Position numbers and translations under genes: made by a program
In this document: one piece after another, positions 1 through 64,000 of the stretch
Layout: the number at the start of each line of letters is the position of its first letter
Position numbering within the stretch: position 1 is the stretch's first letter
Origin: Rothia koreensis
Lineage (GTDB): Bacteria > Actinomycetota > Actinomycetes > Actinomycetales > Micrococcaceae
DNA length: 64,000 nt
Assembly (NCBI RefSeq): GCF_004136575.1
Contig: NZ_NOIQ01000001.1
Coordinates: 248,001 to 312,000 of the forward strand
Direction of reading: 5' to 3'
Notes under the pieces: model-generated
What the model was told of the DNA's origin: nothing
Databases searched by the model: none
The model's input: the letters and a program-made list of their open reading frames with translations, nothing else

Positions 1-371
1 TTCCAGCCGGCCCGCCCCGCGGAGACGTGGTCCAGAGTCGCCAGCTTGCGTGCCAGGTCGTAGGGCTCGTTGAAAGTCGCGCTGAGAGTCCCCACCAGGC
101 CGAGACGGCGGGTCACGGCGGACAGGGCCGAGAGGACCGTGACGGTCTCCGGACGGCCCACGGTGTCCAGGTCGAAGACCTCGCCCTTGTGCTCGCGCAG
201 ACGAAGGCCCTCCGCCAGGAACACGAAGTCGAACAGGCCGCGTTCTGCCGCCCGGCTGAAGTGCTCGAAACTGGAAAAGTCTATGTTGGAGCCGGACTGG
301 GGATCCGACCACACGGTGGTGTTGTTGACACCGGGGAAATGTGCCGCAAGGTGCACTTGACGCTGGCTCAT
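1..371 (-). CDS. NtaA/SnaA/DszA-type flavin-dependent monooxygenase, N-terminal part
   Basis: The reverse strand from 371 stays open to the window edge, so only about the first 123 residues are visible and the C-terminus lies outside. The N-terminus begins MSQRQVHLAAHF and contains WSDPQSGSNIDFSSF, DFVFLAEGLRLREH and ATFNEPYDLARKLATLDH-SAGRAGW, which are typical blocks of the FMN-dependent nitrilotriacetate/dibenzothiophene-sulfone/alkanesulfonate monooxygenase branch of the luciferase-like superfamily. Such enzymes use reduced flavin from a partner reductase to cleave C-N or C-S bonds. The ATG is preceded by GAGGAGCAGG. It diverges from a sulfurtransferase gene, which makes a role in organosulfur use plausible, but the substrate cannot be read from the sequence. 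Confidence 0.85.
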   Translation of the reverse strand, partial: MSQRQVHLAAHFPGVNNTTVWSDPQSGSNIDFSSFEHFSRAAERGLFDFVFLAEGLRLREHKGEVFDLDTVGRPETVTVLSALSAVTRRLGLVGTLSATFNEPYDLARKLATLDHVSAGRAGW

Positions 372-623
372 CCTGCTCCTCATTCGAAACGTTGGGGGTG
401 AATCTCATTAGGAATTCGGCGAGGGGAGTGGATCTCGTCGTTCCCGACGGTCTGTCTGACTGGAATTTCAGCGTAGGAGCCTTTGGCCGATGCGGGTAAG
501 CACCCTTCACAGTGCGAAACATGACCCCAAGCGTCTCGCGGGGGAAAGCTGTAGATTCGGGAATAACAGAGGTCGCTGCACGCGTTCCCTCAAGCAGAAT
601 TCCCACGATCCGATGGAGGAAAA
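372..623. promoter_or_regulatory. divergent intergenic region with both promoters
   Basis: 252 bp between the starts of the monooxygenase (-) and sulfurtransferase (+). A TAGATT hexamer at 552-557 on the + strand matches the actinobacterial -10 pattern TANNNT and would give a leader of about 60 nt for the sulfurtransferase; no good -35 is visible. No gene, RNA fold or clear operator was recognised. Confidence 0.3.
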
Positions 624-1529
624 GTGCCAGTACCGAATGACACCAGTGCGAAGTTCGCCGCCTATGCGCATCCGGGACGACTCGTGAGCACGGAGTGGGT
701 CGCGGAGCACGCCAAGGACCCGGACGTTGTGCTCGTCGAGAGCGATGAGGACGTGCTCCTCTACGAGACGGGGCACATCCCTGGCGCGGTCAAGGTCGAT
801 TGGCATACGGAGCTCAACGACCCGGTGACGCGTGACTACGTGGATGGAGAGGCCTTCGCGCGGCTCATGTCGGACAAGGGCATCGGCCGGGACTCGACCA
901 TCGTGGTCTACGGTGACAAGTCGAACTGGTGGGCGGCCTACGCGCTGTGGGTCTTCACTCTGTTCGGGCACGAGGACGTTCGCCTCATGGACGGCGGACG
1001 GGCCAAGTGGATCGAGGAAGGGCGCGACATCACGACCGAGGTTCCTTCGCCGGCTCCCGGTGAGTACCCGGTCGTCGCCCGCGACGACGCGCGCATTCGC
1101 GCCTACCTGCCCCAGGTTCGCGAGAGCATCGGAACGGTGCCCATGATCGACGTCCGCAGCGACGACGAATACACGGGTCGCCGGACCCACATGCCGAACT
1201 ACCCCGAGGAGGGGGCGTTGCGGGGAGGCCACATTCCTACCGCTCGCTCCGTGCCCTGGGCCCGGGCGGCCAACGAAGACGGAACTTTCAAGTCCGCCGA
1301 CGAACTGCGAACCATCTATCAGCAGGAACTGGGACTCGAACCGAATCAGGACATCATCGCCTACTGCCGCATCGGTGAACGATCGAGCCACACGTGGTTC
1401 GTGCTCGAGCACCTGCTCGGCTTCGACAATGTCCGCAATTACGACGGGTCCTGGACGGAATGGGGCAATGCCGTGCGCGTGCCCATCGTTCAGGGCGACG
1501 AACCAGGAGAGGCCCCCGCAGCATCATGA
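624..1529 (+). CDS. sseA: thiosulfate/3-mercaptopyruvate sulfurtransferase (tandem rhodanese)
   Basis: 301 residues, the usual length for a two-domain rhodanese. It transfers sulfane sulfur from thiosulfate or mercaptopyruvate to cyanide or thiol acceptors in the cytoplasm. The N-terminal non-catalytic domain carries the [10 protein letters not shown] block, and the C-terminal domain has the [12 protein letters not shown] block followed by the active loop CRIGERSSH with catalytic Cys248. The start is a GTG at 624 with GGAGGA at 615-620. The gene overlaps the next one by four bases (ATGA, 1526-1529), so the pair is probably translationally coupled. The exact donor (thiosulfate versus mercaptopyruvate) is not certain from the CRIGERS loop. 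Confidence 0.9.
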
Positions 1530-1969
1530 CCGAGACCGCAACCGAACTCCCCGCAGCGCTCCAGGAGATTGTGGACGAATTCGCGGAACTGCCGCCGCAG
1601 GACCGTCTGCAACTCCTCCTGGAATTCAGCAATGGCTTGCCGGAACTGCCGTCCAGGTTTCAGGACCACCCCGAACTTCTGGAGCCGGTTCCCGAATGTC
1701 AGTCTCCGATCTTCCTGATCACCGAGGTCGAGGACGATGACACCGTGCGGTTGTACTTCTCCGCCCCACCCGAGGCGCCGACGACCCGTGGTTTCGCCGG
1801 GATCCTCCAGGAGGGGCTCGACGGCGCGTCGGCCGACGTCGTCGCGGGAGTCCCGTCCGACCTGCCGTTGAGGCTCTCCCTCACACAGGCCGTGAGCCCT
1901 TTGAGGTTGAATGGGATGAGCGGCATGCTGTCCCGCATCCAGCGCCAGGTAGCCGAGAAGACGAACTAG
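1526..1969 (+). CDS. SufE-like sulfur acceptor protein
   Basis: 147 residues from the ATG at 1526, chosen because it overlaps the sseA stop as ATGA. The frame runs further upstream but only inside sseA. The sequence has the SufE fold signature: an N-terminal helix [21 protein letters not shown], then LPELPSRF, then [10 protein letters not shown] with the cysteine in the position of the SufE sulfur-accepting residue, and a C-terminal [13 protein letters not shown]. SufE proteins take persulfide sulfur from a desulfurase and pass it on. Coupling to a rhodanese suggests it receives sulfur from SseA; that partner assignment is inferred from gene order. Confidence 0.85.
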
Positions 1970-2018
1970 GCACCATCCATCACCGAGCACAACGACGTCA
2001 CGAGACAGAGGAATACAC

Positions 2019-2519
2019 ATGGCTGAAATCACCTTCAAGGGCAACCCCACGCAGACCTCGGGCGAACTGCCCGAAACCGGGACGACGCCGCCGGCATTCA
2101 CCTTGGCAGGGACGGACCTCGGCGAGGTCACCGAGAACGATTTCGAGGGGCAGACCATCGTCCTGAACATCTTCCCCTCGGTGGACACCGGGGTCTGTGC
2201 GGCCAGCGTCCGCAAGTTCAACGAGGAGGCCGCAGGCCTCGAGAACGTGTCCGTGGTGTGCGTGTCGAACGATCTGCCGTTCGCCCTCGGACGCTTCTGC
2301 GGCGCAGAGGGCATCGACAACGTCGTCACGGCGTCGGGTTTCCGCTCGACTTTCGGAGACGACTACGGCGTGCGCATCACCGACGGCCCGATGGAGGGGC
2401 TCCTGGCCCGCTCGGTCGTCGTCATCAGCCCGCGGGGCGAAGTCGTGCACACCCAGCTGGTCCCCGAGATCGGTGAGGAACCGGACTACGACTCGGCCAT
2501 GGCCGCCGCGCGCAGCTAG
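2019..2519 (+). CDS. tpx: thiol peroxidase, atypical 2-Cys peroxiredoxin
   Basis: 166 residues, full length for Tpx. It reduces hydrogen peroxide and alkyl hydroperoxides using thioredoxin. The peroxidatic site is [17 protein letters not shown] with Cys60, and the resolving cysteine is Cys94 in GRFCGAEG; the S-V-DT--C spacing is diagnostic of Tpx rather than AhpC or BCP. The N-terminal [16 protein letters not shown] stretch is also typical. It lies 49 bp after the sufE-like gene on the same strand, with a hairpin terminator behind it, so it may be co-transcribed with the sulfur genes. Confidence 0.95.
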
Positions 2520-2543
2520 GCGCCCACCGAACCGGCTTCCGAA

Positions 2544-2587
2544 GGGCCCGCACCGACGCGCAGGCGTCGTGGCGGGCTCTTCGTTTG
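2544..2587 (+). terminator. hairpin terminator after tpx
   Basis: Arms GGGCCCGCACCGACGC (2544-2559) and GCGTCGTGGCGGGCTC (2564-2579) pair over about 16 positions with a few mismatches around a 4-nt loop, followed by TTCGTTTG. It is GC-rich with only a short T run. Confidence 0.7.
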
Positions 2588-2666
2588 CCCAGGCAGCCGC
2601 CGAAGTGCGGGGATCGGAGGGCTGGCATTCGTCCCGGACACCGCCGCAACGCACGGATCCGGTGGT

Positions 2667-2676
2667 AACCTAGGTT
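2667..2676 (+). promoter_or_regulatory. AACCTAGGTT palindrome in the promoter area of the lysP-like gene
   Basis: A perfect 10-bp palindrome sits 31 bp before the GTG start and overlaps TAACCT and TAGGTT, either of which could be a -10 element. It could be an operator or simply an AT-richer promoter core; only one copy is seen. Confidence 0.25.
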
Positions 2677-2706
2677 GACTTTGGCGTTCGACCCTCGGGG
2701 GTATTC

Positions 2707-4188
2707 GTGTCCAATAGTGACGACAAGCTGGAATCCTTCACATCAGAAGGCCTCAAGCGCGGCCTCCGCAATCGTCATATGCAGATGATCGCGATTGGCG
2801 GCGCTATCGGGACCGGTCTCTTCCTCGCCTCCGGCGGCACGATCGCCAGCGCGGGTCCGGGCGGTGCGTTGGCCGCCTACGCCGTGATCGGAGTCATGGT
2901 GCTGCTGCTCATGCAGTCACTCGGCGAAATGGCCGCCCACCTTCCCATCGCGGGATCCTTCCAGAGCTACGCGACGCGTTTCGTGAGTCCTTCCTTCGGC
3001 TTCGCCATGGGGTGGAACTACTGGTTCAACTGGGCGATCACGGTTGCGGCGGAACTGGTGGCTGCGGGCCTCATCATGTCCTTCTGGCTTCCGGACGTCC
3101 CCGGCTGGGTCTGGGCCGGCGTCTTCCTGATCCTTCTCACGACCTTGAACGCCATGTCCTCGCGCGCGTACGGCGAAGGAGAATTCTGGCTGGCTGCGAT
3201 CAAGGTCGCGGCCGTCATCGTCTTCCTGGCGGCCGGCGTCCTGATGATTTTCGGGATCCTCGGGGGCGATTCTCCGGGCTTCTCGAACTGGACCGAGAAG
3301 GAAGCGCCCTTCAACGGTGGTTTCCTGTCGATCATCTCCGTCTTCATGATTGCCGGGTTCTCTTTCCAAGGGACCGAGATGATCGGTGTCGCGGCCGGTG
3401 AGGCCGAGAACCCCCGGCGGGACGTCCCCAAGGCCCTGCGCTCGGTCTTCTGGCGCATCATGCTCTTCTACGTCGGCGCGATCATCGTGATCGGTTTCCT
3501 GATTCCCTACACCGACCCGAACCTGTTGCGGAGCAACGAATCCGATATCGCGTACTCGCCCTTCACCCTCGTCTTCGAGCGGGCCGGCATCGCCTTCGCG
3601 GCCTCGCTCATGAACGCCGTGATCCTCACGGCGATCCTTTCCGCAGGAAACTCCGGACTGTACGCGTCCGCCCGCATGCTGCTGTCGCTGGCGCTGGAGG
3701 GCAAGGCTCCGAAGATCTTCCGCAAGGTCAACAAGCGCGGCGTCCCCATGCCGGCTCTGCTCGCGACAGCCTCGGTGGGGTTGGCAGGGTTCATTACGGC
3801 CGTCATCGGTGAGGGCGCGGCCTACACGTGGCTGGTCAATATCTCCGGCCTCTCGGGGTTCATCGTGTGGGTCGGGATTGCGGTGTGTCATTACAAATTC
3901 AGACGCGCCTACGTCGCCCAGGGCTATGACCTGAAGGATCTCCCGTACAAGGCGCCCCTGTTCCCGCTGGGGCCCATCGTTGCCTTCGTGCTCTGCATCG
4001 TGGTGATCCTGGGGCAGAATTACGAGGCCGTGTTCAACGGTGAGCTGTTCCATGTCCTGAGTTCCTACATCGGTCTGCCGGTGTTCCTCCTGGTGTGGCT
4101 CGTGCACAAGCTCGTGACCCGTTCGAAGCCGGTGGACCTGATGGATGCCGATGTGCAGTCCCTGCAGCCTCAGAGGAGCAAGGCCTGA
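2707..4188 (+). CDS. lysP: lysine-specific permease-like APC transporter
   Basis: 493 residues with about 12 membrane segments. This is an amino acid-proton symporter of the APC superfamily in the inner membrane. The first helix contains MIAIGGAIGTGLFLASGG, and later blocks GWNYWFNWAITVA, IAGFSFQGTEMIGVAAGEAENP, VFWRIMLFYVGAI, IPYTDPNLL, LTAILSAGNSGLYASARML and GLSGFIVWVGIAVCHYKFRRAY follow Escherichia coli LysP almost block for block, as I recall that sequence. The start is a GTG with GGGGG just upstream. Lysine is the best guess for substrate, but other cationic or aromatic amino acids are possible. Confidence 0.85.
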   Translation: MSNSDDKLESFTSEGLKRGLRNRHMQMIAIGGAIGTGLFLASGGTIASAGPGGALAAYAVIGVMVLLLMQSLGEMAAHLPIAGSFQSYATRFVSPSFGFAMGWNYWFNWAITVAAELVAAGLIMSFWLPDVPGWVWAGVFLILLTTLNAMSSRAYGEGEFWLAAIKVAAVIVFLAAGVLMIFGILGGDSPGFSNWTEKEAPFNGGFLSIISVFMIAGFSFQGTEMIGVAAGEAENPRRDVPKALRSVFWRIMLFYVGAIIVIGFLIPYTDPNLLRSNESDIAYSPFTLVFERAGIAFAASLMNAVILTAILSAGNSGLYASARMLLSLALEGKAPKIFRKVNKRGVPMPALLATASVGLAGFITAVIGEGAAYTWLVNISGLSGFIVWVGIAVCHYKFRRAYVAQGYDLKDLPYKAPLFPLGPIVAFVLCIVVILGQNYEAVFNGELFHVLSSYIGLPVFLLVWLVHKLVTRSKPVDLMDADVQSLQPQRSKA

Positions 4189-4528
4189 TCCACCCGACGC
4201 CCTGTGCCGGCGCGCGGGCGCGACGGGGCCGGCTGTCGCAAGCGCAACCGGGAGCTCCGACGCGGCGTGACGACGCAGCGGGATGACCTCCGTGGAGACT
4301 CCCGGCACCACCCGTGGAGGGTGCACTGGCTCTTGTCGATGGGAATTTCCTGTTGCTAACCTTGGAGTAAGCACAAGGCGGTGCGTCGCAGAGCACGTAT
4401 ACTGCGGCGCCCCGCCTTTTTTGCCTCACTCCTGGATCGACCGGTGGAGCCCGTTGGTCGGAAGAGTGGCGGGTCCTCGGCACCGTCCGGAAGTGAATTC
4501 AGTCCGACGTGCTGTCAGGAGGACACGA
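4189..4528. other. intergenic region between permease and sugar porter
   Basis: 340 bp without a convincing gene. The sugar porter frame is open through much of it, but the encoded stretch (many Arg, Cys and Trp, no homology block) is not typical of the family. A TATACT hexamer lies near 4398-4403 and could serve as a -10 element, though no matching -35 is seen. Confidence 0.3.
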
Positions 4529-6037
4529 TTGACTACTGAAAGTTCATCTTCTCCGTCGCCCGAGGGGAAGGGGTCGCACTCTCCGGACACGGGCCAGCTG
4601 CGCTCCGCAGCGATGAGCCAGGAACCTCGCCGCACCGCGCGGCTCAGGGTCATTTCCGCATCGTTGCTCGTGGCTCTCGGCGGGCTCCTCTACGGATACG
4701 ACACCGGCGTCATTTCCGGAACCCTGGCCCAGATCGCCGACGACTACGGCGTCAGCGAACACGGTGTCACGGCCGAGTTCATCACCTCATTCATTCTTGC
4801 CGGTGCCGTTGTCGGAGCCCTGGGGGCGAGCTTCTTCGCCCGTCGTTTCGGGCGTCGGGTGACCATCATGGCGGTGGCCTCGGTCTTCGTGGCCGGCGTC
4901 GTTTTCTGCGCCATCTCACCGAACCCCTACGTCATGATGGCCAGCCGCTTCTTTCTCGGCCTCGCCGTCGGCGGGTCGACCCAAACGATCCCGACGTATA
5001 TTTCCGAGCTGGCGCCCAAGAACAAACGCGGCAGCTACGTGACCTTCTTCAACATTGCGATCGGCGTCGGTATCCTCTCCGCGGCCCTCGTCAACTTCTT
5101 TCTCCGCGACGTCGAATGGCACTGGAAGATCGTTGTGGCCGCGATCCCCGCGATCGTGCTGGTGCTTGGCATGATTCCGCTGCCAGAGAGTCCGCGGTGG
5201 CTCGTCAGCAAGGGAGAAGTCGATACGGCGACCGAGGTTCTCGAATGGGTCCGTCCGAGCGAGAAGTCGGCGAAGAAGGAAATCCGCGAGATCGAGAAGA
5301 CCCGCCGGGAGGAGCAGCGGCAGGCCGCCAAGAGTGAATGGTCGGCCATGCTGAGCGAGAAGTGGATGCGCCCGGCGATCATCGCCGGCGTCGCCGTGGC
5401 CGTCTTCACCCAGATCACCGGGTTGGAAATGATGATCTACTACACCCCGACGCTTCTCACGCACGTGGGTCTGCCGTCCGATATCGGGCTCAGCATCAAC
5501 GTGATGGTCGGTCTCGTGTATGTGGTCATGACGGCCATCGGTAGGTTCATCGTCGACCGGATGGGCCGCAGGACCCTCATGCTGTGGACCCTGCCCTTCG
5601 CCGCCCTGTGGATTGCCCTCTTCGGCCTGACCCTGTTCATGGGAGGCGACCACCCGAACATCCCGCTGATGCTGATCTTCCTCATGCTGTTCATGGTGTT
5701 CCAGGCGGGCGGCATCCAGGTGGTCGGCTGGCTCATGGGTTCCGAGCTGTATCCATTGAAAATTCGCACCTCGGCCACGAGTCTTCACGCCATGGCGCTC
5801 TGGGGATCGAATCTGGTGGTCACCTCCACCGCCCTGACCTTGGTCAATTTCCTGTCGCCGGGAGGGGCAATGATGGTGTACGCGGCGCTCAACGTGATCG
5901 CGTGGATCGTGATCTACTACCGGGTTCCCGAAACCCGGGGGCGTAGCCTCGAGGACATCGAATCGAGCCTCCACGAGGGAGATTTCCTGCCGCTGGAGCG
6001 CAAGAGGCTCGCGCGCGAAGGCGCCGAACTGCACTAA
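4529..6037 (+). CDS. sugar porter family MFS transporter
   Basis: 502 residues from a TTG at 4529 with AGGAGG at 4517-4522; longer starts upstream are rejected because the extra sequence has no family resemblance. This is a 12-helix sugar-proton symporter of the inner membrane. Diagnostic motifs are GGLLYGYDTGVISG in helix 1, RRFGRR in the 2-3 loop, PESPRWLVSKG before the central loop, QITGLEMMIYYTP in helix 7, DRMGRR in the 8-9 loop and the C-terminal PETRGRSLEDIE. This is the XylE/GalP/IolT group. Glucose, xylose and myo-inositol are all possible substrates and nothing nearby decides between them. A terminator follows. Confidence 0.9.
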   Translation: MTTESSSSPSPEGKGSHSPDTGQLRSAAMSQEPRRTARLRVISASLLVALGGLLYGYDTGVISGTLAQIADDYGVSEHGVTAEFITSFILAGAVVGALGASFFARRFGRRVTIMAVASVFVAGVVFCAISPNPYVMMASRFFLGLAVGGSTQTIPTYISELAPKNKRGSYVTFFNIAIGVGILSAALVNFFLRDVEWHWKIVVAAIPAIVLVLGMIPLPESPRWLVSKGEVDTATEVLEWVRPSEKSAKKEIREIEKTRREEQRQAAKSEWSAMLSEKWMRPAIIAGVAVAVFTQITGLEMMIYYTPTLLTHVGLPSDIGLSINVMVGLVYVVMTAIGRFIVDRMGRRTLMLWTLPFAALWIALFGLTLFMGGDHPNIPLMLIFLMLFMVFQAGGIQVVGWLMGSELYPLKIRTSATSLHAMALWGSNLVVTSTALTLVNFLSPGGAMMVYAALNVIAWIVIYYRVPETRGRSLEDIESSLHEGDFLPLERKRLAREGAELH

Positions 6038-6069
6038 TCGGCGTACCCCAGCGCCTGATCGCTTGCGGG

Positions 6070-6119
6070 AAGAGCCCGGAACTGGATTGACTCTCGTCGA
6101 TGCGGTTTCGGGCTCTTTT
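6070..6119 (+). terminator. terminator after the sugar porter
   Basis: Arms AAGAGCCCGGAAC (6070-6082) and GTTTCGGGCTCTT pair with one mismatch across a 22-nt loop and end in TTTT (6116-6119). Confidence 0.75.
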
Positions 6120-6435
6120 GCGGATCGTGACGTGGATTTCAAAGTCTGACAATTGCCCGAGGACTGCCGACTCCTTCCGACTCAAATGTGCAAATATGCG
6201 GCAGTGTGACGTAGATGGACATTCTGGCAAAGCGGGTATCCGGCACGTGGCTGGGGGATGAACGCGAGTGGATATCGCGGCGAATCCGTTGCCCCAACCT
6301 GGGATCTTCCCTAGCCGTCCGGCGAATCATTGACCGTGGGTGCGCATGTGGATAGATTGAACGCATAAGCCGAAGTCATTTGATTTCGAATGTGGATTGG
6401 TAATTTCGTCCAACCAACAAAAGAAGGTAGTGACC
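6120..6435 (+). other. upstream region of the PRC/DUF2382 gene
   Basis: About 316 bp between the sugar-porter terminator and the next start. Apart from the promoter at 6330-6358 I see no gene or strong repeat. The stretch is noticeably richer in A and T than its surroundings, as expected for a regulated upstream region. Confidence 0.4.
6330..6358 (+). promoter_or_regulatory. housekeeping-type promoter for the PRC/DUF2382 gene
   Basis: TTGACC (6330-6335), a 17-bp spacer and TAGATT (6353-6358) form the best vegetative promoter match in the window. Transcription would start near 6365 and give a leader of about 70 nt that is AT-rich and ends in the GAAGGTAG ribosome site. Confidence 0.6.
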
Positions 6436-7497
6436 ATGACCAATAACCAGAACATTGAGTCCCTGCGCAACAGCACGGTGTACGGAAACAATGGCGAGAA
6501 GATCGGCAAGGTCGGCGAGATCTATCTCGACGACCAGACCAATGAGCCCACGTTTGCAACCGTCAATACGGGCCTGTTCGGTTCCAAGGAAACCTTCGTT
6601 CCGCTGAACCAGGCAGAAGCCTCCGACAAGGGACTGACGGTCCCCTTCGACAAAGAATTCGTCAAGGATGCCCCGAACATCGATGACGATGGCTCCCTGA
6701 GCCCCGACGAGGAGCAGCGCATCTACGAGTACTACTCGCTCGATGGCAATGCCTCCGGACGCGGCGACGCATCGGGCCGTGGTGACGAGGACGGCTCCCG
6801 CGACGACCAGTCCGCAGACGCACGCGCTGGTCAGAGCGGCGACCACGGAAACGCTGCCGGAACCGCAGCGGCAGGCACCGCGGCGGCCGGTACGGCTGCT
6901 GCGGGGACCGCCGCCGCTGGCACTTCGGCCGCTGGCGGGGCAGACGACCGCGACTCGGCCCAGGCGGGCACGGGACGTCACAGCAGCGGTCAGCCCGAGG
7001 CCGCGGCCGCGGACACCCGCGACGGCGTCGCAGACCGGCCCGAAACCGCGGAGAGGTCCGAAGCCGCGGGACAGGCCGGAACCGGCCGCCACGGCGCATC
7101 GGACAACGACGTCGTCGCCCACGAGGAGCGTCTGGCCGCGACCGACCAGACCGAGCGCCGTGAAACCGGCCAGGTTCGCTTGCGCAAGCACGTGACCACG
7201 GATACGGAAACGGTGGAGGTCCCGGTCCGCCGCGAGGAGGTGCAGGTCGAGCGCACCAAGATCGACCCTGACTCGCCCGAGGCGCACCAGCCGGTCGATG
7301 GCAAAGAATTCGGCCAGGACGAAGAAGTTTCGGTCACCGCCTACGAGGAGCGGCCGGTCGTCGACACCGAGACGGTGGCGACCGAGCGCGTTCACGTCGG
7401 CAAGCAGTCCCATGAGGAGACCGAGACCGTTTCCGGCGAGGTCCGCAAGGAAGAAATCGAGGTGGACGAGGAAGGCAACCGCCGCGACCAGCGGTAA
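6436..7497 (+). CDS. PRC-barrel and DUF2382 (YsnF/AvaK) stress protein
   Basis: 353 residues from the ATG at 6436 behind GAAGGTAG. An N-terminal PRC-barrel domain (about 1-95; STVYGNNGEKIGKVGEIYLDD) is followed by a hydrophilic linker of about 140 residues and a C-terminal DUF2382 domain (about 230-345; EERLAATDQTERRETGQVRLRKHV, then VPVRREEVQVER). The linker holds SGRGD repeats and five near-perfect GTAAA units around 6855-6945. The protein is acidic overall and has no signal peptide or membrane helix. Members of this pair-domain family are often stress-induced, but the molecular role is unknown. It stands alone between a strong promoter and two hairpins. Confidence 0.85.
   Translation: MTNNQNIESLRNSTVYGNNGEKIGKVGEIYLDDQTNEPTFATVNTGLFGSKETFVPLNQAEASDKGLTVPFDKEFVKDAPNIDDDGSLSPDEEQRIYEYYSLDGNASGRGDASGRGDEDGSRDDQSADARAGQSGDHGNAAGTAAAGTAAAGTAAAGTAAAGTSAAGGADDRDSAQAGTGRHSSGQPEAAAADTRDGVADRPETAERSEAAGQAGTGRHGASDNDVVAHEERLAATDQTERRETGQVRLRKHVTTDTETVEVPVRREEVQVERTKIDPDSPEAHQPVDGKEFGQDEEVSVTAYEERPVVDTETVATERVHVGKQSHEETETVSGEVRKEEIEVDEEGNRRDQR
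6855..6945 (+). repeat. in-frame 15-bp repeat coding for GTAAA units
   Basis: Four GTAAA units and a final GTSAAG are encoded by 15-bp repeats in the linker of the PRC/DUF2382 gene. Codon use differs between units (gca/gcg/gct/gcc for Ala), so this is not a fresh slippage product. Confidence 0.7.
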
Positions 7498-7525
7498 GGG
7501 AGCCGGTATACGTCCCCAACGACAA

Positions 7526-7561
7526 GTGCCCCGGGGCTCGTGAGGTCGAGCCCCGGGGCAC
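7526..7561 (+). terminator. strong hairpin after the PRC/DUF2382 gene
   Basis: A perfect 15-bp stem, GTGCCCCGGGGCTCG with its complement, closes a 6-nt loop (TGAGGT). There is no T run after it, so it may act as a barrier, an RNA-stabilising end or a rho-assisted terminator. Confidence 0.65.
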
Positions 7562-7611
7562 GTGCCGTCCGGCGGACGGCGCGTTGAGGACCTTGCGGTG
7601 ACAGAATGAAC

Positions 7612-7645
7612 GAGGGCCCCGAATGCCACGGCATTCGGGGCTCTC
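7612..7645. terminator. bidirectional hairpin between convergent genes
   Basis: Arms GAGGGCCCCGAATGCC (7612-7627) and GGCATTCGGGGCTCTC (7630-7645) pair with a single mismatch. It lies 16 bp beyond the idh stop on the other strand and is probably the idh terminator, read as TCGTTCATTCT after the stem on the minus strand. Confidence 0.65.
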
Positions 7646-7661
7646 GGTGTTGTTCGGTCCG

Positions 7662-9884
7662 TTACTTCGTGAGCCGGGCCAGAATCCCGTTGAGGGTTTC
7701 GGACGGGCGCATGGCCGAGTCGGCCTTGGCGTCCTGAGGCCAGTAGTAGCCTCCCAACTCGACGGGGGAGCCCTGGACGTCCAGCAGCTCCTGCGCGATC
7801 TTGTCCTCATTGGACTTCAGGCTCTCGGAGATTTCGGAGAAAAGCTCCGCGAGATCCGTGTCCCGAGTCTGTGCGGCCAATTCCTCGGCCCAGTAGGTGG
7901 CCAAGTAGAAGTGGCTGCCGCGGTTGTCGATTTCCCCGACCTTGCGCGAGGGGGACTTGTTCTCCTCGAGGAAGGTGCCGGTCGCGGCGTCGAGGGTGTT
8001 CGCGAGGATCTGTGCACGATCGTTGCCGGTCGTGCTGGCCAGGTGCTCGAAGGACGCGGCCAGTGCGAGGAACTCACCGAGCGAATCCCACCGCAGGTGG
8101 TTCTCTTCAACAAGCTGCTGCACGTGCTTGGGAGCCGAACCGCCCGCACCCGTCTCGAACAGTCCGCCGCCATTGATGAGCGGCACGATGGACAGCATCT
8201 TGGCCGAGGTCCCGAGCTCGAGGATGGGGAACAAATCGGTCAGGTAGTCGCGGAGCACGTTGCCGGTCACGGAGATCGTGTCGAGGCCCTGACGGATTCT
8301 GTCGATCGAGAACTTGGTGGCATCGATCGGGGAGAGGACGCGGAGGTCCAAGCCCTCCGTGTCCTCGTCCTTGAGGTACTCCTCGACCTTGGCGATGAGG
8401 TTCCTGTCGTGGGCGCGTTCCTCATCGAGCCAGAACACGGCGGGCGTGTCCGCATCGCGCGAGCGACGGACGGCCAGCTTGACCCAGTCACGCACCGCGA
8501 CGTCCTTGGTCTGGCATGCGCGCCAGATGTCGCCGGTCTCGACCTCGTGGGAGATCAGAACCTCTCCCGCGGAGTTCAGGACCTCGACGACGCCCTTGCC
8601 CTCGATCTCGAAGGTCTTGTCGTGGGAACCGTATTCCTCGGCCTTCTGGGCCATCAGGCCGACGTTGGGGACCGACCCCATGGTCGTCGGATCGAAGGCT
8701 CCGTTGTCGCGGCAGTCCTCGATCACGGCCTGGTACACGCCCGCGTACGAGGAGTCCGGGAGCACCGCGAGGGTGTCGTGTTCGTCGTCGTCGGCGCCCC
8801 ACATGTGGCCGGAGGTGCGGATCATGGCTGGCATGGACGCGTCCACGATCACGTCCGAGGGAACGTGCAGATTGGTGATGCCCTTGCGGGAGTCGACCAT
8901 CGCCAGAGACGGGCCTTCCTCGAGTCCGCGCTCGATTCCCTCCTTGACGCCTCGGGCGGTCTCCTCGTCGAGGAGATCCAATCCGTTCAGAATCGAGGCC
9001 AGACCATTGTTGGGGGAGAGGCCGGCGGCGGCGAGCTTGTCGCCGTAGGTCTCGAAGACGTCCGAGAAGTACGCCTTGACCGCGTGACCGAACAGGATCG
9101 GATCGGAGACCTTCATCATCGTCGCCTTGAGGTGAACCGAGAAGAGGACATCCTCCTCGCGTGCACGCGCAACCTGGGCGGCCAGGAACTCATCCAGAGC
9201 GGCCGCGCGCATCACCGTGCCGTCGACGATCTCGTCCTTGAGGACCTTCAAACCGTCCTTGAGGACCTTCTGCGTTCCGTCCTCGCCGGTGAAGCGGATC
9301 GTCAGGGTGTCGTCCGAGGGCATGATCACGGACTGTTCGTTGGACTTGAAGTCGTCGGCACCCATGGTCGCGACGTTGGTCTTGGAGTCCTTCGACCAGG
9401 CGCCCATGGTGTGCGGGTTCTTCCTGGCGTAGTTCTTGACCGACTGCGGGGCACGGCGGTCCGAGTTGCCCTCACGCAGCACGGGGTTGACGGCAGATCC
9501 CTTGACCTTGTCGTAGCGAGCCCGGGCATCGGCGTCCGCATCGGACTTGACCTCGTCGGGGTAGTCCGGCAGGTCGTAGCCGTCAGCCTGCAGTTCCTTG
9601 ATGGCGGCCTTGAGCTGGGGCACGGAGGCCGAGATGTTCGGCAGCTTGATGATGTTGGCCTCGGGGGTCTTGGCAAGCTCTCCCAATTCGGCCAGGGCAT
9701 CATTGACTCGCTGGTCCTCGGGCAGGACATCGTTGAACTGGGCGAGGATGCGGCCGGCGAGCGAGATGTCCCGGGTCTCGATATCAACGCCAGCGCTGTT
9801 CGCGTACGCCTCCACGATGGGCTTGAATGAGTAGGTCGCCAGCAGCGGCGCTTCGTCGGTGTGGGTGTAGATGATCTTCGACAT
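7662..9884 (-). CDS. icd: NADP-dependent isocitrate dehydrogenase, monomeric type
   Basis: 740 residues, exactly the size of the monomeric IDH family and about twice the homodimeric enzyme. It converts isocitrate to 2-oxoglutarate and CO2 in the TCA cycle, making NADPH. The N-terminus [20 protein letters not shown], the block [33 protein letters not shown] and the late [17 protein letters not shown] are signatures of this family. The ATG at 9884 is chosen because this motif begins there; the open frame extends to about 10079 but without family sequence. Monomeric IDH is usual in corynebacteria and Micrococcales. It converges on the PRC gene and diverges from a Nudix gene. Confidence 0.97.
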
Positions 9885-9934
9885 GAGTTTTCGGCGTACT
9901 CCCTGCTTGATTTCGAGGGTTATTTCCACGGGCC

Positions 9935-9940
9935 AATATA
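9935..9940 (-). promoter_or_regulatory. -10 candidate of icd
   Basis: On the minus strand TATATT (9940 down to 9935) lies about 50 bp ahead of the ATG and is the only AT-rich hexamer in a GC-rich stretch (CCGGTATATTGGCC). No good -35 is visible. Confidence 0.4.
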
Positions 9941-10018
9941 CCGGACCCGCCGGTTCGAGCCTCATCGATGAACCGGTTGATGACGCCTCGCGCCATGGCC
10001 GTCGAGCTCGTGGCCGAC

Positions 10019-10062
10019 GTGCGGTACCGCGGGATACAGAAGTGCGGTACCGCGGGATACAG
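10019..10062. repeat. tandem 21-bp direct repeat with palindromic core
   Basis: Two identical copies (10019-10039 and 10042-10062) of a 21-bp sequence containing GCGGTACCGCGGGATACAG are separated by 2 bp, giving a 23-bp period. Each copy holds the perfect 10-bp palindrome GCGGTACCGC. The pair lies in the divergent region between icd and the Nudix gene, about 80 bp upstream of the icd -10 candidate and 83 bp before the Nudix start. Two identical sites about two helical turns apart look like a regulator binding site, though no regulator gene is adjacent. Confidence 0.75.
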
Positions 10063-10144
10063 GTGCAGAAGACCTCCACGACCGAACGAGTTCCGATGAA
10101 ACGCGGCGTCGTCCGGCCCCTCGTGGGGCAATAAGGTGGGGGTC

Positions 10145-10576
10145 ATGCCACGAATCACCGTTTCAGCAGTTGTCGTGACGGACCAGCAGGGGCGGGTCCT
10201 GACCGTTCGCAAGCGCGGAACCCACAGCTTCATGTTCCCCGGAGGCAAACCCGAGCCGCACGAATCGGCGCTCGACGCCGCCGTTCGGGAAGTCCGTGAG
10301 GAGCTCGGTGTGGACATCCCGCGGCCGGGGCTCGAGTATTTGGGCAGGTGGGAGACCCAGGCGGCCAATGAAGCAGGGCATGAGCTGGTGGGCGAGGTCT
10401 TCCTGTGGAACCACGCCGGGGCAGACGACGATCTGGCCGGCATTTCTCCTCGGGCGGAGATCGAAGAACTGCGATGGAGCCGCCCGGAAGAGTCTCTTCA
10501 GGACAGTGACATTGCACCGCTGACCCGTGAGTGCGTTTTCCCTCTTCTGATCGAGCGGGCCGAGCGGAGTGCGTGA
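10145..10576 (+). CDS. Nudix hydrolase (MutT-like)
   Basis: 143 residues from the ATG at 10145, which has AAGGTGGGGG directly upstream; a GTG at 10136 would overlap that ribosome site. The Nudix box is complete: G34 then x5 E40 x7 R48 E49 V x E52 E53 L G55, within FPGGKPEPHESALDAAVREVREELGV. Nudix enzymes hydrolyse nucleoside diphosphates linked to another group. The start VSAVVVTDQQGRVLTVRKRG and FMFPGGK resemble MutT-type 8-oxo-dGTP or NTP pyrophosphatases, but the substrate is unproven. A hairpin terminator follows at 10673. Confidence 0.9.
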   Translation: MPRITVSAVVVTDQQGRVLTVRKRGTHSFMFPGGKPEPHESALDAAVREVREELGVDIPRPGLEYLGRWETQAANEAGHELVGEVFLWNHAGADDDLAGISPRAEIEELRWSRPEESLQDSDIAPLTRECVFPLLIERAERSA

Positions 10577-10672
10577 GCGCGTTCGAAGCACGAGGTGAGG
10601 AAGACAGTCATGGGATCGCCCGGCGGAGGGGACCCTCCCCGCGTCGCGGGTCCCGCGGACACCTGACACGGA

Positions 10673-10706
10673 GCGCCGGCCGCGGAGAACTCTCCACGGC
10701 CGGCGC
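10673..10706. terminator. bidirectional terminator between Nudix gene and pgi
   Basis: GCGCCGGCCG (10673-10682) pairs perfectly with CGGCCGGCGC (10697-10706), and the stem is followed by GTTGTTGT. It sits between convergent genes and could serve both. Confidence 0.65.
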
Positions 10707-10749
10707 GTTGTTGTCCGCTCAGGTCACGGGCTTGTGGTCACGAGGGTGA

Positions 10750-12432
10750 CTACTTCCTCGTGCGACGATCGAGGTAGTAGGAGATCAGCCCCTTGGTCGA
10801 GGAGTCCTCCTGGTCGAGGGCTGCGGTGTCGCCGCCGACCGCGGGGGCCAGGTCCTTGGCCAACTGTTTGCCGAGTTCCACGCCCCACTGGTCGAAGGAG
10901 TCGATGCCCCAGATCGTGCCCTGCACAAAGGTGATGTGCTCGTAGAGGGCGATCAGCTGGCCCAGGACCGACGGTGTCAGTTCGGGTGCCATGATCGACG
11001 TCGTCGGCCGGTTTCCGGAGAAAACTCGGGCCGGGACAACGGCCTCGTCGGTTCCTTCCGCCCGGACCTCATCCGCAGTCTTGCCGAAGGCCAAGGCCTT
11101 GGTCTGGGCGAAGAAGTTTGCCAGGAAGAGCTCGTGTACGTCCGTATCGCCGTCCTTGACGGGATGGCTGGGATTCGCGAAGGCGATGAAGTCGGCCGGT
11201 ATCACCCGGGTGCCCTGGTGAATCAGCTGATAGAAGGCGTGCTGCCCGTTCGTGCCCGGTTCGCCCCAGAAGATTTCACCGGTCTGGGTCGTCACGGGGG
11301 TGCCGTCCCATCGAACCGACTTGCCGTTGGACTCCATGGTCAGCTGCTGCAGGTAAGCAGGGAAACGGTGAAGGTGCTGATCGTAGGGGAGCACGGCGTG
11401 CGACGACGCGTCGAAGAAATTGACGTACCAGACGTTGAGGAGCCCCATCAGGATCGGGAGATTCTTCTCCGCGGGCGCCGTTCGGAAGTGCTCGTCCATC
11501 GCGTGGAATCCGGCGAGGAATTCTTCGAATGCGTCCGGGCCCAGAACGATCGCCAGGGACGTTCCGATCGCGGAGTCCACGGAATACCGGCCTCCTACCC
11601 AGTTCCAGAATCCGAAGGCGTTCTCCGGATCGATCCCGAAGGCCTCGACCTTGTCGAGGGCCGTGGAGACGGCAACGAAGTGTTTGGCCACCGCCTCATT
11701 GTCCGAGCCTTCGTGGGCTCCGGACTCCTTGAGCCGATCGAGCAGCCACGTCCTGCAGACGCGAGCATTCGTGAGCGTCTCCAGCGTGCCGAAGGTCTTC
11801 GAGGCGACGATGAAAAGAGTGGTCTCGGGGTCCAGATCGGCGACGGTCTCGGCCGCGTCCGTGGGATCGATGTTCGAAATGAACCGGGCGGTCAAGCCGT
11901 CCTGGGCGAAAGTCTTCAGCGCCTCGTACGCCATGACCGGGCCGAGGTCGGATCCGCCGATACCGATATTGACCACGGTCTCGATGGGGCGGCCGGTGAT
12001 TCCCGTCCACTCTCCGGATCGAACTCGATCCGCGAAGTCGTAGACCTTGGCGAGGACCTCGTGGACGTCCTCGTCGATGTCCTGACCATCAACTCTCAGG
12101 CTCGGTTCGCTTCCCTCCGGGCGCCGCAGGGCGGTGTGAAGGACGGCCCGGTCCTCGGTGACGTTGATGTGCTCACCAGCGAACATGCTGTCGCGTCGAC
12201 CTTCGACGTCGGCCGCATCGGCCAGCTGCAGGAGCAGCTCGCGTGTGCGCGGGGTCAGAAGGTTCTTCGAAAGGTCGGCGACGAGGTCTCCCGCCTGAAC
12301 GGTGAACTCCTCGGCCCGGTCCGGGTCCTCGTTGAACCAGGTCCTCAGGTCTGGCGCCAGCTCGGCCTTGTGCTGCTCAAGCTCCTTCCACGGGTCGGTG
12401 GAGGTGATGTCGGGAATCTGTGGTGCACTCAT
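10750..12432 (-). CDS. pgi: glucose-6-phosphate isomerase
   Basis: 560 residues. It interconverts glucose 6-phosphate and fructose 6-phosphate in glycolysis and gluconeogenesis. Family blocks are [41 protein letters not shown], the signature [42 protein letters not shown] and the C-terminal [16 protein letters not shown]. The length and the [21 protein letters not shown] start fit the eubacterial long form. It stands as a single gene divergent from the BCCT transporter. Confidence 0.97.
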
Positions 12433-12532
12433 GCCCCCTATTGTCCTATGGCGGGCCCGGATATTCCACAGGTACGTCGTTGTCGGACAGGGAGTCGAGG
12501 CGCTGGAGCGGGGTCGTCCTGCCGCCGGAAAG

Positions 12533-12563
12533 TTGACACTCTTGTCGAACTGCCGGGTATTCT
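12533..12563 (+). promoter_or_regulatory. promoter of the BCCT transporter gene
   Basis: TTGACA (12533-12538), a perfect -35, is followed after 19 bp by TATTCT (12558-12563). The spacing is slightly long, which is common for promoters that need an activator. The palindrome at 12576-12592 would cover the transcription start and first bases. Confidence 0.5.
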
Positions 12564-12575
12564 ATTGGTAAGTGT

Positions 12576-12592
12576 GCTTGCATTATGCAAGC
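12576..12592. promoter_or_regulatory. operator-like palindrome GCTTGCATTATGCAAGC
   Basis: Perfect 7-bp arms (GCTTGCA / TGCAAGC) around TTA, 12 bp downstream of the -10 element of the BCCT gene and 101 bp before its start codon. Its place just after the promoter is typical for a repressor site. No regulator gene is nearby, so the protein would act in trans. Confidence 0.6.
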
Positions 12593-12692
12593 GTCACCCA
12601 TCGATCATTTGTGGCATATGTCACTGAGTTGTTCCGGTGGGGCGAAAACTCACTTGCACGCATTACTTGATGAGGTACGCAAAGAGGATTGT

Positions 12693-14498
12693 ATGGCTAA
12701 CTTTTTGACCAGAAAACCTGACATACGGGTCGGGGGAGTGCCCGACCGCCTGCGTGAGAAGATGAAGCGCGGCGCGATCGACAAGCGAGTTTTCATCCCA
12801 GCAGCCATCGTGATGGCTCTTTTTATTGGCATCACTATGCTTTTTCCCCACCAGGCCAATGAGGTCTTCGGGGCGCTCCAGACGGACGTCATCGGATACT
12901 TCGGCTGGTATTACACCGCCATTGTGGCCATTTTCGTGGTTTTTGCCCTGTATCTGGGGTTCAGTCGGCTGGGCGACATCAAATTGGGTCCGGACGATTC
13001 CACGCCGGATTATTCCTTTATGACCTGGCTGGCATTCCTGTTCGCGGCCGGCATGGGTATCGGACTGGTGTTCTACGGCGCCTCCGAGCCGATTGCCCAC
13101 TACGCGTCGCCTCCGCCCGAGGTCGGCGGGTCGAAGGAGCAGCTGGCACAGCAGGGCATGTCCTGGAGCTTCCTCCACTGGGGTCTGCACCCGTGGGCCA
13201 TTTACGTGATCGTCGGAATGGCCATCGCCTATTCCGCCCACCGGAAGAAGCTCCCGCTCTCCATCCGCTTCTCGCTCAAGCCGTTGCTCGGTGACCGGAT
13301 CAGCGGAATCTGGGGGGACATCATCGACATCGTCGCCCTGGTGGGCGTGCTCTTCGGCGTGGCGACGTCGATGGGTCTCGGCGTCATGCAGATCGCCTCC
13401 GGCCTGGGATTCCTCAACATTGATGCCACCGGCAATCTGGGATACACGATGATCATCGTCGTGCTGTCCGCTGTGACGCTGTTCTCCGTGGTCACCGGCC
13501 TGGAGAAGGGCATGAAGTGGTTGTCCAACGGCAACCTGGTGCTGGCGGCCATCATCGCCCTGTTCGTGCTCGTCATGGGTCCGACGATCTTCCTGCTCCG
13601 CGAGTTCGTCCAGGCCATCGGCCACTACCTGCAGCACGTCATCGAGATGACGGCCTCGACCTTCGCCTTCGACGGTTCCGAAGGGCAGGAGTTCGCGGGA
13701 ACCTGGACCACCTTCTACTGGGGCTGGTGGATTTCCTGGTCGGCCTTCGTGGGCATGTTCATCGCCCGAGTGTCCCGCGGACGCACGGTGCGTGAATTCG
13801 TCCTGGCGGTTCTCCTGATCCCCGCCGCGATGTCCTTCTTCTGGTTCTCCGTGATGGGCGGCACCGCGCTGCACACCGAGCTCTTCGGCAAGGGTGGACT
13901 CGTCGACCTGGAGAGCGAAGGCGTCCTGTTCACGATGCTGCAGGACCTGCCGGCCTCCGGGGTGCTGATTTTCGGATCGGTCATCCTGATCATCGTGTTC
14001 TTCGTGACCTCAGCCGACTCCGGCGCATTGGTCCTGGGCATGATCTCGTCCTCCGGATCGCCGAACCCCAAGACCTGGGTTCGGGTCTTCTGGGTCCTGA
14101 TCGCAGGTGGAACCGCGACCGCCCTGCTCTGGGCCGGCGGCGAGAACTCGTTGAATGCGATTCAGACGATCTCGATTCTCACGGCGTTGCCGTTCTCGAT
14201 CGTCATCGTGTTCATGTGCATCTCGCTGTTCAAGTCCTTGCAGGCCGAACACCGGTTGTTCATCCGGGCCCAACGTCGCCAAGTTCGCAATGAGCTGGCG
14301 GACGAGATCTCGGAGAACGTGAACAGTCAGGTCGAAGCCAGCTTCTCCCAGCTCGAGGAGCAGTGGAATGACCGGATGGAGGCCGAGGCCGCCGAAGCCG
14401 CGGAGAACGCGGTGGAGGCCCGAACGGGAATGACCACCAAGGTCGCCGGCAAGAAGAAGAAATCCGGAAAGCTGCCGTGGAGGTCGTTCGACGACTGA
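12693..14498 (+). CDS. BCCT family betaine/carnitine/choline transporter
   Basis: 601 residues from the ATG at 12693 with AAGAGG upstream; the frame is open back to 12585 but that stretch covers the operator. It is a sodium- or proton-coupled importer of compatible solutes such as glycine betaine, with about 12 helices. The core FLFAAGMGIGLVFYGASEPIAHYASPP and the signature helix TTFYWGWWISWSAFVGMFIARVSRGRTVREF (Trp-rich, residues about 345-375) are diagnostic. The C-terminal 90 residues are hydrophilic and coiled-coil-like (EISENVNSQVEASFSQLEEQW...), recalling osmosensing tails of BetP-type transporters. Which solute it carries is not clear. Confidence 0.93.
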   Translation: MANFLTRKPDIRVGGVPDRLREKMKRGAIDKRVFIPAAIVMALFIGITMLFPHQANEVFGALQTDVIGYFGWYYTAIVAIFVVFALYLGFSRLGDIKLGPDDSTPDYSFMTWLAFLFAAGMGIGLVFYGASEPIAHYASPPPEVGGSKEQLAQQGMSWSFLHWGLHPWAIYVIVGMAIAYSAHRKKLPLSIRFSLKPLLGDRISGIWGDIIDIVALVGVLFGVATSMGLGVMQIASGLGFLNIDATGNLGYTMIIVVLSAVTLFSVVTGLEKGMKWLSNGNLVLAAIIALFVLVMGPTIFLLREFVQAIGHYLQHVIEMTASTFAFDGSEGQEFAGTWTTFYWGWWISWSAFVGMFIARVSRGRTVREFVLAVLLIPAAMSFFWFSVMGGTALHTELFGKGGLVDLESEGVLFTMLQDLPASGVLIFGSVILIIVFFVTSADSGALVLGMISSSGSPNPKTWVRVFWVLIAGGTATALLWAGGENSLNAIQTISILTALPFSIVIVFMCISLFKSLQAEHRLFIRAQRRQVRNELADEISENVNSQVEASFSQLEEQWNDRMEAEAAEAAENAVEARTGMTTKVAGKKKKSGKLPWRSFDD

Positions 14499-14914
14499 TC
14501 GCGGCGCTCACCGTCCGCTCGTTCCATCGATCACCTGATGGAAGGCCCGTCCCCGAGGCAAGGGGGCGGGCCTTTCGTGTGTCCGGTGGGGCCGCCGGGT
14601 TGAGACGTCGCACGGGCGGCGATCCGGTCGCGCATGAACACGAACCTCGGAGAACCTTGGGGGTCGCATGGAATCGCTTCGACACGCCGAGAAATTCCTC
14701 GCCCGCCCCGATGTCGCGCGGTATGACGCCTGTCGCGTGGCCCGATCACACCCGGGAAACCGCGTGGTTACAAATGCGCAACAGTTGTGGTCTACACTTC
14801 TTTCATACGTGTCATGCATCACAACTTTCGCCTAGTCAGCGTGGGGCTGGCTCTCTTCGCCAGGGGTGCATCGAGCGCGTTTGTCACACTGATCAATCAC
14901 TCCTAGGAGGAGAA
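14499..14914 (+). other. intergenic region before the peptide ABC operon
   Basis: 416 bp holding the BCCT terminator and the operon promoter area. TTACAA near 14764 and TACACT near 14789 (19-bp spacer) form a weak promoter candidate. I see no gene; the open frame reaching back to 14477 is without family sequence. Confidence 0.35.
14542..14575 (+). terminator. terminator after the BCCT transporter
   Basis: AAGGCCCGTCCCC and GGGGGCGGGCCTT pair with one mismatch around a 7-nt loop and end in TTTCGTGT. Confidence 0.75.
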
Positions 14915-16549
14915 ATGCGATTTTCGCGCATTTCCACATTCGCGAGCGTGGCGGCGATCTCCGTTCTCGCTCTCTCCGGCTGCGGGGGCGGCACCGCGGG
15001 CGGCGGAGAAACAGATTCTTCGGCGATCATCACCGCTGACAGCGTCGAACCCCAGAACCCCCTGGTCCCGACCAACACATCCGAAAACGGCGGCGGCGTC
15101 GTCGTCGGCAGCATCTTCAGCGGTCTGATCGCCTACGACGAGGACGGCAAGCCGCAGAACGACCTGGCGGACTCGATCGACTCCGACGACAACCAGAACT
15201 GGACCATCAAGATCAAGAAGGACAAGAAGTTCACCAACGGCGAGCCCGTCACCGCCCAGAGCTTCGTCGACTCCTGGAACTACGGTGCGGCCGTCAAGAA
15301 CGCACAATCCGGCGCGAACTTCTTCAGCCCGATCGAAGGATACGACGACGTGTCCAAGGAAGGCTCCGAAGAGGACAAGATGTCCGGACTTCAGGTCGTG
15401 GACGACAACACCTTCACCGTCAAGCTGAAGTCCCCGCAGTCCGACTTCAACCTCCGGCTCGGATATTCGGCGTATGTGCCGATGCCCGAATCCGCTTTCA
15501 AGGACATGAAGGCCTTTGGCGAGAACCCGGTGGGGTATGGCCCGTACAAGATGGCCAAGGAAGGTGCCTGGCAGCACAACACCCAGATCGACCTGGTCAA
15601 GAACGACGACTACGACGGCCCGCAAAAGGCCAAGAACGGTGGCGTCACCTTCAAGCTCTACCAGAACCCGGACACCGCGTATCAGGACCTTCTGGCCAAC
15701 AACCTCGACGTCCTGCAGCAGATCCCAACCTCGGCCCTGGGCAATTACAAGGACGATCTCGGCGACCGCAGCCTGGACGAACCGTACGCAGGCAACCAGA
15801 CCATTGCGATTCCGTACTACCTCAAGAACTGGAGCGGCGAAGCCGGCAAGCTGCGTCGTCAGGCCCTGTCGATGGCCATCGATCGTGATGAGGTCATCAA
15901 GGTGATCCTGAACGGTACCCGGAAGCCGGCAACCGACATGACGGCACCCGTGCTGGAAGGCTACAAGGACGACGTCAAGAACTCTGAGAACACCAAGTTC
16001 GACAAGGACAAGGCCAAAGAGCTCTGGGAGCAGGCCGAGAAGATCCAGCCCTATGACACGTCCGAGAAGTTCACCGTGGCCTACAACGCCGACGCCGGCG
16101 GCCACAAGAAGTGGGTCGACGCCGTGACCAACCAGATCAAGAACAACCTGGGCATCGAGGCCGAAGGCAAGTCCTACTCGACCTTCAAGGAGGTCCGCAC
16201 CGATGCGACCTCCGGCAAGCTGACCGGCGCGGTCCGTTCCGGCTGGCTGGGCGACTACCCGTCGCTCTACAACTTCATGGAGCCCACCTACACGAAGGGC
16301 GCCAACTCGAACGACTCCAAGTACGACAACCCGGAGTTCGAGAAGAAGTTGGACGAAGGCCTCCAGGCGAAGGACAAGAACGCGGCGAACAAGGCCTTCC
16401 AGGAAGCCGATTCGATGCTCCTCGAGGACCTTCCCGCGATTCCGTTGTGGTACCAGCAGGCCAACATGGGGTGGTCGGAGAGCGTTTCGAACGTCAAGGC
16501 GTCCTGGAACGGCACTCCGATGTACTTCGACGTGGAGAAGTCCTCGTGA
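14915..16549 (+). CDS. peptide ABC transporter substrate-binding lipoprotein (OppA/DppA family)
   Basis: 544 residues. The ATG at 14915 follows the near-perfect ribosome site AGGAGGAG. The N-terminus is a lipoprotein signal: MRFSRISTFASVAAISVLALSG then Cys23, to be lipidated and anchored outside the membrane. The rest is a family 5 binding protein: SVEPQNPLVPTNTSENGGGVVVGSIFSGLIAYDEDGKP, WTIKIKKDKKFTNGEPVTAQSFVDSWNY, then NPVGYGPYKM and LRRQALSMAIDRDEVIKVILNG. It captures di- or oligopeptides for the two permeases and fused ATPase downstream. A strong hairpin after the gene may raise its expression over the membrane parts, as binding proteins are needed in excess. Confidence 0.93.
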   Translation: MRFSRISTFASVAAISVLALSGCGGGTAGGGETDSSAIITADSVEPQNPLVPTNTSENGGGVVVGSIFSGLIAYDEDGKPQNDLADSIDSDDNQNWTIKIKKDKKFTNGEPVTAQSFVDSWNYGAAVKNAQSGANFFSPIEGYDDVSKEGSEEDKMSGLQVVDDNTFTVKLKSPQSDFNLRLGYSAYVPMPESAFKDMKAFGENPVGYGPYKMAKEGAWQHNTQIDLVKNDDYDGPQKAKNGGVTFKLYQNPDTAYQDLLANNLDVLQQIPTSALGNYKDDLGDRSLDEPYAGNQTIAIPYYLKNWSGEAGKLRRQALSMAIDRDEVIKVILNGTRKPATDMTAPVLEGYKDDVKNSENTKFDKDKAKELWEQAEKIQPYDTSEKFTVAYNADAGGHKKWVDAVTNQIKNNLGIEAEGKSYSTFKEVRTDATSGKLTGAVRSGWLGDYPSLYNFMEPTYTKGANSNDSKYDNPEFEKKLDEGLQAKDKNAANKAFQEADSMLLEDLPAIPLWYQQANMGWSESVSNVKASWNGTPMYFDVEKSS

Positions 16550-16579
16550 CCCTGCCGGAAACGGCCTGACAAAACAGCA

Positions 16580-16608
16580 GATGGAGGGCCGCCCGGCGGC
16601 CCTCCATC
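16580..16608 (+). terminator. intra-operon hairpin between binding protein and permease
   Basis: A perfect inverted repeat GATGGAGGGCCGCC / GGCGGCCCTCCATC, followed by TCCTCTTCCCC and no T run. Its place inside an ABC operon suggests a 3' mRNA stabiliser or partial terminator for the binding protein gene. Confidence 0.6.
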
Positions 16609-16635
16609 TCCTCTTCCCCTCAGAGGCAGATATCT

Positions 16636-16698
16636 ATGACAACCAATGCAACCACCGGACGGCCACGTGCCGTCGTGACAGAGCAGGGGACGATCTGA
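16636..16698 (+). CDS. possible 20-residue leader ORF before the first permease
   Basis: ATG at 16636 with AGAGG about nine bases upstream opens a 20-codon frame (MTTNATTGRPRAVVTEQGTI) ending in TGA at 16696-16698. It is in frame with the permease start at 16702, separated by one proline codon. It could be a coupling leader peptide or the remnant of a longer permease N-terminus cut by a stop codon. Nothing else supports expression. Confidence 0.25.
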   Translation: MTTNATTGRPRAVVTEQGTI

Positions 16699-16701
16699 CC
16701 C

Positions 16702-17628
16702 ATGCTGTGGTACCTCTTCAAACGAATCCTCCAACTCATTCCCGTATTCCTGGGGGCCACCCTCCTGGTGTACTTCCTCGTCTTCATGCTTCCCGGAGAC
16801 CCCCTCGCGGCTCTCTGCGGCGAGAAGGGCTGCACGCCCGGCGTCGCGGCGGCGCTGACCGAGAAATACCATCTCGACGATCCGTTCCTGGTCCAATACG
16901 TGAACTACCTGGGCGGCCTCTTCACCGGTGACCTGGGAGTCAACTTCTCCGGTCGAGAAATCGGATCGATCCTCGAAAACGCCTTCCCCGTGACCGCGCG
17001 ACTGGCCATCGAGGCCCTCGTCTTCGAGGGAATTTTCGGTGTGATCTTCGGCCTCTACGCCGGGCTCAAAAGGGGCAAGCTCTTCGACTCGACCGTTCTG
17101 GTCATTTCCCTCATCGTCATCGCCATCCCGATCTTCGTTCTGGCCTTCATGCTCCAGTTCTTCGTGGGCGTGCGGCTCGGCCTCGCGAAACCCACGGTCT
17201 CCGGAACGGCCGGATGGGGAGAACTGATTCTGCCCGCAGTGGTGCTCGGCCTGGTGTCCTTCGCGTACGTCCTGCGCCTGACCAGAACGTCGGTCGCGGA
17301 GAACGCGAACGCGGACTACGTGCGTACCGCGACGGCCAAGGGCCTGACGCGCGGACGAGTGATCCGCGTGCACATTCTCCGCAATTCCATGATCCCGGTC
17401 GCGACGTTCCTCGGCGCGGACCTCGGGGCGCTGATGGGCGGCGCCGTGGTCACGGAAGGCATCTTCAACGTGCCCGGAATCGGCTCACAGCTCTACAAGG
17501 CCCTGACCCTGGGCGATGCGCCGACCGTGGTCTCCATCGTGTCGATCATGGTCCTGATCTTCTGCGTGGCCAACCTCCTGGTTGATTTGCTCTACGCCTG
17601 GCTCGATCCGAGGATCCGCTATGCATAA
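16702..17628 (+). CDS. peptide ABC transporter permease (OppB/DppB type)
   Basis: 308 residues with six membrane helices; first of two permeases of the peptide importer. It starts MLWYLFKRILQLIPVFLGATLLVYFLVFMLPGDPLAALCG, the classic DppB opening. The ATPase-coupling EAA loop is VAENANADYVRTATAKGLTRGRVIRVHILRNSMIPV, and the end VTEGIFNVPGIGSQLYKAL and DLLYAWLDPRIRYA is typical. The native ribosome site is weak (GGGGACG, 11 bases away), which fits coupling from upstream translation. Its last eight bases overlap the next gene. Confidence 0.93.
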   Translation: MLWYLFKRILQLIPVFLGATLLVYFLVFMLPGDPLAALCGEKGCTPGVAAALTEKYHLDDPFLVQYVNYLGGLFTGDLGVNFSGREIGSILENAFPVTARLAIEALVFEGIFGVIFGLYAGLKRGKLFDSTVLVISLIVIAIPIFVLAFMLQFFVGVRLGLAKPTVSGTAGWGELILPAVVLGLVSFAYVLRLTRTSVAENANADYVRTATAKGLTRGRVIRVHILRNSMIPVATFLGADLGALMGGAVVTEGIFNVPGIGSQLYKALTLGDAPTVVSIVSIMVLIFCVANLLVDLLYAWLDPRIRYA

Positions 17629-18697
17629 ATACGAAAACACTGACACCACGCCCTCCCCGAACGAGGGCATCACGGAACCGACGCGCGAGCGGCTCCAGCC
17701 CGAGGCCGCCGAACACGCCGTCGCGGGAAACCAGAAGGACCTCCCCGGTTCCGCGCTCGCCGTCGAACACTACATCGCCGATATCGACGAGACCCCCGTA
17801 GCCGCGACGGATTCGACCGTTGCGGACGAAGCGCCTCTCAGCCTCTGGCGGGATGCCTGGCGGCAGTTGAGGACCAAACCGACGTTCATCATCTCGGTGA
17901 TACTGATCGTCCTGGCGGTCGCCATCGCGTTCTTCCCGCAATTGTTCTGGAGCGAGGATCCCTCAAGCGCCGAGTGCCTTCTTCAGAACTCCAACGGCAA
18001 GGCGTCCTCGGGCCACATCATGGGGTTCACGGCCCAAGGGTGCGACGTGTTCTCGCGCGTCATCGCCGGAACCAGGGCGTCGCTGACCGTGGGGCTCTTC
18101 GCGACGCTCGGCGTCGTCGTCATCGGTGGAATCATCGGAGCGATCGCCGGGTATTTCGGTGGCTGGGTCGACGCCGTCCTGGCCCGCCTGGGCGACATCT
18201 TCTTCGCCCTGCCCCTCATCCTCGGCGCGCTGGTCATCATGCAGCTCCCGGCATTCCGGGAGAACCGCGGTGTGTGGACGCTCGTCGCCATCCTGGTGCT
18301 GCTGGGGTGGCCCCAGGTCGCACGCATTATGCGTGGCGCCGTGGTCGAGGTCCGCAACGCGGACTACGTGACGAGCGCCCGATCCCTGGGGGTCTCCTCC
18401 TTCAACGTTCTGCTGAGGCACATCATCCCCAACGCGATGGCCCCGGTCATCGTGATCGCGACCATCTCCCTGGGCACGTTCATCGTCGCGGAGTCGACGC
18501 TGTCCTACCTGGGCATCGGTCTGCCCCCGGACGTCATGAGCTGGGGAAATGACATCTCCGACGGCAAGGACGCCTTCCGTTCCAACCCGATGCCCGTGTT
18601 CTGGCCAGGCCTGGCCCTGTCCCTGACGGTTCTGAGCTTCATCATGCTGGGCGATGCCCTGCGCGATGCACTCGACCCCAAGTCCCGGAAGAAGTGA
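17621..18697 (+). CDS. peptide ABC transporter permease (OppC/DppC type)
   Basis: 358 residues from the ATG at 17621, inside the end of the previous permease. A hydrophilic N-terminal extension of about 75 residues, longer than usual, precedes the first helix (PTFIISVILIVLAVAIAFF). The core has the DppC signature GTRASLTVGLFATLGVVVIGGIIGAIAGYFGGWVDAVLARLGDIFFALP and the coupling loop EVRNADYVTSARSLGVSSFNVLLRHIIPN. It pairs with the preceding permease to form the transmembrane channel. The extension is acidic and of unknown use. Confidence 0.93.
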   Translation: MHKYENTDTTPSPNEGITEPTRERLQPEAAEHAVAGNQKDLPGSALAVEHYIADIDETPVAATDSTVADEAPLSLWRDAWRQLRTKPTFIISVILIVLAVAIAFFPQLFWSEDPSSAECLLQNSNGKASSGHIMGFTAQGCDVFSRVIAGTRASLTVGLFATLGVVVIGGIIGAIAGYFGGWVDAVLARLGDIFFALPLILGALVIMQLPAFRENRGVWTLVAILVLLGWPQVARIMRGAVVEVRNADYVTSARSLGVSSFNVLLRHIIPNAMAPVIVIATISLGTFIVAESTLSYLGIGLPPDVMSWGNDISDGKDAFRSNPMPVFWPGLALSLTVLSFIMLGDALRDALDPKSRKK

Positions 18698-18700
18698 CCC

Positions 18701-20389
18701 ATGACCGAACAAACATCACACCCGCTCCTGGACATCAAGAACCTCGGAATCACGTTTTCCACCAGCACGGGCGACGTCGAAGCCGTCAAGGAATCGAGCT
18801 TCTCGGTGATGCCCGGTGAAACCGTGGCGATCGTCGGGGAATCCGGTTCGGGCAAATCGACCTCGGCCCTGGCCGCCATCGGGCTTCTGCCCAGCAACGG
18901 CAGGATCTCCGGCGGGCAGATTTTCTTCGACGGCAAGGACATCACCCACATCGACGAATCCGAGAAGGTCAAACTGCGCGGCAACCAGATCGGCATGGTT
19001 CCGCAGGATCCCATGTCCAACCTGAACCCCGTGTGGAAGATCGGATTCCAGGTCAAGGAGACCCTGAAGGCCAACGGTCTTCCGTCGTCGGACAAGGACG
19101 TCAGCCGCGTCCTCGAACAGGCCGGACTTCCGGACGCCGACCGTCGCGCACGCCAGTACCCGCACGAATTCTCCGGCGGGATGCGGCAGCGTGCCCTGAT
19201 CGCGATCGGGCTGTCCTGCCAGCCGCGCCTGCTCATCGCCGACGAGCCGACGTCCGCGCTGGACGTGACGGTGCAACGGACGATTCTCGACCACCTGGAG
19301 GGGATGACCCAGGATCTGGGGACGGCGGTTCTGCTGATCACGCACGATCTCGGGCTGGCCGCGGAGCGCGCACGCAAGGTCGTGGTCATGTACAAGGGCC
19401 GGGTCGTCGAGGCGGGACCGGCACTGGACCTGTTGCGGAACCCTCAGCATCCCTACACCAAGAAGCTCGTGGATTCGGCGCCGTCGCTGGCCTCCCGCCG
19501 CATCCAGGTGGCCAGGGAGACGGGGCAGGAGACCGACGAACTGCTCGCCGAGCGGCCGAAGACAGAGATCCAGGCGTCGCTGCAACACGATTTCGTCCAG
19601 ATCGAGAACTTGTCGAAGGTGTTCAAACTCAGAGGAGCCTGGGGCAAGTCCGAACAGTTCACCGCGGTCGACGACGTCTCGTTCACGATCCCGCGCGGGA
19701 CGACGACGGCCGTGGTCGGCGAATCCGGTTCCGGCAAGTCCACCATCGCGCGAATGCTCTTGGGTCTCGAATCGATCACTCGGGGCCGCATTTCCTTCGA
19801 CGGCAGGGATATCGCCGGGCTCAAGGGCCGGGAGATGTTCACGTTCAGGCGACGCGTACAACCGATTTTCCAAGACCCCTATGGCTCGCTGGATCCGATG
19901 TACAACATCTTCCGGACGATCGAAGAGCCCATGCGTGTCCACAAAGTCGGTTCCAAGGCGGAGCGCGAGAAGAAGGTCAAGAGCCTGCTCGACCAGGTGC
20001 AGCTCCCGCAATCGATGATGGCTCGCTACCCCAATGAACTCTCGGGGGGACAGCGTCAGCGTGTTGCGATCGCGCGTGCCCTGGCGTTGAACCCTGACTT
20101 GGTGGTTTGCGACGAAGCCGTCTCGGCCCTGGACGTCCTTGTGCAGGCGCAGATCCTGAACCTTCTGGCCGAGCTCCAATCCGAACTGGGCCTTACCTAC
20201 CTGTTCATCACCCACGATCTGGCGGTCGTCCGCCAGATCGCGGATCGGGTGTGCGTCATGGAGAAGGGCAAGATGGTCGAGACCGGGTCCACCGATGCGG
20301 TGTTCGAGGACCCACAGACCGAATACACCCAGAAGCTGTTGGCGGCCATCCCGGGTGCGGGGCTCATGATCCCGCCCGAAGCCGCCTGA
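18701..20389 (+). CDS. peptide ABC transporter ATPase, fused DppD-DppF
   Basis: 562 residues containing two complete ABC ATPase domains in one chain. The first (about 8-265) has Walker A GESGSGKST at 46-54 and FSGGMRQRALIAI; the second (about 300-550) has GESGSGKST again and LSGGQRQRVAIARAL. Each has its Walker B ([12 protein letters not shown] and LVVCDEAVSALD). The oligopeptide-type C-terminal stretch after each ATPase is present (NPQHPYTKKL and DPQTEYTQKLLAAIPG). It powers peptide import with the two permeases. One gene for both ATPases is common in actinobacteria. The second Walker B has Ala for the usual Pro, as in many DppF-like domains. Confidence 0.95.
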   Translation: MTEQTSHPLLDIKNLGITFSTSTGDVEAVKESSFSVMPGETVAIVGESGSGKSTSALAAIGLLPSNGRISGGQIFFDGKDITHIDESEKVKLRGNQIGMVPQDPMSNLNPVWKIGFQVKETLKANGLPSSDKDVSRVLEQAGLPDADRRARQYPHEFSGGMRQRALIAIGLSCQPRLLIADEPTSALDVTVQRTILDHLEGMTQDLGTAVLLITHDLGLAAERARKVVVMYKGRVVEAGPALDLLRNPQHPYTKKLVDSAPSLASRRIQVARETGQETDELLAERPKTEIQASLQHDFVQIENLSKVFKLRGAWGKSEQFTAVDDVSFTIPRGTTTAVVGESGSGKSTIARMLLGLESITRGRISFDGRDIAGLKGREMFTFRRRVQPIFQDPYGSLDPMYNIFRTIEEPMRVHKVGSKAEREKKVKSLLDQVQLPQSMMARYPNELSGGQRQRVAIARALALNPDLVVCDEAVSALDVLVQAQILNLLAELQSELGLTYLFITHDLAVVRQIADRVCVMEKGKMVETGSTDAVFEDPQTEYTQKLLAAIPGAGLMIPPEAA

Positions 20390-20409
20390 CACCAGGAACG
20401 CACCGGAGC

Positions 20410-20455
20410 CCGAGGCCCGGGCACCCGCCACCACAGGCCGGGGCCCGGGCCTCGG
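20410..20455 (+). terminator. terminator after the peptide ABC operon
   Basis: CCGAGGCCCGGGC (20410-20422) pairs perfectly with GCCCGGGCCTCGG (20443-20455), followed by CGTTT. Confidence 0.75.
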
Positions 20456-20585
20456 CGTTTGACGATGCGGCTATGATGGACATTGGCCCAAGAGGTCGCG
20501 CTAGATCGCGCCTGAAAATTATGCCGACGCTGTGGCATCCCATGACGTCACCCCAGCCACTGACCAGCAAAGCGAGCCTTATCGT

Positions 20586-22502
20586 ATGACTGAAACTTCC
20601 AGCACCGCTACGCGCACCGACATCCGCAATGTCGCGATCGTGGCCCACGTTGACCACGGCAAGACCACCATCGTGGACGCCATGCTCAAGCAGACCCACG
20701 CATTCTCTGACCACGCGGATGTCGAAGATCGCGTGATGGACTCCGGTGATCTGGAACGCGAGAAGGGCATCACGATTCTCGCGAAGAACACCACCGTGGA
20801 GTACTCGGGCGAGCATTCGAAGGGCGAGACGGTCACAATCAACGTGATCGACACCCCGGGCCACGCCGACTTCGGTGGCGAGGTTGAGCGCGGGCTGTCG
20901 ATGGTCGACGGCGTCGTGCTCCTCGTCGACGCGTCGGAGGGTCCGTTGCCGCAGACGCGCTTCGTGCTCCGCAAGGCACTCGCGGCGAAGCTTCCGGTCA
21001 TCCTGGTCGTGAACAAGGTCGACCGTCCGGACGCCCGCATCGAGGAAGTCGTCTCCGAGACCATGGACCTGCTCCTGGGCTTGGCCTCCGATCTTGCGGA
21101 CGAGGTCCCCGACCTGGATCTCGACGCCGTCCTCGACGTCCCCGTGGTCTACGCTTCCGGCAAGGCCGGCCGTGCCTCGACCGATCAGCCCGCCGATGGC
21201 GAGATTCCGGACAATGAGGACCTCGAACCCCTGTTCAAGACGATCATGGAACACGTCCCGGCTCCGACGTACAACCCTGACGGCGTCCTGCAGGCCCACG
21301 TGACCAACCTGGACTCCTCGCCCTTCCTCGGGCGTCTGGCTCTGCTGCGCGTTTTCAACGGAACCCTCAGGAAGGGACAGACCGTTGCCTGGGCGCGTCA
21401 GGACGGCCAGCTCAAGAACGTCCGCATCTCGGAGCTGCTCAAGACCAAGGCCCTCGACCGTGTGCCGGCCGAAGAAGCAGGTCCCGGCGACATCGTCGCG
21501 GTTGCCGGCATCGAGGACATCACCATCGGTGAGACCTTGACCGACGCCGAGAACCCGGATCCGCTGCCTCTGATCACGGTCGACGAGCCCGCCATCTCGA
21601 TGACCATCGGAATCAATACCTCGCCGATGGCGGGTCGAGTGAAAGGCGCCAAGGTCACCGCGCGCCAGGTCAAGGACCGCCTCGACAAGGAGCTCATCGG
21701 CAACGTGTCGATTCGCATCCTCCCGACGCAGCGTCCCGACGCCTGGGAAGTCCAGGGCCGTGGCGAGCTCGCACTGGCCATCCTGGTCGAGCAGATGCGT
21801 CGTGAAGGCTTCGAACTGACCGCGGGCAAGCCGCAGGTCGTCACCAAGATCGTCGACGGCAAGGTCCACGAGCCCATCGAATACATGACGATCGATGTTC
21901 CGGACGAATACATGGGCGCAGTCACCCAGCTCATGGCGGCCCGCAAGGGGCGCATGGAAACCATGACCAACAACGGCACCGGCTGGGTCCGCATGGAATT
22001 CCGAGTTCCGGCGCGCGGCCTGATCGGTTTCCGTACGCAGTTCCTGACCGAAACCCGGGGCGCGGGCATCTCGAACTCGTACGCGGACGGTTTCGAACCG
22101 TGGGCGGGCGACATCGAGTACCGCACGAACGGCTCGTTGATCGCGGACCGCGCGGGCGTGGTGACCCCCTACGCGATGATGAACCTGCAGGAACGCGGCA
22201 CGTTCTTCGTCGAGCCGACCTCCGAGGTGTACGAAGGCATGATCGTGGGCGAGAACTCACGCGCCGACGACATGGAGGTCAACATTACGAAGGAGAAGAA
22301 GCTGACCAACATGCGTTCGGCCAGCGCGGAGAGCTTCGAGAACCTGACCCCTCCGCGGAAGCTCACGCTGGAGGAATGCCTCGAATTCGCCCGCGAGGAC
22401 GAATGCGTCGAGATCACGCCCGAGGCGATCCGCATCCGCAAGGTCATCCTCGACGCCCACGAGCGTGTGCGCGCGTTCCGAGCACGCAACCGCGCCAACT
22501 AG
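20586..22502 (+). CDS. typA: TypA/BipA ribosome-associated GTPase
   Basis: 638 residues from the ATG at 20586; an in-frame ATG at 20532 would add 18 residues without family resemblance. TypA is a translational GTPase related to EF-G that binds ribosomes under stress and aids subunit assembly. G1 is AHVDHGKTT (20-28), G2 region REKGITILAKNT, G3 DTPGHADF, G4 NKVDR. The C-terminal TypA-specific blocks GRGELALAILVEQMRREGFEL, RGLIGFRTQFLTETRGAG, and KKLTNMRSASAESFENLTPPRKLTLEE are present. It lies 30 bp ahead of the MshB-like gene, an order I recall from other actinobacteria. Confidence 0.97.
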   Translation: MTETSSTATRTDIRNVAIVAHVDHGKTTIVDAMLKQTHAFSDHADVEDRVMDSGDLEREKGITILAKNTTVEYSGEHSKGETVTINVIDTPGHADFGGEVERGLSMVDGVVLLVDASEGPLPQTRFVLRKALAAKLPVILVVNKVDRPDARIEEVVSETMDLLLGLASDLADEVPDLDLDAVLDVPVVYASGKAGRASTDQPADGEIPDNEDLEPLFKTIMEHVPAPTYNPDGVLQAHVTNLDSSPFLGRLALLRVFNGTLRKGQTVAWARQDGQLKNVRISELLKTKALDRVPAEEAGPGDIVAVAGIEDITIGETLTDAENPDPLPLITVDEPAISMTIGINTSPMAGRVKGAKVTARQVKDRLDKELIGNVSIRILPTQRPDAWEVQGRGELALAILVEQMRREGFELTAGKPQVVTKIVDGKVHEPIEYMTIDVPDEYMGAVTQLMAARKGRMETMTNNGTGWVRMEFRVPARGLIGFRTQFLTETRGAGISNSYADGFEPWAGDIEYRTNGSLIADRAGVVTPYAMMNLQERGTFFVEPTSEVYEGMIVGENSRADDMEVNITKEKKLTNMRSASAESFENLTPPRKLTLEECLEFAREDECVEITPEAIRIRKVILDAHERVRAFRARNRAN

Positions 22503-22532
22503 ATCGAGGTACCGGACAGCACGCCTTCACCG

Positions 22533-23819
22533 ATGACAACTCCCTCAACGCACGGTTCCCACCCCGAGCCGTTCTACCCCGAACAGGCCGAGTACACCGC
22601 GCCGGACGCACTGGCCTCGCTCCTGCCCGAGTCCCTGGACCCGCGGCACGCGACGATGCTTTTCATCCACGCGCACCCGGATGACGAATCCACGTCGACG
22701 GGCGCGACGATGAGCCATTACGCCCGGGCAGGGGCCGCGGTGGACTTGCTCACGATGTCGCGCGGCGAGATGGGGGAGGTCATCGGTGAACGGCATGCCG
22801 ACCTGGATGTCCGAAAGCGTTCGGACGATGATTCCGGGGACGCCCTGGGGGCCCTCCGCGAAACCGAGTTGGAAGCGGCGTGCCGCGAACTCGGTGTTCG
22901 CAACCACTGGTTCGCCGAACGGCGTCGCAGCCCCGGATACTTCCGGGATTCAGGTATGTCCTGGGGGAAGCACGGGAGGGCGACGTCGGCCACGAACGCG
23001 GCGTCGGACTGCCTGACGCGGGCGCCGTTGAAGGAATCCGCGGCAGCCATTGCCCGGGTGATCGAAAAGGTCCGGCCCGACGTCGTCGTGAGTTACGACG
23101 TCGACGGCGGGTACGGTCACCCCGACCACCGGCGGACCCACGAGGCGACCATGAAGGCCCTCGGGATGCTCTCCCGCAAGGCGCAGCCATTGCTGGTCTG
23201 GGGCGTCGAGGGAGAAGCCGACCCGGACGACGACCGCCGGCAAGCGGTCGTCGAAGGCGATGCGGCCACCAAGAAAACCGCGATGGCCGCCCACGAGACC
23301 CAGGTCGAAGTGGGCGACGGCATGACCTTCCACTACTCGAACAACGTCGAGCAGAACATCAGTGCGGCCGAGTCCTACCGGCTCCTCGCCGAATCGATCG
23401 ACGTGTCCCAGGAAGATCCCGAGGATCTGGCCGCAGGGCCGGTCAATTCGGTGATCGCGGGTGCCGGTGTGGGACTGGTGGTCGGATTCATCGGCACCAT
23501 GTTCCACGCCTCGATCAGCTACTTCTCCGGCTGGTACCTGCCCTGGGGCCTCGGCCTGGCGTTGTTGCTGGTCCTGAGCGGGACCCTCTGGATCTCCCAC
23601 TACACCCGTCGGACGTGGGCCACGGTCCTGCCCGGACTCTTCGCTTTCATCGAGATCGGGTTCTTCGTCTACGCCCGCTCCGACTCGTTGCTGGTGATTC
23701 CGAATCCGAAGGTCCCGATCGGGCAGGTCGGGATCGCCTGGATACTGGGGATCCTGGTCATGACCATGATCGGGCAGTGGATTTCCAACAGGACGATCCT
23801 GAAGTCCCGAAATGCTTAA
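22533..23819 (+). CDS. mshB: MshB-like PIG-L deacetylase fused to a C-terminal membrane domain
   Basis: 428 residues. The first 295 are a zinc-dependent PIG-L deacetylase with AHPDDE at 47-52 and GGYGHPDH ending at His199, the metal-binding motifs of MshB. MshB removes the acetyl group from N-acetylglucosaminyl-inositol in mycothiol synthesis, and a related function is in Mca. Residues about 303-420 hold four predicted membrane helices (VIAGAGVGLVVGFIGTMFHA, GLGLALLLVLSGTLWI, TVLPGLFAFIEIGFFV, IAWILGILVMTMIG), resembling the DUF6113-type protein I recall as a separate gene after mshB in relatives. The reading frame is continuous without a ribosome site at the junction, so this looks like a true fusion. 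Confidence 0.85.
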   Translation: MTTPSTHGSHPEPFYPEQAEYTAPDALASLLPESLDPRHATMLFIHAHPDDESTSTGATMSHYARAGAAVDLLTMSRGEMGEVIGERHADLDVRKRSDDDSGDALGALRETELEAACRELGVRNHWFAERRRSPGYFRDSGMSWGKHGRATSATNAASDCLTRAPLKESAAAIARVIEKVRPDVVVSYDVDGGYGHPDHRRTHEATMKALGMLSRKAQPLLVWGVEGEADPDDDRRQAVVEGDAATKKTAMAAHETQVEVGDGMTFHYSNNVEQNISAAESYRLLAESIDVSQEDPEDLAAGPVNSVIAGAGVGLVVGFIGTMFHASISYFSGWYLPWGLGLALLLVLSGTLWISHYTRRTWATVLPGLFAFIEIGFFVYARSDSLLVIPNPKVPIGQVGIAWILGILVMTMIGQWISNRTILKSRNA

Positions 23820-23917
23820 TCTTCGTCAAGACTTCATGGATCTTAACCGCCGGGCTCCCGGTCAGTGATACCCCATACAGTGGAGTCAACCGGGTAGGAC
23901 GTCGCGTCGAGCCCGAC

Positions 23918-23923
23918 TAGACT
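23918..23923 (+). promoter_or_regulatory. -10 candidate for the ferredoxin-dapC unit
   Basis: TAGACT preceded by CCCGAC lies about 78 bp before the fdxA start in the 182-bp gap after mshB. GTAGGA 18 bp upstream is a weak -35. Confidence 0.3.
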
Positions 23924-24001
23924 GATGGTTCAACAGACGTGCCGCGGAGCAACGAACCGAACCGCGACGACCGGCGAACCCGGTACCGATGAGAGGTTTG
24001 A

Positions 24002-24325
24002 ATGACATACGTAATCGCCCAGCCCTGCGTCGACGTGAAAGATCGCGCCTGCGTCGAGGAATGCCCCGTGGACTGCATCTACGAAGGCGAGCGGTCACTG
24101 TACATCCACCCGGACGAATGCGTGGACTGCGGTGCCTGCGAACCCGTGTGCCCGGTCGAGGCGATCTACTACGAGGATGACGTCCCCGAAGAGTGGGAAA
24201 CCTACACCTCGGTCAATGCGGATTTCTTCGATGACCTGGGATCCCCGGGCGGAGCCGCCCGAACCGGCGCCCTCGACTACGATCACCAGTACATCGCGGA
24301 CCTTCCGCCCCAGAACCAGGAGTAG
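24002..24325 (+). CDS. fdxA: 7Fe ferredoxin (3Fe-4S plus 4Fe-4S)
   Basis: 107 residues. It is a small cytoplasmic electron carrier. Eight cysteines (9, 17, 21, 25, 40, 43, 46, 50) in the pattern PCVDVKDRACVEECPVDC and CVDCGACEPVCP define the actinobacterial FdxA/FdxC family; the C-terminal tail VNADFFDDLGSPGGAA is also typical. The start ATG follows GAGAGG. It sits 11 bp ahead of dapC, an arrangement conserved in many actinobacteria although no shared pathway is known. Confidence 0.96.
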   Translation: MTYVIAQPCVDVKDRACVEECPVDCIYEGERSLYIHPDECVDCGACEPVCPVEAIYYEDDVPEEWETYTSVNADFFDDLGSPGGAARTGALDYDHQYIADLPPQNQE

Positions 24326-24336
24326 GACCGCGACCC

Positions 24337-25470
24337 ATGCCCGATTTCGGCCTCAGCCTGCCTGATTACCCGTGGAACGCTCTGGCGCCGTATCGCGAAC
24401 GTGCTGCCGCGCACCCGGACGGAACCGTGGATCTGTCGATCGGTACGCCGGTCGATCCGACTCCCGATATCGTCCGCCGCGCCCTGGCGGATGCCGCTGA
24501 CGCCCCCGGGTACCCGACCACGCAGGGCACCGCGGAAGTTCGCCAGGCCATTGCCCAGTGGTACCGGCGTCGCCGTGGTGCGGACAGTGTGGACGAGTCC
24601 TCGGTCATGCCCACGGTCGGGTCCAAGGAGTTGGTCGCGTGGTTGCCGTTCCTGCTCGGGCTGGGGGAGGGCGACGTCGTCGTCCGTCCTGTCGTTGCCT
24701 ACCCGACGTACGACATCGGCGCGACGCTGGCTGGTGCCCGGGCCGTCGCGGCGGACGACCTGTCCGCCCTCGACGCCGAGACCCGGTCCCGGGTCAAGCT
24801 CGTGTGGATCAACTCTCCGGGCAACCCGACCGGCAGCGTGCGGGACGCGGAATCGCTGAGCCGGTTCGTGGCAGAGGCACGTGACCTCGGCGCCGTGGTC
24901 GCTTCCGACGAATGCTATGCGGAACTGGGATGGGGAGACTGGGACGAAGCCCGCGGTGGCCGTGCCGTGCCGTCCGTCCTGGACACCACGGTCTCGGGCG
25001 GCGACCTGACGGGCCTGCTCTCGGTGTACTCCTTGTCCAAGCAGTCCAACCTCGCCGGCTACCGTGCCGCCTTCGTCGCCGGCGACCCGGGGATCATCGC
25101 GAACCTCATCAACTCGCGCAAGCACGCGGGCATGATCGTTCCGAGGCCGGTCCAGGACGCGATGACCGTGGCTTTGGGTGATGACGCGCATGTCCGGGAG
25201 CAGAAGGACCGGTACCGGCGACGTCGCGAGGCTTTGAAGCCCGCGGTCGAGGACTACGGCATGAGGATCGAGGACTCCGAGGCGGGCCTGTACCTGTGGG
25301 GGACCATGGGCGAGGACACCTGGACCAGCGTCGGCCGTTTCGCGGATCTGGGGATCGTGGTCGGGCCGGGCGTCTTCTACGGCGACCACGGGCAGGGACG
25401 CATCCGCATTTCCCTCACGGCGACGGACGAGCGGATCGACGCCGCCGTGCGGAGGCTGGCCCGCGGCTGA
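24337..25470 (+). CDS. dapC: succinyldiaminopimelate transaminase
   Basis: 377 residues, PLP-dependent class I aminotransferase. It converts N-succinyl-2-amino-6-ketopimelate to N-succinyl-LL-diaminopimelate in lysine and peptidoglycan synthesis. The PLP lysine is Lys235 in YSLSKQSNLAGYR, with NSPGNPTG (about 159-166) and ASDECY (about 189-194) binding the cofactor. The start FGLSLPDYPWNALAPYRERA is characteristic of actinobacterial DapC. DapD and DapE, the enzymes acting before and after it, are encoded 3.5-5.5 kb further on. Confidence 0.93.
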   Translation: MPDFGLSLPDYPWNALAPYRERAAAHPDGTVDLSIGTPVDPTPDIVRRALADAADAPGYPTTQGTAEVRQAIAQWYRRRRGADSVDESSVMPTVGSKELVAWLPFLLGLGEGDVVVRPVVAYPTYDIGATLAGARAVAADDLSALDAETRSRVKLVWINSPGNPTGSVRDAESLSRFVAEARDLGAVVASDECYAELGWGDWDEARGGRAVPSVLDTTVSGGDLTGLLSVYSLSKQSNLAGYRAAFVAGDPGIIANLINSRKHAGMIVPRPVQDAMTVALGDDAHVREQKDRYRRRREALKPAVEDYGMRIEDSEAGLYLWGTMGEDTWTSVGRFADLGIVVGPGVFYGDHGQGRIRISLTATDERIDAAVRRLARG

Positions 25471-25767
25471 TTCGCCGACGCCGGCATCGACTGCCGGTCC
25501 GAGGAATCCGGTGCGCACGGAGACGTTTCGGTGTACCACGGAAAGGCCTCGGACCCGCACGTCAAGCGCCGCGAAATGTCTCTGCATATCATCGGGATGA
25601 TTCGTGACGGTGTGTCGGCAAAGGGTAGGCTATGCAGAGGAAATCTGTGTCCCCGCCCACGCCCGCGGCCTTCACCGTTGCGGAAGGGGCGGCGATTTTG
25701 TGTCGGCCCCAGGAAACCCCTCGAGCCCCAACGGATCGACGGAGGACACACGCAAACGGGAGGAAAT
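25471..25767 (+). promoter_or_regulatory. gltA upstream region
   Basis: 297 bp between dapC and gltA with no gene. TAGGCT at 25626-25631, preceded at 16 bp by GTGACG, is a plausible promoter that would give a leader of about 130 nt. Frames continuing upstream of gltA encode no family sequence. Confidence 0.35.
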
Positions 25768-27051
<1,284 letters not shown>

Positions 27052-27272
27052 TCCACGACGCCGTGACGCACATCCGATGATCTCGGGCCGTCGCGTGCGC
27101 ATCGGGTCGCAGAATGACCCGGTCCGCACACGGCGGCCCGCGGTGCGTTAAACGGGGATTCGTGCTGCGTCGCGCCGCGGGGCGTGAGGCCGGGGAGCGG
27201 GGCCGCGAGACCGAGGAGCGCTAGGGCACGAGCCTTGTTGGGTGGCGGTTGCCTGCGGGGTGGGGCCCTGTT

Positions 27273-27324
27273 GGGTGGCGGTTGCCCGATGGTGAGGCGT
27301 TTTCCGTCGGTAGGTGGGGGTTCA
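27273..27324 (+). repeat. lead element, copy 1
   Basis: 52 bp starting GGGTGGCGGTTGCCCGATGG and ending in TCGGTAGGTGGGGGTTCA. It is identical over its whole length to 27547-27598 and runs directly into the first 75-bp unit. Confidence 0.9.
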
Positions 27325-27457
27325 GCCCCCTCAAACGGTGGGAAATCTCCACCTCATCGGGTAACTGCCACCCAACGGCTCGCGACAGACCGGTTTTCAA
27401 CCCCCTCAAACGGTGGGGAACCGCCACCGATTCGGGTAACTGCGACCCAACGGCTCG
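27321..27457 (+). repeat. 75-bp repeat array A (two units)
   Basis: Units begin at 27321 and 27396. Unit 1 carries the hairpin GGTGG-GAAATCT-CCACC where other units carry GGTGG-GGAACCG-CCACC, so the arms match and the loop differs. The second unit stops at the tail element. Confidence 0.85.
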
Positions 27458-27540
27458 CCGAGGCGGGGTCCGCCCGCTGGAGCGCTGAGCGGATTGGCAA
27501 CCATGAACGAGTCCGTCCAGGGTCCGGCGGATGCTAGCTC
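27458..27540 (+). repeat. tail element, copy 1
   Basis: Begins CGAGGCGGGGTCCGCCCGC and ends in a 52-bp core (27489-27540) with ATGAACGAGTCCGTCC and GGATGCTAGCTC. It matches 27901-27981 with a few substitutions. It includes the last coding bases and stop of galE (GAGCTAG on the minus strand) although galE itself ends 435 bp away. Confidence 0.85.
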
Positions 27541-27546
27541 ACGCAT

Positions 27547-27598
27547 GGGTGGCGGTTGCCCGATGGTGAGGCGTTTTCCGTCGGTAGGTGGGGGTTCA
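27547..27598 (+). repeat. lead element, copy 2
   Basis: Identical to 27273-27324 over 52 bp and followed by the first unit of array B; the copies are 274 bp apart. Confidence 0.9.
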
Positions 27599-27900
27599 AC
27601 CCCCTCGAACGGTGGGGAACCGCCACCGGATCGGGTAACTGCCACCCAACGGCTCGCGGTAGCCCGGGTTTCAACCCCCTCGAACGGTGGGGAACCGCCA
27701 CCTCATCGGGTAACTGCCACCCAACCGCTCGCGGCAGACCGGGGTCCAGCCCTTCGAACGGTGGGGAAGTGCCACCGAATCGGGTAACCGCCACCCAACG
27801 GCTCGCGGCAGGTCGGGATCCGGCCCCTTCGACGGTGGGGAAGTGCCACCGATTCGGAAGACCGCCACCGAATCGGGTAACCGCCGCCGAACAGCGCCGC
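27595..27900 (+). repeat. 75-bp repeat array B (four units plus a decayed one)
   Basis: Units begin at 27595, 27670, 27744 and 27818. The fourth is followed by a decayed stretch containing a second ACCGCCACCGAATCGGGTAACCG block. Loops vary (GGAACCG, GGAAGTG) while GGTGG/CCACC arms stay. Confidence 0.85.
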
Positions 27901-27981
27901 CGAGGCGGGATCCACCCCCGGAGTGGCGAGCGGATCGGCCGCCATGAACGAGTCCGTCCGGGGTCCGGTGGATGCTAGCTC
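27901..27981 (+). repeat. tail element, copy 2, overlapping the galE 3' end
   Basis: Second copy of the tail. Its last seven bases (27975-27981) are the end of galE including its stop codon, so this copy is probably the original and the one at 27458-27540 the duplicate. Confidence 0.8.
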
Positions 27982-28991
27982 GCGTACCCGTTCGGGTTGT
28001 TCTCCTGCCAGCGCCAATGATCGGCGCACATCGTGTCGATATCGCGGGTTGCGGACCACCCGAGATCGGCCAGTGCGGAGGAGGGGTCGGCGTAGGACAC
28101 GGCGACGTCGCCGGGGCGGCGATCCACGATCTCGTACGGGATCTCCTTGCCGGACGCCTTTTCGAACGCGTCACGGACCTCAAGAACCGAGTAGCCATTG
28201 CCGGTTCCGAGGTTCCAGGTGTGCAACCCGCCCCGGTCCGAGATGGCGTCCAGGGCTTTGATGTGGCCTTCGGCCAAGTCGACAACGTGGATGTAGTCCC
28301 GCACGCCGGTCCCGTCCGGGGTCGGGTAATCGTTGCCGAAGACCTTCAGCTTGTCCCGGCGTCCCACGGCGACCTGCGCGATGAACGGCAACAGGTTGTT
28401 GGGGACGCCCGTCGGGTCCTCTCCGATTCGTCCCGAAGCGTGCGCGCCCACGGGGTTGAAGTACCGCAGGAGAGCTACGTTCCATGCATCGTCCGCGTTG
28501 GCCAGATCAATCAGCATGTCCTCGATGTGCTCCTTGGTCCGGCCGTAGCAGGACTGGGCATCCATGGGGAGCTTCTCGGTGAGTGGCATCTCTTCGGGGG
28601 CGCCGTACACGGTCGCCGACGAAGAGAACACGATCGAACGACAACCGACCGACTCCATGGCCTGAAGCAGGTTGATCGTACCCGCAACGTTCGTGTTGTA
28701 GTACCACAGCGGTTTCTCGGCCGATTCACCGACGGCCTTGAGGCCCGCGAAATGGATGACGGCCTCGGGCCGGGTCGAAGCGAAGAGCTCACGCATCGCC
28801 GCGGCGTCGAGCAGATCGACTTCGTGGAATTCGATCGCCTTGCCTCCGGCCAATTCACTGACGCGTTCCAAGGACGTACGGGACGAGTTGGCCAGGTTGT
28901 CCATGACCACGACCTCGTGCCCCGCTTCCAGCAAGGCGAGGACCGTGTGGCTGCCGATGTATCCGGCACCGCCGGTCACCATGATCTTCAT
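27975..28991 (-). CDS. galE: UDP-glucose 4-epimerase
   Basis: 338 residues, full length. It interconverts UDP-glucose and UDP-galactose using bound NAD. The NAD-binding motif is GGAGYIGSH (7-15), the catalytic SSSATVYG block lies at about 123-130 and the Tyr149-x3-Lys153 pair is in [25 protein letters not shown] and [14 protein letters not shown] are further GalE blocks. It lies 23 bp behind dapD on the same strand and may be co-transcribed. Its stop codon lies inside the tail element of the repeat array. Confidence 0.96.
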
Positions 28992-29014
28992 GTTTGATTC
29001 CTCAAAGTTGTGAT

Positions 29015-29971
29015 TCAGTTGGCGTGCAGGATCGAGTTGAGCTCCACCGTGCCGGTGGCCCGCGGAATGGCCTCAACGGTTCCGGTCTGGGAATTCCGGC
29101 GGTAGAGCAGATTCGACGTTCCGGACAAATCGGCGGCCTTGACCACCGTAGATTCCTGATCGGTGACCACGGTGACCCGCGTTCCGGTCGTCAGGTACAG
29201 GCCGGCCTCGACGACGCAGTCGTCGCCCAGCGAGATGCCCACTCCGGCGTTCGCCCCCAGGAGCACGCGCTCTCCGAGACGAACGCGTTCCTTTCCACCA
29301 CCGGACAGCGTGCCCATGATGGAGGCACCGCCGCCGACGTCGGTATGGTCGCCCACGACGACGCCCTGGCTGATGCGTCCCTCGACCATGGCGTGTCCCA
29401 GGGTTCCCGCGTTGTAGTTCACGAAGCCTTCGTGCATCACGGTCGTGCCATCGGCGAGGTGAGCGCCCAGCCGGACACGGTCGGCGTCACCGATGCGGAC
29501 GCCGCTCGGGACCACGTAATCGACCATGCGGGGGAACTTGTCCACGGAGTGGACGGTCACGTGTCCGCGGGAACGCAGTGCCAGCCGGGCTCGACCGAGG
29601 TCCGAGGCCAGGACGGGTCCGAAGTTCGTCCAGGCCACGTTCGCGAGCTTGCCGAAGATGCCCTCGAGGTTGATCGAGTTGGGCTGTACGAGACGGTGGG
29701 ACAGCGCATGCAGTCGCAGGTAGGCATCGGCCGCGTCGGAGGGGTTCTCCTGCAAGGCCGACGTGGTTTCCACGATGCGCAACTCCACGTTGCGGGCGGC
29801 GTCGGAGCCCTGAGCGGCCTCCAGATCCTCCCGCACTGAGGTGTCGGCGGTTTCGGACAGGGAGGGGGTCGGATACCAGACATCCAGGACCTGTCCTTCG
29901 TCGGGACCTGAGGCCACGATGGTGGCCAGGCCCAATCCGGCTGCGTATTCGGCGCTCGTACTTGAAGTCAT
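29015..29971 (-). CDS. dapD: 2,3,4,5-tetrahydropyridine-2,6-dicarboxylate N-succinyltransferase
   Basis: 318 residues. It adds succinyl from succinyl-CoA to tetrahydrodipicolinate, the step before DapC in the succinylase branch of lysine and diaminopimelate synthesis. It is the actinobacterial type: an N-terminal domain, then a left-handed beta-helix from hexapeptide repeats ([90 protein letters not shown]). The ATG at 29971 is just 7 nt after a TAGACT -10 candidate and lacks a ribosome site, so the mRNA may be leaderless. It is divergent from dapE. Confidence 0.95.
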
Positions 29972-29978
29972 AATGACC

Positions 29979-29984
29979 AGTCTA
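29979..29984 (-). promoter_or_regulatory. -10 element of dapD, leaderless arrangement
   Basis: On the minus strand TTCGGA, 18 bp, TAGACT, 7 nt, ATG. The transcript should begin at or next to the start codon. Confidence 0.45.
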
Positions 29985-30057
29985 CGAAAACCGCGCCCTA
30001 CATCCGAAGATCGGGAATCATTCATATCGAAACGTAAGACGACGCTAAGGTGAGTGC

Positions 30058-31185
30058 ATGACTCCCGACAGCGCACCGCAACAAGGAACCGTTCCCGACT
30101 TGGACCTGACGAAGGACGTCGCCGAATTGACGGCCGATCTTTTGGACGTCTATTCGGTTTCCGACAGCGAGGGGCCGATGACCGACGCCATCGAAAGGGC
30201 GTTGAAGGGCTTCGCGCACCTCACGGTCCACCGACACGGCGACACCCTCGTGGCCCGGACGGATCTGGGACGACCCGAACGTGTGGTCCTGGCCGGTCAC
30301 GTGGATACCGTCCCGTTGCCGAGAACCGCTGGCGCGCGAGGCACCGTGCCGTCCGAGTGGGACCAGATCGACGGCCGCAACGTTCTCTTCGGACGCGGTG
30401 CCACCGACATGAAGGGCGGCGTCGCGGTCCAGCTCGCTCTGGCCGCCCGGCTGACCGAGCCGTCCCGGGACATCACCTACGTCTTCTACGATCACGAAGA
30501 GGTCTCCAGCGACGCCTCGGGCCTGGGCAAACTCCTCGAGGTTGCGCCGGACCTCGTGACCGACGCCGACTTCGCCGTCCTCCTGGAACCGACCGACGGA
30601 CGGATCGAGGGCGGCTGCAACGGAACCATGAGGTTCTGGGTGCATGCGACCGGGACCGCGGCGCACTCGGGGCGCGCCTGGATGGGGGAGAACGCGATCC
30701 ACAAGGTGGGAGACCTGTTGCGCATTCTGGAGCAGTACCAGCCGGAGAGCGTGGTCGTGGAAGGGCTCGAGTTCCGAGAGGGACTCAACGCCATGCAGAT
30801 CGACGGGGGAGTCGCGGGCAACGTGATTCCCGATTCGTGCAACGTCCACATCAACTACCGATTCGCCCCGGACAAGACCCTGGAAGAGGCGACCGAGCGG
30901 ATGCACAGGATCTTCGACGGGTACGAGTTGGACATTGTGGATGCCTCGCCCGCGGCCCGGCCCGGGCTGGACGCCCCGTTGGCGAAGGACCTGGTTTCCT
31001 CGGTCGGCGTCGACCCTCACCCGAAGTATGGGTGGACCGACGTCGCCCGATTCTCCGCACTCGGAATTCCCGCGGTGAACTTCGGTCCGGGCGACGCGCT
31101 GCTGGCCCACTCCGACGACGAGCACGTCTTCGCCTCCGAGGTTCACGCATGCCTGGACGCCCTCGAACGGTGGCTGACGGCCTGA
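30058..31185 (+). CDS. dapE: succinyl-diaminopimelate desuccinylase
   Basis: 375 residues, M20 family zinc peptidase fold. It hydrolyses N-succinyl-LL-diaminopimelate to LL-diaminopimelate and succinate. Metal and catalytic motifs are LAGHVDTVP (about 80-88), [16 protein letters not shown], and [14 protein letters not shown] with the catalytic and bridging glutamates; a conserved [17 protein letters not shown] follows. The ATG follows AAGGTGAG. It is 86 bp from the divergent dapD start, so the two steps may share regulation. Confidence 0.95.
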
Positions 31186-31219
31186 AGGGTCCGTCCACGC
31201 GGCACCCGGGCAAGAATTG

Positions 31220-31259
31220 ACGATGCCGCCCGGCCCTGGGCAGGGAGGGGCGGCATCGT
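31220..31259. terminator. bidirectional terminator between dapE and the glutamate ABC operon
   Basis: ACGATGCCGCCC and GGGCGGCATCGT pair perfectly around a 16-nt loop that itself has CCCT/AGGG. Convergent genes lie 34 and 19 bp away. Confidence 0.7.
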
Positions 31260-31278
31260 GCCGGTTGTGCGAACAGGA

Positions 31279-32109
31279 TCAGACCTTGGCCCTGACCCCG
31301 ACCCGATGGCTCAGGTAACGCGACAGCCACTGGGCCAGAGTGGTCAGCAGGGCATTGATCACGATGAAGAGCATGGCCGCCACGATGAGGGCCTGAAGCA
31401 TCGAATGGGCCGCTCCCAGCCGTTTGGCCGCATCCAGCAGTTCGCCGTAGGTGATGATGTAGCCCAGGGCGGTGTCCTTCAGGATCACTACGAACTGACT
31501 GAGTAGGGCCGGCATCATGGCCACGAGGGCCTGCGGCAGTTGGATCATTCGCAGCACCTGCCCGGAAGACAGTCCCAAGGACAGGCCTGCTTCACTCTGC
31601 CCCTTGGGCAACTGGTGGACTCCCGAGCGAACCAATTCCGCGATGACCGATCCGTTGTACAGGGTCAGTCCCAGAACCACCGCGAAGAATGGCAGATGAT
31701 TCGGGTTGATCAGGGAAGTATGCCCCAACCAGAGCCAGAAGAAGATCATCATGATCAGAACCGGCACGGCCCGCAGGAACTCCACGACCACGGTGCAGAC
31801 CCAACGGATCGGGCCGATCGGGGAGAGCCGGCCCATGCCGAAGACAAGCCCGAAGACCACCGACGTCACGACTGCAAGGAACGCGGCCTTGAGCGTGCCC
31901 CAGAGGCCGGGCAGGAACAGATGGGCCCAGGCGTCGCCGGTGAACAGGAATGCCCAGCGGTCCCAGGTCAGCTGGTCCTGCCGCTCCAATCGGACCAGGA
32001 CGAGCAGAATGATTCCAGCGATTACCAGCGCACCGATGATGTTGAAGACCCGGGTCAGGCGTTTGGCCCTGGGGCCCTGCGCGTCGAAGAGTGCGTTCTG
32101 AGTGCTCAT
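31279..32109 (-). CDS. gluD: glutamate-type ABC transporter permease (GluD)
   Basis: 276 residues from the ATG at 32109, which overlaps the stop of the preceding permease as ATGA. A long apparent extension upstream is out of register with the true upstream gene and is discarded. It is a polar amino acid permease of the HisM/GlnP type, with about five helices. Family blocks include TLKAAFLAVVTSVVFGLVFGMGRLSP, VEFLRAVPVLIMMIFFW, and the coupling loop GVHQLPKGQSEAGLSLGLSSGQVLRMIQLPQAL. Together with GluC it forms the channel of a glutamate or related amino acid importer. Confidence 0.93.
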   Translation of the reverse strand: MSTQNALFDAQGPRAKRLTRVFNIIGALVIAGIILLVLVRLERQDQLTWDRWAFLFTGDAWAHLFLPGLWGTLKAAFLAVVTSVVFGLVFGMGRLSPIGPIRWVCTVVVEFLRAVPVLIMMIFFWLWLGHTSLINPNHLPFFAVVLGLTLYNGSVIAELVRSGVHQLPKGQSEAGLSLGLSSGQVLRMIQLPQALVAMMPALLSQFVVILKDTALGYIITYGELLDAAKRLGAAHSMLQALIVAAMLFIVINALLTTLAQWLSRYLSHRVGVRAKV

Positions 32110-32789
32110 CGCTTCACCGCCCATTTCCTCGACGCCCACGTGGTGATCAGGCCCACGGGAATCACGATGATCACGAAGCCGAGGGCGAAGGTCATGAAGA
32201 TCGCGAAGATCACGTCGGAGTCGAATTCGATCATTTTCTTCATCATCACGGAGGCCTCGGCGACCGACGCGGCGGCCGCGACCGTGGTGTTCTTGGTCAG
32301 AGCGATCAAGGCGTTGCCCAGTGGTGTGATGGCCCCTCGAATGGCCTGCGGAAAGATGATCAGGCGAGCCGTGGGGAGGAACCCCAGGCCGATCGAGCGG
32401 GCGGCCTCGGCCTGCCCCAGGGGAACGGTGTTCACTCCCGACCTGATCGCCTCGCAGACGAAGGCCGCGTGGTAGATCGACAGCATGGCCACAGCGAAAT
32501 TGAAGAAATTCTGCTTGAAGTCCGTGGAGAGCGTGATGTGCATCTGCGTCCACAGGGCCAGAACGGCCATGACCATCAGAATGGTCAGTGGCGTATTGCG
32601 CACGATGTGGACGTAGGCTCCGCCGAGCAAACGCAGACTGGGCACCGGAGAAATCCGCATGAGCGCGACGACTGCTCCGATCAGGAACGCGAAGACGGCC
32701 GCCCAGAATGTCAGCTGGATGTTGACCCAGAACGCTCCGACGACGTCGTAGTCGGCGAAGAGACGGGAGAACTGGTCGAAGTAGCTCAT
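32106..32789 (-). CDS. gluC: glutamate-type ABC transporter permease (GluC)
   Basis: 227 residues from the ATG at 32789, chosen because it overlaps the binding-protein stop as ATGA and has GGAGGGG about five bases away; a GTG six bases earlier is less likely. Blocks VNIQLTFWAAVFAFLIGAVVALMRISPVPSLRLLGGAYVHIVRNTPLTILMV and the loop GVNTVPLGQAEAARSIGLGFLPTARLIIFPQAIRG define a HisQ/GlnP-type permease. It is translationally linked on both sides within the gluABCD operon. Confidence 0.93.
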   Translation of the reverse strand: MSYFDQFSRLFADYDVVGAFWVNIQLTFWAAVFAFLIGAVVALMRISPVPSLRLLGGAYVHIVRNTPLTILMVMAVLALWTQMHITLSTDFKQNFFNFAVAMLSIYHAAFVCEAIRSGVNTVPLGQAEAARSIGLGFLPTARLIIFPQAIRGAITPLGNALIALTKNTTVAAAASVAEASVMMKKMIEFDSDVIFAIFMTFALGFVIIVIPVGLITTWASRKWAVKR

Positions 32790-33613
32790 GCGCACCCCTC
32801 CGTGGGTTTCGGCGGATTGGCCTTCGCATCGAATTCGTAGCCGGACCCCTCGGTATTCTTCGACACGAACTTCTCCCAGGACCCGTCATCGACCATCGAG
32901 GTGATGGCCTTCGAGATTTCCGGGCACCGGGTGGTGCCCTTCGGCAGTCCCACGCCGTATTTCTCCTCGGTGAAGGTCTGGCCCGTGAGCTTGAACTTGC
33001 CCTTGTTGGTGCCGGTCGAGGCCAGACCTGCCAGGATGATGTCGTCGGTCGTCAGAGCGTCGATGCGGCCTGCTTCCAACGCGCCGATGCACTCGGCGTA
33101 GCTGTTGAGCTCCACGAGGTTGGCGTTCTCGGCGTATTTTTCCTTGATCTTGGCGGCGGACGTCGACCCCTGGACCGAGCACAGGTTCTTGCCGTTGAGA
33201 TCGTCCGGCCCGTGGATGTCCGCGTTCGACTTCTGCACCAGCAGGTCCTGTCCGGCCACGAAGTACGGGCCGGCGAAGTCGACGGACTTCTTGCGTTTGT
33301 CGGTGATCGAATAGGTGGCCACGATCATGTCGACCTGATGGTTGGAGAGCATATTCTCACGATTGGCCGAGGGCGACTGGACCCATTCGATCTGGTCCGG
33401 GGAATAACCGAGTTTCCCCGCGAGGTAGGTGGCGACGTCGACGTCGAACCCGGAGTATCCGGTCCCGTCCTGATAGCCCAGACCCGGCTGGTCGAACTTG
33501 ATTCCGATGCGGATGCGGTGGTCTGACCCTCCGACGCCGCACGAAGCCAAGGACAGGCAACCGATGATTGCCAGGGCCAGTGCCCTGAGCACGACCCGCT
33601 TGCGATGGCGCAC
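32786..33613 (-). CDS. gluB: glutamate-binding lipoprotein (GluB)
   Basis: 275 residues from a GTG at 33613 placed just after AGGAGGA; an earlier GTG would run through that ribosome site. The signal VRHRKRVVLRALALAIIGCLSLAS-Cys is a lipobox. The mature part is a family 3 binding protein: RIGIKFDQPGLGYQDGTGYSGFDVDVATYLAGKLG, SANRENMLSNHQVDMIVATYSITDKRKKSVDFAGPYFVAGQDLLV. It resembles GluB of Corynebacterium, so glutamate is the likely ligand, though aspartate or glutamine cannot be excluded. Confidence 0.92.
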   Translation of the reverse strand: MRHRKRVVLRALALAIIGCLSLASCGVGGSDHRIRIGIKFDQPGLGYQDGTGYSGFDVDVATYLAGKLGYSPDQIEWVQSPSANRENMLSNHQVDMIVATYSITDKRKKSVDFAGPYFVAGQDLLVQKSNADIHGPDDLNGKNLCSVQGSTSAAKIKEKYAENANLVELNSYAECIGALEAGRIDALTTDDIILAGLASTGTNKGKFKLTGQTFTEEKYGVGLPKGTTRCPEISKAITSMVDDGSWEKFVSKNTEGSGYEFDAKANPPKPTEGCA

Positions 33614-33643
33614 GATTCCTCCTTTCACGGTGGCGACCGGTGG

Positions 33644-34426
33644 TCAGTGATTGAGGATCTTGCCCAGGAAGTCCTTGGCACGATCCGATTGCGGATTGGT
33701 GAAGAATTCCTCAGGGGTGTTCTCCTCGACGACGGCGCCATCGGCCAGGAAGACCACTCGGTCCGCCGCTTCGCGCGCGAATCCCATCTCGTGGGTCACC
33801 ACGATCATGGTCATGCCCTCCTTGGCCAGGGAGGCCATGGTGTCCAGTACCTCGGTGATCATCTCCGGGTCGAGGGCGGAGGTCGGTTCGTCGAAGAGCA
33901 TGACGCGGGGCCGCATGGCCAGGGACCGGGCAATCGCCACGCGCTGCTGTTGCCCGCCCGAGAGCTGGGCGGGCAGCTTGTCGGCCTGGTTGACCACTCC
34001 GACCTTTTTCAGCAGAGCTTCCGCCAGTTCCCTGGCCTCCCGTTTGGACTTGCCGCGGACCTTGATGGGGCCCATGGTCACGTTCTCCAGAACGGATTTG
34101 TGGGCGAACAGATTGAAGGACTGGAAGACCATGCCGACCTCCGAACGAAGCTCGGCCAATGCCTTGCCCTCGGCAGGAATCTCCGCGCCGTCGATCTGAA
34201 CGGAACCCGAGTCGATGGTCTCCAACCGATTGATGGTCCGACAGAGGGTCGACTTTCCCGAGCCGGACGGGCCGAGGAGTACGACGACCTCACCCGGTTT
34301 GACCGTCAGATTGATGTCGCGGAGGACGTGGTGGTCACCGAACCACTTGTTGACGCCCGAGAGTCGGACCTCGGCGCCGGCCTGTGAAATGGCTGCGGTG
34401 CCACCCTCTGGAGCTGCAGTGCTCAT
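33644..34426 (-). CDS. gluA: glutamate-type ABC transporter ATPase (GluA)
   Basis: 260 residues from the ATG at 34426, with GAGGT about seven bases upstream (an in-frame ATG at 34438 overlaps that site). Walker [11 protein letters not shown]-loop [19 protein letters not shown], signature [16 protein letters not shown], Walker [16 protein letters not shown] and switch His in VVTHEMGFA are all intact. It drives import by GluC/GluD. First gene of a four-gene operon gluA-gluB-gluC-gluD. Confidence 0.95.
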
Positions 34427-34467
34427 CGAATACCTCATGCTGATTGACTGGAAGGTGATGAGAATCA

Positions 34468-34473
34468 TTTATA
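34468..34473 (-). promoter_or_regulatory. extended -10 promoter of gluABCD
   Basis: On the minus strand ACTGGTATAAATG contains an extended -10 (TG-n-TATAAA) about 40 bp ahead of the gluA ATG. It is one of the most AT-rich spots in the window. Confidence 0.45.
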
Positions 34474-34603
34474 CCAGTGTTGTGTATCACGTGAGGTCGC
34501 CCGAAGGCAGCCTTCGGGGGAGGTGCCGAACGCCCGGCGCGGACCCGACTCGGGCAGATCGTCCATCGAGGAAGTTCCCGAACTCATGGTCCAGAATGGA
34601 GGC

Positions 34604-34810
34604 ATGAACTTTATCCTGGTGGGATTGACTTTCGTCATTCTGGCGGCCGTGCTCATCTCGTGCGCCGTCCTGGGCGCGGACCGACTCTCCGGATCCGAAT
34701 ACGTTTCCCGAGACGGCATCGACTGCCCCGGTCCCGAACGGGGCCCGTTGGAGCACGGTCGCACGACCCCCGACGTCGACCGCCCGACCGGTCGCCACGG
34801 CACCAGGTGA
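34604..34810 (+). CDS. small membrane-anchored protein of unknown function
   Basis: 68 residues from the ATG at 34604, preceded closely by GGAGG. Residues about 3-24 (FILVGLTFVILAAVLISCAVLG) are one strong membrane helix; the remaining 44 residues are polar, with Pro, Arg and Asp. It ends in GTGA, overlapping by four bases the start of the mannosyltransferase-like gene, so the two are translationally coupled. I do not recognise a family. It might be a small partner of that enzyme. Confidence 0.6.
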   Translation: MNFILVGLTFVILAAVLISCAVLGADRLSGSEYVSRDGIDCPGPERGPLEHGRTTPDVDRPTGRHGTR

Positions 34811-36147
34811 CGCCCGTACGCCGGTTCGCCGCCGACGGCGTCGAACGGATCCGACAACGTATCCTCGGGTCCCCGATCTTCCTCTGGGTCTTGGGCGTCT
34901 ACGCCGCAACCCGGATTTGGGGCTGGGTGGTCTTCAGCCTGGTCGGACGCCAGCAACAGTCCAGCCCCTGGGGGTCCGGGCCGATGAGCTACCTGCAGTT
35001 CATCGCCATCTGGGACGGGGACTGGTACCGGCACATCGCACAGGTGGGGTACCCGAGCACGCTTCCGGTGGACCTGTCCGGAAGCGTGGACCAGAACCCC
35101 TGGGCCTTCTATCCCTTGTTCCCGATGACGGTGTCAGGCCTCATGAGGGTCACGGGACTTTCCTGGCCTGCCGCCGGGGGACTGGTGTCCATCGCCTGCG
35201 GAGCCGTCGCTTCAATCCTCCTGTACGGCTTCTTCACCTCGGCCCGGGCCGTCGCCTCTCGGTCCGAGGATGCCGGAGGGGAACAGTATGTTTCTCCGCG
35301 TCGCATCCTCCACGGCCTCGGGCTGAAGCAGCCCGGACGCGGCATCGATCGGTTCGCCCTGTGGTCCACGGCGCTGGTCCTGCTCAATCCGATCGCGCCG
35401 ATCCTCCAGGTTCCTTACGCGGAGTCCATGAACTTCATGTTCCTCGCCGGATTCCTGCTGGCCCTGGTGCGAGGAAATCTGGTCATTTGTTCGCTGGTGC
35501 TGATCCCGACCTGCTTGTCCCGACCGGTCGGGGTGCCCGTGGCGGCCGCGCTGGGGTTCTGGTGGCTGACCCGTTTCGTCCTGGCCTACCGCGAACGTTC
35601 CTCGACGGAAGGGTTCGCTCGCTTCGCCGCCTCGTTCCGAAGAACCGCACGATACCTCGGCGTCGCCCTGTTCGCCTGCGTCTGCGCGCTGGCCTGGCCC
35701 GGTATCGCCTGGATCGCCACGGGGCGATACGACGCCTACACCTCCACCGAGACGGCGTGGCGCGGTGAGCACCTGCTGCCCGTGCAGCCCTGGATCGACC
35801 AGTCGCTGAACTACTTCGGCGCTCCCGGCCCCCTCATTCTCCTGATCCTGGTCCTCGGGTTCCTGTGGGTCATGCACAGCCGCGTGGTGCTGACAACGTT
35901 GCCGCGCAATATCCGGTATTGGTGCTACGCATACGTCACATATCTGCTGATTTTTCTCTTCCCGCAGTCCTCGACCTTCCGCCTGCTCCTTCCGGTCTTC
36001 CCCCTGGCCGCGCCGCTGGTGGCGCTCTCCGAATCGCGTGCATACCGGGCAACACTGCTCATCGGGGCGGCCGTGGGGCAGCTGATCTGGGTCGGATGGC
36101 TGTGGCACTGGAAGGAACTTCCCAGCGGAGGCGACTACCCGCCGTGA
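34807..36147 (+). CDS. GT-C membrane mannosyltransferase (PIG-V-like)
   Basis: 446 residues from the GTG at 34807, which overlaps the preceding stop. About ten membrane helices. The motif FIAIWDGDWYRHIAQVGYP after the first helix has the Asp and Trp-Tyr arrangement of polyprenyl-phosphate-sugar-dependent GT-C enzymes, notably the PIG-V/GPI mannosyltransferase-like family, and NPWAFYPLFPMTV follows it. Such proteins add mannose or another sugar from a lipid donor to cell-envelope glycans on the outer face. The acceptor is unknown. No other glycan genes are next to it. Confidence 0.75.
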   Translation: MTPVRRFAADGVERIRQRILGSPIFLWVLGVYAATRIWGWVVFSLVGRQQQSSPWGSGPMSYLQFIAIWDGDWYRHIAQVGYPSTLPVDLSGSVDQNPWAFYPLFPMTVSGLMRVTGLSWPAAGGLVSIACGAVASILLYGFFTSARAVASRSEDAGGEQYVSPRRILHGLGLKQPGRGIDRFALWSTALVLLNPIAPILQVPYAESMNFMFLAGFLLALVRGNLVICSLVLIPTCLSRPVGVPVAAALGFWWLTRFVLAYRERSSTEGFARFAASFRRTARYLGVALFACVCALAWPGIAWIATGRYDAYTSTETAWRGEHLLPVQPWIDQSLNYFGAPGPLILLILVLGFLWVMHSRVVLTTLPRNIRYWCYAYVTYLLIFLFPQSSTFRLLLPVFPLAAPLVALSESRAYRATLLIGAAVGQLIWVGWLWHWKELPSGGDYPP

Positions 36148-36254
36148 GCCCGGCGGAGCCCGTAACCATCGGTTGTTAAGGTGATCGAGCTATCATTGAC
36201 CAACCGAGGTTCGAACCTCCTCGGCGAACAGCGTCTATCCGACAAGGAGAAACA

Positions 36255-36422
36255 ATGGCCGCGATGAAGCCGAGGACCGGCGAGGGACCCATGGAAGTCG
36301 CCAAGGAAGGCCGGTCCCTCATCATGCGGATTCCCCTCGAGGGCGGTGGCCGCCTGGTTCTCGAGATCACGAAGGACGAGGCCCAGGACCTCAAGGAATG
36401 TCTCGACCCCATCACGCAATAG
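36255..36422 (+). CDS. DUF3117 protein
   Basis: 55 residues, too short for many ORF callers: MAAMKPRTGEGPMEVAKEGRSLIMRIPLEGGGRLVLEITKDEAQDLKECL. The start follows AAGGAGAAAC. This tiny protein is nearly invariant across Actinobacteria (DUF3117), always near dap or tat genes as far as I recall, and has no known function. The PRTGEGPMEV and RIPLEGGGRLV blocks are its signature. Confidence 0.9.
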   Translation: MAAMKPRTGEGPMEVAKEGRSLIMRIPLEGGGRLVLEITKDEAQDLKECLDPITQ

Positions 36423-36509
36423 GGAAGGGAGCGGAGCACCCGCCCAGCGGTCGAGCGAACGCACACGGACCTCAATCACAATGACCGGCTCCGGCCCATC
36501 GGGGGCTGG

Positions 36510-36515
36510 TAATGT
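36510..36515 (+). promoter_or_regulatory. -10 element of tatB, leaderless arrangement
   Basis: TAATGT lies six bases ahead of the GTG start, and no ribosome site is visible between them, so the transcript may begin at the start codon. Confidence 0.35.
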
Positions 36516-36521
36516 GCTGGT

Positions 36522-36881
36522 GTGTTTGGAATCAACGGGGCCGAGTTCGTCGTCTTGGCCATTATCGTTTTCGTGGTGATAGGCCCTGAGCGCATGCCCG
36601 AGTACGCGCGGCAGCTCAAGGACCTCATCAAGTCATTGCGACGCACGGCCGCGGGTGCCAAGGATGATCTCAAGGAAACCTTGGGGCCGGAACTGTCGGA
36701 CATCAACTGGAGGGCCTACGACCCCCGACAGTACGATCCGCGCCGGATCGTCCGCGAGGCGCTCCTGGAAGACGACGAGGAACAGCAGGAAGAACAGGAC
36801 AAGGCCTCTGCGCCGCCTGCTTCCAACACGACGCGATTGAGCCCGGGTCAACTCGCTCCCTACGACACGGAAGCCACCTGA
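36522..36881 (+). CDS. tatB: Sec-independent translocase subunit TatB
   Basis: 119 residues. One N-terminal membrane helix (GINGAEFVVLAIIVFVVIGPERMPEYARQLKDLIKSLRR) with the Glu-Phe entry, the GPER hinge and the amphipathic helix of TatB; the remaining 70 residues are charged and probably disordered. TatB pairs with TatC as the signal-peptide receptor for folded proteins. No tatA or tatC is in the window. The GTG start lies six bases after a -10-like TAATGT. A perfect terminator follows. Confidence 0.9.
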   Translation: MFGINGAEFVVLAIIVFVVIGPERMPEYARQLKDLIKSLRRTAAGAKDDLKETLGPELSDINWRAYDPRQYDPRRIVREALLEDDEEQQEEQDKASAPPASNTTRLSPGQLAPYDTEAT

Positions 36882-36910
36882 CCCAACGACGGATTGTGGC
36901 TTCCTGGCCA

Positions 36911-36942
36911 GACCGGACGGTGTCCTCCGTCCGGTCTTTTTT
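36911..36942 (+). terminator. classical terminator after tatB
   Basis: GACCGGACGG (36911-36920) and CCGTCCGGTC (36927-36936) pair perfectly around TGTCCT and are followed by six T (36937-36942). It is the best intrinsic terminator in the window. Confidence 0.9.
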
Positions 36943-36995
36943 CTGTCTTCGTGGTTCTTCTGTCCTCGTGGTTCGCCGCACGAGCCGTGACCGGG

Positions 36996-38147
36996 TCAGC
37001 TCAGGTCCAGGGGGAGCCTTCGCCCGGAGAGCCCTCGCTTCTGCTTTCTGATTCCGTCTGCGACGTCGGAGAGAGCCCGGGCCGAGGGAGAGTCCGGGGC
37101 GGACCACACCACAGGAACGCCCGTGTCTCCGCCTTCCCGCAGGGCCGAGTCCAACGGGACCGAGCCGAGGAGGGGCGTCTCGGTGTCGAGAGCCTGGCCC
37201 AGGCGTTCTGAGAGCATTGCTCCGCCGCCGGAGCCGAACATCTCCATGCGTGTCCCGTCCGGCATGACCATGGCGGCCATGTTTTCCACGACCCCGACGA
37301 CCTTCTGTCCGGTCTGCAACGACATCGTCCCGGCCCTTTCCGCGACGTTGACCGCCGCGGGCTGGGGCGTGGTCACCACCACGAGGCCGGCGTTCGGGAC
37401 CAATTGGGACATCGAGATCGCGATGTCGCCGGTTCCCGGCGGAAGATCCAGGAGCAGGACATCCAAGTCTCCGAAGTGGACGTCGGTCAGGAACTGCTCG
37501 AGCGCACGGTGCAGCATGGGTCCACGCCATGCGATAGGCCGGTTGTCCTCGAGAAACATCCCGATCGAAATGACCCGGATCGATCCGGGAACGTCGTCCC
37601 GTCCCGCCGCAACCCGTCGCGAGGCCGGAACTTCCACGACCGGAGGAAGGATCATGTCCTCGAGCTTGGTCGGCGGCTGGGTGATGTTCAGGAGCCCTGG
37701 TATCGAGAAGCCGTGCACATCGGCGTCGACGATCCCCACGGACAATCCCTCGGTGGCCAAGGATGCGGCGATATTCGCCGTGACGGTCGACTTGCCGACG
37801 CCGCCCTTGCCGGAGACGATCGCATAGACCTGGGTCAGATTGGCCGGGTCGGCGAAGGGGTTGGTCTTCGTGTGGCCGAGCTGGTCACGGAGGCGGTTGC
37901 GTGCCTCGGCGTCCATGTAGCCGAGGTCGATCTCGACCGACTCGACGCCGTCGACCGATCGGACGGCTTCCCGGACGTCGTCCTGAATAGTGTTCTTGAG
38001 CGGGCAGCCTTCAATGGTCAGCCGAATACCGATCCGGGCCGTGGTCCCGTCCAACTCGGCGTCGGTCACCATTCCCAACTCCGTGATGGGCCGCCGCAAC
38101 TCGGGGTCGATCACGGTGGACAGCGCCGCACGCAATGCGTCATTCAT
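36996..38147 (-). CDS. mrp: Mrp/NBP35-type P-loop ATPase
   Basis: 383 residues from the ATG at 38147 with GGGAG upstream. An N-terminal MIP18/DUF59 domain (1-90; IDPELRRPITELGMV, IEGCPLKNTIQ) is followed by a ParA-like ATPase with SGKGGVGKST at 112-121, VDADVHGFSIPGLL and LPPGTGDIAISMSQLV. Family members deliver Fe-S clusters to apoproteins. The CxxC pair usual near the C-terminus is replaced by VMPDGTRMEMFG here, so cluster binding of the common type is doubtful. It overlaps the DUF1003 gene by eight bases. Confidence 0.93.
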   Translation of the reverse strand: MNDALRAALSTVIDPELRRPITELGMVTDAELDGTTARIGIRLTIEGCPLKNTIQDDVREAVRSVDGVESVEIDLGYMDAEARNRLRDQLGHTKTNPFADPANLTQVYAIVSGKGGVGKSTVTANIAASLATEGLSVGIVDADVHGFSIPGLLNITQPPTKLEDMILPPVVEVPASRRVAAGRDDVPGSIRVISIGMFLEDNRPIAWRGPMLHRALEQFLTDVHFGDLDVLLLDLPPGTGDIAISMSQLVPNAGLVVVTTPQPAAVNVAERAGTMSLQTGQKVVGVVENMAAMVMPDGTRMEMFGSGGGAMLSERLGQALDTETPLLGSVPLDSALREGGDTGVPVVWSAPDSPSARALSDVADGIRKQKRGLSGRRLPLDLS

Positions 38148-38856
38148 GAGTCTCCCGCGGGGTGCGCGTATCCCGTGCACTGTGATCGGTCGTGGAACTC
38201 GCATGACTTCCGCCGTCGCCGTCCGCGGTCACGATGTCCAGGACCGACGTCCGGGGTTCGGGGCTGCGGTGCCTGTCGGAGTCCTTCGACGACGAATGCG
38301 CGGCATCGCCGTCGGCCCCGCCACCGTTCGTTTCCTGGGCGCGAGAATCCTGCACGAGTTCCTCGATGAGGTCCCGAATCTCGGAACGAACGAAGTCGCG
38401 GGTCGCGACTTCCCGGAGCGCGATCCTCAGCGCCGCGATTTCCCGGGTCAGGTATTCGGTGTCCGCCAGGTTCTGCTGGGTCCGTTGCCGATCCTCCTCG
38501 GCGACCACGCGGTCACGGTCGTCCTGGCGGTTCTGGGCGAGCAGGAGGAGAGGGGCCGCGTAGGACGCCTGCAAGGACAGCATGAGGGTCAGCAGCGTGA
38601 AGTTCAGCGCGCGGGGGTCGAACTGCCACGACTCGGGCAGCAGCGTATTCCACCCGAGCCACACGGCCACGAACACCGTCATCCACACGAGGAACTGGGG
38701 CGTGCCCATCCACCGTGCGAAGGACTCGGTCATGACGCCGAAGGCCTCGGGGTTCGGCTGGTACCTCTGGTACCACTTGGGCTTGCTCGCGAGCGGCGTG
38801 TCCAGACCGGCACGGTGGGTATCGCGGGTGCGGCGATTTCTGGTCGTCTCACTCAA
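38140..38856 (-). CDS. DUF1003 membrane protein
   Basis: 238 residues from a TTG at 38856 behind GGTGGGACG, overlapping the end of the MgtE-like gene. A DUF1003 core with two membrane helices (FLVWMTVFVAVWLGWNTL and FTLLTLMLSLQASYAAPLLLLAQNRQDDRD) is followed by a coiled-coil region and a hydrophilic tail of about 75 residues. The RWMGT-QFLVWMTVFVAVWLGWN and QASYAAPLILLAQNRQ-like blocks are diagnostic. Function is unknown; its constant neighbours, a MgtE-N/CBS protein and Mrp, suggest a link to Mg2+ or membrane stress. Confidence 0.88.
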   Translation of the reverse strand: MSETTRNRRTRDTHRAGLDTPLASKPKWYQRYQPNPEAFGVMTESFARWMGTPQFLVWMTVFVAVWLGWNTLLPESWQFDPRALNFTLLTLMLSLQASYAAPLLLLAQNRQDDRDRVVAEEDRQRTQQNLADTEYLTREIAALRIALREVATRDFVRSEIRDLIEELVQDSRAQETNGGGADGDAAHSSSKDSDRHRSPEPRTSVLDIVTADGDGGSHASSTTDHSARDTRTPRETHE

Positions 38857-40138
38857 ATTTGCGTCCCACCTTTCGGACGGGGGTGCCGTCGTCGTTGGTG
38901 CGCCAATCCTCGGGGAGGAGCGCGTCGAGAACGTCGTCAATGGTCACGGCGCCGACGAGGCGATCGTGTTCATTGGTCACGGGAATGATGGTCAGGTCGT
39001 AGGTCGCCAGGACCCGGGAGACATCCTCCAGGGAGGCGACGTCAGGGATCGGTTCGATGCTCCGATCGATGATGTTTCCCACGGGTTCCGGTGGTGCGAG
39101 ACGCAGGAGCTCCTGCATGTGCACCATGCCGATGTACCGACCGGTCGGAGCCTCGAGGGGCGGGCGGCAGACGAAGACCGCGGCGGCGACCGCCGGGGGA
39201 ATTTCCTCCTGCCTGATGTGGGCCAGGGCCTCGGCGACGGTCGCTTCCGGGGGAAGGATGATCGGCACCGGCGTCATCAACGATCCAGCGGTTCCTTCCT
39301 CGTACTCGAGAAGCCGCCGGACGTCTTCGGCGTCGTCGGGTTCCATCCGCTCCAGGAGCGCCTCGCGCTGGTTGTCGGTGAACATGTTGAGCAGGTCGGC
39401 GGCGTCGTCCGGTTCCATCTCCTCGAGGATGTCCGCCGCACGGCGAATGTCCAGGCTGGAGAGGATACGCACCTGGTCCTCCTCGGGAAGCTCCTGGAGG
39501 ACGTCCGCGAGCCGCTCGTCCCGGAGTTCCTCCGCAACCTCGAGCATGCGTTTGTCGTTGAGGTCGTGGAGGGCGTCCGCCAGGTCGGCGGGCTGGGTGT
39601 CCTCGTGGGTCGCCAGGAAGTGCGAGGCGCCCTGAGGATCCATCGCGGTCCCGTAGACCACGTCCTCCCAGTCCACGACCAAGGCCTCGTTCTTGCGTCG
39701 CACGAAACGGCCCGTGGTACCGGCCCGACGAACGAACAGCTCGGTAATCTTCCAATCGCCGTTCTTGGTCTGCTCCATGGCGCAGTCCTCGATGGTTGCC
39801 TCGCCCGAATTGTCCTTGAAGTGGACCTTGCGGTCGAAGAGCTCACCGATGACCAGGGCTTCTGCCCCGCGCTGCTCGAAACGGCGGAGATTCACCAGCC
39901 CGGTCACGATCACCTGGGTCGCGTCCATGCTGTTGACGCGCGTCATCGGCACGAAGACGGGCTTCTTCCCCAGGACCTCGACGACGATGCCCACCACGAG
40001 CGGTTGCAGGTGTTTGCGCTTGGCGTCCCTGTTGAGCACGACGACGTCCCGCAGGCGCCCCAACCGGTCGCCCACGGGATCGAAGACATCAAGGCCCAGG
40101 AGCCTTGCGATGAAGATTCTGCTCGGAACGTTGCTCAC
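38849..40138 (-). CDS. MgtE N-domain/CBS protein without transporter domain
   Basis: 429 residues from a GTG at 40138 (the longer ATG start at 40174 adds no family sequence). Order of parts: two PRC-barrel-like segments (1-175; FIARLLGLDVFDPVGDRLGRLRDVVV and TGRFVRRKNEALVVDWEDV), MgtE intracellular N-domain (about 195-285; LADALHDLNDKRMLEVAEELRDERLADVLQELPEEDQVRIL), then two CBS domains (about 290-410). The membrane channel of MgtE is absent, so this is a cytosolic regulator-like protein sensing Mg2+ or nucleotides. The start is six bases after TACGCT and lacks a ribosome site. Confidence 0.88.
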   Translation of the reverse strand: MSNVPSRIFIARLLGLDVFDPVGDRLGRLRDVVVLNRDAKRKHLQPLVVGIVVEVLGKKPVFVPMTRVNSMDATQVIVTGLVNLRRFEQRGAEALVIGELFDRKVHFKDNSGEATIEDCAMEQTKNGDWKITELFVRRAGTTGRFVRRKNEALVVDWEDVVYGTAMDPQGASHFLATHEDTQPADLADALHDLNDKRMLEVAEELRDERLADVLQELPEEDQVRILSSLDIRRAADILEEMEPDDAADLLNMFTDNQREALLERMEPDDAEDVRRLLEYEEGTAGSLMTPVPIILPPEATVAEALAHIRQEEIPPAVAAAVFVCRPPLEAPTGRYIGMVHMQELLRLAPPEPVGNIIDRSIEPIPDVASLEDVSRVLATYDLTIIPVTNEHDRLVGAVTIDDVLDALLPEDWRTNDDGTPVRKVGRKFE

Positions 40139-40239
40139 TGCAACAGCGTACTCATATATCCCGGCCAGTATCATCCCGCCGGTTCACCTGTGGCGATACC
40201 CACGAGAATGGTTGGCGGTCAAGCCCGGAGTCAGGGAAA

Positions 40240-41151
40240 ATGGTCCGTATGGCTAATTCCGGAAAGTCCAGACTCGCCGCCTTGCGGACCGAACAACTCG
40301 CGGGGTCCGTGACCGTGGGCAAGTTCTCCAAGTACCAGGACGCCCAGGGCGCGGTCGACCTTCTGGCCGAACGCGGCTTTCCGGTCCAGAACCTCGCGAT
40401 CGTCGGATCGGACCTCCGCCAGGTTGAACACGTCGTGGGGACTCTCTCCTATGCGAGGGTCGCGGCCTCAGGGGCGCTCCAAGGTCTGTTCTACGGCGTG
40501 GTTCTGGGCGCCTTGCTCATGGCCTTCGGACGGGAATCGCCCCTCTCCGCCTTCCTGACGTCCATCCCGCTCGGCGTCGCGTTCTGGATGATCCTTTCGA
40601 TCGTCGGATATTCGCGGCGCGGCGGGCAACGCAGCTTCACCGCTGTAGGCCAATTGGTCGCCGGAAGCTACGATCTGGTGTGCGCGCCCCAGGAGGCGGG
40701 TGAAGCGCGTCGTCTGTTGGGCGGTCATCGATCGGCGCCGACCTTCCGTCCCGCCGCGAACGAGCAGCCGGGATTTCCGGGAGGACCGCAAGGCTCGGGA
40801 GATCGTCCGGCCAACCAGCCTGGCTCGCCCGGGCCTGACGGGCCGTGGGGTCAGGCGGCCCCGGGACAGCGGCCGAACCATACTCAGACCCCGCCACCGC
40901 ATGCCGCGGAAGGCTCCGCGCAGAACAACCCGACCGGGAACGACGGCGCCGCCGAGACCCCGGACCGGTCACAGGCCCGGGATTTCAAGGATCTTCCCGA
41001 CGGACGCCCCCGCTTCGGCATCCGCTCCGACGAGGCCGGAACCCAGAGGGACGATGCGGCTGGCGCCGGCGGTAGCGAGCGTCGGGACGAGCCACCGACG
41101 GGGGATTCCGCTCCGGACCACGGTCGACGGCCCGACTCGTCGGGCTTCTGA
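40240..41151 (+). CDS. YflT/GSP17M-type general stress protein with disordered tail
   Basis: 303 residues. An ATG at 40240 has GGAG nine bases upstream; a start at 40249 is equally possible. Residues about 20-160 hold the general stress protein 17M-like domain (VGKFSKYQDAQGAVDLLAERGFPVQNLAIVGSDLRQVEHVVGTLSY) with two membrane helices (ALQGLFYGVVLGALLMAF, TSIPLGVAFWMILSIVG). The remaining 140 residues are Pro, Gly, Arg and Gln rich and probably unfolded. The molecular role is unknown. It diverges from the MgtE-N/CBS gene, and a 36-nt perfect palindrome follows. Confidence 0.85.
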   Translation: MVRMANSGKSRLAALRTEQLAGSVTVGKFSKYQDAQGAVDLLAERGFPVQNLAIVGSDLRQVEHVVGTLSYARVAASGALQGLFYGVVLGALLMAFGRESPLSAFLTSIPLGVAFWMILSIVGYSRRGGQRSFTAVGQLVAGSYDLVCAPQEAGEARRLLGGHRSAPTFRPAANEQPGFPGGPQGSGDRPANQPGSPGPDGPWGQAAPGQRPNHTQTPPPHAAEGSAQNNPTGNDGAAETPDRSQARDFKDLPDGRPRFGIRSDEAGTQRDDAAGAGGSERRDEPPTGDSAPDHGRRPDSSGF

Positions 41152-41180
41152 GAACCCGGCGCGGCAGCGGCGAACGCAAA

Positions 41181-41199
41181 GCGCCGCACTCAGCGGCGC
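41181..41199 (+). terminator. small hairpin after the stress protein gene
   Basis: GCGCCGC and GCGGCGC pair perfectly around ACTCA, followed by ACTCTTGATC. It is short and lies ahead of the larger palindrome. Confidence 0.4.
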
Positions 41200-41214
41200 A
41201 CTCTTGATCATTGA

Positions 41215-41250
41215 CCTGCGCCCCCGGTCCACGTGGACCGGGGGCGCAGG
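41215..41250. terminator. 36-nt perfect palindrome between convergent genes
   Basis: CCTGCGCCCCCGGTCCAC joined directly to its complement, with no loop and no T run. It lies between the stress protein gene and pepP and probably ends transcription from both sides. Confidence 0.7.
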
Positions 41251-41267
41251 TGCATGCCGTACACGGT

Positions 41268-42821
41268 CTACCGGGACAACTCGGCAATCCAGGACTCGAT
41301 GTCCTCCGTCGTCCGCGGGAACCCGGCGCTCATGTTCTCGGGGCCGTCCTCGGTGATGAGAACATCGTCCTCCAGCCGGATTCCGATGCCGCGGTACTCC
41401 TCGGGCACGGCCAGGTCGTCTTCCTTGAAGTAGAGTCCCGGCTCGATCGTGAAGACCATGCCCGGCTCGATGATCCCGTCCAGGTAAAGATCCCGCTTGG
41501 CCTGTGCACAGTCGTGAACGTCCAATCCCAGGTGGTGGCTCGTACCATGCGGCATCCACCGGCGATGTTGGCCCCCGTTGTCCGAGATGGCTTCCTCGAC
41601 CGAGCACGGGAGCAGCCCCCACTCGTCCAAGGACTCGGCCAGAGACTTCATCGCGGCCGCGTGCACATCGCGGAACCGGTTGCCGGGAACGGCGACCTCG
41701 AAGGCGGCGTCGGAGGCTTTCAGCACGGCGTCGTAGATCTTCTTCTGAACGGCGGTGAACGTGCCGTCGACCGGCATGGTCCGGGTGATGTCCGCCGTGT
41801 AGAGCGTGTCGTCCTCGACGCCGGCATCCACCAGAATTAGTTTGCCGTCCTCCACGGTTCCGTTGTTGCGGATCCAGTGGAGCACGGTGGCATTGTTGCC
41901 GCAGGCCGCGATCGTTTCGTAGCCGACGTCGTTGCCTTCGGCCCGGGCGGCGGCGAAGAACGCGCCCTCGACGATCCGTTCACCGCGGTGATGCTCGCGG
42001 GCCTGGGGGAAAGCCCGAACGATATTCTCGAAGCCGGTTTTGGTCGAGGCAATCGAGCGACGAAGGTTCGCGATCTCTTCCTCGTCCTTGACGAGACGCA
42101 ACTCGGACAGGGCCTCGGTCAGTTGGCCGTCGAGCGAATCCGATTCCTCGAGATCCACGCTCGTGTTCAAGCGGGAGGTATCGACGAGGGCGTCGACGTT
42201 CAGATCCACCTCGCGCAACAGACGCACACGCACGCCGCCCAGCGCCTGGGGGCCGGCGTTCTTGGTGATGGCCACCTCGACGTCGGACAGGTCCTGGCAC
42301 CGGATTCCGTACTCGGACTCGATCTCCTGCAGCGTGGGTCGGGGGCCGACCCAGAACTCGCCGTACCGGGGGTCGGCGTAGAACTGCTCCGAGTCGCGCC
42401 CGGCCAGCGGACGGAAGTACAGGGTCGCCTCGTGGTTCGAACCGTCCGCGGCCGGTTCGTCCAGCGGCTCCAGGATCAGCACGGCATCCGGCTCGTGGTC
42501 GACGCCGAGACCGGTCATGTGGGCGAAGCCCGAGTGGGGGCGGAAACGGTAGTCCGTATCGTTGGACCGCGTCTTCAGCGGTCCGGCCGGAATCACCAGA
42601 CGCTCACCGGGGAATTTCGCCGACAACGCCGCACGACGCCGGGCCGCGTGATCGGCCACCGAAGCACGCTCGGGGAGCGGCTTGTTCGAGGCCGCCCATT
42701 GGGTGCCCATGAAATCCTTGAACGCGCTCGATCGCGGCGGCTGCGAGCGGTTGCCGACCCGTTCCTCAAGAGGCTGCTGGTCGGCGGATTCCTGGGTTTC
42801 CGGGGAATTGTTCGAAGTCAT
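41268..42821 (-). CDS. pepP: Xaa-Pro aminopeptidase (M24)
   Basis: 517 residues from the ATG at 42821 with GTGGAG upstream. It removes N-terminal residues ahead of proline. The N-terminal creatinase-like domain (FRPHSGFAHMTGLGVDHEPDAVLILEP) precedes the pita-bread metalloprotease domain with VDAGVEDDTLYTADITRTMPVDG, HGTSHHLGLDVHD, TIEPGLYF and IRLEDDVLITEDGPENMSAG carrying the metal ligands (two Asp, His, two Glu). An N-terminal tail of about 50 residues is low in complexity. It diverges from the PHP gene by 61 bp. Confidence 0.94.
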   Translation of the reverse strand: MTSNNSPETQESADQQPLEERVGNRSQPPRSSAFKDFMGTQWAASNKPLPERASVADHAARRRAALSAKFPGERLVIPAGPLKTRSNDTDYRFRPHSGFAHMTGLGVDHEPDAVLILEPLDEPAADGSNHEATLYFRPLAGRDSEQFYADPRYGEFWVGPRPTLQEIESEYGIRCQDLSDVEVAITKNAGPQALGGVRVRLLREVDLNVDALVDTSRLNTSVDLEESDSLDGQLTEALSELRLVKDEEEIANLRRSIASTKTGFENIVRAFPQAREHHRGERIVEGAFFAAARAEGNDVGYETIAACGNNATVLHWIRNNGTVEDGKLILVDAGVEDDTLYTADITRTMPVDGTFTAVQKKIYDAVLKASDAAFEVAVPGNRFRDVHAAAMKSLAESLDEWGLLPCSVEEAISDNGGQHRRWMPHGTSHHLGLDVHDCAQAKRDLYLDGIIEPGMVFTIEPGLYFKEDDLAVPEEYRGIGIRLEDDVLITEDGPENMSAGFPRTTEDIESWIAELSR

Positions 42822-42869
42822 GACTCCACAATATCGCCCGAGTTCGGACGCCGCCTCCCGGGCACCGAG

Positions 42870-42875
42870 TAGATT
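42870..42875 (+). promoter_or_regulatory. -10 element of the PHP gene, leaderless arrangement
   Basis: TAGATT stands seven bases ahead of the GTG start. No ribosome site is present, and TTCGGA lies 21 bp upstream as a weak -35. Confidence 0.45.
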
Positions 42876-42882
42876 GGTTCCC

Positions 42883-43719
42883 GTGTGCATTGATCTCCAT
42901 ACCCACTCGAACGTCTCCGACGGAACGGAGCCCCCGGCCGTCGTCGTTCGCAGAGCTGCCGAGGCGGGCCTGACCTCCGTTGCCCTGACGGACCACGATT
43001 CGACCGCGGGGTGGGAAGAAGCAGCACGGGAGGCATCCTCCCTCGGCATCGACTTCGTCCCGGGGACGGAAGTCACCTGCGCCTCGGAAGACGGCATCTC
43101 GGTGCACCTCCTGAGTTACCTGCACGACCCCGAGGCTCCGGAACTGCGCGCCGAAATCGACAGGTCGAGAGCGGCGCGCCTGACTCGGGCGCGACGCATG
43201 GTCGACCGGCTCGGCGAAGACTTTCCCATCACCTGGCCGGACGTCGAGGCCCAGGTCAACGCCGATGCGACGGTCGGCCGCCCGCATATTGCCGACGCCC
43301 TGGTCGCGGCCGGAGTATGCCGGGACCGGACCGAGGCCTTCGCTACGATCCTCACCACGGGAAGCAAGTACTACGTCCCGCACTACGCGCCGAATCCGGC
43401 GCTCGCGGTATCGCTCGTGAGGCGGGCCGGGGGAGTACCGGTATTCGCCCACCCGCTCGCGAGCAAGCGTGGGCGGACCGTGGGGCTGGAGGTCTTCGAG
43501 GACATGGTCGACGCCGGTCTGGCCGGAGTGGAGGTATACCACCGGGACAACGGGCCCGAAGACCGGCAGTGGCTCCTGGAGTTCGCTCGAACGCACGGGC
43601 TGATCGTCACCGGGTCCAGCGACTACCACGGCGCGGGAAAGCCCAATCGTTTGGGAGAGAACACGACCGAGCCGCAGGCTCTGGAGGCCATCAGGGCCCA
43701 GGCGCGATCCCCCCGTTAG
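42883..43719 (+). CDS. PHP-domain phosphoesterase
   Basis: 278 residues from a GTG at 42883, chosen because CIDLHTHSNVSDGTEPP, the first PHP metal motif, follows at once. Other motifs: ALTDHDS, PGTEVTC, HYAPNPALAVSLVRRAGGVPVFAHPLA, and GSSDYHG with the last metal ligands. The enzyme is of the TrpH/YciV class, some of which act as RNA or 3',5'-bisphosphate nucleotidases; the substrate here is not known. No ribosome site; TAGATT sits seven bases upstream, so it may be leaderless. Its end lies 25 bp from the convergent methyltransferase. Confidence 0.85.
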   Translation: MCIDLHTHSNVSDGTEPPAVVVRRAAEAGLTSVALTDHDSTAGWEEAAREASSLGIDFVPGTEVTCASEDGISVHLLSYLHDPEAPELRAEIDRSRAARLTRARRMVDRLGEDFPITWPDVEAQVNADATVGRPHIADALVAAGVCRDRTEAFATILTTGSKYYVPHYAPNPALAVSLVRRAGGVPVFAHPLASKRGRTVGLEVFEDMVDAGLAGVEVYHRDNGPEDRQWLLEFARTHGLIVTGSSDYHGAGKPNRLGENTTEPQALEAIRAQARSPR

Positions 43720-43744
43720 ACACCATCGATCCAGTCAGGCTCGG

Positions 43745-44596
43745 TCAGTCCTCGATCACGCGAGCGTGCGGAAGCCGGTTGCGCATGATCTCGATCGCCT
43801 GATCGTTGGAATCAATGCACACGAAACGTCGTTCCAGAGCGTGGGCCACGGCCCCCAGGCTGCCCGATCCGGCGAAGAAATCGAGGCACCAGTCCCCAGG
43901 TCGGGAGGAGGCCGCCACCATTCTGCGCAACAGGCCCATGGGCTTCTGCGTGGGGTACCCCGTCTTCTCCTTGCCCGTCGGCGAGACGATCGTGTGCCAC
44001 CACACGTCGGTCGGTAATTTGCCCCGGGCAGCCTTTTCCGGCGTGACCAGTCCCGGAGCCATATACGGTTCCCGGTCCACCTCGGCCGAGTCGAAGTGGT
44101 AGTTTTTCGGGTCCTTGACGTAGACCAGGATGTTGTCGTGCTTCGCGGGCCAGCGCCTCTTCGCCCGGGCGCCGTAGTCGTACGCCCAAATGATTTCGTT
44201 CAGAAAGCAGTCGCGGCCGAAAACCATGTCGCACATGACCTTGGCGTAGTGGACCTCCCGATAGTCCAAGTGGAGATACAACGTCCCGGACTCCGTCATC
44301 AGGTCACGGGCCAGTTCCAGGCGGGGGAGCAGGAAGGACCAGTAGTCCTCGAAGGCGTCGTCGTACCGCGACAAGGATTCGAGGACACTTTTGTATCCGC
44401 GGCCCTTGAAGCCACGCCGATCCGCGTCCTCCGGATCCACGCGGTGGCTCCGGAGGTTGCGCCTGACCTGGGCGCGCCCGGTGTTGAAGGGCGGGTCCAC
44501 ATAGATCATCGAGAAGGCCTCGGTCGGCAGATCCGCGAGGACGTCCCGGTTGTCTCCCCGGATCACCAAGTCCTGGTCGTTCAGCTCGATTCCCAC
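43745..44596 (-). CDS. orphan site-specific DNA methyltransferase (N4/N6-type, beta class)
   Basis: 283 residues from a GTG at 44596. The catalytic motif IV, DPPFNTG, lies early (34-40) and motif I, FFAGSGSLGAVA, near residue 240, the order of beta-class adenine N6 or cytosine N4 methyltransferases. Between them are LHLDYREVHYAKVMCDMVFG and HDNILVYVKD, a target-recognition part. TGYPTQKPMGLLRRMVAASSRPGDWCLDFFAGSG is the typical end. No restriction enzyme is beside it. It is 11 bp behind the DEAD helicase gene and lacks its own ribosome site, so it is probably co-translated with it. The recognised site is unknown. Confidence 0.88.
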   Translation of the reverse strand: MGIELNDQDLVIRGDNRDVLADLPTEAFSMIYVDPPFNTGRAQVRRNLRSHRVDPEDADRRGFKGRGYKSVLESLSRYDDAFEDYWSFLLPRLELARDLMTESGTLYLHLDYREVHYAKVMCDMVFGRDCFLNEIIWAYDYGARAKRRWPAKHDNILVYVKDPKNYHFDSAEVDREPYMAPGLVTPEKAARGKLPTDVWWHTIVSPTGKEKTGYPTQKPMGLLRRMVAASSRPGDWCLDFFAGSGSLGAVAHALERRFVCIDSNDQAIEIMRNRLPHARVIED

Positions 44597-44607
44597 GGGA
44601 GCCGGGG

Positions 44608-46263
44608 CTACTCGGCCGACGAGGCCTGCGAGCCCGAGGCACCGCCCGTGCGACGCCGACGCCGGCGTCGCCGGGGAGCATCCCCGCCACGGCCACCGGA
44701 TTCGGCGGATCCGCCGTCGGACCGCTGGGGTCCGGAACCGTTGCCCTCGCGAGGACCCTGTGAAGGCTTCTCCGAGCGACGACGCCCACCGCGGCCACCG
44801 TTCCTGGACCGCGAGCCCGAAGACCGGCCGGAAGGGCGAGCCTTCCCGCGGCTCTCGCCGCCGGAACGGGAACGACGGTCATCGCCGTCGATGTCCTCGA
44901 CCTCTTCGGCCTCCAAACCGGCGTGGGTGCGCTTGTTGCGGGGCAGCTTTCCCTTGGTCCCCTCGGGAATGTCCAGGTCGGTGAACAGATGCTTCGAGGA
45001 GGAGTAGGTCTCGACTGGCTCGGGGACGCCCAGGTCCAGTGCTCGGTTGATCAGGGACCACCGGGGAACGTCGTCCCAATCGACCAGGGTGATCGCAGTG
45101 CCCTTGTTGCCCGCGCGCCCGGTCCGCCCAATGCGGTGCAGGTAGATCTTCTCGTCCTCCGGGCACTGGAAATTGACCACGTGCGTGACGTCCTCGACGT
45201 CGATCCCGCGGGCGGCGACGTCGGTCGCCACGAGAACATCGACCTTTTCGTTCCGGAACGCACGCAGAGCCTGCTCGCGGGCGCCCTGTCCGAGGTCGCC
45301 GTGGATTGCTCCCGCGGCGAATCCGCGCTTGACGAGCTCGTCGGAGAGGCGGGCGGCGGCACGCTTGGTCTTCGTGAAGATGATGGTTCGCCCGCGGCCG
45401 TTGGCCTGCAGCGCCCGAGCGATCAGCTCGTCCTTGTCCATGGGGTGCGCGCGGTAAATGACCTGTCGAATGTCCTTCTTGGTCGCGCCTTCGTCATCCG
45501 GGGTCGAAGCGCGGATGTGCATCGGGTGGGACATGTAGCGGCGGGCCATGGAGATGACCGGTCCGGGCATGGTCGCGGAGAACAGCATGGTCTGACGGAC
45601 CTCGGGCACCGAGGCGAGAAGCCGTTCGACGTCCGGCAGGAAGCCCAGGTCGAGCATTTCGTCGGCCTCGTCCAGGACCACCGCCCCGACCTGCTGGAGG
45701 TTGAGGTACTTCTGCCGGTGGAGGTCGATGAGGCGACCGGGTGTCCCGACCACGATCTCGACGCCCTTCTCGAGCTCCGCGATCTGCGGCTCGTAGGCGC
45801 GTCCGCCGTAGATCGTGGCGACCCGGGCATTGCGCTTCCGCGCCGCCACGGAGATGTCATTGCCGACCTGAACGGCCAATTCCCTCGTGGGAACCACGAT
45901 GAGGGCTTGGGGCGCGCCGGGGGACTTGAGGGAGGCCCAGGCGGCGTCGTCGCGACCGACGACGCGCTGGAGCACCGGCAATCCGAAGCCGAGGGTCTTG
46001 CCGGTACCCGTCTTGGCCTGGCCGATGATGTCCTGTCCCGACAGGGCGACGGGCAAGGTCATGGACTGGATGGGGAAGGGGTGGGTGATCCCCTTCTCGG
46101 CCAGGGCTTCGCAGATGTCCTCGCGGACGCCGAAATCTGCGAAGGTCTTGTCTTCTTCGGGGCGAACCTCCGGGGATTCGGCGGCATCGGTCTCCAGGCC
46201 GCGCTGCACGGTGTCGGGGGTTTCTTCGAGAACTGTGGTTTCCGGATCGTTGTCTTGGTTCAC
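44608..46263 (-). CDS. DEAD-box RNA helicase
   Basis: 551 residues from a GTG at 46263 with GGAG about 10 bases upstream; an in-frame GTG at 46278 has none. All motifs are present: FADFGV with PFPIQSMTLP (Q), AKTGTGKT (I), PTRELAVQV (Ia), DEADEMLD (II), SATMP (III), IIFTKTKRAAARL (IV), VDVLVATDVAARGID (V) and YLHRIGRTGRAG (VI). The C-terminal 100 residues are Arg/Gly/Ser-rich and end in a basic run, likely for RNA binding. It belongs to the RhlE/DeaD group acting in ribosome assembly and mRNA turnover. The 313 bp upstream leader is long. Confidence 0.95.
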   Translation of the reverse strand: MNQDNDPETTVLEETPDTVQRGLETDAAESPEVRPEEDKTFADFGVREDICEALAEKGITHPFPIQSMTLPVALSGQDIIGQAKTGTGKTLGFGLPVLQRVVGRDDAAWASLKSPGAPQALIVVPTRELAVQVGNDISVAARKRNARVATIYGGRAYEPQIAELEKGVEIVVGTPGRLIDLHRQKYLNLQQVGAVVLDEADEMLDLGFLPDVERLLASVPEVRQTMLFSATMPGPVISMARRYMSHPMHIRASTPDDEGATKKDIRQVIYRAHPMDKDELIARALQANGRGRTIIFTKTKRAAARLSDELVKRGFAAGAIHGDLGQGAREQALRAFRNEKVDVLVATDVAARGIDVEDVTHVVNFQCPEDEKIYLHRIGRTGRAGNKGTAITLVDWDDVPRWSLINRALDLGVPEPVETYSSSKHLFTDLDIPEGTKGKLPRNKRTHAGLEAEEVEDIDGDDRRSRSGGESRGKARPSGRSSGSRSRNGGRGGRRRSEKPSQGPREGNGSGPQRSDGGSAESGGRGGDAPRRRRRRRRTGGASGSQASSAE

Positions 46264-46576
46264 GGGGATGAGCTCCACTCGGTCGATGGTGTGACCGCAG
46301 GGCGGACGGTTGGGAACCGTCGCGCGGAGGCTGGTTGCGCACGTCTCGCGGCGCTCAACCTCAGCGGTCGAAGGATCGGTAGGAAGCCGATCGCAACAAT
46401 CATCGGGTGAGGCGCGCTTCCTCGAAATCCGAGGTGGCGCCCCGTGGCGGACGTCAATTCAACAGGAAACGACCGGGCATCCAGGGTTCAGTCTATCCCG
46501 CTGGACGAAACGAAGGGAGGACCTGGCCCGATTCGGGCGGGTCCTCCCTTCCGTCAGCGGATTGCGGGCAGGTTGC
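46264..46576 (-). other. long upstream region of the DEAD helicase
   Basis: 313 bp between the DUF3107 stop and the helicase start on the minus strand. It contains the DUF3107 terminator at 46513-46550 and about 245 bp of leader or promoter. No clear promoter, no ORF with family sequence and no known riboswitch was recognised. Confidence 0.35.
46513..46550 (-). terminator. terminator after DUF3107
   Basis: AAGGGAGGACC pairs with GGTCCTCCCTT, with an inner GCCCG-ATT-CGGGC stem. On the minus strand it is followed by CGTTTCGTCC. Confidence 0.7.
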
Positions 46577-46810
46577 TCAGCTGTCGCTGAACGGGCCGAA
46601 GCCGATGTGGCGCCGCGTTTCGGCGCCGATTTCGACGTAGCCGATCGAGGCGCCGGGGACGAGGGTGATGTTGCCCTTCGAATCGGCAAGTTCGAGCAGG
46701 CTCTGGTTGGCCAGGGCCTCGGAGACCTGCTTCTGGACGGACTCGGGCGTCTGGTCGGATTCGACGACGACCTCCCGGGCGACGTCCTTGATACCGATCT
46801 TGATTTCCAT
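46577..46810 (-). CDS. DUF3107 protein
   Basis: 77 residues: MEIKIGIKDVAREVVVESDQTPESVQKQVSEALANQ then GNITLVPGASIGYVEIGAETRRHIGFG. DUF3107 proteins are small, conserved in Actinobacteria, and I recall the mycobacterial member as TB9.4, encoded beside a TetR regulator as here. Function is unknown. The ATG follows GGAGGAATACGC on the minus strand. Confidence 0.88.
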   Translation of the reverse strand: MEIKIGIKDVAREVVVESDQTPESVQKQVSEALANQSLLELADSKGNITLVPGASIGYVEIGAETRRHIGFGPFSDS

Positions 46811-46916
46811 GCGTATTCCTCCTGCGATGATGGCGGGAACGGGACTCGAGCCCCAGCCTACTCAACCCTCGAGCGAGCTGGTGCGCACCTCGCACCGATT
46901 TCGCTGAGCGCGGTAG

Positions 46917-47549
46917 TCACTCCCACGGCTTGTCGACGTTCTCCAGGCCCCGCCAGACGAGTTTGAACAACAGAAATTGCTGACGCAATTGCTTGTCCGG
47001 GCACTCCGTGGTGGAGACGATGCGGGCCGCAGATATGGCCAGGCCGACAAGGGCCTGGGCCAGGAAGTCACAGTCCTCGTCGTCGAGGTCGCTGTTTTCG
47101 CTCAGTGTGCGACCCAGGCGCTGCGAAACCCGTGCCACGAGACCGTCGAGCTTCCGAGCGACGGACTCGTTGGCCCGCGCGTCCGATTCGAACAGAATCC
47201 GGTACACATCGTGATCATTGATGACGACGTCGATGAAGTTCGCGATCATGGCCTTGGTTCGGGTCTTGTTCCCGATGTCGCGGAGCAGGGGAGTGATGAC
47301 CTGGTTCTCGAAGAGCTCGATCGCCGACTCGAGGACAGCACAGTACAGCTCGTGCTTCCCCGAGAAGTGCTGGTAGAGAACGGGCTTGGACACGCGCGCT
47401 GATTCGGCGATGTCTTCCATCGTGGTGGTGTGGAAGCCGTATGCGGCAAAGTGCTCTCGGGCCACGGAGAGCAACTGACGACGTCGTTGGGGCCCCGGCA
47501 TCCGGGTACCGAACTCATATCGTGGCGACAGTTCTGACGAGCCAGACAT
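46917..47549 (-). CDS. TetR family transcriptional regulator
   Basis: 210 residues from the ATG at 47549. The N-terminal helix-turn-helix is RRRQLLSVAREHFAAYGFHTTTMEDIAESARVSKPVLYQHFSGKHELYCAVLE (about 23-75), a textbook TetR motif. The C-terminal ligand and dimer domain is unlike any I can name. It stands between hemA and the DUF3107 gene on the same strand, 136 bp after hemA, but there is no sequence sign that it controls haem genes. Gene order with DUF3107 is conserved as I recall from mycobacteria. Confidence 0.9.
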   Translation of the reverse strand: MSGSSELSPRYEFGTRMPGPQRRRQLLSVAREHFAAYGFHTTTMEDIAESARVSKPVLYQHFSGKHELYCAVLESAIELFENQVITPLLRDIGNKTRTKAMIANFIDVVINDHDVYRILFESDARANESVARKLDGLVARVSQRLGRTLSENSDLDDEDCDFLAQALVGLAISAARIVSTTECPDKQLRQQFLLFKLVWRGLENVDKPWE

Positions 47550-47685
47550 GGGAGGGGCAGTCCTTTCATGGCGATTCGGCCGCATTGTCCAGGACCACGG
47601 GTGGTGGCGGCACCATCGGACCATGAGCGTCCCGTGACCACGCCGTCCGGGTCCAGGACACTACTATAAGACTTGTTTGCCCTTG

Positions 47686-48996
47686 TCAGGACGCTTTCTG
47701 TTGCTCCGCGACGTCGTGTCCCGCGGGCGTCGTGTCCGCTTCGGGGGAATCCTCTGCGGCCGGCTCCGGGACGGTGATGTCGTACAGCGCCTCGATCGCG
47801 TCCATGAACTCCTGCTCACGGCCTTCCGCGGCCAGTTTCCGAGCCTTGACCATGGGTGTGTGCAGCAAAGAATGCATCATGCGGCGCATCGCGAATTCGA
47901 GCTGATCCGCCTGGGCGCCGCAACCGTACTGGTGCCTGACCTTGTCCATTTCGGTGTCCAGAACCGCCATGGTGTGACGCCTCAGGGCGACGATGGCATC
48001 GTCCACGTTCTGCTGGTTCCTGTGTGCCCTGAACTCCCGCGTGGCCTTCTCGACGATCGCGCGGGCCGCGGAGACCGATTCGTTGGCCTCCTCCGGGGCC
48101 GCGAGCCTCACGGATTCGAGGGTGATGAGTTCGACACCGTCCAGGTCAGCGATGGAAGGATCGAAATCTCTGGTCAGAGCCATGTCGACGACGATGTGGT
48201 TGCCTTCCGGGAACGTCTCCGAAGAAAAGGGGGTCGATCCGCCGCTGCAACCGATGATGACGTCGGAGGCGGTCATGGCCTGAGTCAATTCCGCATCTGT
48301 CACGGGTGTTCCGCCGCGCTTCGCGGTGAACTCTTCGGCGCGACCGGATGCGGAGTACACCCAGACGTTGTGACAACCTCGTGCGCTGAGTGCGGCCATG
48401 GTGGCACCCGCGTAGGCGCCCGTGCCGAAGACCAGCGTGTGGGCCTCCTTCCACGGCGTGGTGGCAACCTCTTCGGCGAGGTCGAGGGCGACGGAGACGA
48501 TGGACCTGCCGCGCTCGCCGAGAGCAGTCTCGGTCCCGACCGTGCGTGCGGTCCTGGCCGCGGCCTCGAACAGACGAATGAGTTCGCCCGACGCCGTGCC
48601 TTCTTCGCGAGCGTTCATGAGGGCCCGTCGCACCTGCCCGGTGATTTCCCGTTCGCCGACCACGGCAGACTCGAGCCCCGTGACCACGGTGAACAGGTGG
48701 GATGCGGCGTCTTCGTCCCGGAGGATCTCGAAGGATCCGCGGACGAAGGATTCGTCGAGATCGGCGGCATCGGAAATGGTGGCAACCATGGCGTCCACGG
48801 CCCGGTCGACGTCGCCGTCGGTCGCGAGTGCCTCACCGTAGAGTTCGAGCCGGTTGCAGGTCGAGAGGGTCACGAGGCCCTTGAGCGGCCCCTCGTTCAC
48901 GAGGGCAGGACCGAGCGCCCCGACGCCCGTCGTCAACGTGGCGACGGTATTCAGGTCAACATTCTTGTGCGATGAAACCAGCGAAAACAAAACCAC
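47686..48996 (-). CDS. hemA: glutamyl-tRNA reductase
   Basis: 436 residues. It reduces glutamate on tRNA-Glu to glutamate-1-semialdehyde, the first committed step of haem synthesis. The catalytic Cys47 is in LSTCNRLELYGEA. Other blocks: GLESAVVGEREITGQVRRAL, GSIVSVALDLAEE-like, VFGTGAYAGATMAALSARG (NADPH binding, with a Gly-x-Gly variant) and the C-terminal dimerisation helix LEFAMRRMMHSLLHTPMVKARKLAAEG. The start MVLFSLVSSHK is typical of Micrococcaceae, as I recall. The GTG lies nine bases after TATTAT without a ribosome site, so its leader is very short. It diverges from hemE by 127 bp. Confidence 0.95.
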   Translation of the reverse strand: MVLFSLVSSHKNVDLNTVATLTTGVGALGPALVNEGPLKGLVTLSTCNRLELYGEALATDGDVDRAVDAMVATISDAADLDESFVRGSFEILRDEDAASHLFTVVTGLESAVVGEREITGQVRRALMNAREEGTASGELIRLFEAAARTARTVGTETALGERGRSIVSVALDLAEEVATTPWKEAHTLVFGTGAYAGATMAALSARGCHNVWVYSASGRAEEFTAKRGGTPVTDAELTQAMTASDVIIGCSGGSTPFSSETFPEGNHIVVDMALTRDFDPSIADLDGVELITLESVRLAAPEEANESVSAARAIVEKATREFRAHRNQQNVDDAIVALRRHTMAVLDTEMDKVRHQYGCGAQADQLEFAMRRMMHSLLHTPMVKARKLAAEGREQEFMDAIEALYDITVPEPAAEDSPEADTTPAGHDVAEQQKAS

Positions 48997-49123
48997 GACT
49001 CACTCATAATAACCACGTCCCGAGAGACCGCGAAACACGCTCGGAGTGACTCTCGCGACCCCGATCCCGTGATGACAACCTGTCCACAAAAACGGTCCGA
49101 CAAGTTGGCACAATGGAATCATT

Positions 49124-50230
49124 ATGACGACTCCGAACCACGCGCCCCGGCCGATGTTGACCGAGGCGCAGCTTTCCCGCCTGCCCTCCGAACACCCCCT
49201 GCGCACGGCGGGCACGGACCGCTCGCCCATGATCCGGGCCATGCTCGGGGACAGGCCGGAACACCCGCCGGTCTGGTTCATGCGGCAGGCCGGTCGTTCC
49301 CTCCCCGAGTACCGGGCGGCCAGGGAAGGCACCAACATGCTCGAGTCGTGTCTGACACCCGACCTCGCGTCGGAAATCACACTGCAACCCGTTCGCCGGC
49401 ACCACGTGGACGCCGCGATCTTCTTTTCCGACATCGTCGTCCCACTCAAGGTGGCCGGCCTCGACGTCGACATCCTGCCGGGCAAGGGCCCGGTCATGGG
49501 CGCGCCCTTCAACAGCATGGAGCGGATCGCCGAGTTGCCCGAGGTGCCGGACTCGGCTTTCGATCCCATTCGCGAGGCGGTCGCACTGACCGTCGAACAG
49601 CTCGGCAGCACGCCCCTGATCGGATTCGCCGGAGCGCCGTTCACCGTGGCCGCCTACATGGCCGAGGGCGGCTCGAGCCGGGACCACCTGGGCCCCCGCA
49701 CCATGATGTACCGCGACCCCGAAGCCTGGGACGCACTCGCCGGATGGGTTTCCAGAGTCTCGGCCCAGTTCCTTTCCGCACAGATCGAAGCGGGAGCCAG
49801 TGCCGTCCAGCTCTTCGACTCGTGGGCCGGCTCCGTTTCCGAGCGTGACTACAGGGAGCATGTGATGAAGTACTCGGCCGGGGTCCTCTCCGCGGTCGAA
49901 CCCTATGGTGTGCCACGGATCCACTTCGGCACGGGCACGGGTGAGCTCCTCGTGGCGATGAAGGAGGCAGGAGCCGACGTCGTCGGCGTGGACTACCGCA
50001 TTGACCTGGACCAGGCCGCGGAGAGAGTGGGCCGCGATACACCGCTGCAGGGAAATATTGACCCGGCCCTGCTGGACGCGGGGTGGGGTGTTCTGCAGAA
50101 GCACACCATGGACGTACTCTCGAAGGGTAAGGCCGCCGCTGCCCACATCGTGAATCTCGGGCACGGCGTCCCGCCGGGAACGGACCCCGCCGTACTGACC
50201 CGGCTCGTCGAATTCATACACGAAAGCTAG
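49124..50230 (+). CDS. hemE: uroporphyrinogen decarboxylase
   Basis: 368 residues. It converts uroporphyrinogen III to coproporphyrinogen III by four decarboxylations. Family signatures are PPVWFMRQAGRSLPEYR, AIFFSDIVVPLKVAGLDVD, GFAGAPFTVAAYMAEGGSS, AVQLFDSWAG and HIVNLGHGVPPGTDP; the RQAGRSLPEY block holds the carboxylate-binding arginines. First gene of an eight-gene haem operon on the + strand, six bases ahead of hemY. Confidence 0.97.
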   Translation: MTTPNHAPRPMLTEAQLSRLPSEHPLRTAGTDRSPMIRAMLGDRPEHPPVWFMRQAGRSLPEYRAAREGTNMLESCLTPDLASEITLQPVRRHHVDAAIFFSDIVVPLKVAGLDVDILPGKGPVMGAPFNSMERIAELPEVPDSAFDPIREAVALTVEQLGSTPLIGFAGAPFTVAAYMAEGGSSRDHLGPRTMMYRDPEAWDALAGWVSRVSAQFLSAQIEAGASAVQLFDSWAGSVSERDYREHVMKYSAGVLSAVEPYGVPRIHFGTGTGELLVAMKEAGADVVGVDYRIDLDQAAERVGRDTPLQGNIDPALLDAGWGVLQKHTMDVLSKGKAAAAHIVNLGHGVPPGTDPAVLTRLVEFIHES

Positions 50231-50235
50231 CGTCG

Positions 50236-51768
50236 ATGGCATCCCAACCTCAGAAAGTCACCCCGGATCAGGCCAACACCCTCAAGAGCCCTGAGGCGCC
50301 GGGCGATTCCTCCCCGGCCCATGCCCCGGACGCGGTTCGTTCGCGCAAGGCCCGGACCGCGCTCGTGGTCGGCGGCGGCGTCTCCGGCCTGCTGGCTGCC
50401 CGCGAACTCGCCGATCGCGGCCTGCGCGTGGTGCTCACGGAATCCCGGGACCACTTCGGAGGAGCCGTGGGAGCGCACCAGGTAGGCGGCATGGTTCTCG
50501 ACTCGGGTGCCGAATCGTACGCGACGCGCAATGCATCGGTTGCAGAACTCATCGATGATCTCGGCCTGGGAGAGGCGCGGACCACGCCCTCGCGAGTAGG
50601 ATCATGGCTGTACTTGCCCAGCGGTCCGATCCCCATGCCTTCCTCGGGGATCCTGGGAATTCCCGCGAATCCGGGCGACTCAGAATTGCGCCCCGCGCTC
50701 ACCGCGGCCGGTCAGCGCAGAGCGGCCATGGACCGGTACTTGCCGTCGTCGGTCGGGGCCCACCAGAAGACCCTCGGCGGTCTGGTCAAGGCGCGGATGG
50801 GGCAGCACGTCGTCGACGGACTCGTCGCGCCCGTGACCATGGGCATCCATTCGACCCACCCGAACGAGCTCGACGTCGACGCCGTGGCGCCTGGACTCAG
50901 AGAGGGGATCCGTACCTACGGTTCCCTGGGTGCCTCCGCGGCGGTACTCAGAGCGAACTCGCCCGCCGGATCCCAGGTGGCCGGCCTCGTGGGCGGGATG
51001 AACCAGCTCTCCGAAGCGCTGGTCAATGACCTGACCCGTCGCGGGGTGCGCCTCCTGGCAGGATGCGACGTGATCGCGGTGGACCGTGACGAGGTCACGC
51101 AGAACTGGATCGCGATCCGGCGTCAGGAGGGCTCAGCGGGAAAACGGGCGGCGCTGACCGCCGACGTCCTGGTCCTGGCCACGGACGGACCCACGACCGT
51201 TCGCCTGCTGGGGCCCCACCTGGACAGCGACCTGTTGCCCGAAGTGCGCCGCGGGCCGGAGATCGCGCTCGTGACACTCGTTGTGGATGCACCCGCGCTC
51301 GACTCCGCGCCGCGAGGCACCGGGGTTCTTGTCAGCGACCGTGTCAGGACCGTCCGGGCCAAGGCCCTGACGCACATGACGGCCAAGTGGCAGTGGATCG
51401 CCGACCGCGTGGGGGAGCACCGGCACATTCTGCGGCTCTCGTACGGTCGCGGGCCGACGTCGGAGGGGCAGTCCATCACGGAACTGACCCTCTCGGACGA
51501 ACAGCTCATGAGCCTTGCGCTCCACGATGCTTCCCGGATCATGGGCACCAGCCTGAGCCGCAAATACCTGCAGGGGGCCGACGTCGTCCGGTGGAAGACG
51601 GCGATGCCGCAGGTTTCGATCGGTCACGCCCAGAAGGTCAAGGCATTCCGCCAGAACCTCACGAAACTCAGCCGGGTCGCTTCCGTCGGGGCCTGGCTCT
51701 CCGGTACCGGTCTGGCCTCGTTGGTCCCGGACACGCGCACGACGATCGCCGATCTCGATCTCGGGTGA
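50236..51768 (+). CDS. hemY: coproporphyrinogen III oxidase (oxygen-dependent, HemY type)
   Basis: 510 residues, FAD-dependent. In organisms with HemQ it oxidises coproporphyrinogen III to coproporphyrin III (now often called CgoX) rather than acting on protoporphyrinogen. The FAD fold starts at ALVVGGGVSGLLAARELADRGLRVVLTESRDHFGGAVG (about 36-75); GGMNQLSEALVNDL and VSIGHAQKV are further family blocks. An N-terminal leader of 35 polar residues precedes the FAD site. It lies between hemE and hemQ. Confidence 0.9.
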   Translation: MASQPQKVTPDQANTLKSPEAPGDSSPAHAPDAVRSRKARTALVVGGGVSGLLAARELADRGLRVVLTESRDHFGGAVGAHQVGGMVLDSGAESYATRNASVAELIDDLGLGEARTTPSRVGSWLYLPSGPIPMPSSGILGIPANPGDSELRPALTAAGQRRAAMDRYLPSSVGAHQKTLGGLVKARMGQHVVDGLVAPVTMGIHSTHPNELDVDAVAPGLREGIRTYGSLGASAAVLRANSPAGSQVAGLVGGMNQLSEALVNDLTRRGVRLLAGCDVIAVDRDEVTQNWIAIRRQEGSAGKRAALTADVLVLATDGPTTVRLLGPHLDSDLLPEVRRGPEIALVTLVVDAPALDSAPRGTGVLVSDRVRTVRAKALTHMTAKWQWIADRVGEHRHILRLSYGRGPTSEGQSITELTLSDEQLMSLALHDASRIMGTSLSRKYLQGADVVRWKTAMPQVSIGHAQKVKAFRQNLTKLSRVASVGAWLSGTGLASLVPDTRTTIADLDLG

Positions 51769-51841
51769 GCAACGGTCGGTCGACCGGCGACCCTCGTGGG
51801 GTCGATCCCGGTCGGAATCTTGTAAGCCACAGACGCATGAA

Positions 51842-51861
51842 GCGCCTTGCGACCAAGGCGC
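51842..51861 (+). other. small hairpin before hemQ
   Basis: GCGCCTT (51842-51848) and AAGGCGC (51855-51861) form a 7-bp stem with a 6-nt loop, 10 bases ahead of the hemQ ribosome site, in the only gap of note (118 bp) within the first half of the operon. No T run. Confidence 0.4.
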
Positions 51862-51886
51862 CCGCAGTGAAAGGACAGGTCAGTTG

Positions 51887-52609
51887 ATGACTGAACAGAA
51901 TTCTGGCAACTCGCAGGCAGGCGCGGACCGCGCGGCCTCTGGGGACGATCGCCTCTACTACGCGCTCTACACCGTCTTCGCGCGTCGGAACGATGCCCAG
52001 ACGGCCCCGTCGGAGGGGGCTGCCGAGGAACTCAGGAAGACCGTGGAGTCGATCGAGTCGGACGGCGTCGTCGTGCGCGGAATGTACGACGTCTCCGGGA
52101 TGCGCGACCACGCGGACATCATGGTTTGGACCCACGCGGACAACCCCGAGGACCTGCAGGCCGCGGTCAGGGACCTGCGCAGGACGGAGGCCCTGAAGGG
52201 AACCGAGATCGTGTGGTCGACGATGGGTGTCCACCGCGACGCGGAGTTCACCAGGAACCACGCACCGGCCTTCGCGCGGGGGAAGGACCCCGAAGCCTGG
52301 GTCTGCGTCTACCCGTTCGTTCGTTCATGGGACTGGTACTACATGGACGAGAAGCACCGGGCCGAGATGCTCAAGAACCACGGCATGAAGGGGCGCGACT
52401 ACCCGCAGGTTCTGGCCAACACGATCGCGACCTTCGCACTCAACGACTACGAGTGGGTCCTGGCCCTGGAAGCTCCGGAGCTCGTCGATCTGGTCGACCT
52501 CATGCGCCACTTCCGCAACACCGAGGCGCGACTGCACGTGCGCGAAGAGACCCCGTTCTACACCGGCCGAAGGATCGGGGCCGAGGACGTGGTGGAGGTG
52601 CTCCGATGA
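51887..52609 (+). CDS. hemQ: coprohaem decarboxylase HemQ
   Basis: 240 residues from the ATG at 51887; the TTG just before it is less likely. A chlorite-dismutase family protein that decarboxylates coprohaem to haem b, last step of the coproporphyrin-dependent pathway. GVHRDAEFTRNHAPAF and VCVYPFVRSWDWYYMDEKHRAEMLKNHGMKGR contain the His that binds haem and the catalytic Tyr in YPFVRS. Upstream and downstream genes overlap or nearly overlap; its stop shares ATGA with hemH. The pairing with HemH is diagnostic for this pathway. Confidence 0.95.
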   Translation: MTEQNSGNSQAGADRAASGDDRLYYALYTVFARRNDAQTAPSEGAAEELRKTVESIESDGVVVRGMYDVSGMRDHADIMVWTHADNPEDLQAAVRDLRRTEALKGTEIVWSTMGVHRDAEFTRNHAPAFARGKDPEAWVCVYPFVRSWDWYYMDEKHRAEMLKNHGMKGRDYPQVLANTIATFALNDYEWVLALEAPELVDLVDLMRHFRNTEARLHVREETPFYTGRRIGAEDVVEVLR

Positions 52610-53925
52610 GCCTGACCCGCATCGACCCGATTCCCAACCGGACGGATCCCGACAACACGGCCAGCAACGGGCCGGCGTCGCTCGAGGACACCGACGGCTT
52701 CGTCTCCGAGGAGACCATCGACCGGACGCGCTCGCAGGCGCCGGAGAACTACGACGCCGTGATCCTTTCGTCCTTCGGCGGGCCGGAAGGCCAGGATGAC
52801 GTGATCCCGTTCCTGCGCAATGTCACGGCCGGGCGCGGGATCCCGGACGAGCGCCTCGAAGAAGTCGCTACCCATTACCGCGCCAACGGCGGGGTCAGCC
52901 CGATCAACGAACAGAACCGTCAGCTGCTCCAGGCCCTCCGTGACGAGCTGGCCGAGAACGGGCCGAACGTGCCTGTCCTGTGGGCGAACCGCAATTGGGA
53001 ACCGTACGTCGCCGACGTCGTGCAGGAAGCCTACGACAAGGGGTATCGCAAGCTCCTCGTCCTGGCCACCAGCGCTTATCCCGGCTATTCGAGCTGCCGG
53101 CAGTACCGCGAGGACTACGGCATCGCGCTCGAGAAGCTCGGCCTGGGGGATGACCTCCGGATCGACAAGCTCCGTCAGCACTATGACGCGCCGGGCTTCA
53201 TCGAGTCCTTCGCCGAAGGCCTCACGCAGGGCATTCAAGAGGTCAAGGCGAGGATCGGCGCGAGCGACAAGCACGCCGCCGGCAACGGAAGGGTGCGTAT
53301 CGTGTTCTGCACCCACTCGGTTCCGACGACCGCGGCCAACGAGGCCGGCCCGCGCGGAGTGGAGTACGAAGGAGGCTCGGCCTACGTCGAGAAGCACCTC
53401 GAGGCCGCCCGTTCCGTGCTGCGCCTCGTCGAGGAAGCGGACGCGGACCTGCTCTCGGATTGCGACTGGGAACTGGCGTACCAATCCCGGTCCGGCTCGC
53501 CCTCGACTCCGTGGCTCGAACCGGACATCAATGATGCCCTGGAGGCGCTGGAAGGTTCCGTGGACGGTGTGGTGATGGTTCCCCTGGGTTTCGTCTCCGA
53601 CCACATGGAGGTCAAGTGGGACCTGGACACCGAGGCCATGGAGACTTGCGAGAACCTCGGCTTCGAGGCCGTCCGGACGCCGACGCCGGGCACGCACCCG
53701 GCGTACGTGCGGTCACTGCGCGACCTGATCGCGGAGCGATTCGTCGAGACGGCCCCCAGCACGGACCCCCGAGAACTCGATGCCCTGCGGGTCAGCGCAT
53801 GCGGGGGCAAGGGATGGTTCGATCGGTGCGATTCCAACTGTTGCCTTCCGGCTCGGCTCAAGAACCCCAAGCCCGTCATCGCCGACCACCCGGTCGCGGC
53901 GACCGCGGATTCCGAGGCCGTATGA
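52606..53925 (+). CDS. hemH: coproporphyrin III ferrochelatase
   Basis: 439 residues from the ATG at 52606, overlapping hemQ by four bases; a longer open frame upstream lies inside hemQ. It inserts Fe2+ into coproporphyrin III. A 45-residue polar N-terminal extension precedes the core YDAVILSSFGGPEGQDDVIPFLRNVTAGRGIP, which has GGVSPINEQN and VFCTHSVPTTA with the catalytic His. Three C-terminal cysteines in FDRCDSNCCLPARL and one in YSSCRQYRED match the [2Fe-2S] ligands of actinobacterial ferrochelatases. It overlaps hemC by four bases. Confidence 0.95.
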   Translation: MSLTRIDPIPNRTDPDNTASNGPASLEDTDGFVSEETIDRTRSQAPENYDAVILSSFGGPEGQDDVIPFLRNVTAGRGIPDERLEEVATHYRANGGVSPINEQNRQLLQALRDELAENGPNVPVLWANRNWEPYVADVVQEAYDKGYRKLLVLATSAYPGYSSCRQYREDYGIALEKLGLGDDLRIDKLRQHYDAPGFIESFAEGLTQGIQEVKARIGASDKHAAGNGRVRIVFCTHSVPTTAANEAGPRGVEYEGGSAYVEKHLEAARSVLRLVEEADADLLSDCDWELAYQSRSGSPSTPWLEPDINDALEALEGSVDGVVMVPLGFVSDHMEVKWDLDTEAMETCENLGFEAVRTPTPGTHPAYVRSLRDLIAERFVETAPSTDPRELDALRVSACGGKGWFDRCDSNCCLPARLKNPKPVIADHPVAATADSEAV

Positions 53926-54899
53926 CGCGGATCCTGGTGGGAACGCGCGGTTCCGCGCTGGCCACGACCCAGTCCCAGTACGTGGCGGACATGCTGGTCG
54001 AGGCCGGACAGGACGCGCAGCTCAAGACGGTGACCACGACGGGGGACATCACCTCGGGGCCGCTCGCCCAACTCGGCGGGACGGGGGTTTTCGCGGCGGC
54101 GCTCCGGCAGGAACTGCTGGGCGGTGCCGTGGATGTGGCGGTCCACTCGCTCAAGGATCTGCCGACCAAGGACCTGTTCGAGGGCAAATTGTCGCTCGTC
54201 TACCCGCCCAGGGGCGATCCTCGTGACGTGCTCGTTGCTCGGGACGGTTTGCGCCTGGAGGATCTGCCGGAAGGATCGAGCATCGGAACCGGGTCCCCCC
54301 GAAGGGCCGCACAGATCCGTGTGCTGCGCCCGGACTGCTCGGTCACCGACATCCGCGGCAACGTGGGAACCCGGTTGTCCCGAGTGGCCGGTCTCGAGCA
54401 CTACGCCACGAACGACAAGGGCGTGGGCCGAGGAACCCACGGCGACCTCGACGCCGTGGTTCTCGCGGCATCGGGGCTGCAGAGACTGGGTCTCGAGGAC
54501 GTCGTCACGGAGTACCTGGATCCCACGAAGGTTCTGCCTGCCCCGGGGCAGGGGTGCCTGGCCATCGAGTACCGAACCTGGGACACGGGAGAGGACCTGA
54601 TGACGGCTCTTGCCCAGATCGATGATGCGCAGGCGCGGCTCACCGTGGAAGCCGAGCGTGCCCTGCTGCTGCGGCTCGAAGCGGGCTGCGCGGCGCCCAT
54701 TGGGGCCTATGCCCAGGTGGCCGGAGAGTCGCTGACGCTCGACGTCGTCGTCGCCGATCCCCGAGGTACGGAAACCCTCCGGGAAACGAGGTCCGCGCCG
54801 GTTCGGGACGAGGACGCCGCGAAGGCCCTCGGGACCGAGACCGCCGAGGCTCTCCTGGATCGCGGTGCGGCCGAGTTCACGGAGCTGACGCTCGAGTGA
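53922..54899 (+). CDS. hemC: hydroxymethylbilane synthase
   Basis: 325 residues, start overlapping the hemH stop as ATGA. It links four porphobilinogens into hydroxymethylbilane. The dipyrromethane cofactor Cys lies in LLRLEAGCAAPIGAYAQV. GTRGSALATTQSQYVADML, TTGDITSGPLAQLGGTGVF, VDVAVHSLKDLPT and GTGSPRRAAQI with the active-site arginines are all present. The next gene begins within its stop (GTGA). Confidence 0.97.
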   Translation: MTRILVGTRGSALATTQSQYVADMLVEAGQDAQLKTVTTTGDITSGPLAQLGGTGVFAAALRQELLGGAVDVAVHSLKDLPTKDLFEGKLSLVYPPRGDPRDVLVARDGLRLEDLPEGSSIGTGSPRRAAQIRVLRPDCSVTDIRGNVGTRLSRVAGLEHYATNDKGVGRGTHGDLDAVVLAASGLQRLGLEDVVTEYLDPTKVLPAPGQGCLAIEYRTWDTGEDLMTALAQIDDAQARLTVEAERALLLRLEAGCAAPIGAYAQVAGESLTLDVVVADPRGTETLRETRSAPVRDEDAAKALGTETAEALLDRGAAEFTELTLE

Positions 54900-55777
54900 C
54901 CGGACAGGTCGACGCCGCGGACCGGGAGGTTGCGGCCGCGCCGCGTGTCCTGGTGACGCGCACTCCGGCGCGGTCGGCCGAGCTGGTCGAAGGCCTGACG
55001 AGCCAAGGATTCGCTCCGGTACTGAGCCCCCTGTCCGAAGCCCAAGCGGTCTCAGGACGTGCCGGGTCGGACGCGGTCGGCCTTCTGTCCGGAGGACCCT
55101 ACGACGTCGTGACCTTCACCAGCGCCAACGGCGTCTGGGCCGCCGACGTTCTGGCGCGCGAGCACTCGGCGCGCTCGCTGGGAGAACTCTTCGGGCACGC
55201 CCGCGTCTGGTGCGTGGGCGAGGCCACCAGGGCGGCCGCAATGAACTTGGGGCTGACCGTTCAGAATCCGCCGCGAGAGAACAGCGCGGCGGGAATGCTG
55301 GAGGAATGGACGAGAGTTATGGGGGAGGGGCCGGGACAATCCGTGTTGTGCGTGCACGGCGAGCCGGCCCGCACGGAACTGGTGGACGGGTTGCGCGATC
55401 GCGGACACCGGGTCCGGGAAGCCACCGTCTACGAACAGGTACCGTTTCCCGCGTCGCGCCCGCTCATCGAGACGGAGACCGAACGAGCATCTCCGGCGCC
55501 CGTGCTCGGGCGGGAGGCGACGTCGACGTGCCTCCGGGCGGAGGGCGTGGACGCGATCGACGCCGTGGTGGCGACCTCGCCCCGACTGATCCAAACCCTC
55601 GCGGACCTGGGGCCCGTCCGGGTTCCGGTGATCTGCATCGGTCGCACCACGGAGCGCGCGGCCCGGGAACTGGGCCTAGACGCCACCCGATCCCCGGGGA
55701 CATCGGCCGCGCACCTGACGGACACGGTGTCCCGGGTCCTCGGGTACGACGAACACCGAACGACACACACGAGTTGA
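54896..55777 (+). CDS. hemD: uroporphyrinogen-III synthase
   Basis: 293 residues from the GTG at 54896 overlapping the hemC stop. It closes and inverts ring D to form uroporphyrinogen III. HemD sequences diverge greatly; here the evidence is VLVTRTPARSAELVEGLTSQGFAPVLSPLSE at the start, VVTFTSANGVWAADVL, VWCVGEATRAAAMNLGL and IGRTTERAARELGLD, plus the operon place between hemC and hemB. Confidence 0.9.
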   Translation: MTGQVDAADREVAAAPRVLVTRTPARSAELVEGLTSQGFAPVLSPLSEAQAVSGRAGSDAVGLLSGGPYDVVTFTSANGVWAADVLAREHSARSLGELFGHARVWCVGEATRAAAMNLGLTVQNPPRENSAAGMLEEWTRVMGEGPGQSVLCVHGEPARTELVDGLRDRGHRVREATVYEQVPFPASRPLIETETERASPAPVLGREATSTCLRAEGVDAIDAVVATSPRLIQTLADLGPVRVPVICIGRTTERAARELGLDATRSPGTSAAHLTDTVSRVLGYDEHRTTHTS

Positions 55778-55791
55778 GCAGGAAAGAAGTG

Positions 55792-56826
55792 ATGACCGTG
55801 AGCGATACGACCGCGTCAGGAAAACTGGATCTCGTCCGGAGGCCGCGTCGGCTCCGGACGAACCCGGCCATGAGGGACATCATCGCCGAGACTCGGCTGC
55901 ACGCAGAAGACCTGATCCAGGTGCTGTTCGTCCGTGACGGCATCGACCATCCGACGGAGATCGTGTCGATGCCGGGCCAGTACCAGCACACCATCGAATC
56001 CCTGGTGGAAGCCGTGCGCAGCGCCGTCGATGCCGGCGTGAAGTGCGTGGATCTGTTCGGAGTTCCTCGGGACGAGGACAAGGACTCCGAAGGGTCGGCC
56101 GCGTGGGATCCCGAGGGAATCCTCAACCGCGGCATCGCGGCCGTGCGACGGGAATTCGGGGACCAGGTGGTCATCATGGCCGATACGTGCCTCGACGAGT
56201 TCACCGACCACGGCCACTGCGGACCGCTGACCATCGATGGCACGGGCGAGACCGTGGTGGACAACGACCGCAGCGTGCACCTCTACGAGCGCATGGCCGT
56301 CTCCCAGGCCCGAGCCGGAGCGCACGTGGTCAGCCCGTCCGGAATGATGGACGGACAGATCGCAGGCATCCGACAGGCCCTCGACGAGCAAGGTTTCCAG
56401 GACGTCTCGATCATGGCCTACTCCGCCAAGTACGCCTCCGGGTTCTTCGGTCCGTTCCGCGACGCCGTCGGCTCGTCCTTGCAGGGCGACCGGAAGACCT
56501 ACCAGCAGGACCCGGCCAATCGGCGCGAATCCGTCCTCGAGACCCAGCTGGACCTCGAGGAAGGAGCGGACATGGTCATGGTCAAGCCGGCGATGGCCTA
56601 CCTCGACGTCGTGCGCGAAGTGGCCGACCTGTCGACCGTGCCCGTGGCGGTCTACCAGGTCTCGGGCGAGTACGCGATGATCGAAGCGGCCGCGGCCAAC
56701 GGTTGGGTCGAGCGTGAGCGAATCGTGCTCGAGGCCCTGACCGGGATGCGCCGCGCCGGGGCAGACCTCATCTTCACCTATTACGCGACCGAGGTTGCCC
56801 ACTGGCTGAGCCAGGGCAAGCGATAG
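55792..56826 (+). CDS. hemB: delta-aminolevulinic acid dehydratase (porphobilinogen synthase)
   Basis: 344 residues from the ATG at 55792 with GGAAAGAAG upstream; the longer frame lies inside hemD. It condenses two 5-aminolevulinates to porphobilinogen. Schiff-base lysines are in [17 protein letters not shown] and [13 protein letters not shown]. The metal loop reads [14 protein letters not shown]: two cysteines remain where zinc enzymes have three (CxC...C). [15 protein letters not shown] is the usual start. Confidence 0.96.
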
Positions 56827-56867
56827 GGTCCGCGACAGAACACCATCACACTGAGCAGGAGGACATC

Positions 56868-58205
56868 TTGACCGTATCCGAGGAACTCTTCGAACGCTCC
56901 CAGAGGGTCATCCCGGGCGGGGTGAACTCGCCGGTCCGCGCGTTCAATTCCGTCGGCGGAACGCCGCCGTTCATCGTCGACGCCGAGGGGCCCTACGTCA
57001 AGGACGCCGACGGCAACCAGTACGTGGACCTCGTCGGTTCCTGGGGACCCGCCCTTCTGGGGCACCGGCACGAGGCAGTCATCGAAGCGGTGCACACGGC
57101 CGTGGACCACGGTCTGTCCTTCGGGGCCTCGACCGTGGGAGAGACGGAACTGGCCGAGACCGTGGTCGACCGCATCAACCGGTCCGCCACGAACGGGCCC
57201 GCGATCGATCAGGTCCGGCTGGTGTCCACGGGAACCGAGGCGACCATGACGTCGATCCGGTTGGCCCGCGGGTACACCGGCCGCGACAAGATCATCAAGT
57301 TCGCCGGTTGCTACCACGGCCACGTGGACGCCTTGCTCTCCGAGGCGGGTTCCGGCGTCGCGACCCTCTCGCTGCCCGGATCGGCCGGCGTGACCCAGGC
57401 GACGACGGCGGAGACCATTGTGGTCCCGTACAACGACCTGGACGCGGTCCGAACCGCCTTCGAGAAGTATCCCGGAGAGATTGCCGCGGTGATCACGGAG
57501 GCCGCCCCGTGCAACATGGGGGTCGTGACCCCGGGACCGGGGTTCAACGCCGGTCTGCGCGAGCTGACCCGAGAATTCGGCGCCCTCATGATCTTCGACG
57601 AGGTCCTCACCGGTTTCCGCGCCTCTTCGGCCGGATACTGGGGCCTCACCTCGGCCGAAGAGGGAGGCTGGGCCCCTGACATCTACACCTTCGGCAAGGT
57701 CATCGGCGGTGGGATGCCCATCGCCGCTCTGGGCGGACGTCGGGAGATCATGGAGTACCTGGCCCCCAATGGCCCCGTCTACCAGGCAGGAACGCTCTCG
57801 GGGAATCCCCTGTCCGTTGCAGCGGGCATCGCGACGCTGCGCAACGCAACGGGCCAGGTGTACTCGGCGATCGATCGTGCCTCGTCACACCTCAGGCAGG
57901 AGGTCGGGGCAGCTCTGGACGCCGAAGGGGTGCAGCACTCGATCCAGTCGGCGGGAAACATTTTCTCCGTGGCCTTCGGCACGGGCGAGAACGGCGTGAG
58001 GAACTACGAAGACGTCAAGGCGTCCGAGTCCTACCGCTACACCGCGTTCTTCCATTCGATGCTGGATTCGGGGGTGTACATGGCGCCCTCGCCCTTCGAG
58101 GCCTGGTTCCTCTCGGCCGCTCACGACGACGCCGCGATGGACCGCATCGTCTCCGCACTTCCGGCGGCGGCCCGCGCCGCGGCGTCGTCGGAGAGGCCGC
58201 GCTAG
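56868..58205 (+). CDS. hemL: glutamate-1-semialdehyde 2,1-aminomutase
   Basis: 445 residues from a TTG at 56868 with AGGAGGA ahead. PLP enzyme that turns glutamate-1-semialdehyde into 5-aminolevulinate, completing the C5 route with HemA. PLP lysine is in [36 protein letters not shown] and [17 protein letters not shown] are signatures. Last gene of the haem operon; its final four bases overlap the convergent exonuclease gene, so no terminator fits between them. Confidence 0.97.
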
Positions 58206-58924
58206 GAACGCTCTGAGTCCGGCTGGACGGGCCAGTCGCCGTTGACCTTCGAGGTCTTGCCGATTCTGTCGAAGTAGGCCTGGAGGTCCGCGGCCTGTTC
58301 CTTGGCCCAACCGATCTGGAGATCGTGAAGTTCCCCGGCTGGCATGTCCAGCTGGGGATACTTGCGGGTCATCGCCCCGGCCAACCTCTCGGTGGCCAAG
58401 CAATCCGCCGCCGAGGTGTGGGCGTTCTCCAGCTCGACCCCATATTCCTGCGTGAGATTGCTCAGGGTCCGTTTGCCCTTGTGGTACTTGTCAACCTTCT
58501 TGTTGAACACGAGAGGGTCAAGGACCGGGTACGGGGCGAGGTCGGGCATCTCGCAACGGCGGAGTTCGCGGGCGAGCACGGTGAAGTCGTAGACGGCGTT
58601 GAACGCGAAGATCGGAACGCCGTCGGAGAACAGGCCGCCGATGGCCGAGGCCAGTTCGTAGACCACCTGCTTGAGAGGAGCACCGTGTTCCTGAGCGTGT
58701 TCGGTCGTGATGCCGTGGACCGCGGCGGCCTCCTCCGGGATGGGGACGCCGGGATCGGCGAGCCATTCGCCGTGCCGGAGGACCTCGCCGTCGGGGGCAA
58801 TGAGGATCAGCGACGCCGTGACGATGCGCGCCGTCCTCGGATTCGGGCCCGTGGTCTCCAGGTCGAAAGTGGCACGTGGGCACTGCGTCCATGGCCGCGA
58901 TCCGGCCGGTGCGTCGCTCGTCAT
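58202..58924 (-). CDS. DEDDh 3'-5' exonuclease (DnaQ-like)
   Basis: 240 residues from the ATG at 58924. Motifs of the DnaQ superfamily: Exo [22 protein letters not shown] with Asp and Glu, Exo [14 protein letters not shown], Exo [16 protein letters not shown] with catalytic His and Asp (DEDDh). It resembles the proofreading epsilon subunit or RNase T but has no link to a polymerase. It may take part in DNA repair; its place beside AdnAB fits but is not proof. Ends convergently with hemL, overlapping by 4 bp. Confidence 0.87.
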
Positions 58925-59039
58925 GATCACCACCGTACCCGGACTCGCTCCCGACTCGCGCGTCACTTATCTGCGTTCCGATCAGGGCCTCGGCCCCGAA
59001 CGGCCTTAACTTGTCGGTCCGCCGTGGTGTGATGGTCAC

Positions 59040-62000
59040 ATGAGCCTGAACGAACCGGCCATGAGCCACCATCGGTCTCGCCGTCCCGCCGCGAACCTGA
59101 TTCTGGGCGCCCCGGGAACGGGCAAGACCACCGCCCTGATCGATCGCGCGCTGGAACACGTTTCCGAGGGACAAGGAACCGGATCCCCGGCCGAACAGAT
59201 CCTTCTTCTGGCACCCACACGAACGCTGGCGGATTCCCTGCGGGAAAAGTTCTCCCACAAACTTTCGGCCACGGTGTCCTCGCCGCCGGCGCGTGCTTGG
59301 CACTCCTATGCGTTCGATCTGTTGCGGCGTGGCCACGCGGAAGGGCTTCTGGAAGGAGTCGACTTCGAACCGAGGCTGCTGGCCGGTCCGGAGCAGGACG
59401 TGCTGATCGGCGAGATGCTTCGGGCCCACGCGGAGGGATTGGGCGCCCGTCCCGGATGGCCACAGGACCTGATCGAGGCCATGGGCACGCGAGGGTTCCG
59501 CAGGGAGATTCGCGAATTCCTCGATCGCTGTGCGGAATTCGATCTGACCCCGGCGAGGGTGCGTGAATTGGGCGAGGTGCTGAACCACCCCGAGTGGATC
59601 GCGGCTTCGGAATTCCGCGTGGAGTACGAGCAGCTCAGGCGCCTGAGAATGCCTCAGGCCTATGATCCTTCGGCCCTGATCCATCGGGCCGCGGAGTTCC
59701 TGGAGGAGAACCACGAATTTCTGGCCAAGGAGCACGAGCGCCTCAGCCTGGTTCTCGTGGACGACCTGCAGGAGGCCACACCCGCGGTGATGCGGTTGCT
59801 CGAATCTCTCGTGCCGGCCGGTGCCGCGAATCCGCCGGAACTCGTGATGACGGCCTGCACGGACACCGTGGTCCAAGGGTTCAGGGGAGCGCGTCCGGAG
59901 GTGCTGTCCGATCTGTCCCGGAGGCTGGGGGCGTACCCCGAGATCCACACGCGGCGGCTCGAACACCAGCACCGGATGCCGGCGCTGCTGGCCGACGCAT
60001 TCCGCCGAATTGCGGAGCGAATCCCGGTGGTGGCCAGAGCCCGGCACGATCGGTCTCCGGTTCCCACTCCGGAAGTGACGGCTGGCGCGGATGCGGGGCA
60101 GCTTGCAATCCGGCTGACCGCCTCGGCCCAGCACGAGCTCCGGCTGATTTCCCAGGGAATCCTCGAGGAACACATTCGGGGCGGAAGGCCGCTGGACGAC
60201 ATGGCCGTGATCGTCCGGGACGGTGCCTCCTTGTCGAGGATCAAACGTCATCTGGAATCCGATGGCATCCCTGTGTCCATTCCGGTGGCCGAGGCCCCAT
60301 TGCGCGAAGAGCCTGCCGTTCGCCCGTTTCTCGATGCCCTGTGGCTTGCGGCGGGCGAGGACGCCGCGGCGGATCTGCCCAGAGTCCTGTCCCTCCTGTC
60401 CTCGCGCCTGGGCGGTGCCAGCCCCTCGACGATTCGGAGGATCCGACAGTCGCTGCGCGCCGCCGAATTGCGGTCCGGAGGGACCCGGTCCAGCGACGAA
60501 CTTCTTCTGGCTGTGCTGAACACATCCCCGGACGGCACAGACACGCAACCGGCAAGACGAAGCTCTCGGGGCCCGACCTTCGAGGAGCGCGCTCACATGC
60601 CGCTGGACAGGTTGAGAAGAGTCCTCGCCGCGGGCAGACGAGCCATGGGGGCCGCGGACGCGACGGCGGAAACCGTCCTGTGGGCACTCTGGGAGGCCAG
60701 CGACCTGGCTCAGGAATGGCGTCGGCTCTCACGGGGATCGGGCCCGGCCGCGCAGAGGGCCGACCGTGACCTGGACGCCGTTCTTGCACTTTTCGAGGCG
60801 GCCGAGCGCTACGTCGACCAGCAGCCGGGCGCAGGAGCCAGAGAATTCCTGGAATACATCGACAGCCAGGATCTGCCGATGGACACGTTGGCGCCGCGGT
60901 CAGCGGGCGGGGCATCGGTGGCCCTGGTGACCCCGGCCTCCTCGGCAGGTCACGAGTGGGGATGGGTTCACGTCGCCTCCGTCCAGCAGGGCACCTGGCC
61001 CAATACCACCCTGCGTGGGGGTCTTCTGAACACACCGGAACTATCCGATATCGCCCTCCTGGGCGTCGAACAAGCGGCGCGCGTGACGCGGCGAAATCGG
61101 CTCAGGGAGACTCGGTACGACGAACTGCGGATGTTCGCCACGGCCGTCAGCCGTTCGTCCTCAGACCTCGTGGTCAGTGCGGTGTCCAACGACGAGGACG
61201 AACCGAGCGAATTCCTCGACATCCTCGACCCCGACGCCATGTCCCGGGCCGAGGTCGAACCGGTGCGCCGGCCGATGACCCTGAGAGGCCTGATCGCGGA
61301 ACTCCGGATGTGGGCCCAGTCTGCCGAACACCCAGAGTTGGCCGAGAGGGCGGCCCATCAGTTGGCGAAGATCGCTCGTGAACCCGCGGAGCCACGTCCG
61401 GAGCCCCACGGGCACCGGTCCGATGACTCTTCCACGGACGGGGCACAGGGGTCGAGCGAAAGGGGCGGGATCCCAGGAGCGCACCCGAGGGACTGGTGGG
61501 GTTTGGCTCCGCTGTCCGATGACCGGGCGCCCTTGAACGCTGAGGACCCGGTTCCGTTGTCACCCTCGAAGCTCGAAACGATCAAGAGGTCCCCCGTGGA
61601 CTGGTTCGTCAGTTCCGCGGGCGGCGAGCCCGCGAGCGACCTGTCTCGGTCGGTGGGAAACCTCATCCACGAGCTCGCCCAAGACATGCCGGAAGCGGCC
61701 GGACACGAACTCGAGCAGGCGCTGGAGGAGAGATTCGGCGACCTCGGTCTGCCCGATACGTGGGAGACCCGCGTCCTCTACGAGCGCGCGGTGACCATGA
61801 TCCGGAAATTCGCGGAGTATGCCGTGGATTCCCGGCTCTCCCTCCACAGGAAGCTGGTCGGGGTCGAAGGCGGATTCACCGTCCTCGTCCCGGGGCCGGC
61901 TCGGGACGCACTGCTCTCCGGGCGGGTCGACCGGCTCGAAATCGACGAACTCGGCAGATACGTCGTCATCGATCTCAAAACCGGCAAGACCGCGCCGACC

Positions 62001-62390
62001 ACGGCGGAGGTCCTGGAACACCCGCAACTGGCCGCTTACCAGGTCGCTCTGGAGGCCGGCGCGGGACGGGAGATGTTCGACGAGGACGGTCGGGAACGGC
62101 CGCGAGAGCAGCCCCTGGTCTTCGACGGCGCAGGACTGACCGAACTGTCCGGAGGGGCCGCACTCGTCCACCTGGGCACCTCGACCAAGGGGTACAAGCT
62201 CCAGTCCCAAGATGCCCTGGACAAGGGTGACTCCTGGGCCGTGGAGCTGATTCGAACCTGCGTCGAGCTGGTGGCCCACGAGAGGTTCCAGGCTCGGCAC
62301 AACGAGTCCTCGGGAGGCTTCGGTCTCACATGCCGCTTGCCCGAAATTTGTCCGCTGTGCTCATCAGGGAGGCAGGTCACGCAACCGTGA
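59040..62390 (+). CDS. adnA: AdnA-like helicase-nuclease subunit
   Basis: 1116 residues. A UvrD/RecB-type motor (about 15-750; Walker A GAPGTGKTT at 23-31, PTRTLADSLREKF) is joined to a RecB-type nuclease (about 850-1110; GRVDRLEIDELGRYVVIDLKTGK at 961-983 with the Asp and DxK metal ligands). AdnA and AdnB form the actinobacterial double-strand-break end-resection machine. Unusual: Walker B reads LVLVDDLQEAT where UvrD enzymes have DEFQD, and of the nuclease cysteines only 1098, 1104 and 1107 are seen while the usual first one is Ser (KRSPVDWF). Its stop overlaps the GTG of the next gene. Confidence 0.9.
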   Translation: MSLNEPAMSHHRSRRPAANLILGAPGTGKTTALIDRALEHVSEGQGTGSPAEQILLLAPTRTLADSLREKFSHKLSATVSSPPARAWHSYAFDLLRRGHAEGLLEGVDFEPRLLAGPEQDVLIGEMLRAHAEGLGARPGWPQDLIEAMGTRGFRREIREFLDRCAEFDLTPARVRELGEVLNHPEWIAASEFRVEYEQLRRLRMPQAYDPSALIHRAAEFLEENHEFLAKEHERLSLVLVDDLQEATPAVMRLLESLVPAGAANPPELVMTACTDTVVQGFRGARPEVLSDLSRRLGAYPEIHTRRLEHQHRMPALLADAFRRIAERIPVVARARHDRSPVPTPEVTAGADAGQLAIRLTASAQHELRLISQGILEEHIRGGRPLDDMAVIVRDGASLSRIKRHLESDGIPVSIPVAEAPLREEPAVRPFLDALWLAAGEDAAADLPRVLSLLSSRLGGASPSTIRRIRQSLRAAELRSGGTRSSDELLLAVLNTSPDGTDTQPARRSSRGPTFEERAHMPLDRLRRVLAAGRRAMGAADATAETVLWALWEASDLAQEWRRLSRGSGPAAQRADRDLDAVLALFEAAERYVDQQPGAGAREFLEYIDSQDLPMDTLAPRSAGGASVALVTPASSAGHEWGWVHVASVQQGTWPNTTLRGGLLNTPELSDIALLGVEQAARVTRRNRLRETRYDELRMFATAVSRSSSDLVVSAVSNDEDEPSEFLDILDPDAMSRAEVEPVRRPMTLRGLIAELRMWAQSAEHPELAERAAHQLAKIAREPAEPRPEPHGHRSDDSSTDGAQGSSERGGIPGAHPRDWWGLAPLSDDRAPLNAEDPVPLSPSKLETIKRSPVDWFVSSAGGEPASDLSRSVGNLIHELAQDMPEAAGHELEQALEERFGDLGLPDTWETRVLYERAVTMIRKFAEYAVDSRLSLHRKLVGVEGGFTVLVPGPARDALLSGRVDRLEIDELGRYVVIDLKTGKTAPTTAEVLEHPQLAAYQVALEAGAGREMFDEDGRERPREQPLVFDGAGLTELSGGAALVHLGTSTKGYKLQSQDALDKGDSWAVELIRTCVELVAHERFQARHNESSGGFGLTCRLPEICPLCSSGRQVTQP

Positions 62391-64000
62391 ACGAATCCGT
62401 ATTCACCCACTCGGCAAGGTACTCCCCGGAGGACATCGCGACGGCGCTCGGACATCCATTGCCGACTAGGGAACAGTCGTCCATCATCAGCGCGGACGCA
62501 GCACCGCGCCTCGTGATCGCCGGTGCCGGGTCGGGCAAGACCGCGACCATGGTCGACCGCGTGGTCTGGCTCGTGGTCAACGGGTACGCCAGACCGGACG
62601 AGATCCTCGGGGTCACCTTCACCAAGAAGGCCGCAGCAGAATTGCGGCATCGCATGACGCAAAGGCTCGCCGTGCTCCGGGAGCAGGGCCTGTACCAGCC
62701 CGAAACGGAGAGCGACGAACCCATCCTCGATCCGACCGTCAGCACCTACCACGCGTACGCCAAGTCACTGGTCTCGGAATACGGCTTGCGGATGGGGATA
62801 GAGAAGGACGCGACACAACTCGGCCAAGCCCAGTGTTACCAATTGGTCGCACAGATTGTGGAGGCCTGGGACGGCGAACTTCCCGACAAGGTCCCGGCGG
62901 CCTCGACGCTGGTCGCGAGTGTCTTGCAATTGTCAGGGGAATGCTCAGAACACCTGCGCTCGCCGGCCGAGGTGGTGACCTATTGCCAGGAAGCACTGGT
63001 GACCCTGAGAAACCTCCCGAACAACCACCCCAAGCAGCTCAAGAAGGAGGAGAAACTGCGTGGAACCCTCGTCGAGAAAATAGAGCAAAAGCTTCTGGTC
63101 GCTCGCCTTGTCGAGAGATACCAGCGGGTGAAACAGGCCATGCAGGTCATGGACTTCGGTGACCTGCTGGCGCACGCGGCGACGATGGCACAGGGTGTTG
63201 AGTGCATGAGCGCGGAGCAGCGTCAGCTCTATCGCGTCGTCCTTCTGGACGAGTTCCAAGACACGTCCCACGCCCAAATGGTCCTCTTCTCGAGTCTCTT
63301 CGGGAACGGTCACTCCGTCATGGCCGTCGGGGACCCCAAACAGTCGATCTATGGGTTTCGAGGTGCTTCGGAAGGGCAACTCTTCGACTTCTACCGGTAC
63401 TTCCCGTCGGCGCACGAGGAAGCCGACTATCTGACGACCGCGTGGAGGAACGGGACGCGTATCCTCGAAGCGGCCAACACCATCGCGCAACCGTTGTCGA
63501 CCAGGGGCGAATGGGTGCGGGCCGAATCCATGGTCGACGTGCCGGATCTCGCGCCGAGACCCGATGCGCCGGATGGACGGGTTCTCTGCGGTGTCTGGGA
63601 CAGCGACCACCGGGAAGCCGAAGCCATTGTCGGAACCATCGCCGAGCACAGAACAGATGCCCAACGGGAAGGTCGCCCCATACCGAGTGCGGCCGTCCTG
63701 TGCCGCGCCCGACGCCACATGGAAACCGTTCGGGCAGAATGCGAACGTCAGGCGGTCCCGTATCAACTCGTCGGGCTCGGGGGTCTTCTCGAGACCCCCG
63801 AAGTCACCGACATGGTGGCCGTGCTCCGCGTCCTTTCGGACCCGTCGCGATCGGATTCTCTGATGAGAATCATGGCCGGTGCCCGGTGGCGTATCGGTCC
63901 CCGGGACCTCATGGCGTTGAACGACTGGGCCCGATTCCTGGCACGCCGTCGTCGGACTGCGGTGCTCTCGGGGATGGCAGAAGACCTGACGACACCCGAA
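62387..64000 (+). CDS. adnB: AdnB-like helicase-nuclease subunit, N-terminal part
   Basis: A GTG at 62387 overlaps the adnA stop (GTGA) and the frame is open to the window end: 538 residues, with the nuclease part missing. It has LPTREQSSIISADAAPRLVIAGAGSGKTATMVDR (Q-motif and Walker A), GVTFTKKAAAELRHRM (Ia), VMDFGDLL, VVLLDEFQDTSHAQ (Walker B, complete), AVGDPKQSIYGFRGA (III) and LTTAWRN (IV). Its motor is intact throughout the visible part, unlike that of AdnA, so it probably drives translocation. Confidence 0.92.
   Translation, partial: MNESVFTHSARYSPEDIATALGHPLPTREQSSIISADAAPRLVIAGAGSGKTATMVDRVVWLVVNGYARPDEILGVTFTKKAAAELRHRMTQRLAVLREQGLYQPETESDEPILDPTVSTYHAYAKSLVSEYGLRMGIEKDATQLGQAQCYQLVAQIVEAWDGELPDKVPAASTLVASVLQLSGECSEHLRSPAEVVTYCQEALVTLRNLPNNHPKQLKKEEKLRGTLVEKIEQKLLVARLVERYQRVKQAMQVMDFGDLLAHAATMAQGVECMSAEQRQLYRVVLLDEFQDTSHAQMVLFSSLFGNGHSVMAVGDPKQSIYGFRGASEGQLFDFYRYFPSAHEEADYLTTAWRNGTRILEAANTIAQPLSTRGEWVRAESMVDVPDLAPRPDAPDGRVLCGVWDSDHREAEAIVGTIAEHRTDAQREGRPIPSAAVLCRARRHMETVRAECERQAVPYQLVGLGGLLETPEVTDMVAVLRVLSDPSRSDSLMRIMAGARWRIGPRDLMALNDWARFLARRRRTAVLSGMAEDLTTPE

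Follow-up and report, generated by a model that had tools for sequence, protein, structure and literature searches.

Within the window (the whole stretch of 64,000 nucleotides analyzed here), 923 bp of DNA separate a forward-strand gene that ends at 27051 from a reverse-strand gene whose stop codon lies at 27975. From their sequences we take the former to be gltA, for citrate synthase, and the latter to encode a galE-type epimerase. A preliminary description of the region placed tandem repeats in this non-coding gap, and both TRF and a repeat search bear this out with a period of 74-75 bp. TRF reports 3.6 copies of a 74-bp period at 27592-27857 (score 353), and the repeat search places copies of the unit at start positions 27318, 27393, 27592, 27667, 27741 and 27815 (spacings of 75, 199, 75, 74 and 74 bp). 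The short stems that had been recorded in the unit exist, but they are fragments of a larger imperfect palindrome that had been overlooked. The "75-bp unit" is a single arm of this 107-bp palindrome, here called F1, together with a linker, and it is iterated outward from the palindrome as satellites. The features are as follows, with E values from R1, a sequence-only model built from 34 F1 copies.

25768..27051, + strand: presumed gltA, left neighbour of the gap
27237..27253, - strand: partial left-type arm (GTTGGGTGGCGGTTGCC), beginning 33 bp ahead of core 1 (inverted-repeat search, sequence)
27270..27376, no strand: F1 core palindrome 1, 107 bp (R1, E=2.8e-25)
27416..27451, + strand: right-type satellite arm, 75 bp off core 1
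27452..27543, + strand: locus-specific tail copy 1, with copied galE 3' end, within a larger tandem duplication
27544..27650, no strand: F1 core palindrome 2, 107 bp (R1, E=1.5e-25)
27690..27725, + strand: right-type satellite arm, 75 bp off core 2
27764..27799, + strand: right-type satellite arm, 149 bp off core 2
27838..27873, + strand: degenerate right-type satellite arm, 223 bp off core 2
27857..27892, + strand: final right-type arm, displaced 19 bp (TRF, arm search)
27893..27985, + strand: tail copy 2, extending into the last codons of galE
27975..28991, - strand: presumed galE-type epimerase, right neighbour of the gap

The repeat structure thus spans 27237, in the partial left arm, to 27892, at the end of the last arm. 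The arms of core 1 (27270-27320 and 27326-27376) are complementary at 75%, and core 2 lies inside a 187-nt repeat with 91% identity to the block that holds core 1. The larger tandem duplication (27420-27558 versus 27861-27999, 74% identity) also copied the last codons of galE, and TRF detects a period of 19 at 27845-27891, around the final right-type arm. Elsewhere in the window, TRF finds a direct duplication of GTGCGGTACCGCGGGATACAGAA at 10019-10062 (1.9 copies, 100% matches).

Two results argue that the gltA-galE repeats are not a product of chance: a blastn search of the 709-bp region against the window's own genome returned 71 matches (self included), and in the 264 kb sampled from the window's contig, the window included, F1 occurs at the gltA-galE locus only. 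A coding repeat of 25 residues was rejected, since 74- and 75-bp steps are mixed and the whole array is therefore unable to hold one reading frame. An origin from a plasmid or virus was also rejected, with no match to 27220-27985 in a plasmid collection and no exact match to one F1 pattern and one F2 pattern (see below) in a collection of viral contigs. When the gltA-galE gaps of ten relatives were inspected by eye, none had the F1 element, and two of them (G003 and G022) had an apparently ordinary terminator hairpin instead. The copy in the window is therefore recent, or else the element was lost in the relatives.

Two palindrome families

F1 is a 107-bp imperfect palindrome with the consensus GTTGGGTGGCGGTTACCCGATT...AATCGGGTAACCGCCACCCAAC. 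By eye, the consensus of the core contains about six degenerate GGTGGCGGTT-like half-sites, three per arm, facing one another and spaced roughly 19-20 bp apart. R1 gave 153 matches in the window's genome (G000), counting both strands and satellites, with the best 150 of 1379 first-look candidates scored, and at least 53 cores are present there at no fewer than 49 loci. The arrays between gltA and galE, which had been treated as an isolated object, are accordingly one member of a dispersed family. The preliminary description had also named an absence of copies elsewhere as an outcome that would count against it, and such copies are present, both in the same chromosome and among the other genomes searched.

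Among 35 genomes of the genus, F1 is carried by four, the window's genome included, and this narrow distribution argues against a general housekeeping function. The stretches fetched from these four contained 53 (G000), 11 (G012), 9 (G022) and 1 (G003) cores. Kocuria massiliensis is apparently one of the carriers; a search of genome contigs with one exact 20-mer gave matches in this species (NZ_LT835161.1) and in one contig of a Haliea MAG, the latter taken for chance. With stricter filters, F1 was detected in 3 of 245 genomes sampled across the family, all three from the window's genus.

A second palindrome, F2, was found in the flanks of F1 elsewhere in G000 and has the form CGAGGTGGCA-N5-GTGCG...CGCAC-N5-TGCCACCTC. 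Its model, R2, with the best 150 of 2038 candidates scored in G000, gave 173 matches there (both strands), 6 in G022 and 2 in G003, and detected no F2 in the remaining 32 genomes of the genus. Under stricter filters, a single genome in a sample of 297 from across the order had F2, and the F2 search was negative at the gltA-galE locus itself. The F2 core measures 57 bp in all 45 cores in which both arms were found, the script having skipped the others. By eye, the motif AGGTGGC(G/A)GTT is common to the F1 and F2 consensuses. The families are often neighbours: an F2 core lies within 450 bp of 38 of the 53 F1 cores in G000; for 12 of the 53, the available sequence extended less than 450 bp in one direction. 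The idea that F2 sits opposite the F1 satellites was dropped, as F2 was on the same side in 12 cases and on the opposite side in 11, with 15 cores lacking satellites. The F1 family is real, and no earlier description of F1 or F2 was found among the titles and abstracts that searches of an open-licence full-text library brought up; PMC13347742, one of the papers on Kocuria and Rothia genomes among them, contains the words "palindromic repeat" once.

Spacing, spacers and arm pairing

Core length was identical in 39 of the 43 F1 cores first aligned (of the four exceptions, one is truncated where its contig stops), and these 39 have a mean identity of only 71%. Satellites were found on one side of 44 of the 74 F1 cores, on both sides of 4 and on neither side of 26. 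For 52 sides, which are partly non-independent because several loci are recent duplicates of each other, the distance to the first satellite was 74 bp (29 sides), 75 bp (8), 64 bp (5) or 128 bp (2), with 38, 39, 40, 52, 61, 69, 73 and 76 bp represented once each. The 74-, 75- and 64-bp steps occur in three species. F1 satellites are oriented like the adjacent arm, and the opposite orientation appears only where several cores cluster. F2 has a spacing of its own, the first satellite lying at 30 bp on 43 of 64 sides, at 31 bp on 8 and at 41 bp on 8, and at 52, 65, 112, 123 and 162 bp once each; F2 half-sites in opposite orientation occur mainly between adjacent F2 cores (L023 is an exception, and there may be others). 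A helical ladder of satellite distances is suggestive only: the 27 minority distances have a periodicity score of 0.49 at 10.5 bp and 0.60-0.61 at 11-11.5 bp.

The DNA between these fixed points is far less constant. The 29 spacers of exact 74-bp steps have an identity of 0.325, versus 0.277 expected from composition, and the 29 satellite arms compared between loci have an identity of 0.695. On 16 single-satellite sides (restricted to first steps of 60-80 bp and to sides with sufficient sequence), the spacer matched the sequence beyond it at 0.33, with a control value of 0.27 and one exception, L017, at 0.55. On average, then, such spacers are not copies of the flanking sequence, which argues that the equal spacing is not simply a result of recent duplication. 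Neighbouring spacers in multi-satellite arrays are alike (0.54 versus 0.28 for the control, n=29); these are often copies, indicating growth by local duplication, and yet the first 74-bp step is kept across unrelated spacers.

If the palindromes acted as RNA or as cruciforms, each arm should be a better match for its partner in the same copy than for arms taken from other copies. An arm-swap test therefore compared own-arm complementarity with that of arms exchanged between copies, for 35 non-redundant F1 cores and 37 non-redundant F2 cores. The whole F1 core gave no excess of pairing (0.696 versus 0.693 swapped), and the outer arms showed no compensatory pairing (0.704 versus 0.714). Columns 30-44 of F1 do covary (0.688 versus 0.632, z 4.2, a value reached by 1 of 2000 swaps), and the centre (columns 45-53) is less complementary than swapped arms (0.683 versus 0.729, z -3.2). 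For F2, the excess was weak (0.764 versus 0.747, reached by 61 of 2000 swaps). Mean RNA folding energies of F1 are about equal for native and swapped arms (-62.0 and -60.3), and the predicted hairpins of the two copies in the window are strong, at -71 and -70 kcal/mol. Of 148 core ends, just 1 is followed by a T-rich stretch, defined as five or more T among the next 10 bases. An RNA family was rejected on two results, the lack of any Rfam match above gathering scores in 27000-28050 and an RNAalifold consensus for F1 that contains six pairs, none with a compensatory change, and no long hairpin. The fixed spacing, together with the lack of compensatory pairing in the outer arms, fits the docking of a protein on duplex DNA better than it fits RNA.

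Genomic placement and spread

None of the 74 F1 cores lies within a called gene. The 36 gaps in G000 with both neighbours called (13 at stretch or contig edges were dropped) comprise 21 convergent, 8 tandem and 7 divergent ones, and those of the other species 9, 11 and 0, respectively; these counts are approximate because the home-made gene caller overlooks some genes. Only 18-19% of sampled gaps are convergent, compared with the 21 of 36 in G000 (p about 2e-7).

By our reading of the search results, 38 of 42 gene fragments near F1 loci match the 2.96-Mb contig of G003 at 66% identity or more, and L017, L022, L029 and L043 had weaker matches or none. All 38 matches fall at 150-762 or 1655-2940 kb of this contig, which has dnaA at base 664, gltA at 1013.6 kb and a dif-like site at 1475.5 kb. 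Some of these positions break colinearity: L034, at 794 kb of the window's contig, is placed at 415 kb, and two loci 98 kb apart on contig C39 land 12 kb apart. The window's contig itself, 802 kb long, has a dif-like site at 712 kb. Among the matches listed for it, F1 is confined to the window locus and 794 kb and F2 to 772 and 794 kb, and no F2 was found in the 264 kb of it that were searched. On contig C4 of G012, which has its dif-like site at 1152 kb, the 22 of 25 matches listed include no core in the interval from 336 kb up to that site, and one core 7 kb past it. G000 and G012 thus both have a zone of about 0.7-0.8 Mb, depleted in F1 and F2, that runs up to dif on one side only (p 5e-6 and 0.01, for a zone picked after the data had been seen). 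The density of gaps in the zone is about normal (70 versus 72 per 100 kb elsewhere). Neither genome has the depletion or enrichment centred on the terminus by which nucleoid-occlusion or macrodomain sites are recognized.

The octamer CGACGTCG is enriched about four-fold near the cores (19 of 106 flanks, against about 4.4 expected). It occurs 239 times in 464 kb of G000 (the sampled stretches plus the window), which by a rough estimate seems above the prediction from base composition; codon usage may explain this abundance. Given how frequent the octamer is throughout the genome, no conclusion is drawn from its presence near cores.

Several pairs of loci bear on how the elements spread. L019 and L020 are recent copies, with identical cores and an abrupt divergence at one outer core edge. 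L016 and L035 have an F2-F1 composite in common, and differ in linker and satellites. Gene context is shared by two or three species at five F1 loci, those at the presumed uvrA, terC and mgtE genes and two others. The uvrA locus of G000 and G022 (L027 and L128) is the sole close inter-species pair. Its genes differ at 35 of 1380 positions (2.5%), its cores at 22 of 216 (10.2%), its spacers at 34 of 294 (11.6%) and its satellites at 18 of 235 (7.7%), with the satellite spacing kept within two bases. The idea that the cores evolve faster than the spacers was dropped after these differences had been counted; the cores diverge about as much as the spacers, and so this pair gives no sign that the core sequence is under purifying selection. 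The block next to the uvrA-like gene (L027:2160-4900), with genes about 97.5% alike in G000 and G022, is better conserved between these two than the sequence around it and is possibly a recent transfer. Within it, two F1 arrays flank a short gene whose product resembles DUF559-type proteins.

The F1 flanks inspected by eye showed no evident target-site duplication, and no clean empty site was available for comparison. The RAYT transposase domain (Y1_Tnp, PF01797) is absent from all four F1 carriers; it is present in 3 of the 35 genomes of the genus, none of which carries F1. The first 60 residues of the nearest genes at 19 loci, read by eye, suggested no candidate binder, and one of these genes resembles an ordinary response regulator.

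A proposed docking array and its alternatives

The preliminary description offered three functional options, and of these the protein-binding array is the best supported, by fixed spacings across unrelated spacers, by the fixed orientation of F1 satellites and by the lack of compensatory pairing in the outer arms. The small RNA and the 3' RNA stability element are disfavoured. With a probability of roughly 0.5, we propose from the sequence comparisons that an oligomerising DNA-binding protein would use each locus as a docking array on double-stranded DNA. The putative protein would bind the 107-bp core and spread outward along one face of the helix, held by the satellites, to form a large nucleoprotein complex between genes that are often convergent. 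The arrays may have spread in the lineage as mobile or converted units, and would then have grown locally by tandem duplication of units of about 74 bp. Candidate roles include a use for the host, which might be to organise the nucleoid, to insulate converging genes or to relieve torsion between them, or else the spread of the repeat itself. The fixed core lengths, the location of all cores outside called genes and the excess of convergent gaps in G000 also speak for a docking array. Counting against it are the 26 of 74 cores with no satellite found, the first satellites at 38-40, 61 and 69 bp, the nearest genes that suggested no candidate binder, the covariation of columns 30-44 with the poorly complementary centre and the weak pairing excess of F2, the L027/L128 cores that differ about as much as the spacers, and the restriction of F1 to 4 of 35 genomes. 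A bolder and rather unlikely extension would make F1 and F2 two grades of one new chromosome-organising system, in which a lineage-specific oligomer might read AGGTGGC(G/A)GTT half-sites, nucleate on a palindrome of fixed length, spread over satellites on a helical ladder (30, 41, 52, 64 and 74 bp) and so mark tens of mainly convergent gaps throughout the chromosome save one half-replichore.

The main rival to the docking array is a selfish element: a mobile palindrome resembling a MITE or REPIN, itself non-autonomous, which would bind through its arms a transposase encoded elsewhere and would have no host function. This is a possible reading, if a doubtful one, and much of the evidence would agree with it: the patchy spread over four species, the sharp edge at which the identical cores of L019 and L020 diverge, the composite shared without its satellites by L016 and L035, and the terminator-like hairpin in place of the element between gltA and galE in G003 and G022. 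A mobile unit alone leaves unexplained the satellites that lie outside the core edge at fixed spacing, and neither a target-site duplication (by eye) nor, in the four carriers, a PF01797 RAYT was found.

Those same satellites are hard to account for at the RNA level, where the element would be a terminator, a 3' stability hairpin or a small RNA, a reading that we regard as very unlikely. Its strong predicted hairpins in the window, the covariation of columns 30-44 and the location mostly between convergent or tandem genes would fit, yet the whole core and the outer arms do not covary, the six pairs of the consensus fold include no compensatory change, T-rich stretches and Rfam matches are as good as lacking (1 of 148 core ends; none above gathering scores in 27000-28050), and 7 of the 36 gaps in G000 are divergent. 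An inert repeat, shaped merely by local duplication and gene conversion, is similarly improbable. Alike neighbouring spacers in multi-satellite arrays, the larger local duplications and the L027/L128 cores that diverge about like spacers are what it would produce; the same spacing at loci with unrelated spacers in three species, and a fixed spacing in two different families, argue against it.

The usual interpretation of dispersed palindromes in bacteria is that they are RNA hairpins or dead transposon ends. In F1 and F2, two families that are often side by side, spacing is held almost to the base pair while the intervening DNA varies, which suggests that the duplex DNA is under a geometric constraint. 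The protein envisaged for the docking arrays could prove to be a new nucleoid or transposition protein in the Micrococcaceae.

Comparison with known systems

The preliminary description was right that the locus is not a CRISPR, has no transposase and lies outside genes. Arms of about 36 bp and spacers of 38 bp do add up to a CRISPR-like period of 74 bp. Unlike the near-identical repeats of a CRISPR, F1 arms are degenerate (0.695 between loci), face away from a palindrome and recur at 49 dispersed loci, and neighbouring spacers within one array are often similar; a CRISPR was rejected on the degeneracy and dispersal of the arms. Like bacterial MITEs, F1 is short, palindromic, present in many copies and without an open reading frame of its own, and the entire element is an inverted repeat, as the ends of a MITE are. 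It differs from them in its satellites beyond the ends. By eye, its flanks gave no hint of a target-site duplication, and it is not known to have a partner transposase. Noc, SlmA, MatP and ParB each have tens of palindromic chromosomal sites, of about 10-25 bp, with a depleted zone. F1 likewise comprises tens of palindromic sites on one chromosome and has a depleted zone, but it forms long arrays, is patchy between species and has a zone that is one-sided at dif.

REP, BIME and REPIN sequences, as far as they are treated in the parts of Di Nocera 2013 (PMC3733652) consulted, resemble F1 and F2 in being dispersed, intergenic palindromes, often in convergent or tandem gaps, that form mosaics and are restricted to lineages. 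The placement of REPs and BIMEs near the 3' ends of genes is matched by F1, with no core in genes and most gaps in G000 convergent. The REP units of the GTAG and CGTC superfamilies are given there as 20-40 bp, compared with the nearly invariant 107 bp of F1 and 57 bp of F2. By eye, no unpaired GTAG or CGTC tag was recognised at an end of either consensus. Genomes with GTAG-superfamily REPs encode a RAYT, in contrast to the four carriers of F1, and a REP/RAYT system was rejected because PF01797 is missing from all four. F1 and F2 thus resemble REP/BIME mosaics yet depart from them in defining traits, and half-arm satellites at a fixed pitch, absent from the REP description in those parts of PMC3733652, are a feature of F1 and F2.
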